Positions 1 through 54,889 of a DNA stretch of 54,889 bases are shown here, piece by piece; within the stretch, counting starts at the first letter, position 1; each line of letters begins with the position of its first letter. This DNA is from a virus, in the IMG/VR virus record IMGVR_UViG_3300009100_000013, positions 1 to 54,889 of that record; one strand, written 5' to 3'. A model generated the notes under the pieces. The model saw nothing but the letters and a program-made list of their open reading frames with translations. It had not been told where the DNA came from and made no database searches. The translations under genes and the position numbers were made by a program.

Positions 1-411
1 AATTTTGGCGGCGCTTCCATTAAAGATAATTTCTATAGCAGTTATTATCATTTACCAACAATTTGCATAGATGACCTTAATTTACCAAAGTGTCAGTTAA
101 TCAAAGCGGACGTAGAAGGTTTTGAATACGAAGTAATTTCAGGAGCAGAGCATACCATTTACAAATTCAAGCCATTTTTGTACCTTGAAAACAATAGACA
201 AGAACAATTAATTGATATCCAAAAGTTTCTGTCTAAATTTAATTATGCTATTTTTGCTCATATGCCACCTACATTTAATCCAAATAACTTTAATGGAGTG
301 AAAGAAAATCCATGGCATGGTGATTATTTAGAGCCCAACATGATATGTTTGCCGATTGAAAAAATAGACATGCTAGAAAATGTGCCTTGGCTAGGTGCTA
401 GAATATTATGA
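1..411 (+). CDS. FkbM-family methyltransferase, C-terminal part (cut by window edge)
   Basis: The frame is open from base 1, so the true start lies upstream; 136 residues are visible before the TGA. The segment LIKADVEGFEYEVISGAE (about residues 39-56) followed by KPFLYLEN is the signature of FkbM-type (Methyltransf_21) SAM-dependent methyltransferases, where the D-x-E-G-x-E stretch is highly conserved. Family members O-methylate sugars or small molecules and are common in phage and bacterial glycan loci. The stop overlaps the next start (ATGA), so it is translationally coupled to the following small gene. The substrate is unknown; its position at the head of a glycosyltransferase cassette suggests a sugar. 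Confidence 0.85.
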   Translation, partial: NFGGASIKDNFYSSYYHLPTICIDDLNLPKCQLIKADVEGFEYEVISGAEHTIYKFKPFLYLENNRQEQLIDIQKFLSKFNYAIFAHMPPTFNPNNFNGVKENPWHGDYLEPNMICLPIEKIDMLENVPWLGARIL

Positions 412-623
412 AATTTAAAAAGGGCGATAGGGTGTTGGCTAGAATCGGCAACAGTGTTAGTCATGAAAAAGCTTATGGGGGCATTGTTATCCAAATAGCC
501 GAGTATGAAACCAATTATCCTATTTTTGTTCTTATAGAAAAGGATAATTCACCCACTCCTTTTGCTACCTCAGAAATTGTTATTGCTGTAAATCCTAACG
601 ATATTATGAAAAATTTAGTATGA
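408..623 (+). CDS. Small SH3/KOW-like barrel protein, paralogue 1 of 3
   Basis: A 71-residue protein of unknown function. It begins MKFKKGDRVLARI, a pattern typical of small SH3-like or Tudor/KOW barrels in which a G-D-x-V turn opens the first strand, and continues with GGIVIQI and a PIFV strand. It ends NPNDIMKNLV. The two genes at 620 and 1097 share the MKFKxGDxVL start and the N-P/N-N-D/N-I-L-K end, so these are tandem paralogues. ATGA overlaps at both ends couple it to its neighbours. Fold assignment is by pattern only; nucleic-acid or protein binding is possible but not shown. Confidence 0.75.
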   Translation: MKFKKGDRVLARIGNSVSHEKAYGGIVIQIAEYETNYPIFVLIEKDNSPTPFATSEIVIAVNPNDIMKNLV

Positions 624-844
624 AATTTAAAGTTGGAGACAAGGTTTTGGCTAAAATAAAATACGATGCCATGGAGTACAAATCAACAGGTCATCCAGGA
701 ATTATACAAGATGTACTCGAAAATGAAAAACATTATCCATATTGGGTTAAACATTTGGATGAAAATGATAGCGAAGCATACAACGAAGACGAGTTGACTT
801 TGTTGGAAGAGCCTAATAATATTTTAAAGAAGATTTGTGATTAA
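620..844 (+). CDS. Small SH3/KOW-like barrel protein, paralogue 2 of 3
   Basis: A 74-residue protein beginning MKFKVGDKVLAKIKY, followed by a G-I-I-Q-D-V strand, a HYPYWV strand and an acidic segment EAYNEDELTLLEEPNN before the ending ILKKICD. It is clearly related to the proteins at 408 and 1097: all three have the K-F-K-x-G-D-x-V-L opening, a central Y-P-(Y/I) and a final N-D/N-I-L-K. The start ATG overlaps the upstream TGA. The function is unknown. The acidic C-terminal half distinguishes it from paralogue 1, so the copies may have diverged in binding partner. Confidence 0.75.
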   Translation: MKFKVGDKVLAKIKYDAMEYKSTGHPGIIQDVLENEKHYPYWVKHLDENDSEAYNEDELTLLEEPNNILKKICD

Positions 845-1100
845 TTTATTGTATATAATTATATTTGTCTCAAATGGAGCTTTTGAAAAAGATGTTTGCG
901 AAATAGCAACTTCTTGTAGATTAATTCAAAAATGGCAAATGAATAAATGTGAAATGTGTGTTAATGATATTTATAATAAATACAAAAAAAGTTTACCAAA
1001 TGATAAAAATTTTATAATTAATTATTTAAAATCAGAATCTTGCCAAAGCATAAATAAATACGCCAAAGAATTTGGTTTATTTGAATGTATTCAAAAATGA
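837..1100 (+). CDS. Small Cys-rich protein with signal-peptide-like N-terminus
   Basis: An 87-residue protein with no family I recognise. It starts at a GTG overlapping the end of the previous gene by eight bases. Residues 1-15 (MINLLYIIIFVSNGA) form a hydrophobic stretch ending in a small residue, like a short signal peptide or membrane anchor. The remainder carries six cysteines (DVCE, TSC, NKCEMC, ESC, FEC), enough for disulfides in a secreted or periplasmic protein. It splits the three SH3-like paralogues. Export is inferred from composition only, and the n-region lacks a basic residue, so a cytoplasmic metal-binding protein remains possible. Confidence 0.65.
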   Translation: MINLLYIIIFVSNGAFEKDVCEIATSCRLIQKWQMNKCEMCVNDIYNKYKKSLPNDKNFIINYLKSESCQSINKYAKEFGLFECIQK

Positions 1101-1315
1101 AATTTAAAGTTGGTGATAAAGTTTTGTGTCAATATATTACAAAAGATGGAATATGTATATCAAAACGAGCGTGGTCAGGAATTATAGAGTTTATAGATTT
1201 TAAACAAGCATATCCTTATGTAATTTTTTCAGAAAGTGACGGTCATACCCGTCATAGATATCATGAAATATCCCATTTGCCCAATCCAAATGACATTTTA
1301 AAGGAAATTATATGA
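1097..1315 (+). CDS. Small SH3/KOW-like barrel protein, paralogue 3 of 3
   Basis: A 72-residue protein of unknown function. The frame has an earlier ATG at 1085, but I choose 1097 because this ATG overlaps the upstream stop (ATGA) like its neighbours and gives the same MKFKVGDKVL start as the two paralogues at 408 and 620. It then shows SGIIEFID and YPYVIF strands, a polar HTRHRYHEIS segment and the shared ending NPNDILKEII. The stop overlaps the start of the next gene. It is the third member of a tandem family that encloses the Cys-rich gene. Confidence 0.75.
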   Translation: MKFKVGDKVLCQYITKDGICISKRAWSGIIEFIDFKQAYPYVIFSESDGHTRHRYHEISHLPNPNDILKEII

Positions 1316-2148
1316 AGACCGGTTTATGTGCTCAAATTTTGATTTATGATGATATGCAATACGTACACTTTATGTTAGAAAATGTATTAAAGTATTGTGA
1401 TGAGGTGTTATTTTTAGTCAATAAACATCCGTTAAATTACAATGTTAATAATAAATATGATAACTCAGAGACTGTTAATAAATTAAAAGAATTGCAAAAA
1501 GATAATGCAAAAATTTCTATTATATGGGAAGATTGGCGCACAGAAGAGGAAACCAGAAATTATGGTTTAAATTGGGCTTTGCATCAAAATTGTGAATATT
1601 CCTTAATAGTTGATACAGATGAAGTATACGACGATGCATCTTTGCGTAGGTTAAAAGACTTATTAGAAGTCGCCGAAGCATCTCTTTCTGGTAATTGGAT
1701 TTATCATACAAATTGGAAAACCTACTGGAAAAAATATAATGGCCCTTTATGCGTTATAAATCCGCCCGAATCTTTTCAACCAGTTGTAGTTGTCAGAAAT
1801 AGGAATGCCAAATTTGTGCACCTAAGACATTGTATGCCTTTTGACCGAGGCCAGCAATTACAACAAAATCATGGTCGAGCATTATTGCCCGAAGGCTTTT
1901 TAAATCTTCATCATTTTAGCTATGCTCGAAGTGATGAATTTATAAGCAGAAAATGCAAAGAATCTGGTCATTCCGCCAACGGCGATTTAATGCAAGGATG
2001 GTTCGAAAACGTTTGGATGAAGTGGAAATTGGGTGATAAAAATCTTCATCCAATTAATCCGGAGCAATACAAAGAAGCTATTTTAGTTAAAAAAGAAAAC
2101 TTGCCAAATAAAGAATTACAAGTATATTTCTTTGGTGAGAATGTATGA
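1312..2148 (+). CDS. Glycosyltransferase family 2-like protein
   Basis: A 278-residue protein with a GT-A layout. A first beta strand (residues 4-12) leads to an acidic pair, followed by EVLFLVN, a W-R-x-E-E-E-T-R-N segment near 75-83, and LIVDTDEVYDD at about 98-108. The D-x-D of this last segment (D101/D103) is the expected metal and nucleotide-sugar binding site of GT2-type transferases. The C-terminal half has several aromatic and histidine-rich segments (LRHCMPF, LHHFSYARSDEF) typical of acceptor-binding parts. The start overlaps the previous stop and the stop overlaps the next start, placing it in the coupled cassette. Donor and acceptor are unknown. Confidence 0.8.
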   Translation: MKTGLCAQILIYDDMQYVHFMLENVLKYCDEVLFLVNKHPLNYNVNNKYDNSETVNKLKELQKDNAKISIIWEDWRTEEETRNYGLNWALHQNCEYSLIVDTDEVYDDASLRRLKDLLEVAEASLSGNWIYHTNWKTYWKKYNGPLCVINPPESFQPVVVVRNRNAKFVHLRHCMPFDRGQQLQQNHGRALLPEGFLNLHHFSYARSDEFISRKCKESGHSANGDLMQGWFENVWMKWKLGDKNLHPINPEQYKEAILVKKENLPNKELQVYFFGENV

Positions 2149-2828
2149 AAGTGGCTTACGCTCTGTCTGGATATTTAAGAAATTATAAATATAATAATTT
2201 CTTTGAAAACATGGTAGCCGAAGTTCCAGGAGATGTTTTTATTCACACTTGGAATGAATTGGTTCCAGGCACACCCCTAGATATAAAAGATGTTTGTGAT
2301 TATTACAAGCCCGCAGGTTTAATGATTGAAGACCAATTTAAATTCAAACAGTCATTAAGACTGTTTGGTTATGAAGATTATTTACAAAATTATGTTTGTA
2401 TGTGGCGAGGCATACACTCTGCAATTAATATGGCTTTGGAATATGATGTTATAGTACGATTTAGACCAGACATGGTTGCAGAAAGTGTTCTTTCCAAGGA
2501 AGAAATTTTACATTGTTTTAAAACAGAAACTCCGTATATTGGAGCCAGTGATGATTGCTATTATGCTAATATTGTGACCGATAATTTTGCTTTCGGCAAG
2601 GCTCGTTTTATGGAAAGCTTTGCTGCACATTATCACAGCGCATTAAAGCGCAGGCAAAATTCTGGGAGTAATGAAAGGGCTTTGACCAAACATTTAACAG
2701 ATTCTGGTTGGCAAGGATGGATTTCTTGTTCTTCTTTAAAATACAGAATTAAACGTATGGATGGACTTTTGGTTCCAAATTCTCAAACAATAGCTGAACT
2801 TGCACCTGATTGGGGTATGTATGAATGA
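2145..2828 (+). CDS. Putative glycosyltransferase-like protein with R-F-R-P-D motif
   Basis: A 227-residue protein. It opens with a strand and glycine turn (VAYALSGYLRNY), then GDVFIHTWN at about 29-37, a helix containing MWRGIHSAINMA, and YDVIVRFRPDM at about 100-110. The combination D-x-F-I-H-T-W plus a later R-x-R-P-D is found in uncharacterised phage and algal-virus proteins usually placed among glycosyltransferase-like families; the RPD aspartate may substitute for a D-x-D. Coupled by ATGA overlap to the upstream transferase, and overlapping the next gene by eight bases. The enzymatic role is inferred from motif and context, not certain. Confidence 0.6.
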   Translation: MKVAYALSGYLRNYKYNNFFENMVAEVPGDVFIHTWNELVPGTPLDIKDVCDYYKPAGLMIEDQFKFKQSLRLFGYEDYLQNYVCMWRGIHSAINMALEYDVIVRFRPDMVAESVLSKEEILHCFKTETPYIGASDDCYYANIVTDNFAFGKARFMESFAAHYHSALKRRQNSGSNERALTKHLTDSGWQGWISCSSLKYRIKRMDGLLVPNSQTIAELAPDWGMYE

Positions 2829-3735
2829 TATTTGTTTTGTGGTGACTTCTTGGGAAGATAGTTTGTTTTTATCAATTAAACAAACTCTTTTAAGTATGAG
2901 CGTTCCGGAGCAAAATATTTATAGAATTTCAGATAGAACTTCTAGACCCGCTGCGTTAAATGCTATGTGGGACAAACTATCTATTCCAAAATATAAATAT
3001 ATTGCATTTATAGATGAAGATGTGGTCATTAGAGATAATCATACCTTTGCTAGATTGCGGGAAATACTGGAGAATACCGAGGCTGCCGGAGTTATAGCTA
3101 ATCCAAAATTAATTAGCGAAGGTCAATCTTTTTATGATATAAAGCATGATTTGCCACCAGAAACTCCTTGGAAAGATTCTTTGGTTGAATGTACTAGTAA
3201 TTTGGTGAGTTTAAATTGCGCTTTATTCAGGAATGATTTGGAGATTGGCTTTGATGAAGATATGTTTGGGAACCAAGTATTTGATCTTGACTTTGGTCTA
3301 CAATTGGCTCTACAAGGAAAGAAAGTTTTCATAGACAAAGCATTATTGGTTTTAGCTCGTGCAAATAATTATGTAAGCAAAAGTTTATCTTACCATGCTG
3401 TAGTTGCGCGCAATTTGCATATTTTCATGCGTAAATGGAGTAATATTAAAGATTGGGATAAAGAATGTGGAGTTAAGGCTTATAATACTAAACATAATAA
3501 TGAAATTCCTTCCATAGAAGAATTGATGCACTGGCCTGAAATAAAACAGTTACAATACACATTCGCTTACAACAGGGATGGTGCCGTAAGGTGTTATTTA
3601 CAACCAAGATTTAGCGGGCTTATTCAAGCTGCTAGCCTTGTTCAAAAGATTGAAAATAATCTAAAAAATATACCAAATATGGTAGAATATGCAATTCCTC
3701 ATCAGGGCTCTTTACCAATTTTTGATTTAAAATAA
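2821..3735 (+). CDS. Glycosyltransferase GT-A-like protein
   Basis: A 304-residue protein from the ATG at 2821. The frame also offers a TTG at 2800, but the ATG overlaps the previous stop, as is usual in this cassette. It begins with a strand ICFVVTSW, then SIKQTLLSM, a nucleotide-binding-like segment SDRTSRPAALNAMW (about 38-51) and IAFIDEDVVI (61-70), in which D65-E66-D67 is the likely metal site of a GT2-type enzyme. A later NQVFDLDFGLQLALQGKKVF segment resembles the acceptor-side ED-type motif of GT2 proteins. Substrates are unknown. It is the third transferase-like gene in the operon. Confidence 0.75.
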   Translation: MNDICFVVTSWEDSLFLSIKQTLLSMSVPEQNIYRISDRTSRPAALNAMWDKLSIPKYKYIAFIDEDVVIRDNHTFARLREILENTEAAGVIANPKLISEGQSFYDIKHDLPPETPWKDSLVECTSNLVSLNCALFRNDLEIGFDEDMFGNQVFDLDFGLQLALQGKKVFIDKALLVLARANNYVSKSLSYHAVVARNLHIFMRKWSNIKDWDKECGVKAYNTKHNNEIPSIEELMHWPEIKQLQYTFAYNRDGAVRCYLQPRFSGLIQAASLVQKIENNLKNIPNMVEYAIPHQGSLPIFDLK

Positions 3736-4094
3736 TGTTCAATCAATTTCCATCTTTCATTGCATCGTTTCATTCCATTGATATATTATTTGATTTAAAT
3801 GAATATGAAAAAAATGTATTGGATTGGCCAATGCGTTTAATTATGTTAGAAATTTGGCAAATAGCTATTAATCATGCAGAAAATGTTATAGAGAAAAACA
3901 GGCAAGAATTTATTAAAGTTTGTGTAAATTTATTTAAAAACACAAAGATTATTAAAGCAAATAAAAAAAACCAAAACATTAGCATTATGCATCCATTTGA
4001 AATGAGAGTGATATGTGCAGCCGTTTTAGAAGGTAAAATCAACATTAATGAAGCTAAAAAAATTATTAATCAAAAATGTGAAAAATTCTTATGA
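3735..4094 (+). CDS. Hypothetical helical protein
   Basis: A 119-residue protein I do not recognise. It looks mainly helical: an N-terminal aromatic segment, then NEYEKNVLDWPMRLIMLEIWQIAINHAENVIEKNRQEFIK. The C-terminal third contains MHPFEMRVICAAVLEGKININEAKKI, which resembles a small helix-turn-helix fold. Its start overlaps the previous stop by one base and its stop overlaps the start of the HAD gene, so it belongs to the same translational unit. A structural or adaptor role for the neighbouring sugar enzymes is conceivable, but nothing in the sequence shows one. Confidence 0.65.
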   Translation: MFNQFPSFIASFHSIDILFDLNEYEKNVLDWPMRLIMLEIWQIAINHAENVIEKNRQEFIKVCVNLFKNTKIIKANKKNQNISIMHPFEMRVICAAVLEGKININEAKKIINQKCEKFL

Positions 4095-4744
4095 AATTGT
4101 TCTTGCTCGATATTGATGGTACTTTATTAGATTCATTATCTAAACATGAAGAAGCTTTTTATTTGGCTTGTAATGAGTATAATTATAATATAAACAATGA
4201 TACAAAAGAAAAGTTAAAAAGAAAGTCAACGCAATATAAATTAGATTATTTATCCAAAAATAAATTAATCCACAATATAGATATTCCTTGGATTTTAGAA
4301 AAAAAGAATGAATTTTCTTTAGATTTGTGCTTTGTAGATTTTAAACCATATTTTCAACATATTGATGCTATAAATTATATTACCAATGAATTGAATTGCA
4401 AAGTAGCCCTTTGTTCTAACTCCTCTAGAGAGTTTGTGAATAAATTCATAGATAAATGCGGTTTTGAAAACAACATCTCCTTCTCCTTATCCGGAGATGA
4501 TGTGGAAAGAAAAAAACCATATGGTGATATTTATTTAAAGGCTTTTAGATTATCAAATGTATTACCAAATGAAGCTATTATATTTGAAGACAATGAAGAG
4601 GGCGAGTATGCTGCTGTTAGAGCCGGGTGTCATAACATAGTCAAAATTGACAGGCCGGAGGACATTGGACCAAATTTAATCCTACGATTACAAGAAAAGT
4701 ATAATATTAGCTATAATAATTCTAAATTCTTTGTGCACAAATGA
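4091..4744 (+). CDS. HAD-superfamily phosphatase
   Basis: A 217-residue protein with all four HAD motifs. Motif I is DIDGTLLDS (D7 nucleophile, D9 acid/base), motif II is CSNSS around residue 116, the motif III lysine lies in ERKKPYGDIY, and motif IV is IFEDNEEGEYAA. The helical cap after motif I and the KPxGDIY form are typical of subfamily I phosphatases and phosphomutases related to beta-phosphoglucomutase or phosphoglycolate phosphatase. Placed directly before a nucleotidyltransferase, it may dephosphorylate or interconvert a sugar phosphate for activation. The substrate cannot be read from sequence. Overlaps both neighbours by four bases. Confidence 0.88.
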   Translation: MKLFLLDIDGTLLDSLSKHEEAFYLACNEYNYNINNDTKEKLKRKSTQYKLDYLSKNKLIHNIDIPWILEKKNEFSLDLCFVDFKPYFQHIDAINYITNELNCKVALCSNSSREFVNKFIDKCGFENNISFSLSGDDVERKKPYGDIYLKAFRLSNVLPNEAIIFEDNEEGEYAAVRAGCHNIVKIDRPEDIGPNLILRLQEKYNISYNNSKFFVHK

Positions 4745-5478
4745 TACAAATTTTAGTCCCTATGGCCGGAGAAAGTTCTAGGTTTATTGCCAAGGGTTAT
4801 ATTCCAAAGCCTTTTTTGCCATTGATTGATGGCAAAAGTATAATAGAGATTATAGAAGAGCACCTAAGATTTCTGGCAAATAAAGATAACATTAATGCAC
4901 AAATATCATTTTTAATAAAAAGCGATTATTTGAATAATGCGGTTTACAGGTCTGTTTTGGCCAATTTAACATCTCAAATATATAAAGTTTCTACACCAAA
5001 TAAGGGCCCTCTGTGTACTGTTGCACAAATTATAAACAATTTCAATGATAATGATTCTTTAATAATTTATGATTGTGATCAATTATCCTTATTTTCAATG
5101 CAGCAGTTAGCTAGCATTGACCGAGGTGTTATTGTAACTCATACTAGCAAAAATAATGAAATGAGCTACATTGGTCGAAATTTATTTGGTAAAATTGATA
5201 GAATTGCAGAAAAAGAACGAATTTCTGAAGAAGCTTCTTGTGGGGTTTATTACTTTCCGTCTATAAGATTATTTAAAGATGCTGCTTTATATGATTTTTC
5301 CCATAATAACTCTTTAAATGATGAGTTTCGAATTGCTAATTTATACAATTATTTAATAAAGAAAAATATTCCAATTGACTCTTATAAAGCTGGTGCTTAT
5401 TTTAATCTTGGAACGCCAGGCGAATATGAAAATTTTATTAAAAATAATATATCTTTTTATAAGGCATATTTAATATGA
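4741..5478 (+). CDS. Sugar-phosphate nucleotidyltransferase-like protein
   Basis: A 245-residue protein with the N-terminal signature of nucleoside-diphosphate-sugar pyrophosphorylases: LVPMAGESSRF, then PKPFLPLIDGKSIIE (about residues 5-36). This corresponds to the G-x-G/S-x-R-F phosphate loop and the P-K-P lysine. The segment SLIIYDCDQL (106-115) supplies the metal-binding aspartates, D111 and D113. The family makes NDP-sugars from sugar-1-phosphate and NTP. Its place between the HAD phosphatase and a glycosyltransferase fits a short activation-and-transfer pathway. Length is near the small end for the family. Sugar and nucleotide are unknown. Confidence 0.82.
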   Translation: MIQILVPMAGESSRFIAKGYIPKPFLPLIDGKSIIEIIEEHLRFLANKDNINAQISFLIKSDYLNNAVYRSVLANLTSQIYKVSTPNKGPLCTVAQIINNFNDNDSLIIYDCDQLSLFSMQQLASIDRGVIVTHTSKNNEMSYIGRNLFGKIDRIAEKERISEEASCGVYYFPSIRLFKDAALYDFSHNNSLNDEFRIANLYNYLIKKNIPIDSYKAGAYFNLGTPGEYENFIKNNISFYKAYLI

Positions 5479-6431
5479 TGATTCTACCACAACAATATGC
5501 TATTTTATCAATTTTAAAACAATGCAATGAAATTGATGAAAATACTATTAAATGGATAGATGATGCTCTTTACAGACGTCCCGATGCATTAGATCATTTT
5601 TTAGAATTATCTTTATTATTTAAAGATTATATAAATGAGTCTGACAAATATGTAAAATGTCTTAAACTATATAAAGCCCAAAAAGAATTAGAAAAATTAA
5701 AAGTTTTCTTCTTTAAACAAAGAAAAATTCTATTGGCCGTCCCACAAAGAAAAAAACACCCAAGACTTCCTGCTCCAAACCTTGGAGGGCTTGTAATACC
5801 TCAAAACTACAGATTGAAAGGTGAGGTGTGTTATGGTATGAATCATTCAGATGCCAGAAACTGGTTGGTAGAAAAAGCACTAGAGGATGATGAAATTACA
5901 GATATTTTATTTGTTGATGATGATATACTGCTACCCGTAGATGCAATTGGTAGATTATGTGATTCCAATGAAATGATTATTGGTGGTAATTATGTAAAAA
6001 AACAATGGCCCATTGAAAGTTGCGCTTTACATGTCGAACCAACATCCGGCAAATGGCTTTTTCATAATGCAGAAATCAAACCAGAACAAGGTTACATGGA
6101 ACCAATCAGGGTTTCGCAAATGGGGATGGGATGCTGTTTAATTAGAAAAGAAGTTTTTCAAAAGCTTTCTAGACCCTGGTTTGCCTTTATGTATAATAAA
6201 GATGGAACTATCTTCAGATCAGAGGACGTTAAGTTTTGTCAAGATGCTACCATAGCTGGATTTGTACCTAAAATTATACCAGGACTAGTGTCCGTACACG
6301 TAGATTTTAAAACCGGAAAGTACTGGGGCCCTGAATGGTTGATAGAAAATTATAAAATTAAAAAAGAATTTGAAGATAAATATTGCCATATGGAATGCAA
6401 TCCAATGGAGTGTTTTACAAATAATGTTTAA
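5475..6431 (+). CDS. Glycosyltransferase-like protein with VDDD motif
   Basis: A 318-residue protein. The first 80 residues are helical and Lys/Leu-rich. The GT-A-like domain starts at KILLAVPQRKKHP (about 84-96); residues 130-152 end in ILFVDDDILLP, whose D148-D150 cluster is a likely metal and nucleotide-sugar site, followed by MIIGGNYVKKQWP. A SEDVKFCQDA segment and a GLVSVHVDFKTGKYW end match late GT2 features (ED and histidine). Two possible ATGs exist, at 5475 and 5478; the first overlaps the upstream stop. The donor and acceptor are unknown; polypeptide or lipid-linked acceptors are both possible. Confidence 0.75.
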   Translation: MMILPQQYAILSILKQCNEIDENTIKWIDDALYRRPDALDHFLELSLLFKDYINESDKYVKCLKLYKAQKELEKLKVFFFKQRKILLAVPQRKKHPRLPAPNLGGLVIPQNYRLKGEVCYGMNHSDARNWLVEKALEDDEITDILFVDDDILLPVDAIGRLCDSNEMIIGGNYVKKQWPIESCALHVEPTSGKWLFHNAEIKPEQGYMEPIRVSQMGMGCCLIRKEVFQKLSRPWFAFMYNKDGTIFRSEDVKFCQDATIAGFVPKIIPGLVSVHVDFKTGKYWGPEWLIENYKIKKEFEDKYCHMECNPMECFTNNV

Positions 6432-6567
6432 TGTATTATATAAAATTAAATTATTTTATTATTATTTGACTTTTAATTATAAAGTTTATAGAAATGATTA
6501 TAAAATATTTGATGGTCCGTGGAATAAGGCTAATAAAATAATGAATAATATCAAGGGCAAAAATTAA
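6424..6567 (+). CDS. Short basic, aromatic protein (47 aa)
   Basis: The reading frame could start at 6370, but the ATG at 6424 overlaps the stop of the preceding transferase (ATGTTTAA) as other genes here do, giving 47 residues. The product is very rich in Tyr, Lys, Asn and Phe (NVLYKIKLFYYYLTFNYK, FDGPWNKANKIM). It could be a small membrane-associated peptide or a degenerated remnant of the C-terminal part of a transferase; I recognise no family. Its TAA immediately precedes the next start. Coding status is supported mainly by gene packing. Confidence 0.45.
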   Translation: MFNVLYKIKLFYYYLTFNYKVYRNDYKIFDGPWNKANKIMNNIKGKN

Positions 6568-7631
6568 TGAAATTAACAGGTGAATTTACAAAGTCATATG
6601 AAGAAATTCTTAAAGATAGGAAAGAAGGAAAATCTACAGAATTAGTAAAAGTAGAGCCCAACGAGCTTATTTTACGAGAATCTCATTCAGTAACGGAAAT
6701 GATTAAAGCCGCTCATGAAATGATACCTTCGGTGCATAAAAAGATTTTAATGGACGAAGAAGGTTTACCAGAAGTTTTCAAGGAAAAATGGTTGGCTTCA
6801 GTAGAAGATGGCCAGCATGCAATGGAAATTGTTCCACAGAGACGCACACTTAGCGAAAAACTCCTGGCCGTACTCCAAACTAATCGATTTATAACCCCCG
6901 GTGCACGTTTTCATCAGGCCAATTTAGAGCAAGCTTCATACACAGGGCAGTTAATTGATTTAAATCTTAATTATCAAACTTCTAAAATAGAGTTAGAGGA
7001 AAAACTTTATAAATATCAAAAGAAAATGGAGAAATTAGAAAAGGCCAAAGAAGCTGGAAAAGACACTTTTCTTTTAGAAAAGAAAATGCAAAAAGAGCAA
7101 ATTGCATTAGTTAGAATGGCAATGGACCTTGCGGGTACCCAAAAGAGGATGCAAAATCTTAGGGAGGAAATTACCGAATGGACCGATATTAAAGAGAAAT
7201 TGTATAAAGAAGCCATGGATTCGGGTGAAATTTGGAGCCCAGATACGGTTGATGGACCAGCCGGTTTACAAGAAATTCCATTGGTTTTACGTCATGTTCA
7301 GAACTTTTTAATTCAAATTCAACATGGCGAAGGCTCGGATATCTCCTCTGTGCTGAATATACAAGGCCTGGTGCTTACAGCTTTTGAAAACGGTTTAAAA
7401 GAAAATAAGCTAGGTTTGTATTTAGATAAATTACCAGAAGCCCAGATTCAATTGGTTTGGAAACATTTATATGGTACAGATATTCAGGTACAGAAGCTAG
7501 ATGGATTTATGGTAATTAATACTAATAATTCACAATTAATTTTTCCAACCACTTTACAAAATTGGGAAAATATGAAAAATCCACAAACTTTAAATATTAA
7601 ATTAGAAGAAAACGAACCTGTTAAGGTTTAA
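6567..7631 (+). CDS. Hypothetical coiled-coil protein
   Basis: A 354-residue protein with no family I recognise. Residues 1-110 are charged with amphipathic helices. Residues about 138-218 form a long charged heptad-like coiled coil (ELEEKLYKYQKKMEKLEKA onward). Residues 230-345 look globular, with a helix around IPLVLRHVQNFLIQIQHGE and beta segments DGFMVINTNNSQLIFP. It is the last plus-strand gene of the cassette, and its stop overlaps the stop of the convergent kelch gene by four bases. An oligomeric scaffold or a virion protein are both possible. Confidence 0.75.
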   Translation: MKLTGEFTKSYEEILKDRKEGKSTELVKVEPNELILRESHSVTEMIKAAHEMIPSVHKKILMDEEGLPEVFKEKWLASVEDGQHAMEIVPQRRTLSEKLLAVLQTNRFITPGARFHQANLEQASYTGQLIDLNLNYQTSKIELEEKLYKYQKKMEKLEKAKEAGKDTFLLEKKMQKEQIALVRMAMDLAGTQKRMQNLREEITEWTDIKEKLYKEAMDSGEIWSPDTVDGPAGLQEIPLVLRHVQNFLIQIQHGEGSDISSVLNIQGLVLTAFENGLKENKLGLYLDKLPEAQIQLVWKHLYGTDIQVQKLDGFMVINTNNSQLIFPTTLQNWENMKNPQTLNIKLEENEPVKV

Positions 7632-9559
7632 ATAATTCCGTTAGAAAAATCATCACTGTATGGATCTAATGGTATTCTTAATTTATTTCTAAATCCTAAA
7701 ACCAAATCACTAGAATCTAAAGAAAACTTATTGTTTGTTTTCTGAACGCTTGCATTAACCATTTGTTGATAAAGAACCACTCCACCAATATTGGTTTCAA
7801 CAACTCCAGCAAAACTAGAAGTTAAAGAATCGGCGGTATAAATAGCATTGCCGGAAGATGATTGGCTTACGTTCGTAACCAAATAAGTTCCATAAAATAC
7901 CGCAGAGCCATTAGTTCCACTTACAGAAGAGTAGGGAACATAAAGAACATCACCGACCTTACCTTGATAACTGAATGTTAACGAAGATGGTCCCTGGGAA
8001 AAAGTTAAGGTAGTGCTGCTAGCAGTAATGCTAATAGTAGCATCAAAATACATTCTTTGACCCCAAACACACCCAACAGTTAACGAAGTAGAAGCCGATG
8101 ACGAAACGTTTTCCCAACGCACTACGGGGGCCGTAGAAGTACCGCCTATAATTGGAATTAAATCTCCATTGGATACTTTTAACAAACCGCCTTTGGCAAA
8201 TCCACCAGTTAATGTTGTTGACAAATTCAAAACACCTTGATTGGTTATGGTTGAAGAAATTGAATTAATTGTAGCTGTTGTTGAGGTAACATAAACATCG
8301 GTTTGAGAATTATTAAATCTAGAAAGACCAAACCAGGAAATGCCAGGAACAACGTCTCCAGAAACGTCCCCTCTCATAACGGACGCTGTGAGAGAGGTAT
8401 TTGAAGTATTATAAGAGAATCCTACATCAGTGGCCAATTGTACATTTGAATAAGTTAATTTTCTATAAATTGACTGTGTATGAAGATAGGTTTGAGCTGA
8501 GCGGCTGCTAGCGTCTGTTCTGCCACCCGCCGCTAGGCCAGATTTTTGCGAACCACCATTTACATTTCCAAATATGGCTTTGCTTAAATTACCGCTCAAT
8601 GACCAAGAGCTTCCGTTAAATAGTTCAGAAATGTTTGTAGAGGCGCTGGTTGTAAATCCGCCAGCTATCAAAGTTGAACTTTGAGCTCCCGTGCTACCCA
8701 TGCTAGATCTAGCTGTACTTATTACTGACGATTTAGACCAGGCTGAACCGTTGAATAATTCTGTGGCATCAGCTTTAGAGCTAGTATTTCCTCCACACAC
8801 TAACCCTGCATTTTGTGAACCACCTGATGCCATACTTTCTTTTGCCACCGATATGTTGATGCTATTGGTAGACCAAACGGAACCATTGAAAAATTCCGTG
8901 GTGCTAACTCTTGTTTGCCCGCTAGTACCTCCAGCAATTAATCCAGCATTAGGAGTGCCCATTCCGGCCATCAAACTTCTAGATGTGCTTAAATTACCAC
9001 TGGTGGTCCAAGTAGAACCATCAAAAAGCTCTGTGGTGTTAGTCTCACCGCCCACAGTGTTACCACCTGTTATTAAACATGCATTTTGTGAGCCAAACCC
9101 AGCCAGAAGTGACCGAGCGGTATTTAAGCTAGAAGCGCTATACCATGCTGTACCATTGAACAATTCGTTTTTATTTGTAATAGTGCCCGTTGTTCCCCCG
9201 GCCATTACTGTTGAATTTTGTGCACCACCTCCAGCAGCCTCACTTCTGCCAGCATCTAGATTTCCACTAGCTGACCAGTTTCCAGCACCGTAAATACCTA
9301 CCAAATCCCCTTCTTGCACATCTGAAGCAATTCTAACAGAGGTTGTAATGTCGGTAAAATAAGGTCTCCAAGTAGCCGGTTCACCTGAATTTAAAGATAT
9401 CCATAATTGACCCGTATATTGATCTAAATAAATAGCTCCGGCATTTGCTGCATTTACTCTATTGGTAGGTGAGCCATTGCCACGATAAAGTATTCCGCGT
9501 ACATTGTTAAATGTAGAGCCACTCTTAAAATCTTCATTTCTAATTAATGTTTGAGACAT
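7628..9559 (-). CDS. Kelch-propeller virion/adsorption protein, paralogue 3
   Basis: A 643-residue protein. After an N-terminal segment with the phage-fibre motif AIYLDQYTGQLWIS come six tandem repeats of about 46 residues (roughly 95-370) with the pattern GNLxxARxxxAGxGxQNAGLIxGG then TELFNGSxW. These are kelch-type blades and predict a six-bladed beta propeller. The same repeat type occurs in uncultured aquatic phages. The C-terminal 270 residues are beta-rich and include one copy of a G-D-x-L-x-V module (GKVGDVLYVPYSS) seen in other virion proteins here. It is the last gene of the minus-strand operon, downstream of two paralogues. It is likely a receptor-binding or fibre component; the ligand is unknown. 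Confidence 0.82.
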   Translation of the reverse strand: MSQTLIRNEDFKSGSTFNNVRGILYRGNGSPTNRVNAANAGAIYLDQYTGQLWISLNSGEPATWRPYFTDITTSVRIASDVQEGDLVGIYGAGNWSASGNLDAGRSEAAGGGAQNSTVMAGGTTGTITNKNELFNGTAWYSASSLNTARSLLAGFGSQNACLITGGNTVGGETNTTELFDGSTWTTSGNLSTSRSLMAGMGTPNAGLIAGGTSGQTRVSTTEFFNGSVWSTNSINISVAKESMASGGSQNAGLVCGGNTSSKADATELFNGSAWSKSSVISTARSSMGSTGAQSSTLIAGGFTTSASTNISELFNGSSWSLSGNLSKAIFGNVNGGSQKSGLAAGGRTDASSRSAQTYLHTQSIYRKLTYSNVQLATDVGFSYNTSNTSLTASVMRGDVSGDVVPGISWFGLSRFNNSQTDVYVTSTTATINSISSTITNQGVLNLSTTLTGGFAKGGLLKVSNGDLIPIIGGTSTAPVVRWENVSSSASTSLTVGCVWGQRMYFDATISITASSTTLTFSQGPSSLTFSYQGKVGDVLYVPYSSVSGTNGSAVFYGTYLVTNVSQSSSGNAIYTADSLTSSFAGVVETNIGGVVLYQQMVNASVQKTNNKFSLDSSDLVLGFRNKLRIPLDPYSDDFSNGII

Positions 9560-11272
9560 TTATTTTAACCTTTTTATTAAGCTACCAATGGTTAATGGTT
9601 TTTGTATGGTTAACAATCCATTATTATCAGTTTTGCCAATTACAATATCTTGCGGAGTTATAAAATCTGATGCTATCACGGTTGAAATAAAGGACAATGT
9701 ACCTGTTCCTGGATTTTGAGATACGCCAGATGCGTTTGTTACTTCAATTGATGAAGGGCTAACCACTCTTGAAATTATAAAAGTTCCTGCATTTGCTGCT
9801 GAAACTGGATTTGCCCCACCAGAAGTAACTACAACCATCATTCCAGGAACAATTGTTAATAAATTTGTAGTAGTTGATAAATTGTAGGTCATTGTTGGTG
9901 CTGTGCCCAAAACACTACTAAAAGCTATTGAAGCTAAATTTGTATAATTGGTTATTGACGAATTTAAATTTCTATTTAAAGATAAATATTTATTAGCCGG
10001 ATAGGTAATTGAGGTATTTGTACCTTGTAAAATTACTGAATTGGTTGTTGACAAAACCCCTATATTTTTGCAATCAGTAGAATTTTTAAATAAAAGTTTT
10101 CTATAAATTGTTTGATTGTGAAGTTCCGTTGTACCTACAACTTGCGATCCAGAAGCGGTCGTAGAACCGCCAGCAAACAACCCCGCACTTTGAGACCCGC
10201 CCCCACCACCGCCGCCCTTCTGTAAACTTAAATTACCGCTTAAAATCCACGTGGAACCGTTAAACAATTCACTGGTTTGTGTATTTGTTGCTCCGGTTCC
10301 AGTGTAACCTCCCGCCATTGTTGAAGAAGTTTGGGAACCAAACAATGTCGGATAATTTCTTATAATGTTTAAATTTGATGATCTTGTCCAAACAGATCCA
10401 TTGAACAACTCTACTAATGGAGTTTGAGTTGCACCAGCGCTAGTAAAGCCCCCCGCCGTCATACCGCTGCCCTGGGCTCCCGCTTCTCCTGAAGCATATC
10501 TAGTTGAAGGTAAATTAGTCGAATTTGACCACACAGAACCATTGAACAATTCTGTAACATTGGTTATAGCACTGGTGAACCCACCTGCCGAAAATGCCGC
10601 ACTTTGAGTACCTGCCCCGGCCAAGTCAGATAAAGCTATGTTCCTTGCGCCACCCGTTGACCAAATAGATCCATTAAACAATTCCGTGGTATTAAGTCCG
10701 GGTTGCGCACCTGTGGTGCCACCAAAGATCATCCCAGCATTCTGAGCTCCTGCGCTGCCTGGCACATTTTTTGCTAAACTAATAGTGCCACTGGTAGCCC
10801 ATGTCGCACCATTAAATAATTCAGTAACATTGGTTGATGCTCCGCTTGATGTTTGTCCCCCCGCTATAAACGCGCTTGTTTGATTACCGCCCGAGCCCAT
10901 GAGCCATTTGGATATACTTAAATTACCACTAGCGGTCCATGCACCAACTCCACAAATAGCAACTAAATCACCCACAGCAGGAGCAGTCCCATCAGTAGAT
11001 GTAACCGCGGAGTTTATAGTCATATTTCTATATCTATTAATTAGATTTGTAGTAGTAACAGATGAAATTTGAACCCAATTAGATGCTCCAGAAGCCGTCT
11101 TTCTAAATAAACTGCCACTAGAGGTATTTATAAACAAAGATCCAACCGGAGAATCGGCACTTGGATTTACAGTATCTGATGCTAAAGCCGGGTCTAAACC
11201 GCTATCAAATTTTAACTTAGAAATATCTAATTCGGCATTTTCTATATCGTCAAATGTTAATTTTGCCGCCAT
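9560..11272 (-). CDS. Kelch-propeller virion/adsorption protein, paralogue 2
   Basis: The frame extends upstream to 11317, but I choose the ATG at 11272 because an AGGTGG ribosome binding site stands just before it and the upstream gene ends at 11274. The 570-residue product starts MAAKLTFDDIENAELD, then SPVGSLFINTSSGSLF, a common phage-fibre motif. Six kelch blades follow, each ending in ELFNGSxW, the last in TELHNQTIYRK. Blade six contains a seven-glycine run encoded by GC-rich codons, unusual for this DNA. The C-terminal region holds a shared GD/N-G-type beta module (SAANAGTFIISRVVS). Likely a fibre or adhesin subunit with the two flanking paralogues. Confidence 0.82.
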   Translation of the reverse strand: MAAKLTFDDIENAELDISKLKFDSGLDPALASDTVNPSADSPVGSLFINTSSGSLFRKTASGASNWVQISSVTTTNLINRYRNMTINSAVTSTDGTAPAVGDLVAICGVGAWTASGNLSISKWLMGSGGNQTSAFIAGGQTSSGASTNVTELFNGATWATSGTISLAKNVPGSAGAQNAGMIFGGTTGAQPGLNTTELFNGSIWSTGGARNIALSDLAGAGTQSAAFSAGGFTSAITNVTELFNGSVWSNSTNLPSTRYASGEAGAQGSGMTAGGFTSAGATQTPLVELFNGSVWTRSSNLNIIRNYPTLFGSQTSSTMAGGYTGTGATNTQTSELFNGSTWILSGNLSLQKGGGGGGGSQSAGLFAGGSTTASGSQVVGTTELHNQTIYRKLLFKNSTDCKNIGVLSTTNSVILQGTNTSITYPANKYLSLNRNLNSSITNYTNLASIAFSSVLGTAPTMTYNLSTTTNLLTIVPGMMVVVTSGGANPVSAANAGTFIISRVVSPSSIEVTNASGVSQNPGTGTLSFISTVIASDFITPQDIVIGKTDNNGLLTIQKPLTIGSLIKRLK

Positions 11273-11273
11273 A

Positions 11274-12812
11274 TTACCACCTACCAATACGATCAAAAGA
11301 ATAAATATTGCCAGCAAATACCTGAATTTGAGTTCTAGAAATCGCCCTTCCGATTAATAAATCATCCGCTTCAACAGAGGCTTTGACTAACACAGAAGAT
11401 GGGTTGTTTGTAGTAGAAGCATTCGGATAAAATCTTGGTAGCACTAACCACTTATCAACCCATTGTGTAGCCGTTGTAATAGCTGAATTGGAAGAGGTTA
11501 CGTTAATATTATTAATAAAACCTTGAAATTTAACTGACAAAGTTGTTGAGGTAACATCAAATGCAATTCCTATGTTATTTGACATTTTATAATTTTCAAT
11601 ATTGGTGATTTTTCTATATAAAGTTTGATTGTGCAATTCTGTTACAGTCAAGTGAGGAACTACGGCGGCGGTGCAACCGCCAGCTACCAGCCCAGCGTTG
11701 GGGCCGCCAGCGCTGCCCACAAACGTTCTTTTTGTAGTAATATCGCTGCCGGCAAACCAAGTAGAGCCATTAAATAGTTCAGATGAGAATGCAACGGCAG
11801 TTGAGCTTCCGGTGGAACCGCTTGCAATCATGGCTGCATTTTGACTGCCCATTGAGCCTGCACCATATCTAGCCGTTATTAAATTGCCATTTTTACTCCA
11901 AGTAGAACCATTGAACAATTCTGTTAGATTGCTCACGGTTGTGTCCACGCCGGTTCGGCCCGATGCTATCATGGCCGAATTTTGCGATCCAAATGCTGAT
12001 AAAAGCATTCTTTCTAAACTCATAGCACCACTTACAGACCAGGAAGAAGAATTAAACAATTCAGTAGATTTGCTTCTTCCAGAAGTTGTATTTCCACCAA
12101 CTATAAGCCCGGCATTATGTGATCCAGCGCTCCCGGCAGCATAAACACCGGTATTTAAATTTGCAGATGCGTTAGACCAAGCTGCACCGTTAAATATTTC
12201 GGTTGTTGTCACTGGTTCTAGAGAATTATCAGTGGAGCCACCGGCTATGAGAGCTGAGTTTTGCGAACCAGTGCCATTAACCCAAATTCTAGTAAAAACT
12301 GTACTTGAACCTAATGACCAAATAGAACCATTAAATAATTCAGTGGTGCTAATTGAATTTCCAGAATCGTTCATGCCGTCAATTATTAATCCAGAGCTTT
12401 GAGAACCGATTCCTAAAACTCTGGCTTTGGCAGAATTCAGATTGCCCGCAGTTGACCAGCTTCCAGCACCGTAGATACCTACCAAGTCTCCAATTGATAT
12501 TGAAGCGTTTGCAGAGGTTGTTGGTGAGGCAATGCCACCGGCAACCGTGGTTACAGGAATAACTGTTGTAAAAGATTGATTATAAGCGGTCCAATCTTGT
12601 TCATCAGACCATCCGTTAGGAGAATTTGTGGTATCCCATTCTTTTATGGCAATTGGGTCGGTTGAAGCCATGCCGCCAACAGTCCCGATTGCATAACTTG
12701 TTTTAGTTAAATTGCTTTGAGCATAAGTTACGGTTCCAGTAATGGCAAAATTATTACCTTTGGTTAAACTGATTGAACCAGGATATATATCAGCTTGCCT
12801 AATTTTTGACAT
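11274..12812 (-). CDS. Kelch-propeller virion/adsorption protein, paralogue 1
   Basis: A 512-residue protein. Its N-terminal 120 residues are unlike those of its two paralogues and contain EWDTTNSPNGWSDEQDW. The propeller region is introduced by GDLVGIYGAGSW, followed by six repeats of about 46 residues with the GSQNAGLIxGG and TELFNGSxW signatures, closing with TELHNQTLYRK. The rest is a short beta-rich tail with no extra module that I can see. It lies directly after the large fibre gene and one base before the next paralogue, so all three are probably co-translated as parts of one adsorption structure. Confidence 0.82.
   Translation of the reverse strand: MSKIRQADIYPGSISLTKGNNFAITGTVTYAQSNLTKTSYAIGTVGGMASTDPIAIKEWDTTNSPNGWSDEQDWTAYNQSFTTVIPVTTVAGGIASPTTSANASISIGDLVGIYGAGSWSTAGNLNSAKARVLGIGSQSSGLIIDGMNDSGNSISTTELFNGSIWSLGSSTVFTRIWVNGTGSQNSALIAGGSTDNSLEPVTTTEIFNGAAWSNASANLNTGVYAAGSAGSHNAGLIVGGNTTSGRSKSTELFNSSSWSVSGAMSLERMLLSAFGSQNSAMIASGRTGVDTTVSNLTELFNGSTWSKNGNLITARYGAGSMGSQNAAMIASGSTGSSTAVAFSSELFNGSTWFAGSDITTKRTFVGSAGGPNAGLVAGGCTAAVVPHLTVTELHNQTLYRKITNIENYKMSNNIGIAFDVTSTTLSVKFQGFINNINVTSSNSAITTATQWVDKWLVLPRFYPNASTTNNPSSVLVKASVEADDLLIGRAISRTQIQVFAGNIYSFDRIGRW
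11277..11282 (-). promoter_or_regulatory. Ribosome binding site fixing the start at 11272
   Basis: On the minus strand the sequence reads AGGTGG, four bases before ATG at 11272. It supports this internal ATG over the longer frame to 11317, which would overlap the previous gene by more than 40 bases and add an implausible hydrophobic N-terminus. Confidence 0.7.
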
Positions 12813-15644
12813 TTAACGACTCCACAAATACAGCAAACTGCCAACAGTCAAGGAAGATGTTGCAACTTCAAATGTTTGATCATTTAATCTTCTATAATCT
12901 ATAACCGAAATAGCTCCAGATGTGACTCCGTATGTGTTATTAATTGGAAATTGCTGAACACCATCTATGCTCATTAATAATGAATTATCTGAAAAGCCAG
13001 TGTCCACAAATGTAGTGTAAATAGTTCTGGTATTAGAAACAGTTTCTCTAAAATATCTTTGTGAGCCAATTAAATTATCATTAACCCCAGTATAAAAGCA
13101 ACTAACCTTATCGGTTGTAGTTAAGCTAAAGGCGAAACCTATTGAAGCCGCGGATGCCGTATAATCAACATTTGCGCCGCGCTGTAAGCCATTTAAAAAT
13201 ACGGCAACAGTTGAAGTGTTAGACATTAATGTATCTAAGGCTACAACTGATGTAATTGAGGTTAAGACTTTGCTGGCCTGAACATAGGAATACGGAACAG
13301 TGCCACCCCTGGCATACATACAAACAATTTCATCTCCAGTAAGGGGAGCGTTAGAAAAAGTTAGTTGTTGATTTGCAAAATTATAATCATGAGTAACCGA
13401 TGTGCCCTGGGTTTGATAAAGACCATTTTTGAATACGACTACGGCCGTAACGGCTACTGGTGAGTTTGCAATGGTAAATGAAACGTTGGCACTATTAATT
13501 GTTCCGGATGGAATTTCTTGGGTCCATTTGTGAAGCGTATTAAGGCCAAAGGTGCCAAAAGAAGCGGGATTAAAGCCGCTACTACTATCAGTATTGTCAC
13601 CAATTAGATACGAAAGACCATCAACACCAACATAAACATTATTATCAGCTAATTTCCTAGCAATAACCAAAGTGTTTTCGGCCAATGGTAAATTGGCCAT
13701 CGATGTTACAGAAACTGCTAACGACGTGCTGACATTTCTATCTATGGTAACATATCCGCAAACATAACTTCCCGCTAAATTGGCGTTACCAGCTGGTATC
13801 CAATTAACTGTACCAGAGCCAGGACCATTTACGCTAATTGTAGCGCTAGCATTCCACGTTACCAAACCGGCAACGTTACTAACCGTTCCGCCACCCATTA
13901 AAGTGATATTCTTATCCTGAGCTTTATTGGCCATTGCCGTTGAAAGCTTAGAAACTCGGTCAGTTAAATTATCAGTAGAAGTTCCGCTATAATTTACTTG
14001 TGTAGGTGAGGTAATGGCCCCGCTAACTGTAGCTGAATATGGCGGAACGGTTAAAGATTCATTGGTAGAGCCAGAGGTCATAGCCCCGATGAATTGTAAC
14101 ACATTTTCAGAGGTGTTGTCTGAAATTTGACGGCTTTCGCCTTTTTGTAATTCGCCCCAATCTCTTAAGTAAATTACGGACCGACTTACCAAATCATTTC
14201 TAGAAGCGATCCAACGTAAATTACCTAAAGAAGTTTGCCCAAGAACATTTTCTGGACTAGTTACAATTAAATTGGATGTTGGATAATATGTTTTATTATA
14301 TTGTAATGTTTGTGTGCCAATTGAGCCATTGTAAGCACTGGTTAAAACAGCATATTTAGCATTTGAACTACTTGTAACAGCGCCTATGGTGTCATAAAAT
14401 TCAGATAATTGTGTATAATATCTCGATGAATCAGAAAATACCTTTACGAAGTCGCCCCGATCTGTGGTTGAACTATTTGCAGTTAAGACTGTAAAATCGC
14501 CAACATTACCAGCAATAATGCGTCTAGTAACGCTTGAAGCGGCGGTTTGAACGCCAGCCGGTACCGTGGCTAAACTTGGAGCAAAAACTACATTGGCCGA
14601 TAATAGTGCATATCTAGTTAAACTAACGGCTAAAACACTACCATTAGACATGGTAATGCCGGTAGCATTTGATTGAATTTTATAATATGCCGAAGAGAAA
14701 ACATTTCTTATAAAAAGGTCATTTGACCATTGCAAAAGACCCGTAGTTGCATTATTATGAGTTATTACACCTTCGCCGGTCAAATAACTAAAATTGGCAT
14801 CTTCGGCTACGGAAAATACACTTAATCCACCCGAAGAACCGCCACTACCTGTTCCGGGTTCAAACCAAAAAGCTGTGCCCTTGACTTCCTTGATGCTGGT
14901 CTCTACTGCTTCAATCCAAGAGCGTAAACTATCTATTTGCTTATCAGCACCCGTGAACGGATCTACCGAAGCAGAAGAGGTTGTAGCACCAGGTTCAGTA
15001 CGGCCAGCTGACCAGGGGTAATTGTAATTTGGATTTGGTGAAGCACCACCAGTACCTAAGCGAAAGAATAAATCCCTAGAATCTGTAATACTGGTAGCTA
15101 TATTACTACTATCAGTAACCACAACAGCTATTGGCAACAAATTACCAAAACCAGTTTGATTAATTACAATTCTATAATCTAAAATAGTTGATGCGGGCAA
15201 AACTCTACTAAACTCTGCTTCTGCATCAGCATCCCAAAAATACGTTTGTTCTGTAGATTCTTCGTCTACAACCCTGACCAATTCAATGCCAACATAATTG
15301 GTTGAACTAGACGCAAACCCACCAATAACTTTTGCATTAGTCGAATTAAGAACTTCACCAGTAGACCCGTCATCTACATGTAAAATGGTCCCGCTTTCAC
15401 TGGCTAATGTGTGCAAAATAGTGGCGTTTAAGCTGTCTAAGGTTAAATTGCTAGCTATTGCAGAAAATGAACTACTATCAATATTAATACTAAAACCACT
15501 TAGAATATATCCACGGGTGGTTCCGGTACAAAAATTGCGCAAAACAGTGTCGAAATCAAAGGCTACAGCTGATTCTACTGAACGCCAAGTTGACGTTGTT
15601 AAGCGAGCCTGGCTATAAAGTCTTTTTTGCGCCCGTACCGCCAC
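12813..15644 (-). CDS. Large tail-fibre or adsorption structural protein
   Basis: A 943-residue protein starting at GTG with an AAAGGTGG ribosome binding site. The body is Ser/Thr/Asn-rich and beta-rich, as in fibres. A helical segment QIDSLRSWIEAVETSIKEVKG (near 245) separates an N-terminal attachment-like region from the shaft. The C-terminal part has three related units (FKNGLYQTQGT, FLNGLQRGANVDYTAS, SIDGVQQFPINN), each pairing an x-N/D-G-x-Q turn with a following y-T/V strand; this repeat type is common in phage fibre proteins. It lies between the second tube-like gene and the kelch genes. Baseplate attachment is inferred from position, not from a specific domain. Confidence 0.72.
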   Translation of the reverse strand: MAVRAQKRLYSQARLTTSTWRSVESAVAFDFDTVLRNFCTGTTRGYILSGFSINIDSSSFSAIASNLTLDSLNATILHTLASESGTILHVDDGSTGEVLNSTNAKVIGGFASSSTNYVGIELVRVVDEESTEQTYFWDADAEAEFSRVLPASTILDYRIVINQTGFGNLLPIAVVVTDSSNIATSITDSRDLFFRLGTGGASPNPNYNYPWSAGRTEPGATTSSASVDPFTGADKQIDSLRSWIEAVETSIKEVKGTAFWFEPGTGSGGSSGGLSVFSVAEDANFSYLTGEGVITHNNATTGLLQWSNDLFIRNVFSSAYYKIQSNATGITMSNGSVLAVSLTRYALLSANVVFAPSLATVPAGVQTAASSVTRRIIAGNVGDFTVLTANSSTTDRGDFVKVFSDSSRYYTQLSEFYDTIGAVTSSSNAKYAVLTSAYNGSIGTQTLQYNKTYYPTSNLIVTSPENVLGQTSLGNLRWIASRNDLVSRSVIYLRDWGELQKGESRQISDNTSENVLQFIGAMTSGSTNESLTVPPYSATVSGAITSPTQVNYSGTSTDNLTDRVSKLSTAMANKAQDKNITLMGGGTVSNVAGLVTWNASATISVNGPGSGTVNWIPAGNANLAGSYVCGYVTIDRNVSTSLAVSVTSMANLPLAENTLVIARKLADNNVYVGVDGLSYLIGDNTDSSSGFNPASFGTFGLNTLHKWTQEIPSGTINSANVSFTIANSPVAVTAVVVFKNGLYQTQGTSVTHDYNFANQQLTFSNAPLTGDEIVCMYARGGTVPYSYVQASKVLTSITSVVALDTLMSNTSTVAVFLNGLQRGANVDYTASAASIGFAFSLTTTDKVSCFYTGVNDNLIGSQRYFRETVSNTRTIYTTFVDTGFSDNSLLMSIDGVQQFPINNTYGVTSGAISVIDYRRLNDQTFEVATSSLTVGSLLYLWSR

Positions 15645-15693
15645 TTATTTAACCACCTTTAATTTATAGATTATTTTCATTAGATGCCTGTAA

Positions 15694-15704
15694 ATGCTAA
15701 TTGA
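15694..15704 (-). repeat. Intergenic 11-mer shared with 33254-33264
   Basis: The minus-strand sequence TCAATTAGCAT occurs in the leader of the fibre gene and again, identical, in the leader of the tail-assembly chaperone gene. Both lie in gaps of about 76 bases, two of the longest in the minus-strand region. It may be part of a promoter or processing element; two copies are too few to be sure. Confidence 0.35.
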
Positions 15705-15712
15705 ATATAAAA

Positions 15713-15726
15713 AGATTAAGTTTAAG
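15713..15726 (-). promoter_or_regulatory. Recurrent intergenic motif CTTAAACTTAATCT (site A)
   Basis: On the minus strand this 14-mer overlaps the stop codon of the tube-like gene and lies about 70 bases before the fibre gene start. The same 14 bases occur at 23322-23335 before the baseplate J gene, with close variants in other structural-gene gaps. An A+T-rich stretch follows it. A phage-specific promoter or RNA-processing site is the simplest reading. Confidence 0.45.
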
Positions 15727-16201
15727 GTAATTGTTGAGGAACGCCGTCGTAAGGAAATACACCCTCTGGGCTCGAGCTTAAGGCTACAAATCCGGTTCCG
15801 GCCATGTTCACCACCATCATTCCCTTGGCCGCAACACTATTTTGTACAGAATCTAGGGTACATGCTTTTATATTTAATAATAAATTGCCACTATTTCTTT
15901 CCAGAATGGCCAACGTAAAATATGGGGCAGAAGTGTTGGTACCGGGATATAGGGCCAAACCACTGTCTTCTAAAGATGTTTGTAACAGTCTTGTTCCACT
16001 TAAATTAAAAGTACACCTATATGGCCCAGGGGCAATTTCAGCAGGAACAATGCTATCAATAGTGTAAATAGGTCTGTTTCCATAATCGATGGACCAGCTC
16101 GCCTCAGTACAAAAACCCACCACAGAGCCGTTTAGAATGACCTTAACGTTTGCTGCAACTACTGTTCTGGCCGTTTCTCCGGCAAATGAATTAGATGCCA
16201 T
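15722..16201 (-). CDS. Second tail-tube-like protein
   Basis: A 159-residue protein. By eye it aligns with the tail tube protein at 43995-44510: ANVKVILNGSVVGFCTEASW here against ARAKLYVNEQLMGLATDCSW there, then S-I/L-x-Y-G-x-x-P-I/V-x-T, P-x-E-I-x-P and L-x-G-x-R, and a late x-V-A/G-A-K-G-M. It lacks much of the middle of the main tube protein. Its place between baseplate gene 16212-18029 and the fibre gene, far from the sheath-tube pair, suggests a baseplate-proximal tube or tube-initiator ring rather than the bulk tube. Tail-tube identity of the family is inferred from the sheath-adjacent paralogue. Confidence 0.72.
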   Translation of the reverse strand: MASNSFAGETARTVVAANVKVILNGSVVGFCTEASWSIDYGNRPIYTIDSIVPAEIAPGPYRCTFNLSGTRLLQTSLEDSGLALYPGTNTSAPYFTLAILERNSGNLLLNIKACTLDSVQNSVAAKGMMVVNMAGTGFVALSSSPEGVFPYDGVPQQLP

Positions 16202-16211
16202 CTTTTATCCT

Positions 16212-18029
16212 TTATGGACCAAAAATCCATAAAATGTCGGAATTTGTCTTTCCTTGATTGCCAAAGCCTGTATCAGAGGGATATTTTACCTCTACAGAAA
16301 AGCCCAAACCAGCTCCTTTAATTCTATTAATTACGCTAACACAACTATTCCTGGCTGTGCCCAAATCAGTTAAAAAGCTACCCTTATCAGAATCATCTCC
16401 TGGGGGTACATATTTGCTTTTATTTTTTATAAAAATAACATCTGAGCCAACAGGATGTGAATGAACAAATTGATAACTAGCATCTAAAAGTATATCTTTA
16501 CCGTTTAAAACAGCTCTGTAAGGCACCAAAACTTCTTCGTTATTATATCCTATATCAAAATATAGATAACCACCAGTGGTCACAAAGCCATTTGTGCTTT
16601 GAACGGTTAGTATATTATAATTGCCCGCTTGCATGATGGCAGTTTCTGTAGTTGAAGAAACATTGGTTAAAATATAATCATTTAAATTAACCAAATAATT
16701 AGTTTTAAATAAATTATCTAAATTTCTTACCGAAGCGGTTAAGGTTACAGTTACCCTACTTTGTTCGCCAAATAATGTTTCTCCGGCAGTAAAGGTTCCT
16801 TGAACATTACCCAAAATTGAGGACAGTGAAGAAGTTTGAGATGATAAAATCCCGCTTGCCGTAGAAGTAAGACCAATTATCGTTTCACCCGATGTAAAAG
16901 TTCCACTGGAATGGGTTAAAGTATAATAAACTTCAGAAATATATGCCCCGCCTTCCGTTGGAGTTCTTTCGATTACAGATGTGGTCGCTGGTATAAAAAC
17001 TATAGTTTCGTTAGGCTCGCCTTCAATAACTGCTGCATATTGTTCTTGGCTGAAAACCGTTCTTTTCGTGGGCGTAAAAAATGTTATATTATTAACATTT
17101 GATATAGTAAGCGTTTGCGTAACGCTATTTTGATTTAATATTTCAAAATAAGAAAAGCTAACCGATCCATTAACAACATTAGTTATTGTAAAGCTGCCTT
17201 TATTACTATCATTAAATTGAGAACCTGACACCACAACATAATCATCTTTAGAAAGAGCTACGAACCCAGGATCTTGTCCAGCAATCCAGGTAAATCTAGT
17301 AGTTATGCCATTTAAATTGGTAACTCCGCTGGTATAATTTTGAATTCTTAATTGAGTCGTAGTACTTTCTGTGGTATTAATAAACGTATTAAATTTTAAA
17401 TATAAATTGGCCGTACCACCTACAATTCTAACTGAGCCGGCGGTACCTAACGTATTTGTAAATAATCTAACCTTTTCATTTTGACCAGATGCGTCAAAAT
17501 AAGCTAATGCGAAAGCACTCGCACCTATTGTACTTAATTTCTGAGAAATAACGCTGGACAACTCAATGGCTGTAATATTGCTAATTGAATCAAAGTCAGA
17601 TGTTTCAAAAACAATGTTATAAACGTGTTTTTCGTCAATTATAATTGATAAATCCGTACCATTAACCAAAGAATAATTTTCAGAAAGCTCTGTTTCAGCA
17701 AATGCCCTAGTAAGAGATGTATCAAAATAGATATCTAAAACATTTAAAATTGCATTTCTTGAAAGTTCAAAATTAGTAGTTTCTGTAACTATTCTTCTAT
17801 AGGCGCTATCAGAAATGCCGATTCCAAATGGTCTGGCAATACCGCAATTACTACCGTGTATGTCAAGAAATTGTCCTTCGGCAGTTTTAGCAAATAATGA
17901 TTTGAATAATTCTTGAGCATTATTATCTAAAAAATCATCACCCGCAGCAATACCCTGAAGCCAAGAATTTATATTTGGCCCACTTATTGCTGGATTCAGT
18001 AATGTTCTTAGATAATCGTATTTTGCCAT
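16212..18029 (-). CDS. Baseplate protein following baseplate J (gpI-like position)
   Basis: A 605-residue protein ending just before the giant baseplate J gene product begins its own reading frame downstream in the same orientation. The N-terminus has GQFLDIHGSNCGIARPFGIG then ISDSAYRRIV (about 52-82), a pattern of baseplate wedge and tail protein I-type proteins. The middle carries one copy of the shared GD-type beta module (SKDDYVVVSGSQFNDSNKG). Further on, two G-T-F-T-x-G-E-T repeats occur, which are typical of phage structural proteins. In P2-like and Mu-like phages the gene after J encodes gpI; the position agrees, though this protein is far longer. Likely a baseplate wedge part linking to fibres. 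Confidence 0.7.
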   Translation of the reverse strand: MAKYDYLRTLLNPAISGPNINSWLQGIAAGDDFLDNNAQELFKSLFAKTAEGQFLDIHGSNCGIARPFGIGISDSAYRRIVTETTNFELSRNAILNVLDIYFDTSLTRAFAETELSENYSLVNGTDLSIIIDEKHVYNIVFETSDFDSISNITAIELSSVISQKLSTIGASAFALAYFDASGQNEKVRLFTNTLGTAGSVRIVGGTANLYLKFNTFINTTESTTTQLRIQNYTSGVTNLNGITTRFTWIAGQDPGFVALSKDDYVVVSGSQFNDSNKGSFTITNVVNGSVSFSYFEILNQNSVTQTLTISNVNNITFFTPTKRTVFSQEQYAAVIEGEPNETIVFIPATTSVIERTPTEGGAYISEVYYTLTHSSGTFTSGETIIGLTSTASGILSSQTSSLSSILGNVQGTFTAGETLFGEQSRVTVTLTASVRNLDNLFKTNYLVNLNDYILTNVSSTTETAIMQAGNYNILTVQSTNGFVTTGGYLYFDIGYNNEEVLVPYRAVLNGKDILLDASYQFVHSHPVGSDVIFIKNKSKYVPPGDDSDKGSFLTDLGTARNSCVSVINRIKGAGLGFSVEVKYPSDTGFGNQGKTNSDILWIFGP

Positions 18030-18030
18030 A

Positions 18031-21000
18031 TTAATTGCCCAACAAACTTACAGCTATATCTTCTTGGCTAACGATAAGGGCTTTTTCTGAATATCCGACA
18101 GATATAACATCATTTGAAGAATTATATGTTGGGAAAATAATGCTGGCCGCTAAAACGCCATTCACACTGGTAACTGCGGTAATAATGTCACTTAATGGAA
18201 TGCTTTGACCGATTAAAGAAGAATTAACCACAGAGGCAATGGAGGATTTTACAGTATTCTCAATGTCCTGGAATTTAATTCCAGTTTTTAACCTTACACC
18301 AACTGAAATTTTAATTCTCTTAGGCAGAGGAGGTCGCAGATCAATGTAGGCTGATGTAGCCTTTATACCTGGATAAAGCGTGGAATTTTCTGGGTCACCA
18401 TAAACGACCTTGGTAGCTTCAGCGATTAATCCATTGTAATATGAATACCCATCTATACCGAAATTAGTATCCGTATCAAATTCTAATTTATTCAAAGCAT
18501 CAAACACGAATTCAAAAGAATCGCTTATTTTGCCACTCAATTGAGCAATATAATCACCGATAACGATATCTTCATAAATTGAATTAAGGGCGCTCGGGGC
18601 AGCTATCGCTACAACCGGTCTATAAAAATTACTGGTATCAGCATTGTAAAAATTAATATATGTAAATAAATTACCAGCTAAAGATGTTAATGAAACGGCA
18701 CTACTAAAATTACTATCTATGGTTAAAGTTTGAGTGCCAGATACATTTGACACAGTATATGAACCATCATTTGCAGAACCGAGAACATTTCCAGATAATA
18801 CCAATGAATCCCCTGGCAAGATTGAATCAGAGCTGTAGAATGATAAATTTGAATTGGCCGATAAGGTAGTTCTTTCTTCAATAGCGCTTGAATTTTCAAC
18901 CCAAAACCCAGTAGAAACGGCCCTTACAACTCTATAAGTTCCAGCGTTTTCCGCATTAAACACCGTACCTGGGGCAATAACCACAAAATCACCCTGAAGA
19001 ACATTGGTAAATACAGGGGCGGTTCCTACACCAGTATAAACAAAAAATGCGAAATTGCCGTGTTTTTCTACTTGTATTTTTGTAGTATTATCGCCAGAAT
19101 GAGTTCTGGCAGTATAAAAAGAACCGCCAGTGATGCTCAAAGTACTCGGCAATGAAATACTGGCTAAAGAAGAAGAACTTAATCCAACATTTTTTGACAA
19201 AGGTAGCGTAGAAGATAATTTTATCCAAGCACCAGAATAAAGCCCTGCCGAGGCCCCCGCCGTTGTTCTAATCAATTCGTAAGCTACAGGACTACCCACC
19301 GGAAGGGCTGTTCCTACGATTGTACCTCCAGCCGAATTAGCGGCTCCACCGTCAATTTTAACGGCTCCAGCAGTACCCACTATTGAAGAGGCAATTTGTA
19401 TTTTTCCACCTTGATCAGAAGCTTTTATTTCTCCTAAATTGGCTATGCCAGAAACTGCCGGTGAACCAAAAAATGCAACCACTTGTTTAGCTGTATGAGG
19501 AATTAACTTAAATTGTTCGCCAACCAAAGTATAAAGGCCATTGGTTAGGCTAAAATTCGCTTCCGTGGTAAATTGTGGTGAAGCGGTCAATGTGGCATTA
19601 TTAACCCAATTTTCTCCATCAGATAATTGAACATAATTTTGCGTTGCACCAGTAAAATCTCTAATAATTCTATTTACCAGGCCAGAACCAGATTCACCTA
19701 CACCTAAGCTAGCTGTTACATAATTATTAACATTTTGATTCATCCATGAAATCAAATTGTTTGCAGTAGCCGTAGCAGAAATTGGATAAAATTTCAAATT
19801 AGATGTTGCACCTAAAGTTTTGGCAACGCTTTCAGAAGTTGCACTTGCATTATAATTTGTTACGGTAAATGTCGTTTGAGAAACGTTAGTGACCCTAAAG
19901 ATTCCTTGATTACCGGCTGTAAAATTGGTATTTGGACCAATGTAGGCTATATCACCGGCAATTACCCCATCACTTACAAAAGTGGGCGTTGTACCAGAGT
20001 TCCAGAAATAAGTTGCATTAGGCGCCGAATATGATATAGTAAAAGAAGTTGTTCCATCATATGTTGCGGCTCTTTGACTATCAGATGATAGTAAAACAGT
20101 TAAATCAACGCCACCAGCAGTATTTCCAGAATTTAAAGTATATGAAAAGCTAGTATTTGGACCATAAGGATATCCCAAAAAGAATCTATATTGATTTCCA
20201 TCCGGACCGTATTTAGCAGATCTTACAATAAATCCGTTATTACTCCCATCGGCATCAACAATTGCTCTAGCCCTGGACCACAATTTATAATTTGAAAAGT
20301 CGAAAGCACCACCAAAAGAGGTTGTTAAGCCAATGTTACCCCCATCCACATCAGTGGCCGAAAATGAATTGGCCGTAGGACTTGGACTAGAGTTTACAGA
20401 AATAGTTCTGAAGGCATTTAATTTAATAGATTTTTCAACGGGAGAATTATCAAAAACAAGAAACAAGGAATCCGTGCCGGAAAAATCAAAGGCATTAGCA
20501 ATATAAGCTCTATCACCAACAAGCCTATCTTTTATAGTTGGTTTAGCAACCAATGTAACCGTAGTTGAACCAGATACGAGATGTCTAATCCCTGTCCAAT
20601 TATAAATATTATTTCCAAATCTATTGGTAGATGAAGTATTAAAGGTTTTAACAAATCCAGCCATTTTATCTGGCGAAATGGTTACAGAAGTGGTGCTATT
20701 GAATAAATAAGTAGTAGTTGATGTATCATTTACTGATACAATCAAAGGCGTTGTAAATAAAGGCGTGCCTATTTCTTTGTTGGCGCTTTCAACGAAGCCT
20801 ATGTGACTTGTTGTAGAAAAATCATCATCACCTATTGTGAAATCAAATGTTTGTCCATTTAAATCTGCTGTTAAAAAGTAAATTTGACCAACATCTTCAT
20901 TAAATGTGTTAGTAGTTAATCTGATTCTATCAGTATCGGCAACTTTTGACTCTATTCCAACTAATTTATTAGAATTAATTGTTTCGGTCCATTGAATTAA

Positions 21001-23286
21001 AGATTGATTGATAGGGCCTGTTCTAAAGTCTTGTACAATGCCATTGCTTCTTACAACTTTGAAGCTATCGTTATTAACCAAAGTGTAAGTTCCGCCGTTA
21101 CCGTTAGCCTTTTCTACATCAATATAAGTGCTAGCATCGGTATTACTAATTCTAAAATAACCTCTATTATCAGCATGAGTTATAGCTGTATCCCAAATAA
21201 TAGCCCAGTCACCGATGCTAGCATTAACGAAAGTGTTGGCCGCAGATGTGTATCTCCAAATGTTTGTGCCAACATTTGTAACAGTAATGTTTGCACCAGA
21301 AATAGCAGAAGTGCTGATTATTTCAACTTCAGAATCATTTAATGTAAATAAATTAGCCGTCGCAGCGACGTTGACTATGCCAGAAGTCAAAGCATCTGTT
21401 TGAACATAGGCTCTAGTATCTGATGTACCAGCTTGAAATGTATCACCAGTTTCAGCAGCATCGGTAAGAATAACTTGGCCCGTACCTCTAATTAAACTAT
21501 AATCAGAAGATTGACCTTGGCTCAATTCTACAGAAAACACCCCGCCGACAGTTACTAACGTTCCGCCAACAATCTCAATGCTAGCTAAATCACTTGCACC
21601 TTTATTAGATTTAATTTGTAGTATATTACCAGATACAACGCCTGTAGCCCCTGGAATCGTACTATTTACGGCATTTGCCCAAGCTTCTAGGGTGGCGCTT
21701 TGAGGGCTATACGGAGATAAATTACTTGAATCAAAAGTGTATGTAGCATCGGGCGTGCCATCAACAGATAAAATTAACGTGTAGCTAGAAGAAGATAGCC
21801 CCCAAGGATAAGCGATACTTTCAACCAACGCTTCTGAACCATCTTTGATTAATTCATCGTCATTTTTATAAAGTTTTAAGGTATACTGTCTTCCTGTTTG
21901 GAAATTGAATATTTCATTGGCATCGGTTCCGGAAATTGGAACGGCTATTTCCATATCCTCATTTGTATCAGCTTTTGCGCTTAAAACTATTTTAGTGGCG
22001 CCTTCGGCTGTTCTAGCTGTAAATAACAAATCTGAATTAGCATTGATACTGGCTACAATTTCATAGGCTGTAGCGCTGGTAATATCAAAAAAATCAGCAG
22101 AGGAGAATGAATGTTCAGATAACACGCCTCCCACTTGTAAAGCTAATTTTGAACCATCCGTCAATAAAAATGGTTGACTTGATAAAGAGGTGATTTGAGC
22201 TTTAACTAAGGCCGGATTGACCAATTGTAGGAATTTTTGTCCACCAACAGCGTTATCTAGAATAATTTCTTCGCCAACACCTGTATAAATTGGCTCGTAT
22301 GCCGTACCATCATCTACATATAAGATAGTAGGATCATTACCTGTAGCTTCGGCAATTGAGGCAGAAATTATTCTTTTTTGTTCGTCGGCAGCAACTAGGT
22401 TTATAACACCGTTTAAAATAGATTGATTTGTACCATTAGTATTGGTTGAATTTTTCTTTTTAATTCGGTCTCTTAAATCTATATCACCTTCTTCATCACG
22501 CGCGTTGGTAAAAGGAAATTCGTTGCTAACCGATAGATTTGGAAAAGGAGGTGATGGAAAATCAGTAATTGCATTTGATGGAACGTTGCCAGTAGTGCCT
22601 AGCGATTCACAAATGCAAGATACGCCCGTAACAGTATCTTCACCGTCTAGCAAAATGGCTGAATCTAAAATAGAAAATGAAACTGGGGCGTCGACGCCAA
22701 TTACACCAGTGTTAACCAAAGTTCCAGAGGGGATCGTTCTGTTACCGCCTTGAGCCAATATTACCGATTCACCTGTATTATGGAATTTATTGGTTGAAGC
22801 GTTTAAGGTTATTTTATAATAATTTCCTACAGCAACAATTGCTGTATAAGGAATTGGTCCTTCAATATTAACCGTTCCGCGTCCAATATATAATGAACCG
22901 GTACTTGGCCAAGTTGAAGCGTCATTTACATAAATAATTGACGAATTGGCAATAGGAGCTGGTAAACCTTGATAAATGGTAGTATTTAATTTTGTAAAGC
23001 TATTGTCAGTAATGGTAATTGGACCAGAGGATTTTGATGCAGGTAATCTTGATAAACCTCTTTGAGCAGCCAAAAGGTCTAAAATAGCTCCTTCTGCCCT
23101 ATCGATATCAATTGAATCAAGAGCTGCTAAAATGTCATTTGCAACACCAAAATCGCTTTCGGCTGCACTTTCAAGAATTGAAAGAAGCACTGAGCCACTT
23201 TCCAAGTCCGATAGACCCGCTTCGGATTGGACGCGACGAATCATTAAACCCAAGATCTGTTCATACGAACGTAATTCTAATGCCAT
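18031..23286 (-). CDS. Giant baseplate J-like protein
   Basis: A 1751-residue protein. The N-terminus (SYEQILGLMIRRVQSEAGLS, then an AAESDFGVANDILAALDSI helix and RAEGAILDLLAAQRGLSRLPA) is the conserved start of baseplate J/gp47-like wedge proteins. The last 110 residues (RPPLPKRIKISVGVRLKTG, helix FQDIENTVKSSIASVV, PLSDIITAVTSVNGV) match the family's C-terminal end. Typical members have about 300-600 residues, so roughly 1200 residues are inserted between, made of beta domains including four copies of the G-D-x-x-x-I...N-x-G module. It forms the wedge that triggers sheath contraction. The insert may carry decoration or adsorption functions. Confidence 0.87.
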   Translation of the reverse strand: MALELRSYEQILGLMIRRVQSEAGLSDLESGSVLLSILESAAESDFGVANDILAALDSIDIDRAEGAILDLLAAQRGLSRLPASKSSGPITITDNSFTKLNTTIYQGLPAPIANSSIIYVNDASTWPSTGSLYIGRGTVNIEGPIPYTAIVAVGNYYKITLNASTNKFHNTGESVILAQGGNRTIPSGTLVNTGVIGVDAPVSFSILDSAILLDGEDTVTGVSCICESLGTTGNVPSNAITDFPSPPFPNLSVSNEFPFTNARDEEGDIDLRDRIKKKNSTNTNGTNQSILNGVINLVAADEQKRIISASIAEATGNDPTILYVDDGTAYEPIYTGVGEEIILDNAVGGQKFLQLVNPALVKAQITSLSSQPFLLTDGSKLALQVGGVLSEHSFSSADFFDITSATAYEIVASINANSDLLFTARTAEGATKIVLSAKADTNEDMEIAVPISGTDANEIFNFQTGRQYTLKLYKNDDELIKDGSEALVESIAYPWGLSSSSYTLILSVDGTPDATYTFDSSNLSPYSPQSATLEAWANAVNSTIPGATGVVSGNILQIKSNKGASDLASIEIVGGTLVTVGGVFSVELSQGQSSDYSLIRGTGQVILTDAAETGDTFQAGTSDTRAYVQTDALTSGIVNVAATANLFTLNDSEVEIISTSAISGANITVTNVGTNIWRYTSAANTFVNASIGDWAIIWDTAITHADNRGYFRISNTDASTYIDVEKANGNGGTYTLVNNDSFKVVRSNGIVQDFRTGPINQSLIQWTETINSNKLVGIESKVADTDRIRLTTNTFNEDVGQIYFLTADLNGQTFDFTIGDDDFSTTSHIGFVESANKEIGTPLFTTPLIVSVNDTSTTTYLFNSTTSVTISPDKMAGFVKTFNTSSTNRFGNNIYNWTGIRHLVSGSTTVTLVAKPTIKDRLVGDRAYIANAFDFSGTDSLFLVFDNSPVEKSIKLNAFRTISVNSSPSPTANSFSATDVDGGNIGLTTSFGGAFDFSNYKLWSRARAIVDADGSNNGFIVRSAKYGPDGNQYRFFLGYPYGPNTSFSYTLNSGNTAGGVDLTVLLSSDSQRAATYDGTTSFTISYSAPNATYFWNSGTTPTFVSDGVIAGDIAYIGPNTNFTAGNQGIFRVTNVSQTTFTVTNYNASATSESVAKTLGATSNLKFYPISATATANNLISWMNQNVNNYVTASLGVGESGSGLVNRIIRDFTGATQNYVQLSDGENWVNNATLTASPQFTTEANFSLTNGLYTLVGEQFKLIPHTAKQVVAFFGSPAVSGIANLGEIKASDQGGKIQIASSIVGTAGAVKIDGGAANSAGGTIVGTALPVGSPVAYELIRTTAGASAGLYSGAWIKLSSTLPLSKNVGLSSSSLASISLPSTLSITGGSFYTARTHSGDNTTKIQVEKHGNFAFFVYTGVGTAPVFTNVLQGDFVVIAPGTVFNAENAGTYRVVRAVSTGFWVENSSAIEERTTLSANSNLSFYSSDSILPGDSLVLSGNVLGSANDGSYTVSNVSGTQTLTIDSNFSSAVSLTSLAGNLFTYINFYNADTSNFYRPVVAIAAPSALNSIYEDIVIGDYIAQLSGKISDSFEFVFDALNKLEFDTDTNFGIDGYSYYNGLIAEATKVVYGDPENSTLYPGIKATSAYIDLRPPLPKRIKISVGVRLKTGIKFQDIENTVKSSIASVVNSSLIGQSIPLSDIITAVTSVNGVLAASIIFPTYNSSNDVISVGYSEKALIVSQEDIAVSLLGN

Positions 23287-23321
23287 TTTTTCACTTGTAA
23301 ATTAAAGGTGGGATTTATCAT

Positions 23322-23335
23322 AGATTAAGTTTAAG
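23322..23335 (-). promoter_or_regulatory. Recurrent intergenic motif CTTAAACTTAATCT (site B)
   Basis: Identical over 14 bases to site A at 15713-15726. It overlaps the stop of the gp25-fusion gene and sits about 35 bases before the start of the giant baseplate J gene. The bases that follow (ATGATAAATCCC) are A+T-rich, as at site A. A promoter-like role is inferred from repetition and position. Confidence 0.45.
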
Positions 23336-25985
23336 TGCTAATACGGAAAGAAAAGGGCAAAACGCTGTTGTTTGCATTCACAGTAACGCCTCCGCTTAAA
23401 CGTAAAATAGGTCCTTGCAAATCTACAGAAATAAATTGAACTTCGCCAAATCTAGCATCGGAAATAATGGTAGAAATTGCTTGATCTTTGACTTCATTTG
23501 CCGTAATATCGGTAACGGCGGTTCCGGGTTGTAAACCAGAACCGTATGAAGGATGTCTCAATAAAGACCCCTTTTCAGTAATAAACTTTAATCGCAAAGC
23601 TTGCTGTAAATTGGCCATGCCACCAACAAGAACTACTTTGCCAGTTTTACTTAAAACAACATCATTATCGGAGCCAAGAGCGATATCCACGCCTGTAAAA
23701 TTGGATAATTGATCTATATCTTGAAAGTAATATGGCAATGGTCTCAATCTTGATGGAATATTATTTGGAGCATCATTTGAAGGAATGAATATGGTATTAT
23801 TAGAATTTACAGTGCCTTTGGCAAAATATTGAATTTTTGCCTCATCCCCCAATTCCAATATGGACAAATTGTCATCACCATCTACCGTTATCAAATAATT
23901 ATTATTATTCAATCTTTTAACATTTACAATAGTTCTAGAAAATGGTACCACAACTTCACTGCTTAAAATGATTTTTTGACCGATATATAACGCAGACCCG
24001 TCTTCAATAGAAATATTGTTACCATTGCCATTACTTAATAGACTTTGATAAACACCATCTTCATCAATAAAAGGTGGGGCCAAGCCGTTTAATAAAGCTA
24101 TTTCAATAGCTCTTCCAGAATCATCCAGATAGTACCGAGCTATTTCTTCTAAAGTTTTGCCATATAATACAGGAACGGCAATTTTACCAGCAGATTCACG
24201 AACATTTAATCCAGCAGATGAAGCTAGGCTGCCAATAAAATTAAATGACTCATTAATGGAATTGTCTCCGGCCACTTCAAAAGCTGTAAACTCATCTAAA
24301 ATTCTAACTAAATCTCGTATAGCTTTTAATAAATCCATCTCTTTTCGGGACGGTCTTCTAGTTACAGAAGGGTAATTAACGCTATAATAACGTAACGTGG
24401 TATCGGTAGTTGTGTCGCCCAAACCAAATGAAACGGCACAATCTCTAGAAAACTGCTCTGCAAAAGATTTCATTTTAACAAAGTCTTGTCTATTGTAGTT
24501 TCTAACCCTGGCGATTTCATCTGCAATCTTATTTTGTAAATTGGATGGTATATTAAGTAAATCTAAAGGAATTGCATCCAATAAAGGTCCGCCAAAATTA
24601 GAATCACTTAAGATTTTATCTAATAAAGGCGTAGAAGAAACGGGCTTGTTTACTGAACCGGCTGCCGGACCTGGTCTATCAGCAGCAACATTTGTACCAG
24701 TAGAGCCTGATTGGTCATTTGTGCTTAATAAAGCGGATGTAGTTTGATTGCCTTGAGTATCTGGGCTCCCTTGGTTTGTTTCACCCAAAAGGGTATTTAT
24801 AAAGTTTTTAGGAAACTGATTAAAACTTTTTTCAACAGATTTCCAAGCTCCTTCTACATCAGCTACAGCTGATAAGATCGGTCCTTTTGCCGCCAAAACT
24901 AAGTCACCCGGTAAATCAACTATAGTTTTGGCAATACCGGCCAAGTCTTTACCAATTAGAATCAATTCTCTAACAACATTAACCAATCTAGCAAAGTCTG
25001 CCCTAATGGCATTGCCTATATTAGCCACTTGTTGTAATATCTTTCTAACTCCTTGTAATGCTTGAATAATGCCTTGTATTTTACCTATATTCTCAAAAAT
25101 TCCTTGGGATAAAGATTTGTCCAAAGAATCTTTAGCTCCACCGCTAATTTTAATTCTTTTCCAAGCTTCTAATTGCATTGTGTAACGATATTCTAATGGA
25201 CTATCGGCACTGCGCTGCATTGTAAATCTTTTTGGAGTAATTAAATACGTAGTGTTATCTTTAGCAATATCCAGAGCTAATCGTAAATCGCGATTTTCTG
25301 GTCTTTTAGAAATATCAGCCCAAAGGTCTAAAAAATCCTTTAATTTGTGAAATTGAGCATAACCAGTGTTTTCCAACTCGGGTGTGTTGGTTGCACCAAC
25401 ACCACCAACCGCTTGAAGTTGACTTCTAACGTTTTGAACTTGTCTACCAACAGCTTGAGCTGAACGAAGTGTATTACCGGCTAATTCTCCTAAAATTCCA
25501 GAAGAATACGATTCTGCGCCCAATTGTCTAAATGGCAATACTCCGGTAGTACCGGCAATCGTTATCATTCGCAAAGGAGCGCCATTATTTTCAATTAAAA
25601 TGCCATCACTCAAAACGGTTGTTTGATTGGCAAAAATTGTATCAATACTCAAATTTTGAGGAGCTATTGGTAAAACGAAGATTGGTTGAGTTAATTGACC
25701 AGAAATTAATCCGTTTCCTAAAATGGAATATTCTGTATTATCAGAAGGAGAACCGGTATTTAAAGGATTTTTAACCTTGCTTTCGGAGGCTTTAAGAATC
25801 ATAAGCCTATAAGGCAATAATTTATTCCAATTATCTGATTTAAAAAGAAAATTTTGTGAAATCGGAAAAAATTCACTTTCTGCAATCTTTTGATTAATTG
25901 CATCTTTTATTACATTATAAATTTCTGTGCCTGATGCATTTTTATTTGCACCAAACGAAATTACTTTATTTTGTAATAATGCCAT
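23331..25985 (-). CDS. Baseplate protein: tail-hub/LysM-type region fused to gp25-like domain
   Basis: An 884-residue protein that appears to join two functions. Residues about 95-175 (FVLPIAPQNLSIDTIFANQT, then GAPLRMITIAGTTGVLP) resemble the N-terminal domain of XkdP/LysM-type tail proteins, and residues about 600-650 (PVLYGKTLEEIARYYLDDSG) fit a LysM-like unit. The last 114 residues (GGMANLQQALRLKFITEKGS, HPSYGSGLQPG, FISVDLQGPI) are the gp25/GpW-type baseplate wedge domain, normally a separate protein of about 130 residues. The middle (270-400) is helical. gp25 docks the sheath to the baseplate. In transcription order it precedes baseplate J, which agrees with myovirus order. Confidence 0.82.
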   Translation of the reverse strand: MALLQNKVISFGANKNASGTEIYNVIKDAINQKIAESEFFPISQNFLFKSDNWNKLLPYRLMILKASESKVKNPLNTGSPSDNTEYSILGNGLISGQLTQPIFVLPIAPQNLSIDTIFANQTTVLSDGILIENNGAPLRMITIAGTTGVLPFRQLGAESYSSGILGELAGNTLRSAQAVGRQVQNVRSQLQAVGGVGATNTPELENTGYAQFHKLKDFLDLWADISKRPENRDLRLALDIAKDNTTYLITPKRFTMQRSADSPLEYRYTMQLEAWKRIKISGGAKDSLDKSLSQGIFENIGKIQGIIQALQGVRKILQQVANIGNAIRADFARLVNVVRELILIGKDLAGIAKTIVDLPGDLVLAAKGPILSAVADVEGAWKSVEKSFNQFPKNFINTLLGETNQGSPDTQGNQTTSALLSTNDQSGSTGTNVAADRPGPAAGSVNKPVSSTPLLDKILSDSNFGGPLLDAIPLDLLNIPSNLQNKIADEIARVRNYNRQDFVKMKSFAEQFSRDCAVSFGLGDTTTDTTLRYYSVNYPSVTRRPSRKEMDLLKAIRDLVRILDEFTAFEVAGDNSINESFNFIGSLASSAGLNVRESAGKIAVPVLYGKTLEEIARYYLDDSGRAIEIALLNGLAPPFIDEDGVYQSLLSNGNGNNISIEDGSALYIGQKIILSSEVVVPFSRTIVNVKRLNNNNYLITVDGDDNLSILELGDEAKIQYFAKGTVNSNNTIFIPSNDAPNNIPSRLRPLPYYFQDIDQLSNFTGVDIALGSDNDVVLSKTGKVVLVGGMANLQQALRLKFITEKGSLLRHPSYGSGLQPGTAVTDITANEVKDQAISTIISDARFGEVQFISVDLQGPILRLSGGVTVNANNSVLPFSFRIST

Positions 25986-26002
25986 AATATAAGGTTAAGG
26001 TT

Positions 26003-26488
26003 TTAGACTATGGGAAAAGCAGTTGGTGGAGGCAAAGCAATAATAGCCTGACCTCCCTGAGAAACGCCATATATAGCAGCAGCTATGGTATTAGCAGCAG
26101 CCGTTAAATCTAAGTTGCCTTGAGTATTAGCTAAGAAAATTGGTGGCAATAAAGCACTTAATGTAGAAATTGAAGGTGGTGGTGTAAGTACCGTAGCAGT
26201 GGGGAAAAGCGTAGAAGCTAAAGGAACCATTGCCGCCCAAAAAGCATTGACAGCATCGGCTATTTTTTGAGCTCCTTGGCCAGAATTGGACAATCCAGTT
26301 GCGGCCGCTATAAAGGCTGCTTTTGGAAGTGATTGAAGGCTCAATGGAACAATTGGGACCGGACCGGCCTGAGCCGTGCTCATAAAATCTACATAAGCAC
26401 TAGCTAATTTTTCAACGGCAACAGATTCCTGATCAGTTGGAGTCATATTGGCCAGACCGGCAGCTAATGTGGCTTGAATTAAGGGCAT
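26003..26488 (-). CDS. Hypothetical Ala-rich tail-cluster protein
   Basis: A 161-residue protein of unknown function with unusually high Ala, Pro, Leu and Ile content and few charges. It starts PLIQATLAAGLANM, has a Pro-rich central segment (TVLTPPPSISTLSALLPPIF) and ends with IIALPPPTAFPIV. The helices could be amphipathic or membrane-seeking. It stands between the central spike gene and the LysM/gp25 fusion, where many myoviruses encode small baseplate parts. I can assign it only to the baseplate region by context. Confidence 0.6.
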   Translation of the reverse strand: MPLIQATLAAGLANMTPTDQESVAVEKLASAYVDFMSTAQAGPVPIVPLSLQSLPKAAFIAAATGLSNSGQGAQKIADAVNAFWAAMVPLASTLFPTATVLTPPPSISTLSALLPPIFLANTQGNLDLTAAANTIAAAIYGVSQGGQAIIALPPPTAFPIV

Positions 26489-26490
26489 AA

Positions 26491-27438
26491 TTATTTAGGC
26501 AATTTAGATGATTTGCTAATTATAGCATCATCCCAACTAGGCGCTGGCCCGCTACCGGCTAGTATGGTGCCCGACGGCCCAACGCCCGTTGGAACTTTTG
26601 CAGTCTCTATGTAATTTTTTAATTGGTTATATAACTGTTGCAAAGGCTCTGCTACGGCAACACTTTTTGCACCATCGCCTAAAGTCATTTTAGCATCACC
26701 ATCTTTATCTTTTAGTTCTAAGGTTTTACCATCCTTTATTTTAATTTCTATAGAGCCATCTTTTTTAATAGTAATTAAATTATCAGCATCGTTTACCTTT
26801 TCTTTACTTGTGGTAGAAAGCTTAATTTCTCCATCATTATTTATTTGAATAAAACTATAAGCTTGTTCTTCTTTCCCTTTATCAGTATCTAATGAACCAT
26901 CGCTTTTAGTTGGACCAAATCTTTGTAAAAGCAATTCACCATTTTTATCTATATTTACATCAATTCCATTAAATGTAAACTGCAAATAATGTCCATAATC
27001 CTCTTTCGGAACTTTTCTATCAGAATCCTTTGGAATATCTATAAAAGGAACGCCACCTAAAATAATGGGCGTTGAAGCACTTCCATTTATCATTGCTACC
27101 AATACATAAGTGCCTAAAAGTTCAGAACTTTTTACTTCACCTTTAGTGATTCCAAATACATCTTTTTCATTTTTTCTTAGAGTATACGTTAAATAATCGG
27201 CCAATCCTCCAAAACTATCTAATAATTGACAATTATATAGAACAAATTGATTAAACCCATCTGTCTTTTCAGTAATTAAAATATTATAAGTAATAGTCTT
27301 AAATCCATTATTGTTATCAGGGTATACGATATCTATTACTTGGCCAATTTTTAAGCTAAAGTTATTGTTTACAAAATTGTCAAAATTGTCATTTGATGAC
27401 AAGCTCATCCACGAAGGAATAACGAATCCATTATTCAT
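26491..27438 (-). CDS. Baseplate central spike, gp5/gpV-like
   Basis: A 315-residue protein. Residues about 28-130 have the outline of an OB-fold (KIGQVIDIVYPDNNNGF, then beta strands to TPIILGGVPF), as in gpV and gp5-type spikes. Residues about 150-260 form short regular beta repeats (IKKDGSIEIKIKDGKTLEL, DKDGDAKMTLGDG) suited to a trimeric beta-helical needle. A helix EPLQQLYNQLKNYIETAK and a flexible tail follow. No lysozyme domain is present, unlike T4 gp5. It overlaps the hub gene by eight bases and follows it in transcription order, the usual hub-spike order. Its role is to pierce the cell envelope at the tail tip. Confidence 0.78.
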   Translation of the reverse strand: MNNGFVIPSWMSLSSNDNFDNFVNNNFSLKIGQVIDIVYPDNNNGFKTITYNILITEKTDGFNQFVLYNCQLLDSFGGLADYLTYTLRKNEKDVFGITKGEVKSSELLGTYVLVAMINGSASTPIILGGVPFIDIPKDSDRKVPKEDYGHYLQFTFNGIDVNIDKNGELLLQRFGPTKSDGSLDTDKGKEEQAYSFIQINNDGEIKLSTTSKEKVNDADNLITIKKDGSIEIKIKDGKTLELKDKDGDAKMTLGDGAKSVAVAEPLQQLYNQLKNYIETAKVPTGVGPSGTILAGSGPAPSWDDAIISKSSKLPK

Positions 27439-29278
27439 TGTTTTTCTTCCTTAAATTTAATGAACTTTGATTTTTAATTGTTTCTTTTATATAGCCGCCT
27501 CTAATATCAGCAAACGATTTGCCCTTTTCAAATTCTTCAAAAATTTCTTTGTCATGGAAATTGTCCAATTCACCATTTTTATGTATACCGTATGAAAAAT
27601 CAATTGAAGTACTAAAGGTAATCAACCCACTTCCTGATACTTGGTAATTATGAGTTATATTTTCTATATGTCCAACAATTTCTCCAAATTGAACATTGTC
27701 ACCAACACAAATAGGTTCTTGAATCCCGTAAGTTTGAATATTGCCAGAGTACTTTAGATGTTGATTTTCTAAGAAATCTACCAACAAAGCATTATAAGCG
27801 TTTAGAACAGCATCCTCTTGTTCGCCCAAAGAGCCACCGGATTGTTCGCGCTCTTCTGATGTGGTAAAAGCATCATCGGCAATAACAGCCTGGTATGCCT
27901 TTTGGCCATTTCTTCTGATATCCCCCGCATCTGCTGCCCATCCGCCATACATTACATTAAATGTAGCTATTGCAGCTGCATTGGAACTCGAGATTACTGG
28001 TTGCAAAGTAACCAATACGGTATTTAAACGCATTACGTCACTTTTGCTGATGTCATAAGACATTACAATATTTTGATCTATTTCAAATCTAGGTAAATCT
28101 AAAAATTTAGTAGTTTTTAATTTATCATTATTAATTTTAGAAAATGGTATTTGTCTACAGACTAATGTTGGAACAATATCCCCATCACCTTCTGGTTTTG
28201 GTCTTAATGTTCCATAAATTTCATTAATAATTGGATTCGAGTGTTCTTGTAAAATGCCTATAATTGTTGCATTCATGTTTGGGGACAGGCCAATAAGTCT
28301 TTTACCCCTCAATCTATAAGCTTCATTTGAATTAACGAAAATAGAACCTTCATCGCTGGTGCTAGCAGCAACAACATCAGGACCTAGTTTACCAGAATTA
28401 CCTGAGGAATACTGTTGAATGCCAACTATTAAAGATATCACATCTGCAAAGGTAAATAAACTATTTTTGTCTGTTTTTTCTTTTTGGCCCAATACTTTAG
28501 CCACTTCAGATGGGATATTGAAAGCATTTTTTACAGTGGAATTATAACTTCTAGATAATCCCTGATCTTCATCTACCTGCCCTGGCCCTAATCCTAATAA
28601 AACTTTATGAAAAAAAATAAATTGTTCTTGAACGCTTAAATTGTTTTTAATAATATCTAAATATTCAGCACCAATTTTTTTCATAAAATCATTGGTAAAC
28701 ATGATTTTGTCTTTATCGGTTTGATCTGCCGTTGTTAAAAAAGGAGAATAAACCACTTGAGATTGATATGGCATAAATCCAACGGCATTTAGATTATACC
28801 TGATGATTTTGGTACCGTTGCCAGAAACTCTGTAATTTTCTTGTATAGTTTGAACTTGGCCAAAAAATTTCAGACCGCTATTAAAATCATTAGCCGGTTT
28901 ATTTTTTTGCAAATTAGCTATAACGCGATTATAATCTTCATCAGAATTTATAATCCAAGCCATTACATAATCAGATGGACCACACAAAGCTAAATAATTA
29001 TAACTGTGCGGAGCTAGTACTGAACTTAACGTGTGAGCCAATCCTTGCTTGGATGTGTTCACATTTAATGACAATATATCATTGGTTAAAATCACAGGTT
29101 CTGAGGTACGTAACGTTAAAAAATTAGTTAAATCAGGTTTAACAGAATTTATAAATTTATAATTGATTAATTTAACTTTTTTATTTGTATATGGAAATAT
29201 GGCTATAATAGCTCTAGCCGAATGTTGCTCTGAATCAGAAGAATTAAATCCTATTTTTATATTCTGATAGGCGCCCAT
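27431..29278 (-). CDS. Baseplate hub protein (gpD/gp27-like)
   Basis: A 615-residue protein between the tape measure and the spike genes. It contains GLKFFGQVQTIQENYRVSGN then KIIRYNLNAVGF (about 135-168), a tail-hub feature seen in gpD/gp44/gp27-type proteins, and later GNIQTYGIQEPICVGDNVQF with GHIENITHNYQVSGSGLITF (about 517-555), which fits the second barrel. A Lys/Asn-rich C-terminus ends at the start of the spike gene. Hubs of this class form the ring that joins tube, tape measure and spike. Identity rests on position plus these motifs; sequence similarity to classical hubs is weak. Confidence 0.72.
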   Translation of the reverse strand: MGAYQNIKIGFNSSDSEQHSARAIIAIFPYTNKKVKLINYKFINSVKPDLTNFLTLRTSEPVILTNDILSLNVNTSKQGLAHTLSSVLAPHSYNYLALCGPSDYVMAWIINSDEDYNRVIANLQKNKPANDFNSGLKFFGQVQTIQENYRVSGNGTKIIRYNLNAVGFMPYQSQVVYSPFLTTADQTDKDKIMFTNDFMKKIGAEYLDIIKNNLSVQEQFIFFHKVLLGLGPGQVDEDQGLSRSYNSTVKNAFNIPSEVAKVLGQKEKTDKNSLFTFADVISLIVGIQQYSSGNSGKLGPDVVAASTSDEGSIFVNSNEAYRLRGKRLIGLSPNMNATIIGILQEHSNPIINEIYGTLRPKPEGDGDIVPTLVCRQIPFSKINNDKLKTTKFLDLPRFEIDQNIVMSYDISKSDVMRLNTVLVTLQPVISSSNAAAIATFNVMYGGWAADAGDIRRNGQKAYQAVIADDAFTTSEEREQSGGSLGEQEDAVLNAYNALLVDFLENQHLKYSGNIQTYGIQEPICVGDNVQFGEIVGHIENITHNYQVSGSGLITFSTSIDFSYGIHKNGELDNFHDKEIFEEFEKGKSFADIRGGYIKETIKNQSSLNLRKKNNE

Positions 29279-29281
29279 TAT

Positions 29282-31753
29282 TTAGAACTTGCTCCAATCT
29301 ATTGTAATGGTGTCATCTTTTTTAGATGTCTTAGATGCAGGCTTTGAAGGCGTTGCCCCTCTTGCTCCTTGCGTTGGAGTTATTTGTTTAATTTGCTGAT
29401 TAAAATCGGCGTAAGCCCCGGTTGTTTTCTTCAAAGGATTGACGGCAAGATTTTTAGCCATTTCATCAGCAACCTGTCTTTCAATTCCGCCGCCTAAAAC
29501 AACCTTTTTAATATTATCTACTACTTTTTCAACAGTACCTGCGTCGGTCTTTTCGCCTTTGATAGCTTGAGTATTGGCCACAATGGCTCGAGTTAATTCT
29601 TGCATACTAACATTTAAATTAGCTTCATTATTGGCAATTTGTAAAAGCGGTTTGAATCTTGGATCATTAGGATCGGTTAAAATTTTGGCCGTTTCATAAG
29701 TCTCTTTTATAGCTCCAGAAAGAACCGTGGCCACTTCTTTTTGACCCAAAAGACTATCTCTAACACCTTCCATAGAACTATTTAATGTGGCTAAAGTTCT
29801 ATCTAAAGTTTTACCACTAACATCTTCTATGGCACCCTTTCCTTGCAAAACTTGACCGGCTTTTAAGTCAACCATTCTATCAGCTTGATCTTGAGTTAAA
29901 CCTCTGGAAACAACATATTCATTGGCCAATTGAGCTTTGGCCACCATGGCTTCTTGTCCACCTGCGCCTATTTTTTTTCTAAAAGCAGCCAAGCCCTCCT
30001 TGGTTGAAAGCGCTCCAAATCTACCGCTACCAGGTTTTTCCGCTCTAGTTACATCCAATTCGGCTTGCTCATCAAAGCCAGATAGGAATTCCTCTAATCG
30101 CCTTTTACCCTCTTCACCACCTCCACCGGCCTTTTCCAATATAGCTCTTTGACCCTCTGTGATTTGACCGGTGGTAGATGCTTTAGATAACGCAAAAACA
30201 TCGCTGGCTGACATTTGATTAATATCAATACCAGCTTTTGAAATTAATGACTTTACACCAATCATACGCATAGCTTGTAAAACAGGATTGTTGCCGCCAC
30301 CGCGCATACTCATTTCTGTTGCAACGGCCGTTTGGGCAGCCGCTATATCAGCGCGACCAACTTCTGCGGCCTTTTTACCGCCCAAAGCCGTTTCCATTAA
30401 TCTTTGAAAAGTGTCTAGATCTTGTGCACGGGCATGCCCTTGATTGGCTATTTGAATGGTTGCTCCAACCAAATCCTTGACTAAAGAGGTCTCCACACCT
30501 TTTTTAGTACCTTCCATCATAGCTTTTTTTAATTGTTCCATAACAGTGGTTTGTTTTGATAAGCCGGTCATTGCACCACCCAGCAAACCTCCTGTTTGCT
30601 CAACCGTAGCAAGACCCTGACGTTGCATTTTTAAAGCTGCGCCAATATCCAATCTTTCTTGACCCAATAAACCAGATTGTCCTACCATGCCCATGGCAGA
30701 TAGAATTTCACCCTCACCAAATCCTAGCCTACGACCTGTGCGCAAGCCCTGACAAATTCTACGCGTACCTACAGCCTCCATGGCGCCCATACGTCCACGG
30801 GCCTTACCCATACGCTCAGAGGCCAATTCTCTAACGAATGAAGTGGAAGCTAAACCTGCTTCCATATTTCTTTGATTCATTTCGGCTAAAGCGGCTTGTC
30901 TAGCTTCAGGCATTGCTAGCAAATCGGCATTATTGGCAACATTCATTCCTAAAGCGCCCAATGCGCCGGTCAATGCACCAGCAGGGCCTCCTACAGCCAT
31001 GCCACCCGCACCTCCAGCAATAACATCCCCAATTCCAGAAATTACTTTACCGGCGGCCATTCCTTTAAATTCACGGTCGGCCGCGTTAACACCACGGCCT
31101 AATTTACCAGAAGATGCTAAAATGCCCAGGTCCAAACCGCCCGATGTAAATCCAGAAAGGTAGGTATTTGTTAAACTATCCCTTTGAGCCTCGTAACCCA
31201 TCTTGCGACTTTCAAAGCCGCCGGCAAAATTTGCAATTGAAGAGCCTACCCTACCTGCCGTAGCCGAAATAGCCGCTACTTTTAATAAATCAAATGCAGA
31301 AACGCCTCCTAAAGTTTGCTTAGCTTCATCCCGACGCTGACCGTACTGTTGCATACGGCCCATGCCCTCTCTGGTATTTTTTATTACCATTTGGCGCTCA
31401 TGTTCTAAAGCTTTCTTTTGAGCATCGCTAGCATTTTCTATTTGAGTTGTAAGATCCTGGTATTTTTTGATATTGAGATCAAGCTGTTTGCTTTGATCTT
31501 TAAGCGCGTCATTCATAAGGCGCAGCTGTTTTCTGGCATCGTCCTTGACCATTGATCGCATCATTTTACTTAATGACGCATCAATTTGATTAATCAAAGG
31601 ATTAATCTTTTTCATTTCGCCGAACATACGGTTAGCATTTGTTTCAGCGAAAGCATCTTTGAAAGCTTTATTTAATTTTTTGAGAGCCGCTTCGGTTTGC
31701 GCGGTATTGACCTTAATATCGGCAGAAATCTGTATCTGTTTATTATTAGCCAT
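29282..31753 (-). CDS. Tail tape measure protein
   Basis: An 823-residue protein with the expected make-up: an N-terminal coiled-coil region (QTEAALKKLNKAFKDAF through KALEHERQMVIKN, residues 15-130), a Gly/Ala-rich hydrophobic stretch (GIGDVIAGGAGGMAVGG, near 240-275) that could insert in a membrane, then long helices and a Lys-rich C-terminus. Length is on the order of 120 nm of tail at about 0.15 nm per residue. It sits after the chaperone pair (separated by an HNH gene) and before the hub, the usual order. The C-terminal third contains no obvious enzymatic domain. Confidence 0.85.
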   Translation of the reverse strand: MANNKQIQISADIKVNTAQTEAALKKLNKAFKDAFAETNANRMFGEMKKINPLINQIDASLSKMMRSMVKDDARKQLRLMNDALKDQSKQLDLNIKKYQDLTTQIENASDAQKKALEHERQMVIKNTREGMGRMQQYGQRRDEAKQTLGGVSAFDLLKVAAISATAGRVGSSIANFAGGFESRKMGYEAQRDSLTNTYLSGFTSGGLDLGILASSGKLGRGVNAADREFKGMAAGKVISGIGDVIAGGAGGMAVGGPAGALTGALGALGMNVANNADLLAMPEARQAALAEMNQRNMEAGLASTSFVRELASERMGKARGRMGAMEAVGTRRICQGLRTGRRLGFGEGEILSAMGMVGQSGLLGQERLDIGAALKMQRQGLATVEQTGGLLGGAMTGLSKQTTVMEQLKKAMMEGTKKGVETSLVKDLVGATIQIANQGHARAQDLDTFQRLMETALGGKKAAEVGRADIAAAQTAVATEMSMRGGGNNPVLQAMRMIGVKSLISKAGIDINQMSASDVFALSKASTTGQITEGQRAILEKAGGGGEEGKRRLEEFLSGFDEQAELDVTRAEKPGSGRFGALSTKEGLAAFRKKIGAGGQEAMVAKAQLANEYVVSRGLTQDQADRMVDLKAGQVLQGKGAIEDVSGKTLDRTLATLNSSMEGVRDSLLGQKEVATVLSGAIKETYETAKILTDPNDPRFKPLLQIANNEANLNVSMQELTRAIVANTQAIKGEKTDAGTVEKVVDNIKKVVLGGGIERQVADEMAKNLAVNPLKKTTGAYADFNQQIKQITPTQGARGATPSKPASKTSKKDDTITIDWSKF

Positions 31754-32431
31754 TTATGCGGCCTCTTTTTGTATAGTTAAAACACCTAAAATTATTAGTT
31801 TTGCAATATACTCTTGCTTTTCTCTCGTATAATCTTTTTTATTAGCTCCGCTTTTAATGATATTTTCTGATTCCCACATTGGTTGCAAATTTCTATAATT
31901 AAAACAAGCTCTTTGTTCTTCGGGATTGGTCAAATCAAATGCCGTACATGGTATTATATGATCAATGTGCCAGCCACCTTTACCATAATTATACCAAGTC
32001 ATATCTAATTGAAATAGTGACTCCAAATACCTAGCTGCAAAATCAGCAGTGCAGCCTAACAATTCTATTGTTTTGTACGCCTTACTGCCATATTGTAATT
32101 TTATTGCCATTCCAATTCTAGATCTGAGTGTAATGTTTATTCGGTACACAGGATCTTCTTTTGAACGCTTTTTTGCATACTCAGTAGTATATGTTGGATT
32201 ATTTTTACGCCATCTTTTATTTTGTATCCTTTTTTTATCAGACCGCTTGTATCTTTCTTTACTTTTCTCTTTATGATGTTCGGAATTGTCTTCATACCAT
32301 TTTTTGCTAATCACTCTACGACATATTTTACAAACAGAATCTTTATAGGATCTCTTTTTATCTTTAAAGGCAAATTCTTCACTACTTTTCTCAATTTTAC
32401 ATGCATTACATATTTTTGTTAATTTTTCCAT
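31754..32431 (-). CDS. HNH homing endonuclease (free-standing)
   Basis: A 225-residue protein. The N-terminus has two C-x-x-C pairs (C8/C11 in CNACK, C34/C37 in CKICRR) for a zinc site, then a very basic helical region (KKRIQNKRWRKNN). The HNH core is GWHIDHIIPC (H155, D157, H158), FNYRNLQPMW (N179) and ESENIIKSG (N190). It fits exactly between the second chaperone gene and the tape measure gene with a one-base gap on one side and none on the other, so it was added without breaking either. Such genes spread by cutting unoccupied alleles; a target near this junction in related phages is likely. It is more A+T-rich than its neighbours. Confidence 0.87.
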   Translation of the reverse strand: MEKLTKICNACKIEKSSEEFAFKDKKRSYKDSVCKICRRVISKKWYEDNSEHHKEKSKERYKRSDKKRIQNKRWRKNNPTYTTEYAKKRSKEDPVYRINITLRSRIGMAIKLQYGSKAYKTIELLGCTADFAARYLESLFQLDMTWYNYGKGGWHIDHIIPCTAFDLTNPEEQRACFNYRNLQPMWESENIIKSGANKKDYTREKQEYIAKLIILGVLTIQKEAA

Positions 32432-32432
32432 T

Positions 32433-32804
32433 TTAAAACTCTATATCAAATTCCTCTAAAGGTTCAGATTGTGTGGCTTTTTTATTCTCTTCGTCCAATT
32501 TTCTCTGTTCTTTTGCCAACTCTTCTTTCACCCAATCATCATCATCTTCTTCTTTTTCTTGAATTTTATCAGGATATAGTAATTGATTTTTATACTTTAA
32601 AAAATCATCATCAGATAGGTTGGCTATGAATGATTCATACCTGTGTAATAATATATGGTGAAGGTCCATTTTTTCTACCTCAGGGAGCGGTATATGAAAT
32701 TCTTTGGAATACCATCTACAAAGCTTCCTCATTTCTGAGGCAAAATCGGGCTTTTCACGACTTTTTAAAGCCAATATTTCAATTGCTTTAAAATCATCTA
32801 GCAT
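32433..32804 (-). CDS. Tail assembly chaperone 2 (gpT-like position)
   Basis: A 123-residue acidic helical protein with ALKSREKPDFASEMRKLCRW near the start and an acidic, Lys/Glu-rich tail (EKEEDDDDWVKEELAKE). It starts two bases after the stop of the preceding 130-residue gene and, before the HNH insertion, would have been next to the tape measure gene. This pair arrangement is typical of tail-assembly chaperones, which bind the tape measure before tail tube polymerisation. In many phages the second is made by ribosomal frameshift; here it has its own ATG and I see no convincing slippery heptamer. Confidence 0.65.
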   Translation of the reverse strand: MLDDFKAIEILALKSREKPDFASEMRKLCRWYSKEFHIPLPEVEKMDLHHILLHRYESFIANLSDDDFLKYKNQLLYPDKIQEKEEDDDDWVKEELAKEQRKLDEENKKATQSEPLEEFDIEF

Positions 32805-32806
32805 GT

Positions 32807-33199
32807 TTAACCAGAGGTTTTCATCTCTGCCATGGCATCATTAGCTTTTTTGGTCAATTCTTCTCGGTATTTCTCTTCAACTTCAATGACTTTCTTGAAT
32901 AATTCGACTAAAACATTGCCATCAACCATGTCTGCTAAATAATTACTTTCAACAACCCATGTAGGACATTTGGATACCCTATGTTTTATTTGAGATATCA
33001 TGGCGGCTATGGAGCGTATTTCTTCAGGAACAGTAGCTTCATCTTGGGGATTGCCCATAAATCGCCGTCTATCAATATCTACAGCAGCCATGCTACTAAA
33101 GCTTAAAATAGGCTTCACCGTGAAGTCACCGGCCCAAGTTTGTCTGGAAGTTTCGCCAAGGCAATTGAATGTAAAAGTAACTGGCTCACCTATCATCAT
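32807..33199 (-). CDS. Tail assembly chaperone 1 (gpG-like position)
   Basis: A 130-residue protein. It starts with beta strands (GEPVTFTFNCLGETSRQTW), continues with KPILSFSSMAAVDIDRRRFMG, and ends in helices (VLVELFKKVIEVEEKYREEL). This beta-then-helix make-up, its small size and its place just before the tape measure block agree with the first tail-assembly chaperone of myoviruses. An AGGAG ribosome binding site stands nine bases before the ATG; a second ATG follows directly. The leader also contains a GAATTC site at 33204-33209. Assignment is mainly by context. Confidence 0.65.
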   Translation of the reverse strand: MMIGEPVTFTFNCLGETSRQTWAGDFTVKPILSFSSMAAVDIDRRRFMGNPQDEATVPEEIRSIAAMISQIKHRVSKCPTWVVESNYLADMVDGNVLVELFKKVIEVEEKYREELTKKANDAMAEMKTSG

Positions 33200-33253
33200 G
33201 GATGAATTCTCCTAAGGGGTTATTTAGTTTTAGATGATTAAATGAGGGAAAGG

Positions 33254-33264
33254 ATGCTAATTGA
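33254..33264 (-). repeat. Intergenic 11-mer shared with 15694-15704
   Basis: Second copy of TCAATTAGCAT (minus strand), located in the 76-base gap upstream of the first tail-assembly chaperone gene. The rest of this gap holds a CCCCTTAGGAG segment containing the ribosome binding site. The element could mark a transcription start for the tape-measure block, but this is a guess. Confidence 0.3.
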
Positions 33265-33275
33265 TCGAAGAAAAA

Positions 33276-34127
33276 TTAGAAGCTGTAGCGCATGCGTAGT
33301 TGTACCTGGTACTGGGTTGTGACGTTAACCGCACCTGAAGCGGCTGGAACACTGGCCCGAATGGCTAACATATCGCCATTGACAAAGGTGCTTTCAGTTA
33401 CCTTGATCAAGCGAATCGTACTCACATCACCTGCTATCGCAACACCCGCGGCAACGTTAGCTGGATTTGTAACTGCATTGAGCTTAGTAGCTGTTAATGA
33501 ACTTGTGCTAGCAGAGGTAATCAAATATGTACCAACATTAGCCGCATTGGAACCAAGGAATTGACTTGGGGTATTTTGGATGATAATATAATCACCAACG
33601 TTTGGCTGAGTTACCCAGGTAGCAGTCACTGTGGCACAATTTAAATTCAAAACAGAAGCTACCGCTGTAATTGAATATGTGGTGGTTGTCAAAAGAACGT
33701 TGTTGCTACCCGTTGGCATGCGTAGTTGTGTGCTAGCAGTAACACCGGTAAGGGTTGGAACAGCTAGATTCAGAGCCGTAGCAGTGTTGTTTAACCGGTA
33801 TAATGAGAAATTGTAACTTGAAGCAGTGGTGCTGGTATTTGAAATACCATTTGGCACCATTAAATTCATTGAAACAACTTGCCCACCGGTTGGCGCAACA
33901 ATAAGAGGAACATCGATGCTTACTGCGGTGCCGCTAGGAGCTGGCAAGGTAAAAGCGGTGTAACAAAGCTCATCGCGATAAACATCGTCAAGAACTTTAC
34001 CATTCGCAAGCATGGTTCCTAAAGTCAAATCACTTGCTGTAGAACCGTCTACTTGACCATTTGACCAATTTGCTTGAGTTTTACTCCACGCGTCAAGAAG
34101 GTCTTTTTGTTTTTGATTCAATGCCAT
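33276..34127 (-). CDS. Virion structural protein with shared beta module
   Basis: A 283-residue protein. The N-terminus is helical (NQKQKDLLDAWSKTQANWSN), then the protein becomes beta-rich, Thr/Ser/Ala-rich and low in charge. Residues about 170-215 carry one copy of the module found in the sheath and baseplate proteins (NVGDYIIIQNTPSQF, then ANVGTYLITSAS), and the copy includes a TATKLN segment very like the one in the sheath. It ends TTQYQVQLRMRYSF. It lies between the small membrane protein and chaperone genes, so it is probably a tail or decoration protein. No known family recognised. Confidence 0.65.
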   Translation of the reverse strand: MALNQKQKDLLDAWSKTQANWSNGQVDGSTASDLTLGTMLANGKVLDDVYRDELCYTAFTLPAPSGTAVSIDVPLIVAPTGGQVVSMNLMVPNGISNTSTTASSYNFSLYRLNNTATALNLAVPTLTGVTASTQLRMPTGSNNVLLTTTTYSITAVASVLNLNCATVTATWVTQPNVGDYIIIQNTPSQFLGSNAANVGTYLITSASTSSLTATKLNAVTNPANVAAGVAIAGDVSTIRLIKVTESTFVNGDMLAIRASVPAASGAVNVTTQYQVQLRMRYSF

Positions 34128-34151
34128 TTTTTATATCTCCCTAGGATTACT

Positions 34152-34161
34152 CAAGTTTAAG
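34152..34161 (-). promoter_or_regulatory. Intergenic motif CTTAAACTTG (variant site)
   Basis: Minus-strand CTTAAACTT core in the 39-base gap before the gene at 33276-34127, just after the stop of the small membrane protein gene. It matches the first nine bases of the motif at 15713 and 23322 but not the rest. It is followed by AGTAATCC and a GGGAG ribosome binding site. Confidence 0.35.
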
Positions 34162-34166
34162 TCTCT

Positions 34167-34451
34167 TTAAGTTTCTTTTTTGGTTTCTTGCGTCATAGAA
34201 ACGTTCTTTTTTTGAAAATTTCTACCAAAATAAAGCGCTGAACAGGCCATAAATAATTCAAAAGAATGATCAAAACTAATAAATTTAAATAATTCAAATG
34301 ATGCTAATATACAGATAAGGAAACTGATGATAACCATTGTAAAGGTTACGCTGGATTCATTATGCCTTGGATTTCTAAGTAATGGAATTGGAATGCCTTT
34401 ATTAGACATCCAATTTACTAAAAGTTTCCATTTATCCAAAAATACTTGCAT
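34167..34451 (-). CDS. Small membrane protein in lysis-like group
   Basis: A 94-residue protein with two hydrophobic segments: VTFTMVIISFLICILASFELF (about 36-56), and a shorter one near SFELFMACSALYFG. The N-terminal part (DKWKLLVNWMSNKGIPIPLL) is amphipathic and the C-terminus is charged (KKNVSMTQETKKET). It directly follows the holin gene. This fits a second holin, an antiholin or a membrane-bound lysis accessory, but the sequence alone does not separate these. Confidence 0.6.
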   Translation of the reverse strand: MQVFLDKWKLLVNWMSNKGIPIPLLRNPRHNESSVTFTMVIISFLICILASFELFKFISFDHSFELFMACSALYFGRNFQKKNVSMTQETKKET

Positions 34452-34455
34452 ATAT

Positions 34456-34465
34456 GAAGTTTAAG
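34456..34465 (-). promoter_or_regulatory. Intergenic motif CTTAAACTTC (variant site)
   Basis: Minus-strand CTTAAACTT core in the short gap between holin and small membrane protein genes, directly before the ATG. The position between two genes that otherwise lack a strong ribosome binding site suggests either a promoter-like element or chance in A+T-rich DNA. Confidence 0.3.
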
Positions 34466-34469
34466 CTTA

Positions 34470-34937
34470 TTATTTGCTTTTACGCTTCCTATTCTGTTGT
34501 TTTAATTTATTTAAAAATTTACCACTATCTGAATTTTTATTAATTCTATTAAATATAAAATCCAGAATATCTATTCCGCTTATTCTCTTAATATTTTCTA
34601 ATATAGAGATACCCTCTACTATACTAATGAAACTCATTGCACCTTTTATAATGGGCGTATCTGTAAATATGAATATTTCCAAAACTAGTGAGAAAATTAA
34701 TAAAAATTCATATATAAAAATTTTACCCAAAGTTCTTCTTAGTGCCCGAGATGAAAAATTATCGCCCTCTTTTAAAGAGGCCCAAGTACCAAAAAAAACA
34801 TCAGAAAATATTAAGAATAGTATTATCCACATGGATATCTTAATTGGGGCTAAAAATAGGGCTAGCCAAACAAAACACTCTATTGCAATAGAATGCACTG
34901 AAATAGTAGAAAAATTACTAAATAATGCCTTAATCAT
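34470..34937 (-). CDS. Holin (phage holin family 4-like)
   Basis: A 155-residue protein with three or four hydrophobic helices (about 18-30, 34-50, 73-92 and possibly 95-110). The segment LIFSDVFFGTWASLKEGDNFSS followed by LRRTLGKIFIYEF, and later SIVEGISILENIKRISG, match the toxin-secretion/phage-lysis holin family 4, where the D-x-x-x-G-x-x-A turn and the E-x-x-S-I-x-E-N signature are conserved. It ends in a basic tail (NRKRKSK). Its start overlaps the stop of the serine protease gene. It would make the inner-membrane lesion that times lysis. No endolysin was found in this window. Confidence 0.82.
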   Translation of the reverse strand: MIKALFSNFSTISVHSIAIECFVWLALFLAPIKISMWIILFLIFSDVFFGTWASLKEGDNFSSRALRRTLGKIFIYEFLLIFSLVLEIFIFTDTPIIKGAMSFISIVEGISILENIKRISGIDILDFIFNRINKNSDSGKFLNKLKQQNRKRKSK

Positions 34938-35548
34938 TATCGTTTAGCTGTTTCGTCTAGAAAAGTTTTAATCACTGAAATTGGAATTATTACCGCATAA
35001 TTCTGAGAATTAACTTCTAATCTCTTATTTTCCATTTCTATAGTAGAAAACCAAGTTATTGCTGAAACGATGCCAACCAAATTGTTATGATCGTCCAACA
35101 CAGCCCCTCCACTGTTACCGTACCAGATTTTGATGTCTGAATACATTTTGGTAACACCTCTTCTGGAAAAATAACCAGAAACTATACCCTTAGTAACTAA
35201 AAAACATCGTCCAGCAGGGCATCCAACCGCGTAGATATCAGAAGCTGGAGGTGGATTTTCTGGGGCTAAAGTTACCGGTTCTATGGGACAATCTTGTAAA
35301 TATTCAATTAAAGCCAAATCAACACTTGGCAACATGTTAAGAACTTTTGCCGGAATCTTCCTACCGCCACAACTGGCTGTTAAGGTGGTAGCGCCATCAA
35401 CTACATGGGCAGCGGTAAGAACCTTGTTTTTTGCAATTATTACACCAGAACCAACCGAGTTACCTTCACTTGATTCTGTCCTAATTTCAATTAAGGAGTG
35501 TGGCTGTATGCCTATATTCGTAATAAAAAGAAAAATAGGCAATATCAT
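34937..35548 (-). CDS. Trypsin-like serine protease with export signal
   Basis: A 203-residue protein. A hydrophobic N-terminus (MILPIFLFITNIGI) may act as a signal or anchor. The chymotrypsin-fold signatures follow: VLTAAHVV (H48), PSVDLALIEY (D77) and WYGNSGGAVLDD (S146 with its oxyanion glycine), so the catalytic triad is complete. It resembles the protease domain of HtrA/DegP but has no PDZ domain. A GGGAG ribosome binding site lies before the ATG and the stop overlaps the holin start. It may act in the periplasm during lysis, in virion maturation, or on a host surface protein. The context favours lysis or late host attack; the substrate is unknown. Confidence 0.85.
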   Translation of the reverse strand: MILPIFLFITNIGIQPHSLIEIRTESSEGNSVGSGVIIAKNKVLTAAHVVDGATTLTASCGGRKIPAKVLNMLPSVDLALIEYLQDCPIEPVTLAPENPPPASDIYAVGCPAGRCFLVTKGIVSGYFSRRGVTKMYSDIKIWYGNSGGAVLDDHNNLVGIVSAITWFSTIEMENKRLEVNSQNYAVIIPISVIKTFLDETAKR

Positions 35549-35568
35549 GTAAAACTCCCAATATTTTT

Positions 35569-35581
35569 AGATTAAGTTAAG
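35569..35581 (-). promoter_or_regulatory. Intergenic motif CTTAACTTAATCT (variant site)
   Basis: One base shorter than the 14-mer at 15713 and 23322. It again overlaps the stop of the upstream gene and is followed by an A+T-rich run (AAAAATATT) before the ribosome binding site of the serine protease gene. Together with sites A and B it is the strongest evidence for a shared control element on this strand. Confidence 0.4.
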
Positions 35582-36152
35582 TCGGGTCAATTTCTACATC
35601 GGTTCTTTCACTTCCATCCATAGAAGCGACAACTCTATTTTTTGTATCAGCCCAGTCCCTAAACGTAACCGTAGCTAGTCCGCCGCCCAAACTTGTAATG
35701 CTTGTTTTACCAGTTTGTATTGATAGCATAAGCCTTAAAACATCCTTCATGGTCAAAGGACCTTCTATATTTTCATCAATTGGATTAATGGAATTTTCAG
35801 AAACGACTAGGCCCGAGCTGTTTTGGGTTCTAATTGATACTTGATTAACATTGGTTACATCAGCGATGTTGCTATTAGCCCCAACTAAATTAACGGCATA
35901 CTGACCATTTTCAAAGGTAACTGTATAACCATTTATAATTTCAATAACTCTAGCCAAAATGGTACCACCAACCGTTACTTCCGTGTTATGATTATGGGTC
36001 CTTAAAAACGGCATTCCGGCTTCATCGTCTTCCAAATCTTTTAAAGTCAATCTGAAGGTGTTGATATTTAATTCATAAACATTTCCGCCAAGATTGGTCA
36101 AATCTGCTTGTGGCACGAAAATTACTTTGGTAGCCCAATTAATTGAAATCAT
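35577..36152 (-). CDS. Conserved phage structural protein
   Basis: A 191-residue protein starting MISINWATKVIFVPQADL, then a long run of conserved features (LKDLEDDEAGMPFLRTHNHN, EIINGYTVTFENGQYAVNLV, GANSNIADVTNVNQVSIRTQ). I recognise this as a type of protein found in many phages near tail and adsorption genes, without a settled function. The C-terminal part (PLTMKDVLRLMLSIQTGKTS, then FRDWADTKNRVVASMDGSER) is a separate small domain. The beta-rich start suggests a virion connector or decoration role. It overlaps the next upstream gene's stop by one base. Confidence 0.7.
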   Translation of the reverse strand: MISINWATKVIFVPQADLTNLGGNVYELNINTFRLTLKDLEDDEAGMPFLRTHNHNTEVTVGGTILARVIEIINGYTVTFENGQYAVNLVGANSNIADVTNVNQVSIRTQNSSGLVVSENSINPIDENIEGPLTMKDVLRLMLSIQTGKTSITSLGGGLATVTFRDWADTKNRVVASMDGSERTDVEIDPT

Positions 36153-36355
36153 TATTTAACCGTAGAACCTTTGCCAATTGATTGTGATAATATAAGATTA
36201 ACGCGATTTTCCAAGGAATTCATTCTTTCCATTAATGAAGCTAGAGTAGCGTTAGTTTTTTCCATTTTTATAGTAAAATCATAACACTTAGCCTGTAAAT
36301 CTGTCATCATTTGATGTAGAGATTCCAGATTACGTTTGTTTAATTCATTATTCAT
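36152..36355 (-). CDS. Small coiled-coil protein
   Basis: A 67-residue protein from the ATG at 36355. The frame could also start with TTG at 36376, but an AAGGAC ribosome binding site lies just before the chosen ATG. The sequence is a single charged helix (LESLHQMMTDLQAKCYDF, TLASLMERMNSLENRVNLIL) with a heptad pattern, suggesting a parallel coiled coil or trimer. No family is recognised. Between two structural genes, it may be an oligomerisation or assembly factor. Confidence 0.6.
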   Translation of the reverse strand: MNNELNKRNLESLHQMMTDLQAKCYDFTIKMEKTNATLASLMERMNSLENRVNLILSQSIGKGSTVK

Positions 36356-36359
36356 ATAG

Positions 36360-36363
36360 TCCT
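36360..36363 (-). promoter_or_regulatory. Ribosome binding site fixing the start at 36355
   Basis: Minus strand AGGA (in AAGGAC), four bases before ATG at 36355. It overlaps the stop region of the upstream gene and supports the shorter start over TTG at 36376. Confidence 0.55.
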
Positions 36364-38123
36364 TATTGATCAGCAATTAATAAAATCGTAGATGAAAAAC
36401 CGGCTGTGCTAGATATAGTTCCGGAAATAATTCCTGTTTTATATAAATCTCCGCCAGTGGCTTTACGCACCCTTCCGGTAATTGGTTGATCCGAGCCATG
36501 ACTTCTTGTGTCAGATATTATACCAGATGCATTGGTTGTTCCATCAATCACAACTCCAGTAGATTTAACGGTTCCTGTAGCTGGTGTAGCTGGTGTTCCA
36601 GTGACAGTAAAACTATAACTATTAGCATCAATATAAGTTAAAGTATGGACGCCATTGTATTCTGCCTCATTTGCACCCTTTATTAGAACCTTTTTTCCAT
36701 CTACCAAGCCATGGCCCGTATGAGCTACTGTAGCAGTTGAACCAGATCTAGAAATGGTTACAGTTTCTTCAAAGGGCATTGGCCCAGTATTATCTGATGC
36801 AGTAACCAAAACTCTAGCTCCACTAATAACAGCATTGGTTTGAATATTCCTTACTGTAATGGTAGTAGTAACCGGATTTACAACTAGTGTAGTGGAAGCC
36901 CCTGAACCATTGCGAACAGTAGGGGATGTTCCACCAATAACATTTAGAGTTACAGCTCCGCCACTATTATTATAAACAGCAGCATCCGTGGTAGCATCTG
37001 CACCATATCCCGTAAACGTGTTATCTGTAAAATCATAAGTACCGGCAGTTGAAATTTCTATGGCATGACCGGTACCGTCTGAAACAAATGCACAACCGGA
37101 TATTAATCCCGGATTATTGCTCAAAAAACCGCTCGCATTAGTTAAATTAGTAAATTCGCAATTATCAATGGTAGCGCTTGATTGGGTCACTAGTCCTGTA
37201 GAAATAATCTTGCAACCTGTTAAGGTAGCTTTGGACGTTAATGTTATTGCCCTCAAACCATTAAAGGTACAACCAGCAATGTCCAGTGTTCCCGATGTGC
37301 CCGTAACAATTAAATCACCCTTAACAGAACCTGGAGAACTAAAAACTCCATTATTCCAATTGACATCTGTGCTGGCATGCTGTAAATCTACAGTTACACC
37401 CATAAAAGTGCTTTGAACGGTATTTTGTTGTGGAAATACAATTGAAAAATTAGAATCAGTAAAAACCAGAGACGAGGAGCTGCCCAAAGTTAAACGTGCC
37501 TTGCAATAAATTACACCACCAATCGTTTGAACTACGCCATATTTATTTGTAGAACTTCCTTCATCAGCTGTAGAATAATCCGACCATAAACCGGATGTGC
37601 CTGTCAATAATAAGCCGCTAGTAGTGCTGTCTACCGCATCCATGATTAAATTAGCCGCATTACCACCAACTGTAGGTATACTAATAATTGGTCCAAAATA
37701 TCTAGCCGTAGATTCGGTTAATGCAGTTCCACCCGTAGCATCAGGGGTTCTATTAACGTGTATCCAAAGACGTATCCACCCACCCGTTGCAGGAACTTCC
37801 GTTAATGGAATTATATGCTCGTCATAATTGGCAGAACCAGAATTGTCTGCTATTCTGACTCTTACAGCAGTTAATGAAGAGAAATGGGTGCACCAAAACC
37901 ACACTCCAAGATGGGTACCGGCAGCAGATAGGTTATTACTGCCACCATCATCTATCATAAATCCGTTCAAGGTAACGTTGGATTGCCGACGACCTAAAGA
38001 TTGAGAACCTTGAATGAAAATATCTGTATTAGCGGCGGCACCAGCGCCGCCACCTACGCTTACGACTGTAAGAGTACCTTCTAGGTCATGAATGCGAGTT
38101 AATTGAGAAGTAACCGTGGCCAC
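36363..38123 (-). CDS. Beta-helix virion protein with FCCH-like module
   Basis: A 586-residue protein starting at GTG. The N-terminal region (GSQSLGRRQSNVTLNGFMID, then GVWFWCTH) looks like a globular beta domain. Residues about 230-400 have parallel beta-helix features with many Cys/Asn/Gly turns (TLDIAGCTFNGLRAITL, ATLTGCKIISTGL, IDNCEFTNLTN). Near residue 485 it has GHGLVDGKKVLIKGANEAEY then NGVHTLTYIDAN, a version of the H-G-x-x-x-G-x-x-V-x-I motif common in phage tail proteins and called FCCH-like in domain databases. It is probably a surface or adsorption protein; ligand unknown. Confidence 0.7.
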   Translation of the reverse strand: MATVTSQLTRIHDLEGTLTVVSVGGGAGAAANTDIFIQGSQSLGRRQSNVTLNGFMIDDGGSNNLSAAGTHLGVWFWCTHFSSLTAVRVRIADNSGSANYDEHIIPLTEVPATGGWIRLWIHVNRTPDATGGTALTESTARYFGPIISIPTVGGNAANLIMDAVDSTTSGLLLTGTSGLWSDYSTADEGSSTNKYGVVQTIGGVIYCKARLTLGSSSSLVFTDSNFSIVFPQQNTVQSTFMGVTVDLQHASTDVNWNNGVFSSPGSVKGDLIVTGTSGTLDIAGCTFNGLRAITLTSKATLTGCKIISTGLVTQSSATIDNCEFTNLTNASGFLSNNPGLISGCAFVSDGTGHAIEISTAGTYDFTDNTFTGYGADATTDAAVYNNSGGAVTLNVIGGTSPTVRNGSGASTTLVVNPVTTTITVRNIQTNAVISGARVLVTASDNTGPMPFEETVTISRSGSTATVAHTGHGLVDGKKVLIKGANEAEYNGVHTLTYIDANSYSFTVTGTPATPATGTVKSTGVVIDGTTNASGIISDTRSHGSDQPITGRVRKATGGDLYKTGIISGTISSTAGFSSTILLIADQ

Positions 38124-38144
38124 TGTTCACCGCTTTATTTCCTC

Positions 38145-40259
38145 TTAGGTATCGGTCGTACGAATTGCAGTAGCGGAACCACCAGCTGAACCTAGCGTAG
38201 CTGTGGTTTCGAATGTTTTGATTGGAGTGACTCCACCATCACGAATACGAACGAATAAAGACCTATCTGAGGAATATACTACAGTAAAGCTTTCACTGGT
38301 CGAAGTGGCTAATTTGTCAATATAAGAAATAAATACATCATTTCCGGAACTAGCATTATCCGAACTAAAATCCGTACTTGTAATGGTAAACGTTGAGCTG
38401 GCGAATGAAGTGTATACAATTCGTTTATAAATACCGCTATTACATTTAACACGAATAGTTCCTGTGGATGGCGTATCGGATGGAATCGTTGTAGATACGA
38501 CTACAGAAGTTACAGCAGCACCAGTTAACGAGCCCGAAAGAGCTAATTGATTTAGCTGTAAATTAGCTCCAGAGGCTGGACCTACCAGCACTCTGTCTTC
38601 ACCATTGATCAATCCTAATACAGAGAAAACAACGTTATTGGGCGGCGTTCTTTGCACGTTGTCTAAATCAAATAATTTATCGGAAGCACTTAAATCAGCG
38701 GTTTCAAGGCCAACACCATAACCACCAATAATTGCTGAGCCGGTGCTTACGCCAATAAATGGTCTACTTAAGGTTCTTTCCGTAACTGTTACGTTAACAT
38801 CTACTGTGGCACCACTAGTAGCTCCAGTTATTGTTTGATTATTTGTCGGGGCTACACCGGTCAATAATTGAATCCACATTTTAGTGGCAGCCGTAGTGCT
38901 GTTAATGGCCAACATCTGTCCCGTTCCACCAGACCATGATACCGCTTCTACGGCGCTAAACGTTCCTGTTGGGGTATCAACTACAATTTCATGCGTAACA
39001 CCTCTGAATTTTTCACCCGTTAAACCATATAGATTGGGAGAAGTCCAAACAATAAAAGTTAAATCAGATGCAGCGGATGCGGACCATGAACCGGCAAATG
39101 AAGCCCGGTTTCCTGCGTGCGCACCAGCTGAGTTGCCCTCAATGTCCACATAATTAGAGGCGTTACCACCCGAATATTCAAACACAATAAAATAATTAGT
39201 GGATGCTGACATCAAATAATTAGTCGTAAATGCAACTTGTGTGCTTGCGTAACTTGTAGTTAATTTACTTACATCCAAATTAACAGAGGTTGCTAAAGCG
39301 GATCCAGTAGGAGTGCCAGAAGATCCGAAAGTTCCTGTGTGAGCGTAAAGTTTGGCTACTAAATTGCCAGTTGGTGAACCAACCTTTTTTAAACTAGCCG
39401 TTGCCTTTACAAGCCTCATGGCATTAGAGCCAACCGCAAAGCTTTGACCTTGTGCTGTAGTTGTTGCGTCGCCAATTGGATAATTGGTTCCTGTTTCTGT
39501 TGATTGCGCTTCTTCGTCGGCTCGTCTACTAAGCCATTTGGCCCTTTCATACAATTGATTGATTGTAAGGGCAGCTCGATTCCACTCTGAATAATAAGGC
39601 TCAGTAACCGTATTATTGTCTACATCTAAAAGTCTGTAACCTTCGGTATTAGTTATCGTGGTCCAACCACGTGCTGTAGTTTCACTGGTGGCATTATTCA
39701 AATCGGAGGCATAGGTTAAAGCTAAAACGTTATTACCACGAGACGTACCATTGATTCTGAATTCAGAATATGTAAATCCAAATTCTCTAGTTTGACCAAT
39801 AAGACGCCTGCCATCAATGTCAGAACCACCCGTTCTGACTTTGACCATGAATCTGTGAGAAATGCCGTTAGCAGAATCTGAATTTAAACCGGTACTCCAA
39901 AAGTTTGGCGATAAAACGTTTCCATTTTGAATAATATCTAAATATGCGCCTTGATTTGCGAATACAACCAAACCATCGTAAATTGTGTTGCCGGTATCTT
40001 GAATAATAGACCCATCGTACAAATACTGAGCAGCCACATCATCAATGTTATAAGGACTATTCAATGTAATAATGTTATCAGTAGAGCGCTCTGAAGCCGT
40101 AGCATCGGTAATATCAAGAATATCGTTGCCAGTAGCTGTTGCATCATCCATCAAATCGCCTAACCAACGATGGAATTCAATTACAGTATATCTTGAGGTT
40201 CCGCTAACATGTCTAATATCACCAGTTGCAGCTACGCTAAAATCATCACCAATTGCCAT
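38145..40259 (-). CDS. Conserved myovirus structural protein with carbohydrate-binding-like module
   Basis: A 704-residue protein. The start (IGDDFSVAATGDIRHVSG, YTVIEFHRWLGDLMDDA, DNIITLNSPYNIDDVAAQYL) and GRRLIGQTREFGFTYSEFRI are features of a structural protein found in many uncultured and marine myoviruses. Residues about 275-410 (VKATASLKKVGSPTGNLVAK, then TNYFIVFEYSGG) form a jelly-roll-like module resembling choice-of-anchor or carbohydrate-binding domains. The C-terminal part has more beta repeats (TITGATSGATVDVNV). It overlaps the next upstream gene by one base. It is probably a tail-surface or whisker-like component that binds glycans. Confidence 0.68.
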   Translation of the reverse strand: MAIGDDFSVAATGDIRHVSGTSRYTVIEFHRWLGDLMDDATATGNDILDITDATASERSTDNIITLNSPYNIDDVAAQYLYDGSIIQDTGNTIYDGLVVFANQGAYLDIIQNGNVLSPNFWSTGLNSDSANGISHRFMVKVRTGGSDIDGRRLIGQTREFGFTYSEFRINGTSRGNNVLALTYASDLNNATSETTARGWTTITNTEGYRLLDVDNNTVTEPYYSEWNRAALTINQLYERAKWLSRRADEEAQSTETGTNYPIGDATTTAQGQSFAVGSNAMRLVKATASLKKVGSPTGNLVAKLYAHTGTFGSSGTPTGSALATSVNLDVSKLTTSYASTQVAFTTNYLMSASTNYFIVFEYSGGNASNYVDIEGNSAGAHAGNRASFAGSWSASAASDLTFIVWTSPNLYGLTGEKFRGVTHEIVVDTPTGTFSAVEAVSWSGGTGQMLAINSTTAATKMWIQLLTGVAPTNNQTITGATSGATVDVNVTVTERTLSRPFIGVSTGSAIIGGYGVGLETADLSASDKLFDLDNVQRTPPNNVVFSVLGLINGEDRVLVGPASGANLQLNQLALSGSLTGAAVTSVVVSTTIPSDTPSTGTIRVKCNSGIYKRIVYTSFASSTFTITSTDFSSDNASSGNDVFISYIDKLATSTSESFTVVYSSDRSLFVRIRDGGVTPIKTFETTATLGSAGGSATAIRTTDT

Positions 40260-40501
40260 TACCAGCCTCCAGGAAAATACGAAGTAAATGTAGCGCTAAA
40301 GTTTCCCCCTTCAACGGTCAAGGTAGCAATATGATCAATCACCTCTACAGAAACACCAGTGCCCTCGATGTTGAGATCTGTAGCTGTATTTTCATACAAT
40401 CCTTCATCTAGAATGCGTAAATTACTTGTTACGGAGGAATTACCCATTCCTCTCATAAAATGAGACATATTGACCCCGATAATATCACTACTATCATTCA
40501 C
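40259..40501 (-). CDS. Small structural-cluster protein
   Basis: An 80-residue protein starting at GTG. The middle has an acidic, beta-rich segment (TATDLNIEGTGVSVEVIDHI, then ATLTVEGGNF), and the end is aromatic/Gly-rich (FTSYFPGGW). It is squeezed between the glycosidase-like gene (four-base gap) and the large structural gene, whose start it overlaps by one base. I do not recognise the family; a minor virion or linker role is assumed from context. Confidence 0.55.
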   Translation of the reverse strand: MNDSSDIIGVNMSHFMRGMGNSSVTSNLRILDEGLYENTATDLNIEGTGVSVEVIDHIATLTVEGGNFSATFTSYFPGGW

Positions 40502-40502
40502 A

Positions 40503-40514
40503 AGATTAAGTTAG
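40503..40514 (-). promoter_or_regulatory. Intergenic motif CTAACTTAATCT (variant site)
   Basis: A variant of the motif at 15713 and 23322, keeping ACTTAATCT. It overlaps the stop of the glycosidase-like gene and ends two bases before the GTG start of the next gene, so it cannot be a promoter for that gene with a normal leader. It may be coincidental sequence around an ACT-TAA end. Confidence 0.25.
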
Positions 40515-41531
40515 AATTTCTTGCCAATGAAGACCAGCATCATTCAAGGGACCGGGAGTATTAGAATTCCCATTTCTATCGTACATTCCAAAACCTCTGG
40601 GCACACCAGGGCTTTGGGATTCATTATCAAAACACTGCCACCAAATAGCCCCTTTTATTCCAAGGCTTTCAGCAACAGAAATAACTTTATCCATTAGAGC
40701 GGGAACGTTTAGATTATGAGATGTAAAAGAACTTTCATCTTGTGGCCAAGTAAATTCCCCTATATAAATAGGAATTGTATTGCCCAAAGCATGTCTAATT
40801 TTTCTAACAGTTTCTGTTAAATTGGCCTCTATTGCAGCTTCTGTGCCGGCTTGGTTTGTCCATGTATTAATTGATTCATAAATGGTCAATGAAATTAAAT
40901 CTGGCATAGCCTTTGATAAAACGTCTCTATACAAACGATAGCCAAAATTATCCAAAACTCTATTCATTTCAATTGCTAATTGTACGGTTGATGTTGTACT
41001 AGTGGCTAATTGCGCAGCTCTAACCGCTTCTATTCTTTTTTTCATAAAAGCCGCATATCTACCTAATTTAGTAGAATCTAATGTAGCTCCAGGATCAACG
41101 TTGCCCAATAATTCCCAATCACCTTCGGCATTTTGTAAAATAAAAGTTTTATTGCTATATGTGCTTAATAGATGTACACACAAATTATATATTTCAGTAT
41201 ATTCGTTAGCTAAATTAGTTGGGGTTAAATCGGTTAGAGGTGAATTGACGGTATTTGCAAAAGTATATGTGGTAATAACAATTCTGGGCAAAGTAATGTC
41301 TCCCAAAATATGTACCATAGGCGCCGTTTGAGCTAATTCCGTTAAATTAGTTGGAGTTGAACCAAAATTTTGATTAGGATAAACCGTGGCATATGTGGGG
41401 GTTAAATATATTTTGGCAGTATCGAAACCCAAATCTCTAATGGTGTCTGTTCCATAAATAGCAATGTCTTGTTCTGTTGTTCTAACAGGATACTGCGGAG
41501 CAGCGTGAGCACAACCATACCAAATGCTCAT
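40506..41531 (-). CDS. Glycoside hydrolase-like TIM barrel (clan GH-A type)
   Basis: A 341-residue protein with barrel-like alternation. It starts DIRDLGFDTAKIYLTP-like segments typical of cellulase-type enzymes. FILQNAEGDWELL (about 130-142) places a glutamate, E136, at the end of a strand where clan GH-A has its acid/base, and IPIYIGEFTWP (253-263) places E259 at the usual nucleophile site. IKGAIWWQCFDNES near 293 matches the last barrel strand with aromatic subsites. It lies among beta-helix and fibre genes, so it is probably a virion-associated depolymerase or a degenerate glycan-binding barrel. Signal peptide absent. The substrate is unknown. Confidence 0.72.
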   Translation of the reverse strand: MSIWYGCAHAAPQYPVRTTEQDIAIYGTDTIRDLGFDTAKIYLTPTYATVYPNQNFGSTPTNLTELAQTAPMVHILGDITLPRIVITTYTFANTVNSPLTDLTPTNLANEYTEIYNLCVHLLSTYSNKTFILQNAEGDWELLGNVDPGATLDSTKLGRYAAFMKKRIEAVRAAQLATSTTSTVQLAIEMNRVLDNFGYRLYRDVLSKAMPDLISLTIYESINTWTNQAGTEAAIEANLTETVRKIRHALGNTIPIYIGEFTWPQDESSFTSHNLNVPALMDKVISVAESLGIKGAIWWQCFDNESQSPGVPRGFGMYDRNGNSNTPGPLNDAGLHWQEILT

Positions 41532-43192
41532 TAGGTTATCGCCTTTAATCGATAAGTTGTGCCATCCGTTGTGGTTTTAACTATTGCCCAACTACCGGCA
41601 GTTAAAGTTACAGAAGAATTGGCGCCACCACCATTTATGGTACCACCAGAAGCAGGAAATACCGCTGCATTATTGGCCCCTAAATTAGCTATTATGCAAC
41701 CACCGCCCCCAGCAGCATATGCACGCAAAATAACCGAATCGCCGTGAGAAGCCACGGTATTAATTGAGGTAAATTGCCAACCGCACGTTACAGCACTACC
41801 TTGCCCCCCGCCAGCATGAGCCGTTATACCTATTGCAGCAGAATCACCCAGATCCAGGTTTTGTCCGAAAGATTTTAATATACCACCACTCGTTACGCCA
41901 TTTAATCCAATTAATTCATCAGAAAAACGTAAAGCTCCAGAGCCCCAATATACGAAATTACCTCTGGTAGCATATGTACCTAAAGCAACTGTGGCCCAAT
42001 CTACAGAGTTTCCTTCTAATGCTAAGGGACCTGACGTGGATGTAATATCAGAACCGGTTAGAACATATTGTCCGCCGCCAGAAACTGAAACACCGTAAGT
42101 TACACTGGCGTTAGTTCCAGTTAAAATGCCAGAAAATTGATGTAAAGCTTGTAACACAACGGGTGTGGCAGTGCATCCTGTGGCAGAAACATTCATGGAC
42201 ACATAGTGCGAATTCATTATTTTAACGGCATTTCCACTGCAAGCTTTAGCGTTAATATTGCCATTAACATATAAATAATTTGAAATTTCAATTCTTGAAT
42301 TATCTTCTACGTTTTGATCACAAGTAACTCTTGTACCGCCCAATAATTCAGCGTATGATTGACTACCGCCACTTAAATAATTATTTTTAAAAGTCAAATT
42401 TCCAGAATCATAAAAACCGATTCCAGAAAATCCTGTAGCAACTAGATTACAGCCATATATTTCAGAATTTACATTTGATTGTCCAAAAATACCGTATAAA
42501 GCAGACGCAGAAGAAGGTTTAAATCCTCTCATAATAATTCTACAGCTATTTGAAGCCAAACCGATACAAAATGTGCTAGAGCCATAAGTTTGGCTAGCCT
42601 GAGTAACGAATGTAACGGGGTCTACTATTTGAAAAGTGGTCGTGTTATCCAAACCGGTCAAAGCATCAATTGAAATTGTGTCAATGGTATTATCTTTAAT
42701 TGTTCTTTGACAGGGACCGCCATTTGTAGATATATTGGCAGCAGTATCAGCATAAAAGCCTCCGCCGCCAGTTATTAGTAGAGTTTTACCTCGTAAATCA
42801 CTAACGGTCCAGTTTGCAGCGGCTGCCGGTTTCTTTACGGCTGTACTTGTAGTACCTGATCCAGCGGTTCCAGAATTTACTCCTGTGGTTACACTAGAAA
42901 GAGCGGTAGTTCCTAAAAGATATAATGAACCAGAGCCAACAAAGCTATCAACCATGAAACCAGTAAAAGTTCCGCTTTGATTTGTAATTCTATGATTAAA
43001 ATTACCTAAATTTTTAGGCAAAGAGGATATCGCGCCCGATATCGTTGCAAAAGGAAAGGCGGAATAATCACCACTAACTATTGTGGTTGGCCTATTTACA
43101 GAAACGTCAGAACCAGTAACTGAAACTGCTAAAGTAACTGCCCCAGTAGCTGTTGTTGGGAAATTCGTAGATGGGATAAAAAAGGAAGTCAT
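41531..43192 (-). CDS. Tailspike-like right-handed beta-helix protein
   Basis: A 553-residue protein. The middle (about 210-400) consists of short regular strands with stacked Asn, Cys and Gly turns (CRIIMRGFKPSSASALYGIF, SEIYGCNLVATGFSGIGFYD, GNLTFKNNYLSGG), which is typical of pectate-lyase-like helices in tailspikes. The N-terminus is Thr/Ser-rich. The C-terminal part is Gly-rich (GGTINGGGANSSVTLTAGSW) and ends with KTTTDGTTYRLKAIT, like a fibre tip or particle-binding segment. No catalytic residues can be assigned. It overlaps the glycosidase gene by one base. It is a likely host-glycan-binding or degrading spike. Confidence 0.7.
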   Translation of the reverse strand: MTSFFIPSTNFPTTATGAVTLAVSVTGSDVSVNRPTTIVSGDYSAFPFATISGAISSLPKNLGNFNHRITNQSGTFTGFMVDSFVGSGSLYLLGTTALSSVTTGVNSGTAGSGTTSTAVKKPAAAANWTVSDLRGKTLLITGGGGFYADTAANISTNGGPCQRTIKDNTIDTISIDALTGLDNTTTFQIVDPVTFVTQASQTYGSSTFCIGLASNSCRIIMRGFKPSSASALYGIFGQSNVNSEIYGCNLVATGFSGIGFYDSGNLTFKNNYLSGGSQSYAELLGGTRVTCDQNVEDNSRIEISNYLYVNGNINAKACSGNAVKIMNSHYVSMNVSATGCTATPVVLQALHQFSGILTGTNASVTYGVSVSGGGQYVLTGSDITSTSGPLALEGNSVDWATVALGTYATRGNFVYWGSGALRFSDELIGLNGVTSGGILKSFGQNLDLGDSAAIGITAHAGGGQGSAVTCGWQFTSINTVASHGDSVILRAYAAGGGGCIIANLGANNAAVFPASGGTINGGGANSSVTLTAGSWAIVKTTTDGTTYRLKAIT

Positions 43193-43208
43193 TTATCCAC
43201 CTATACTT

Positions 43209-43973
43209 TTAACTTACCATGGAAAAGCGGAGGCTTCCGGAAGTTGAAGTAGCAGAAATGTTCCACACACCAATAGTGGTGCTAGAATTGATTTGCCTTC
43301 CGTTTGTAGCTAAATCATAGGAAAAACTTTCGTTATTTCCTAATTCTTGTATTTGAGAGCCATTTAAGGAAATACCTACGTTGGAATTGAATGTGCTAAC
43401 ACAAGTAAAAATACGGGCATTTCCAGAAATAGTACCTGATGGAAAAGCTTGTGTTACCGAGGCGTTACCAGCAGTAACAGAGGTGCTTGCAACTTTAATG
43501 TATTGAAATGTAGCACTGGTCAAAGCACTTGTGATAGAAACGGTATTTGTAACAGAAACCGAAGCAGCACTGCCTGAACCAGCCGTTACATAGTTACCCT
43601 GTCTATCAACGGTCATGACTCGTAAAGCTGTTGTAGGTTGGCTTTCGTAAACAACAGCAACTACCTCATCGTCACCCGGAAATACTTTGGGCTGTACTTT
43701 TGCTGCTACAGTTGAAGAAAGGCCCGTGGTAAAGCCGGCGCAATCAGTCCCAGAACCTTCATAGCTTTGACTTACCGGCCCAACCCGCATTTGAGTTGCG
43801 CTAATAACTTCTAAAACTTTGAGATTTTTTGTTGTTAAACCAGTACCGAAAAGCTGAACCAGTTGACCGCTATAAAATCCAGATGTGCTTCCAACCGTTA
43901 AAACACCAGTAGCATCACCATCAGCGGTTAATGCGGCCGAGGCTGCCGGCCAATTTCTTTCTAAAAGAGCCAT
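43209..43973 (-). CDS. Virion structural protein next to tail tube
   Basis: A 254-residue protein. Residues about 23-75 (GVLTVGSTSGFYSGQLVQLF, LKVLEVISATQMRVG) are a beta module with a g-F-x-x-G-q turn common in phage structural proteins. A second half (SVSVTNTVSITSALTSATFQ, FTCVSTFNSNVGISLNG) looks like a jelly-roll or Ig-like domain. It directly follows the tail tube gene in transcription order, so it may be a tail-decoration or baseplate-adjacent protein. I do not recognise a named family. Confidence 0.62.
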   Translation of the reverse strand: MALLERNWPAASAALTADGDATGVLTVGSTSGFYSGQLVQLFGTGLTTKNLKVLEVISATQMRVGPVSQSYEGSGTDCAGFTTGLSSTVAAKVQPKVFPGDDEVVAVVYESQPTTALRVMTVDRQGNYVTAGSGSAASVSVTNTVSITSALTSATFQYIKVASTSVTAGNASVTQAFPSGTISGNARIFTCVSTFNSNVGISLNGSQIQELGNNESFSYDLATNGRQINSSTTIGVWNISATSTSGSLRFSMVS

Positions 43974-43994
43974 TAGACATTACCTTAATCTCAA

Positions 43995-44510
43995 TTATGA
44001 GATATTGTATGGTACCGCTGTACCGTCCTTAATTTGATCATCAGAGGCATGTTCATCAGTAACTCTAATACCGACAAATGTCATTGAATAGGTAACCATA
44101 CCTTTTGCGCCGACTTGGCTACTATAACCACGGCTGCGGCATTGAGCTACGCGCATAACTTCTTCGCCAGTTTGGCGATCTTCAATTCTAATTGTCACAT
44201 CTTTATTATTGAGCAAATCTTTAAGAACAGGTATAACTTTGGCTGTGTCTATATTGCCATCAAAGCCAAAATGTGGACCAAAATTTACAACCCGCATACC
44301 GTTCAATGAAACTTCGACGGCTTCTTGGCTAACAGGAACAATTTCCTGTGGCTCGAATCTACCGAGTGTATGTACCGGTTCCATGCCGTATGGCAATGAC
44401 CAGCTACAGTCTGTGGCTAATCCCATTAATTGCTCATTGACATAAAGCTTCGCGCGCGCTCCGGTAAGAGTCTGGGCTTGATTTCCTGATTGACTAGATG
44501 CATTGGCCAT
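43995..44510 (-). CDS. Tail tube protein
   Basis: A 171-residue protein immediately after the sheath gene in transcription order, the usual place of the tube. It has ARAKLYVNEQLMGLATDCSW, PYGMEPVHTLGRFEPQEIVP and a beta-strand-rich centre (TIRIEDRQTGEEVMRVAQCR), ending with QVGAKGMVTYSMTFVGIRVT, in keeping with the two-sheet fold of tube proteins. A divergent paralogue sits at 15722-16201. An AGAGG ribosome binding site precedes the ATG. The product would polymerise into the tail tube. The identification is by context and fold-like pattern, not by strong motif. Confidence 0.8.
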   Translation of the reverse strand: MANASSQSGNQAQTLTGARAKLYVNEQLMGLATDCSWSLPYGMEPVHTLGRFEPQEIVPVSQEAVEVSLNGMRVVNFGPHFGFDGNIDTAKVIPVLKDLLNNKDVTIRIEDRQTGEEVMRVAQCRSRGYSSQVGAKGMVTYSMTFVGIRVTDEHASDDQIKDGTAVPYNIS

Positions 44511-44530
44511 TTTATATAACCTCTATATTA

Positions 44531-47368
44531 TTACGCTGATTGAGTGACCTTGGAAATATCAAGTGTTATGGCGACAAAGTAGAGCGCGCCGGTTATATAC
44601 GCATTTACTCCAACGGACATGATCGGCCCAGAAACCGTTACGACAGCGCTGTCATAACCAGCTGGTGCGCCATCACTTGGGGAAATGAGTTTATTTTGCA
44701 AATATTGACTCATTTTCGCTTGCAAAAATGATAAACCCACTGTTGCAGAAACGTCAGCTACGGCTTGGCCTACTACGAAATTATCAAACGAAAAGGCCAA
44801 ATCCAAAGCCATGAAGTCAGCACTGTACATAACCTGCAAACTATTAAAGACGAAATTATCATCTTTACCATAAGTTGTTTGGTCACTAACGAATCTGAAA
44901 CCACCACCATTTGGAGCTTCAATTACTAGTAAACCAGCAACTAGAGCTTGTTCCAATTGACCATAATTACCAGGATTAAATCCGCTTGGATTAACAATTC
45001 CAGTAATGTTGGCATATTTTCTGGTAATGCTACGATACAAACCAACCGCTTGCATTGAAGCTGCCTCTACCGCAAGCATCCATGGTTGATATGTTTCAAT
45101 AACACCGCTGGCACTAACGTTTTTGACATCCTGGAATGTCAAAGCATACCGTGCTGATGCTAATTGAGCAGCAGCTTCTTTAGCTTCAGCAAATGTGCCC
45201 TTAAATGAACCAACCCCAAGACGATTCTTCCGGCGTTTAACTTGACCAGAAAGCGAAACACAGTGACTCTTTAGATAAGCATTGATCCCATCAATTGTAT
45301 AGGTTGAACTTGCGTCAGTTAAACCATCAGCAATATCATCGGTAGCATCTTGGCTAAAGAGAGGTACAATGAAATTGACATCAATATCTTCCATTGCATC
45401 TACAGCGGCAGCGACAGCAGCAGCCGTACTACCGCCCTTAACACCACCAACTAAAAGAGTGGCTTGAGCAGTTGATTCTGGTAAACCAGCCAAGGCAACA
45501 TCGGTAAAGCTCATAACGGCTGAGCCAGCAACGGCTTGTTCAAAATCATATGCATCGCGCTTAATGCGGCAAGGATATGATTCGGCAGATACTGAGGAAG
45601 CAGCTGTAAATAAACCCTGGTCCAAAACATCTGGACTTAGAACACCAGCAGCAGCCGAAGGCACAGTAGCTTTATAACCAGTTTGCTGATTAATATAACT
45701 TACCAAATCATTAATAGTTGGGTAATTGGCTAAAGTGATACTAAGGTTACTGCCCGAACCACCGGTAACTACTGTGGATAGAAGGGTGCTTGAAACAGTT
45801 ACTGAACATGTGGTGCCAAGATACCCTAATTTTAAGGCAACATTACCACCAATATCAGAGAAACTTTCTTGGGTATTATCGCTGGAACGATTAATACTCA
45901 GAGTACATTCGTAATCCGTGCCAGTTAATACGTAAGGTGTGGCTGATGTAGAAATGAATGTGGCTGAGGTTGTAGTAGCAAGATTATAGAATGCTCTAGC
46001 AATACCTAAAGCAGCCACACCATCAGAAACTTCGAGCAACGATTGCTGGCCGTCAATAAACGGTCTAATGACAATTAAATTGCTATTTGGAGTTGCACCT
46101 ACAGCACCTGAAGCTACGGTCACAGGTGAACCATTGGTTAATCGAGCCACGGTTAAAGCAGAATCGGTTACCGCGCTAATTGAATAGAAACCAACATTGG
46201 CATCGCCTGTACCGGCTAAAGTGGAGCCAGAAGGAATGTACAATGAATCGCCTACGCGGGGGCGTGTGACTGAAGTTGTAGCTGGAAATGTACCCGCAGA
46301 TAGCGTTAAAACAGCCGAAGAACCACTAGCTGTAAGAGCTATGGTGCTCGTGGTTAAGCTGACAAAACTTCCGCGATTAACACCAGATTTATCCGTAAAC
46401 TTAACTGGCTGATAAACAACCAAATCATTTGCTGGAGTGGCCGAAAACGTAGTTGAAACATTTACAGGAGCATTTACACCCGTAGTGGCACTAGCATTAT
46501 TTAATTTTACAGCGCTAAATTGAGCTAAAGTAGTTGTATTGGTGGCGCTTGTAATAACCCAGTATCCAGCATTAGCTGTTGAGCTACCAACGAAAACGGA
46601 AGCTAGGGGCAATTCAAGGACATCGCCGGCAACGGGGGTTGCACTAAATGTACCTGAGGCTAATGTAAAGGTAGCCGCATTACCAGAAGCTGTAACGGCA
46701 CTTAGGGTTACGCCGGCATTTGTGGAGAATGAAACTCTGTCCGAACCACCGGTAACCAAAAAGCTACTGGTTTGTAAACTTGAGGTTTTTGAAGCTAAAG
46801 CCGCAGGGGATGTACCAGCAGTAATGGTATAAGAAACAGCGCTTCCGCCATGTTGGCGATAAATTAATTGATAAGTTACGCCTGCTGGAACATATGAAAA
46901 GTTACCAGTTGTTGGTTCAACGGCGCTTGTGGCTGTATCGATATCCCAGGAAAGCAGATTACCATCTAAGCCTTGAAAAGCAGCAGATAAGGTACCGAAT
47001 GAACTATAGCCTAAGGCTGGAATTGAAGAAGTTGCACTTGTAGAACCATTTGTTTTATAAAGATAAATTCTGGTCGGGGCGCCTACAATATTCCCATCAT
47101 TTGAAGCTGTTACGGCAGCTCGGAAAGCATCAACTAGTCTACCGCTGCCATATTTGGCAATTACATCAGCTAACTGATCTGGAGTGAAAAAGTTGTCTGA
47201 AAACACTTCGCTTGCAGCGCTCGTCGCTGGACCAGCATCAGCTTCGCCAATCAATGCTATAATTCCACTTGCCGAAAGGCCAGCAACCGGAGTACGAACA
47301 TTGATTGTCGTGAAAGCTGATGGAACAATTACGGTGCCCACCTTGCTATCTGTAAATTTAATCGCCAT
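44531..47368 (-). CDS. Tail sheath protein (enlarged)
   Basis: A 945-residue protein. The start (FTTINVRTPVAGLSASGIIA, ALIGEADAGP) and the last 300 residues (KGTFAEAKEAAAQLASARYA, GVIETYQPWMLAVEAASMQA, SITRKYANITGIVNP, QALVAGLLVIEAPNGGGFRF) are sheath features, with the C-terminal arm SVGVNAYITGALYFVAITLD. Common sheaths have about 400-700 residues. Here two copies of a beta module (GDVLELPLASVFVGS...ANAGYWVIT and GDSLYIPSGSTLAG...ANVGFYSIS) are inserted in the first half, probably facing outward. It precedes the tube gene. A small hairpin and a GGAG site lie in the leader. Confidence 0.87.
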   Translation of the reverse strand: MAIKFTDSKVGTVIVPSAFTTINVRTPVAGLSASGIIALIGEADAGPATSAASEVFSDNFFTPDQLADVIAKYGSGRLVDAFRAAVTASNDGNIVGAPTRIYLYKTNGSTSATSSIPALGYSSFGTLSAAFQGLDGNLLSWDIDTATSAVEPTTGNFSYVPAGVTYQLIYRQHGGSAVSYTITAGTSPAALASKTSSLQTSSFLVTGGSDRVSFSTNAGVTLSAVTASGNAATFTLASGTFSATPVAGDVLELPLASVFVGSSTANAGYWVITSATNTTTLAQFSAVKLNNASATTGVNAPVNVSTTFSATPANDLVVYQPVKFTDKSGVNRGSFVSLTTSTIALTASGSSAVLTLSAGTFPATTSVTRPRVGDSLYIPSGSTLAGTGDANVGFYSISAVTDSALTVARLTNGSPVTVASGAVGATPNSNLIVIRPFIDGQQSLLEVSDGVAALGIARAFYNLATTTSATFISTSATPYVLTGTDYECTLSINRSSDNTQESFSDIGGNVALKLGYLGTTCSVTVSSTLLSTVVTGGSGSNLSITLANYPTINDLVSYINQQTGYKATVPSAAAGVLSPDVLDQGLFTAASSVSAESYPCRIKRDAYDFEQAVAGSAVMSFTDVALAGLPESTAQATLLVGGVKGGSTAAAVAAAVDAMEDIDVNFIVPLFSQDATDDIADGLTDASSTYTIDGINAYLKSHCVSLSGQVKRRKNRLGVGSFKGTFAEAKEAAAQLASARYALTFQDVKNVSASGVIETYQPWMLAVEAASMQAVGLYRSITRKYANITGIVNPSGFNPGNYGQLEQALVAGLLVIEAPNGGGFRFVSDQTTYGKDDNFVFNSLQVMYSADFMALDLAFSFDNFVVGQAVADVSATVGLSFLQAKMSQYLQNKLISPSDGAPAGYDSAVVTVSGPIMSVGVNAYITGALYFVAITLDISKVTQSA

Positions 47369-47378
47369 TATATTTCTC

Positions 47379-47391
47379 CAGAGTCACTCTG
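47379..47391 (-). other. Small hairpin next to the sheath ribosome binding site
   Basis: CAGAG-TCA-CTCTG (plus strand) forms five-base arms with a three-base loop. On the minus strand it ends directly before the GGAG ribosome binding site of the sheath gene. It could modulate initiation or stability of the sheath message. The arms are short, so a chance occurrence is quite possible. Confidence 0.35.
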
Positions 47392-47394
47392 CTG

Positions 47395-47408
47395 TAGTTT
47401 AAGTTTAA
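47395..47408 (-). promoter_or_regulatory. Intergenic motif TTAAACTTAAACTA (variant site)
   Basis: A variant in the 48-base gap before the tail sheath gene, with two partly overlapping A/T-AAACTT-like units on the minus strand. It sits upstream of the sheath hairpin and ribosome binding site, where a strong late promoter would be expected. Confidence 0.35.
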
Positions 47409-47416
47409 TAATTCTT

Positions 47417-47662
47417 TTACTTAATTCCAAAATGCTCACACCCGGCTTCCCACATGGTCTGATCATTCAACCAACCTAGCCTGTCTATATGATCTTTAAC
47501 CATTTCTCGCCATTTTAGATTTGTACCATGTTTTCGGCAATATTCGTGCCAGAAACTGTCAAACGAGGTCCATGGTCTAAATGGATCTTCATTCGTTTGA
47601 TCGGTGTTTGAACCAGATGTGTTAATCACCTTTCCGTACGTTTTAGCACCCATTTGGCTCAC
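47417..47662 (-). CDS. Small hypothetical protein upstream of sheath
   Basis: An 81-residue protein of unknown family. It is rich in Trp/His and polar residues (EDPFRPWTSFDSFWHEYCRK, KWREMVKDHIDRLGWLNDQT, MWEAGCEHFGIK) with a probable helical bundle in the C-terminal half. It overlaps the previous gene by 20 bases and is followed by the sheath leader. In many myoviruses small proteins at this place belong to the neck or sheath assembly; I cannot say more. Confidence 0.6.
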   Translation of the reverse strand: MSQMGAKTYGKVINTSGSNTDQTNEDPFRPWTSFDSFWHEYCRKHGTNLKWREMVKDHIDRLGWLNDQTMWEAGCEHFGIK

Positions 47663-48167
47663 TCATCTTTTTCATGTTTTTCTTGGCCATTAGAAATGGG
47701 CTCAAACCTTTCTTTTTAGCTTTTTCTTGAGTATGCTTGGGATAATTCTTTTCATCCATTAAATTGCGGGCAGCATCACTGGTATTTTTTGAACCATGAG
47801 CAATTTTTTCTACAGTTTTACCGGCCGATTCTTCGGCAGTTTTTTCTTCTTTATAATCTTTTACAATTTTCTTAGTAGCTTCATTGCTACCAGGAATCTG
47901 TGGCTCTGGCTTTCTGGCCGCTAAATTAGAAGCAGCTTTGGCCTTTAATGCGCCCATGGCAGCTGGGGTATTTACTTTTTTAGTAACTTCACCACCCAAT
48001 TCTTTTTTTAATGGCTCTTTGGCTGGCAATTTACCAACAGAATCTTTCATGGTAGAAACCGCAGACTTCATGTCCGAAACAGCTTCTTTAACCTCTTTTT
48101 TTTCGAGGTCTTCTTTAATTTGTTTTAAACCTTTAACAAGTTGTTCTAAAACTTCTTTTTTATCCAT
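47643..48167 (-). CDS. Lys/Glu-rich coiled-coil protein
   Basis: A 174-residue, highly charged protein. The first 50 residues form a helix with heptad pattern (VLEQLVKGLKQIKEDLEKKE, AVSDMKSAVSTMKDSVGKLP), followed by an Ala/Lys/Pro-rich, probably disordered centre and a basic end (HTQEKAKKKGLSPFLMAKKN). It has no family I recognise. The charge and order pattern suggest a scaffold or nucleic-acid-binding virion protein. Its position between the tail-completion gene and the sheath gene suggests tail assembly. Confidence 0.6.
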   Translation of the reverse strand: MDKKEVLEQLVKGLKQIKEDLEKKEVKEAVSDMKSAVSTMKDSVGKLPAKEPLKKELGGEVTKKVNTPAAMGALKAKAASNLAARKPEPQIPGSNEATKKIVKDYKEEKTAEESAGKTVEKIAHGSKNTSDAARNLMDEKNYPKHTQEKAKKKGLSPFLMAKKNMKKMSEPNGC

Positions 48168-48187
48168 AAATTACCTTATTTACTAGG

Positions 48188-49123
48188 TTATGTTTCAATT
48201 GTTGCATAAATAGTGTCATCATCGCTTTTTACTAAATTAATTTCTTGAGAAACGCCTTCAACATATTCAGATAGTTGATCCACCCAACGGACCTCGGAAT
48301 ACCCGGTCATCGTAATTGTTTTAAAAAAGAAATTTTCGGGACTTTGGCTTTCGTCTAATTGAATTTCTCCACTAGATACATTGCCCAAACCTATATTAAA
48401 TTTTTCCAGTAGGTATTGACGTCTTTGTAAAAGAATGTATAATACTATAGAATGTAGCCAATAAAGCTCTCCGGGAGAGCCAGAAACACAACAATTTATT
48501 TCATATGTTTCGTCAAAATTAGCTATATGTCTCATGACCTTAAGGACAGAATAGGCGGGAACAACGTAAGAATCAGTAAAGTTATCTCTGATATCCGTAG
48601 CTATTTTAAAAGTGGTGTCTGAGACAATTTGTGTTATTGGATAGGTGGTATTTGAAGATGGGCTGTATAAGCCTTGATTTACGAAAATTAACTCTGTATC
48701 AAAACCATCGGGTAAGGTGACTATACCGGTTTCTAAATCGTAGCTTGGAGAAAACGGTCCAACGGAAATGTCCGGGGTAGACACTAAGTCTTGTTTTTCT
48801 ACAGTTTCATTTTCCGGGAATACAGAAGGATCTATCTCACCGAGAGCCGCTTTACCGGTAGATTCTGTGGAGTTTTTGACATTTACAGTGAGGCACGGAT
48901 AAATTGGGTGGTCCATCCTGTAAACGCTCAACGCCGGAATTTCCGTTTTTAAAAACCATTTCTTGGCTCTGGCTATTTCTTCTTTTCCAAATTCCGTGGC
49001 CAAATTAGAGGCTTCTACAGAAGCAAAAATAAAATCCAAATGGTAAGGATTTTGACGAAGATATTTAATACCTTCAGTAATCGCTTTAATTAAAATTAAA
49101 TCTGATTGGGATATTCCATTCAC
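48188..49123 (-). CDS. Neck/tail completion protein
   Basis: A 311-residue protein from a GTG start. The late segment SPGELYWLHSIVLYILLQRR, then YLLEKFNIGLG and FFFKTITMTGYSEVRWVDQL, is typical of neck or tail-completion proteins near the sheath, in which a helix with paired arginines is followed by beta strands. The first half includes TGIVTLPDGFDTELIFVNQG, a beta domain with a D-x-x-T-F-K turn (SDTTFKIAT). It lies in the usual place between connector genes and the sheath, now separated from them by the plus-strand island. Assignment by pattern and context. Confidence 0.65.
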   Translation of the reverse strand: MNGISQSDLILIKAITEGIKYLRQNPYHLDFIFASVEASNLATEFGKEEIARAKKWFLKTEIPALSVYRMDHPIYPCLTVNVKNSTESTGKAALGEIDPSVFPENETVEKQDLVSTPDISVGPFSPSYDLETGIVTLPDGFDTELIFVNQGLYSPSSNTTYPITQIVSDTTFKIATDIRDNFTDSYVVPAYSVLKVMRHIANFDETYEINCCVSGSPGELYWLHSIVLYILLQRRQYLLEKFNIGLGNVSSGEIQLDESQSPENFFFKTITMTGYSEVRWVDQLSEYVEGVSQEINLVKSDDDTIYATIET

Positions 49124-49127
49124 ACAG

Positions 49128-49146
49128 CAAGGTTATGTTCACCTTG
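49128..49146. promoter_or_regulatory. Inverted repeat CAAGGT-7-ACCTTG overlapping a promoter
   Basis: A perfect six-base inverted repeat with a seven-base spacer lies in the divergent gap between the neck gene and the methyltransferase gene. Its right arm shares TTG with the TTGACA -35 box at 49144. Such a site could be an operator for a repressor, for the methyltransferase itself, or a short hairpin. No separate controller gene is seen in the island. Confidence 0.45.
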
Positions 49147-49172
49147 ACAAATACACACGAGGATTGTAGTAT
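49144..49172 (+). promoter_or_regulatory. Sigma70-like promoter for the restriction-modification island
   Basis: TTGACA at 49144-49149 is a perfect -35 box. After 17 bases comes TAGTAT at 49167-49172 (four of six matches to TATAAT). An overlapping TATAAA at 49170 is the alternative -10. Transcription would start about six to ten bases before or at the ATG at 49182, so the message would have almost no leader and no ribosome binding site is seen. This is the clearest host-type promoter in the window. Confidence 0.6.
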
Positions 49173-49181
49173 AAACAGCGA

Positions 49182-50333
49182 ATGATTAACGATTATGATA
49201 GTTATATAAAGCAATGGACCGAATCCGGTACCATTTATTTACCAAATAGCGAGGAAAAATTTTTATCCGAGCAACTAATTACTTATATAGGAAACAAAAG
49301 AAAATTATTGCCATTTATAGATGCATCTTTGTCAAAGATTTTTAAAAAATTAAATAAAAAAATGAACATTTTCGACGGTTTTAGCGGATCTGGGGTATGT
49401 TCTAGGTTGTTTAAAAAATATTCCAAAACGCTTTTTGTAAATGATTTGGAACTTTATTCAAACATTATAAATAAATGTTATCTTACAAATTTATCTCAAA
49501 TAAATTTAAATGATATCTGTGCAAATATAGATTATCTTAATTCAATAGCTGCCAAACCAATAAACAATGGAATAATTAAAGAATTATATAGTCCGCTAGA
49601 TGATTTTAACATTAAAAAATCAGATAGGGTATTTTATACAAATGAAAATGCCAAAATAATTGATACTATAAGACAAGAAATAATAAGATCTTTTATAAAT
49701 CAAGATTATTTATATATAGCTCCTTTATTAATAGCCTCTAGCATAAATGTAAACACCTCTGGAGTTTTTAAGGGTTTTTATAAAAATTCTAAAACAGGGA
49801 TTGGTCAATTTGGCGGAAATGCTAAAAATTGTCTAAAAAGAATTACTGGAAAAATTAAATTAGAATATCCTATCTTTTCTAATTATGAATGTGATATTAA
49901 AATATATCAACAAAATACTAACGTATTGATAAAATCTTTAAAAGATTTAGATGTTGCTTATTATGATCCTCCTTACAATCAACATCCATATGGGTCTAAT
50001 TATTTTATGCTCAATGTAATAGCCGATTATAAAAAACCAGAAAATATATCAAATATAAGCGGAATTCCAAATAATTGGAATAAATCTCTTTATAATAAAA
50101 AGAACGAGGTTGAGCAATGTATAGATGATTTGGTAAAAAATACAGATTCTAAATTTATAATAATGTCATATAATAATGAAGGTTTTGTGACAAAAGAGAA
50201 TTTTTTAAAAATACTATCAAAATATGGAAGGGTTACAATAGAAGAACAAACTTATTCAGCTTTCAAGGGATCTAGAAATTTTAAAAATAGAAGCAATAAT
50301 GTAAAAGAATTTTTATTTGTATTGGAAAAATAA
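49182..50333 (+). CDS. DNA adenine N6-methyltransferase, D12 class
   Basis: A 383-residue protein. LITYIGNKRKLLPFI (about 32-46) and FDGFSGSGVCSRLF (64-77) give the SAM-binding motif of D12 adenine methyltransferases. YYDPPYNQHPYGSN (260-273) is the catalytic D-P-P-Y loop. The region between is helical and less conserved, as for a target recognition domain. It lies alone on the plus strand, followed at once by an EcoRI-family nuclease gene, so it is probably the cognate methylase, protecting GAATTC or a similar site. Its DNA is clearly more A+T-rich than the neighbouring structural genes. Start at ATG 49182, with a possible leaderless message. Confidence 0.9.
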   Translation: MINDYDSYIKQWTESGTIYLPNSEEKFLSEQLITYIGNKRKLLPFIDASLSKIFKKLNKKMNIFDGFSGSGVCSRLFKKYSKTLFVNDLELYSNIINKCYLTNLSQINLNDICANIDYLNSIAAKPINNGIIKELYSPLDDFNIKKSDRVFYTNENAKIIDTIRQEIIRSFINQDYLYIAPLLIASSINVNTSGVFKGFYKNSKTGIGQFGGNAKNCLKRITGKIKLEYPIFSNYECDIKIYQQNTNVLIKSLKDLDVAYYDPPYNQHPYGSNYFMLNVIADYKKPENISNISGIPNNWNKSLYNKKNEVEQCIDDLVKNTDSKFIIMSYNNEGFVTKENFLKILSKYGRVTIEEQTYSAFKGSRNFKNRSNNVKEFLFVLEK

Positions 50334-50334
50334 T

Positions 50335-50973
50335 ATGCCACGAACATCACAATCAGAATTTTCACCTAATAAATCCAATCACTCTCACAATCTATTAGAG
50401 TTAGCAACAAAGGATTTATTACATTTTTTAAAAAATAAATACGGCTCTGAAAGAATTACTCACAGAAAATACTTATCAAAAAAAGAAATAAATGACGAAC
50501 TAAATAAAATGGACCCCAGCTTTGGAATTTCATTAGAAAATGAAAACTCATCAATTAAACCTGACGGAGGTTTGATATTTATAGATGACCATCTGATCTT
50601 GGTATCTGAAATGAAAAAACAAGGAGTCAATAAACAAAGGTTGCGCTCGGGCGAGAAAAAGCAATCCATGGGCAATGCAATAGAAAGAGCTTTTAAGAAT
50701 GCTCGTGAAATAGAGAATTACTGTATTAACAAAAAATATTTTCCATATGTAGTATTTGTACACGGTTGTGACTTTGAACCCCAAAGTTCAATGAGAGATC
50801 GAATATCTTCTGCAAATCTTAATTCTCCTATTAATAATACTTATGTTAAAGATATCGGTCATCACAAAAGAACATCTCTTTTCATCCAGGAAAAACCATA
50901 TACAAGAATGTTTTTATTTAATATATTAAAAAAGATAGCCGGGGAATCTATAGAAATTTTAAAAATTACTTAA
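50335..50973 (+). CDS. EcoRI-family type II restriction endonuclease
   Basis: A 212-residue protein from ATG 50335 (GGAAAA upstream; a TTG at 50317 in the same frame overlaps the methylase). It aligns by eye with EcoRI: SSIKPDGG (D77), then ILVSEMKKQG (E92, K94), matching EcoRI's SSIKPDGG and LVAEAKHQG with catalytic Asp91, Glu111 and Lys113. GNAIER (113-118) is identical to the EcoRI recognition segment around Asn141 and Arg145. HFPYV-like YFPYVVFVHG and DRISSAN-x-x-x-PIN follow in the same order. It is shorter than EcoRI (277 residues), lacking parts of the ends. All key residues are present, so it is probably active. Recognition of GAATTC is inferred. Confidence 0.92.
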   Translation: MPRTSQSEFSPNKSNHSHNLLELATKDLLHFLKNKYGSERITHRKYLSKKEINDELNKMDPSFGISLENENSSIKPDGGLIFIDDHLILVSEMKKQGVNKQRLRSGEKKQSMGNAIERAFKNAREIENYCINKKYFPYVVFVHGCDFEPQSSMRDRISSANLNSPINNTYVKDIGHHKRTSLFIQEKPYTRMFLFNILKKIAGESIEILKIT

Positions 50974-50985
50974 ATTTATAATTAT

Positions 50986-51774
50986 TTATTTAATCGTTAA
51001 CTCTAAATTCTTCAACTGCTCGTCTAAAAACTTCGAGTATGAGGTCTCAATCCATTTATAAATTTCGGAAAATATATCAACGCCTTTTCTAGCCGGTATC
51101 TTCCATTCGGCTTTGCTGTTCTCACTCAAAGTGCGAAATGTAAAATATTGTCTGTCAATCGTTTTGTTGCCACGATTATTAGTCCGTTCTGTTTGATATA
51201 CAGTTAAATTATCCAAAATGCTTTTACCAGAAACACTACCTTTATACATAGAATTAACTTTTTTTATTAAAGCTGCTGCCCTAGGTTTTTCTGGAGTTGA
51301 AATTATAGGAGAACCTTTGCTATTGACAATAGGTTTGGTTAACGGCAATTTATTTTCCTTCATTGCTGTTTTAATTTCTCTTACTAAATTTTGTTGTTTA
51401 TCTTTCATTCCAGGAGTTTCTTTCCCGGGATGTTTAAAAGGTATTCTTACGTATTTTCTGCCTTTTAAATGAGTTTTTCTCATATCAATTGCAGGAGCGC
51501 CGTCTTCAATAAATAACGCAGGCTCTTCAAGTATAATCAAATAACTGTCAAAACCGCCAAGTTTATTGCGCTCAAAGTGTAAATTAGATAAATATAAATT
51601 TCGTTCCCTGTCACTTTTTAATTTTTGATTAGCAAGTGCAACGGCCTGGTCAAAACAAGCCATAGCCAATCTCTCGATACTTTGATTAATTGGTTTTTTT
51701 AATTCTTGTAATTGTTTAACCGTTTTAATTAAAGGTTCAAGATTTAATGTAACCTTGATATCATTTGAGGCCAC
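50986..51774 (-). CDS. Head-tail connector protein (HK97 gp10-like)
   Basis: A 262-residue protein from a GTG start with a strong AGGAGG ribosome binding site. It begins with a helical segment (EPLIKTVKQLQELKKPINQS), then FIEDGAPAIDMRKTHLKGRK and YVRIPFKHPGK. The end is TFRTLSENSKAEWKIPARKG followed by IFSEIYKWIETSY. Such an arrangement, a Lys-rich loop then a W-x-x-P-x-R-K-G turn and final helix, is seen in neck or tail-completion proteins related to HK97 gp10. It converges with the endonuclease gene 12 bases away. The role would be closing the head-tail joint. Confidence 0.7.
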   Translation of the reverse strand: MASNDIKVTLNLEPLIKTVKQLQELKKPINQSIERLAMACFDQAVALANQKLKSDRERNLYLSNLHFERNKLGGFDSYLIILEEPALFIEDGAPAIDMRKTHLKGRKYVRIPFKHPGKETPGMKDKQQNLVREIKTAMKENKLPLTKPIVNSKGSPIISTPEKPRAAALIKKVNSMYKGSVSGKSILDNLTVYQTERTNNRGNKTIDRQYFTFRTLSENSKAEWKIPARKGVDIFSEIYKWIETSYSKFLDEQLKNLELTIK

Positions 51775-52401
51775 TTAGCCTCCTGTTGGTCGACCCGCGG
51801 AGCCACCAAAACCTTGGGTGGCATACTTCCAACCTTCAGAAGTCTTCACTCTGGGGCGCATTTTGCCACCTTGATTCACCCATTTTATTGTTCCAATTGG
51901 AACAGTACCCCTACCGTCACCTACCTTTTGTTCCTCGCCACCACCTGGCGCAACAGAGGCTTGTTGCGATTGAGCTACATCTTGTATTTGCTGGGAAACT
52001 TGCTGTGAAACTACATCTTGGTCGGTAGGTAAGTCCCCGTTAATTAACATAATTTGCGCAAGCGTGGTTAGCGTTTGCATGATTTGCAATATATTATTAT
52101 AAGCATCAGGACTTGTAAATTGCAACATCTGCAACTGAGACAAATTGCCCTTAAACTCTTCCAGCAATTCCGCTAATTCAGCAACAATACCTTCAAATAT
52201 TTGTGGGTCTATTTGAGTAATTTTATCTTCAATTTCGGAAATTAGCTTTTCGTTAATTATTTCCTTATACTGAGGTAAATCAATATTATTTACCGCACCA
52301 GCTTGATCATCAGGCATTTGCTGAACGCCATCTTGTACACCAGGCACATCGCCGTTGCTTTCGGCATTAGTTTCCTGGAATGGAGGTTGCTGAGCTTTCA
52401 T
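51775..52401 (-). CDS. Gln-rich structural-cluster protein
   Basis: A 208-residue protein of unknown family. The start is Gln/Asn/Asp-rich and disordered. A helical middle follows (NEKLISEIEDKITQIDPQIF, AELAELLEEFKGNLSQLQML), then a Gln/Val/Ser-rich linker (QDVVSQQVSQQIQDVAQSQQ). A conserved-looking C-terminal segment GTIKWVNQGGKMRPRVKTSE then GWKYATQGFGG ends the protein. The stop precedes the connector gene start with no gap. It may be a virion protein with a flexible tail, or a scaffold-like assembly factor. Confidence 0.6.
   Translation of the reverse strand: MKAQQPPFQETNAESNGDVPGVQDGVQQMPDDQAGAVNNIDLPQYKEIINEKLISEIEDKITQIDPQIFEGIVAELAELLEEFKGNLSQLQMLQFTSPDAYNNILQIMQTLTTLAQIMLINGDLPTDQDVVSQQVSQQIQDVAQSQQASVAPGGGEEQKVGDGRGTVPIGTIKWVNQGGKMRPRVKTSEGWKYATQGFGGSAGRPTGG
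51779..51784 (-). promoter_or_regulatory. AGGAGG ribosome binding site for the GTG start at 51774
   Basis: The full AGGAGG consensus on the minus strand lies four bases before the GTG of the connector gene and within the end of the upstream gene. It confirms the GTG start. Confidence 0.75.
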
Positions 52402-52402
52402 A

Positions 52403-53131
52403 TTATTTTAATTTATTTTTCAGAGCTTGGGAAAATAAAGCTATGTTTTGCTGGTCCCATTTCTTCCCAAAATGAAGTGTCAAGCCACCGGTTTCATTTT
52501 TAACGATATGTATGCTATTATTTCCAAAAAACTTATAACAAATACATAATTTAGGAGATTTATCGCCAATAATTATTGATTGCCCACAATCGGGGCATTC
52601 AGCTTGCGTTTCTGCCTTGTTTAGTAATAGTTTGTTAGATTTCTTTAAAAATTCAATATGTCTATCTACTAAAAGTTTAATGGTCTTATTTAACTCGGGT
52701 GAATTAATAAAATCACTATTATCCAATTCATCTTCATATTGGGGCAAATTCAACAGTTTAACAGCTACTTCTGGCAAAGAGGCATTTTCCAAAGTTTCAA
52801 TTATTTCATTCTTTTTGCCTAATCCGTGTAAACTATGTTCTCTTTTACGAATAATGGTCTTATTTGGTTCTACGAAAGAAATTGTAATATCTTGAAAGTT
52901 CTTAGAATCAATTGATTGGGTTAGTGGAACTTGAGTAAAAGGATAATTTTTAGAAACATTCTCCAGCCAAGCCAATAAGCAACGAGTTTTTAAATGGAGG
53001 CTTTTAGCCAGGTCACTTGCGCTGTAATGACTTTCTACGAAAACCTTTTCCAAGGCTTTTGCCAATAAATTAACACCGTCTTTGCCCACGAAAGCAACGA
53101 TATCGGTCTGTTTTAAATCAGGAAAAAACAA
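52403..53131 (-). CDS. Hypothetical protein with zinc-ribbon-like motif
   Basis: A 242-residue protein starting at TTG (GGAG further upstream). Residues 1-65 are helical (GVNLLAKALEKVFVESHYSA, SDLAKSLHLKTRCLLAWLE), reminiscent of a small DNA-binding region. The middle is charged with many Leu-rich helices. Near residue 183, AECPDCGQSIII followed by SPKLCICYKFFG gives a C-x-x-C...C-x-C pattern that could bind zinc. The rest is beta-rich (VKNETGGLTLHFGKKWDQQN). It has no recognised family. Between connector genes, it may be an assembly or regulatory factor. Confidence 0.6.
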   Translation of the reverse strand: MFFPDLKQTDIVAFVGKDGVNLLAKALEKVFVESHYSASDLAKSLHLKTRCLLAWLENVSKNYPFTQVPLTQSIDSKNFQDITISFVEPNKTIIRKREHSLHGLGKKNEIIETLENASLPEVAVKLLNLPQYEDELDNSDFINSPELNKTIKLLVDRHIEFLKKSNKLLLNKAETQAECPDCGQSIIIGDKSPKLCICYKFFGNNSIHIVKNETGGLTLHFGKKWDQQNIALFSQALKNKLK

Positions 53132-53158
53132 GGGAAGTCTCCGTAATTAATTACATAA

Positions 53159-53171
53159 AGATTAGGTCTAA
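53159..53171 (-). promoter_or_regulatory. Intergenic motif TTAGACCTAATCT (weak variant)
   Basis: In the 40-base gap before the zinc-ribbon-like gene. It keeps CTAATCT and the following TTTATG, similar to ACTTAATCT plus TTTTAT at site A, but differs elsewhere. Kept only as a weak member of the group. Confidence 0.2.
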
Positions 53172-54026
53172 TTAGCGCCATGGCAATTGTGAGCCGCTGG
53201 AAGGAACATAAGCCTCCCTTGGATTATCCTTCCGATCTGTATTTTCACTATCTCTAAAATAGCGCTCTCTTACACAACGCAAATATTGAGGTAATCTAAC
53301 TACCTGTGTATTATCCGTTTCTTGATTTAAAACTCTAGAGAGTCGCACCTCGTGCTCTGTAGTCGCAATATAAAAATAAGGCCGATATAAATATCTAATA
53401 GAATAAACCCCGCCTTCCTCCAAGGTTGGATTAAATTGCGGTCTATTCTGGGATATCCATTGTAAATTACCGTCAGAAGTCAATTTAAAGTCCTGACCTT
53501 CCTTATAGGAAGGATTTCCACTTTTGTCAATTATATGAGTTATTTTACATGCTGGAAATCGCAATCTATCAACACCCGTGGTAGAACTTTCTATTTGTTC
53601 AAATGTAGGTACCAACAATTTATTAAATTGTTCATCAGCTATATATAATTTATCATACGGGCTAAAATAAATGGTTTTACCATCTTCATAAGAACGCGGA
53701 ACAATAATATAGCATGTGGCAGAATCAATGATACCTTCAGAGCGGAAATAATTGCTTTTTGGAGCTCCTGTCATAATTCCAAGAAATTTGCCCGCACACG
53801 TATAATAAAAACCATTTTCACAATCATGGTCCACATGATTTGACCGTACATTATTAATATTTTTATCTGATTGAGGACAAGGTAAGGCTATAAAATGTTC
53901 AAAAAGAACACCGTGCTCGTGAACCAAACTATCGAACAATTCAGGAACAAAGAAAACGTTATTCCCGTCCGTATGTTTGACAGATGAGTCAGCGAAGTTG
54001 TCTATGACTGTAATTAAATTAGCCAT
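53172..54026 (-). CDS. Head/neck structural protein
   Basis: A 284-residue protein. It starts ANLITVIDNFADSSVKHTDG and includes beta-rich parts (GFYYTCAGKFLGIMTGAPKS, TCYIIVPRSYEDGKTIYFSP) and EEGGVYSIRYLYRPYFYIAT then EHEVRLSRVLNQETDNTQVV, a pattern I know from virion proteins encoded near phage portals. The end has several arginines (YLRCVRERYFRDSENTDRKD). It may be a neck or head-completion protein; the exact role is unknown. It starts just before the small gene at 54027. Confidence 0.62.
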   Translation of the reverse strand: MANLITVIDNFADSSVKHTDGNNVFFVPELFDSLVHEHGVLFEHFIALPCPQSDKNINNVRSNHVDHDCENGFYYTCAGKFLGIMTGAPKSNYFRSEGIIDSATCYIIVPRSYEDGKTIYFSPYDKLYIADEQFNKLLVPTFEQIESSTTGVDRLRFPACKITHIIDKSGNPSYKEGQDFKLTSDGNLQWISQNRPQFNPTLEEGGVYSIRYLYRPYFYIATTEHEVRLSRVLNQETDNTQVVRLPQYLRCVRERYFRDSENTDRKDNPREAYVPSSGSQLPWR

Positions 54027-54245
54027 TTAAATCCATTCTATTTTAGCTTTACTATTTTTCTCAGCTTGATATTTTGCAATTGCCGGATGGCTCCCGAATG
54101 CTAATATTTCCGGTTCACCATTTTTCATCATGGCAATTACGTTTAATCCACCAAATGTTTTTAAAAGAGAAACGGTGTGACCTTCGCATTTACCAACGAT
54201 TTTAATATCTGCAATGTGTTTCTTTTCTAATTTTAAATCACTCAT
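54027..54245 (-). CDS. Small hypothetical protein
   Basis: A 72-residue protein with probable beta-hairpins (KHIADIKIVGKCEGHTVSLL, GGLNVIAMMKNGEPEILAFG) and a short helix (HPAIAKYQAEKNSKAKIEWI). Its ATG overlaps the TGA of the kinase-like gene, so the two are translationally coupled. No recognised family. A link to the kinase-like protein, as a substrate or partner, is possible only by position. Confidence 0.6.
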   Translation of the reverse strand: MSDLKLEKKHIADIKIVGKCEGHTVSLLKTFGGLNVIAMMKNGEPEILAFGSHPAIAKYQAEKNSKAKIEWI

Positions 54246-54889
54246 GCACTTCTCCAGAGATAGTTGATTTTCTCATCTAATCTGATACCTGGAAAATTTT
54301 TGATTTCATCATAACGCTTTTGCAAGAATTCTGATTTAAAAGATAATTTATTGAACCAATCTTCTAATTCGACTATATTCTTACAAAGTGGTAAATCAGC
54401 CCCATCTTTCCAATCTGATTTTCTTAAATAAGCTGGAATATGGTAATTTTTATCAGAAAACGCTTGGTCATGGTCTATTAAAACTATTTGGCTACCGTTA
54501 GTTAGAACATTGCCTCGGTGTCTGTCTTTATTTCCTATAATATAATCAAAGATGGCCAATTTATGTGCTTCGCCTGAATCTATATATTTTTGTAAGATAC
54601 CATCCATTGAACCTTGTTTTTCATATTCAAGGTCCTGGATGGCGATAAAATCTTCCTTTAGCATGTTATTAACGCTAAAATAGGTTGATTTTTCGTCTTT
54701 AACTAATTCAAATGCAGCGGTGTTTAGGAAGAAGCTTTCTAAGCCCATTTTTTTGGCTAAATTATAGGCTATGATTTCTTTTTTCCAATTATCATTAGAT
54801 TTAATGAAATAACTATCTGTAGCAGTGCTTAGAAGATAAGTTAAGGAATTATGACCTGGTGCGTCAATAGCTTTGGTCAAGCCGGTTTC
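54242..54889 (-). CDS. PI3/PI4-kinase-like or HipA-like kinase domain protein (cut by window edge)
   Basis: The frame stays open to the last base (codons before the TTG at 54880 read Glu-Thr-Gly), so the N-terminal part is missing. The visible 215 residues include YFIKSNDNWKKEIIAYNLAK, which fits the ATP-lysine and the following helix. IFDYIIGNKDRHRGNVL is the catalytic G-N-x-D-R-H-x-x-N motif and IVLIDHDQAF the metal-binding D of PI3/PI4-kinase-like and HipA-like enzymes. In some phages a kinase-like domain is joined to a head morphogenesis protein near the portal. Whether it is active, and on what, cannot be read here. Confidence 0.78.
   Translation of the reverse strand, partial: ETGLTKAIDAPGHNSLTYLLSTATDSYFIKSNDNWKKEIIAYNLAKKMGLESFFLNTAAFELVKDEKSTYFSVNNMLKEDFIAIQDLEYEKQGSMDGILQKYIDSGEAHKLAIFDYIIGNKDRHRGNVLTNGSQIVLIDHDQAFSDKNYHIPAYLRKSDWKDGADLPLCKNIVELEDWFNKLSFKSEFLQKRYDEIKNFPGIRLDEKINYLWRSA

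Follow-up and report, generated by a model that had tools for sequence, protein, structure and literature searches.

The window under study, i.e. the whole stretch of DNA that was analysed, is one IMG/VR virus record of 54,889 bases. Profile matches to a sheath, a Baseplate_J protein and other virion genes indicate that the record codes for a contractile-tail phage and is a myophage fragment. Its principal features are as follows:

18031-23286: Baseplate_J protein (profile match)
23331-25985: baseplate protein (profile match)
44531-47368: tail sheath (phrog_279)
48188-49123, minus strand: flanking phage gene g311 (phrog_1000), intact, divergent from the methylase
49124-50985: inserted cassette of 1,862 bp, at a site that is empty in relatives
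49128-49146: CAAGGT-N7-ACCTTG, a perfect inverted repeat that shares bases with the -35 box of the candidate promoter and lies just upstream of g311
49144-49172, plus strand: sigma-70-like candidate promoter TTGACA-17-TAGTAT (consensus match only, 10/12)
49182-50333, plus strand: D12/alpha-class N6-adenine DNA methyltransferase of 383 aa, with FDGFSGSG and DPPY motifs (PF02086)
50335-50973, plus strand: EcoRI-family Type II restriction endonuclease of 212 aa (PF02963, PDB sequence match, predicted fold)
50986-51774, minus strand: flanking phage gene g262 (phrog_16819), intact, convergent with the nuclease

The sheath aligns over its full length with that of the 170-kb Myxococcus phage Mx1 (39% identity), and given this likeness the window probably derives from a genome considerably larger than 100 kb. 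Sheath homologues are present in 19 viral contigs recovered by a sheath-based scan. A search confined to tyrosine integrases found none in 14 records, namely the window, itself a fragment, and 13 relatives, some of 154-172 kb. The carrier can be described as a large, probably virulent myophage. Within its structural operon there is also a minus-strand Endonuclease VII/HNH-like gene (31754-32431; phrog_1035, 4.6e-16), which is possibly another mobile element.

The nuclease ORF is intact, with its ATG at 50335, one base past the methylase gene. Sequence profile analysis recovered the Pfam EcoRI family PF02963 (E 3.5e-28; score 98.8 bits, cut-off 22), and a phmmer search against the PDB retrieved EcoRI with E 1e-22. 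An AlphaFold model of the protein (pLDDT 90.2), when compared with the PDB using Foldseek, gave five matches with E<0.001, every one of them to EcoRI, with TM-scores of up to 0.81/0.66. In the alignment with EcoRI the catalytic residues D77, E92 and K94 correspond to D91, E111 and K113, and the recognition residues N114, E117 and R118, within the GNAIER segment at residues 113-118, correspond to N141, E144 and R145. Across a 73-sequence homologue alignment the three catalytic residues and N114, E117 and R118 are invariant, the GNAIER segment as a whole varying at I116 and its last positions as the form GNAxER allows; R156, at the position of EcoRI R203, is at least 90% conserved in the same alignment. 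The arm regions near residues 100-110 and 148-154 are reduced relative to EcoRI, which is the main reason for the smaller size of the protein, and its sequence carries no sign of inactivation. The first-pass annotation had recognized the EcoRI catalytic set and GNAIER in this protein, and had proposed a structure prediction against EcoRI and a profile search against restriction enzyme families as checks on that call; both checks, together with the PDB match and the alignment, bear it out. MunI, which recognizes CAATTG, has an AATT-core site and is similar in length to the window nuclease; a MunI-type nuclease was rejected as a candidate, MunI being absent from the profile matches and from the 50 fold matches listed.

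The preceding methylase ORF is likewise intact, ending with a TAA at 50331-50333. It matches the Pfam D12 family PF02086 (3.3e-15, 56.9 bits, cut-off 22) and, over nearly its whole length, the PADLOC Type II MTase profile MTase_II (4.3e-109). These matches, and the single base separating the two genes, agree with the initial description of a D12-class adenine methyltransferase directly before the nuclease. Its AF2 model has a pLDDT of 85, and the Foldseek list for this model is headed by E. coli Dam and DpnM, with E 1e-5 and low TM-scores of 0.31-0.51. A Pfam search gave no match in the protein to the M.EcoRI-type signature PF13651, and comparison with the sequences of solved structures returned no significant match.

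In EcoRI the GNAIER segment reads the AATT core, and judging from the conserved recognition residues the nuclease very probably cuts a palindrome with this core, GAATTC being the best guess for the predicted site. The phage DNA outside the island retains 11 GAATTC and 814 AATT sites. With so many AATT-core sites in its DNA, the phage would need the methylase if the nuclease is active. The 11 GAATTC sites compare with 20 expected; the observed/expected ratio is 0.71 in relatives without the system versus 0.61 in carriers. Deduction of the recognition site from site avoidance was rejected, and the site counts give no specificity signal, since the relatives without the system deplete GAATTC too.

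Both genes lie on the strand opposite to the flanking phage genes, and the G+C content of the island is 24-30% versus 33-46% in its surroundings, in keeping with its initial depiction as an A+T-richer, opposite-strand element. The island falls exactly between the intact g262 and g311. Among the 10 relative loci in which both flanking neighbours could be placed, eight have the homologues of these two genes either overlapping by 4 nt or no more than 9 nt apart. EcoRI-like nucleases and D12 methylases were both absent from the 13 relatives, three of which are records of 154-172 kb. The pair represents a cassette inserted between virion genes that abut in relatives. Given that the 13 relatives lack the nuclease, the methylase and a tyrosine integrase, it counts as an accessory element, inserted in a lineage that is probably virulent; known from a single contig and absent from relatives, it may be recent and transient. 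A transposon- or integron-like insertion was rejected, as neither terminal repeats nor a target-site duplication was found at the cassette ends. The first-pass annotation had also raised the worry that a bacterial RM locus might have been misjoined into the phage contig, and the composition of the island, unlike that of the rest of the window, would fit such an artefact. However, the genes on either side are intact and follow one another in a single conserved phage operon, two breaks exactly at their junction would be needed, and the nearest clade of the methylase is phage-derived. Since relatives have the two flanking genes side by side, a misjoin is very unlikely, and we assign an assembly artefact a close to negligible probability. 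The original view of a complete EcoRI-type pair within a phage structural cluster holds, with both genes intact and virion genes on both sides.

The putative site at 49144-49172, a consensus match, supplies a candidate for the promoter with which the cassette had been credited. It is positioned just upstream of the methylase ATG, so that the transcript would be near-leaderless if it is used. TTGACA-17-TAGTAT is the only exact copy in the window, and consensus sites as a class are no commoner there than in shuffles. The inverted repeat CAAGGT-N7-ACCTTG is similarly the only perfect copy in the window, with copies having up to two mismatches occurring at chance level; as a speculation, it is a possible operator or a hairpin in the g311 leader. 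Antisense reading of the structural operon through the cassette could limit cassette expression.

Relatives were obtained by alignment-based and sheath-based scans; a single-sequence pattern scan of viral contigs with the nuclease, g262 or g284 found nothing. Relatives of the methylase occur on 10 viral contigs at 46-54% identity, and in nine of these an EcoRI-like nuclease is encoded within about 1 kb of the related methylase. Gene order differs among the carriers, being REase-MTase, convergent or, like in the window, MTase-REase, and so does the position of the cassette, which in several cases adjoins phage nuclease and replication genes. The carrier contigs examined are real phages: G003 codes for a terminase, a topoisomerase II and a DNA polymerase, G004 for a sigma factor, a primase, SbcC and tail fibres, and G001 and G008 together show matches to a baseplate wedge, a primase, SbcC/D and a ribonucleotide reductase. 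One contig (L006:9219-11104) has a same-clade methylase but no EcoRI-like nuclease; the 235-aa gene upstream shows a treble-clef zinc-finger-like match and possibly encodes a nuclease partner of another kind. In a 13-kb viral contig (L047:1562-7521) the nuclease-methylase pair is present twice as inverted copies, which may reflect a palindromic artefact of assembly or a genuine inverted repeat.

A genome-wide scan recovered 397 EcoRI-like loci in bacteria and archaea, of which the best 80 were analysed. Across all sources, with bacteria and archaea represented by these best 80 of 397, the nuclease partners are M.EcoRI-type in 44 loci, D12 in 42 and beta-class in 18. The 42 D12-paired loci, whose bacterial and archaeal part has the same scope, are non-redundant, mostly bacterial and spread over more than 12 bacterial phyla; their usual order is MTase-then-REase, with the genes abutting or overlapping. 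Being common in bacteria, as these 42 loci attest, the pairing of a D12 methylase with an EcoRI-like nuclease is not a novelty of the window phage. The suggestion that the pair is a new combination must accordingly be given up in this general form, and what stands of it is the distinctive union of a nuclease from the EcoRI/RsrI side of the family with a methylase of a phage clade. In the literature searched, no paper describing the EcoRI-like/D12 pairing was found. A fourth partner class, the N6_Mtase type, is present in phage contigs, either fused or adjacent to the nuclease. Five candidates for solitary EcoRI-like genes (L048, L049, L051, L054 and L072, with L048 identical in sequence to L049 and L072 assessed from its sequence) were rejected as such, each being fused or adjacent to an N6_Mtase-type methylase. 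In L049:5848-7101, and also in L048 and L072, the nuclease and the N6_Mtase-type domain share one 417-aa frame, and this domain is widespread in phages as a separate gene (448 records). Several viral contigs (L069, L055, L057, L065 and L067, and also L056, L059-L063 and L066), one of them of 258 kb, combine EcoRI-like nucleases with M.EcoRI-type or beta-class methylases.

Phylogenetic analysis placed the window methylase in a 12-member clade with 11 viral members (SH-aLRT 96). In the nuclease trees, which are quick trees with SH-aLRT support only and a long-branched window row, a branch with 98% support (96% in a reduced tree) has the window and L047 on its EcoRI/RsrI side, outside the compact EcoRI/RsrI cluster. 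Keeping the nucleases of the phage-methylase clade monophyletic was rejected by an AU test (p 3.6e-8), for a group chosen after the methylase tree had been seen and with the window row long-branched. This disagreement between the nuclease and methylase trees suggests reshuffling. The pairwise identities also suggest reassortment of the R and M genes: L007 and L011 share 93% identity in the methylase and 71% in the nuclease, and L007 and L008 share 75% and 80%, respectively. The dN/dS of the nuclease in close phage relatives is 0.16-0.20, and such purifying selection is consistent with a kept function.

These histories bear on two alternative explanations. In the first, the pair is a selfish passenger that spreads horizontally and kills cells losing it, with little benefit to the phage, as might be expected from its sporadic occurrence and absence from the 13 relatives, the varying position and gene order among carriers, the A+T-richness of the island and the discordant R and M histories. 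It is hard to see, however, what post-segregational killing would achieve in a lytic cycle, and the phage-dominated methylase clade and the purifying selection on the nucleases suggest long residence in phages, so that we regard this proposal as decidedly unlikely. The second holds that the methylase is useful as an anti-restriction device against EcoRI-type hosts and that the nuclease is a hitch-hiker or inactive. Orphan methylases are indeed the common case in phages (PMC4176335), and L006 provides an instance within the same clade, but the window nuclease keeps all its catalytic residues, phage nucleases are under purifying selection and the nuclease is kept in nine of the 10 methylase-bearing contigs, leaving this possibility with only a slim chance of being correct.

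Restriction pairs of this kind usually belong to bacteria, as weapons against viruses. The first-pass annotation had considered Type II restriction enzymes with intact active sites to be rare in phage genomes, and such rarity is supported by a survey that reported nine RM systems in 831 phages and regarded complete systems as nearly absent from non-temperate ones (PMC4176335). A tblastn search with the window nuclease (E<0.01) matched one of 50,697 annotated phage records, that of a Helicobacter prophage in which the EcoRI-like gene is split. Apart from minimal, remote homologues in Synechococcus phage S-RIM2, no intact EcoRI-family gene was detected in the approximately 50,700 annotated phage records. 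When viral protein models were searched by fold, the S-RIM2 protein A0A1D7RVF5 was recovered (E 2.9e-9). In the S-RIM2 genome (L175, NC_020859.1) the gene SWTG_00030 (39820-40359), annotated as hypothetical, encodes a 179-aa protein with PDGG, EGK and GNAIER motifs, and a D12 methylase (41515-42369) is encoded two genes downstream, with a 351-aa gene between them. SWTG_00030 scores 35 bits against the family profile; sharing phage and length with A0A1D7RVF5, and showing a weak tblastn match, it appears to belong to the same protein family. The weak match recurs in 65 Synechococcus phage records, and all 40 among the matches listed are S-RIM2.

Taken together, we consider it reasonably probable that the locus is a complete Type II RM cassette, taken up by a myophage and predicted to be active chiefly against competing DNA; the activity of the pair, its site, the timing of its expression and its benefit are what we infer. 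Under this proposal the myophage would have acquired a cassette with its own promoter at a gene junction of the virion operon. The methylase, as the first gene, would mark the replicating phage DNA by N6-methylating the site of the nuclease, and the nuclease, as the second, would cut unmarked DNA, mainly that of phages infecting the same cell along with other mobile DNA, and possibly also the chromosome of the host. The nucleases of marseilleviruses are able to cleave competing viral DNA (PMC7253447), and by analogy with them the exclusion of competing DNA is the favoured benefit. Alternatively, an active system might serve mainly in host takeover, with the unmethylated host chromosome degraded for nucleotides and shut-off. 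Chloroviruses package nucleases and cut host DNA within minutes (PMC7019647); moreover, the cassette lies in a virion operon and several other carriers have it beside phage nuclease and replication genes. On the other hand, the marseilleviruses, whose system is related to the chlorovirus one, leave host DNA undegraded (PMC7253447), and the opposite-strand island with its own putative promoter shows no link to late virion expression; host takeover as the main role thus seems unlikely.

Beyond the exclusion of competing DNA by this one cassette, there might be a long-lived, phage-borne EcoRI-type branch in virulent myophages, with genes swapped within it, serving as a weapon against co-infecting phages or the host and as a counterpart of the chlorovirus and marseillevirus systems; we offer this tentatively, as somewhat less than an even prospect. 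Such a branch may extend to the minimal EcoRI-fold protein of S-RIM2, with its GNAIER segment and a D12 methylase two genes away. The presence of an EcoRI-family system in several unrelated myophage contigs, together with a phage-dominated methylase lineage and nucleases under selection, would open the restriction of other phages or of hosts by phages to direct testing, and with its remote homologue the cultured cyanophage S-RIM2 is available as an experimental model. The loci also provide EcoRI-like nucleases that are compact and partnered by a different methylase, useful for studying the co-evolution of specificity and partner.

The window pair resembles EcoRI and RsrI in fold, PD-(D/E)XK residues, GNAxER, the arginine at the R203 position and the pairing of nuclease with methylase. 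It differs in the length of the nuclease (212 aa versus 277 aa in EcoRI), in its D12/alpha methylase, where those systems have M.EcoRI-type (PF13651) or beta/M.RsrI-type enzymes, and in being carried by a phage. The bacterial D12-paired systems, such as that of the Paracoccus marcusii plasmid pCP157_17 (L016) and those of many MAGs, have the same two families, the same order and a compact nuclease; in contrast to the phage-borne window pair they reside in bacteria or plasmids, the Paracoccus nuclease is 26% identical to that of the window, and the tree places the window nuclease apart from the main D12 nuclease clade, to which theirs belong. The temperate phage NrS-3 encodes the Type II system R.Nph3I/M.Nph3I, which is active in vitro (PMC10734518), and phage-borne Type II restriction is therefore not in itself new. 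Like the window pair, this is a complete phage-encoded Type II system, but its site is RGATCY, its nuclease was formerly annotated as BglII-like and its carrier is temperate. The chlorovirus and marseillevirus systems are likewise virus-encoded Type II pairs, with a prokaryotic origin shown for that of the marseilleviruses (PMC7019647, PMC7253447); they differ in belonging to viruses of eukaryotes and in having other specificities, and the chlorovirus nuclease is packaged in the virion. Against this background, what is new is the repeated occurrence of EcoRI-family systems in myophages, within a methylase lineage dominated by phages.
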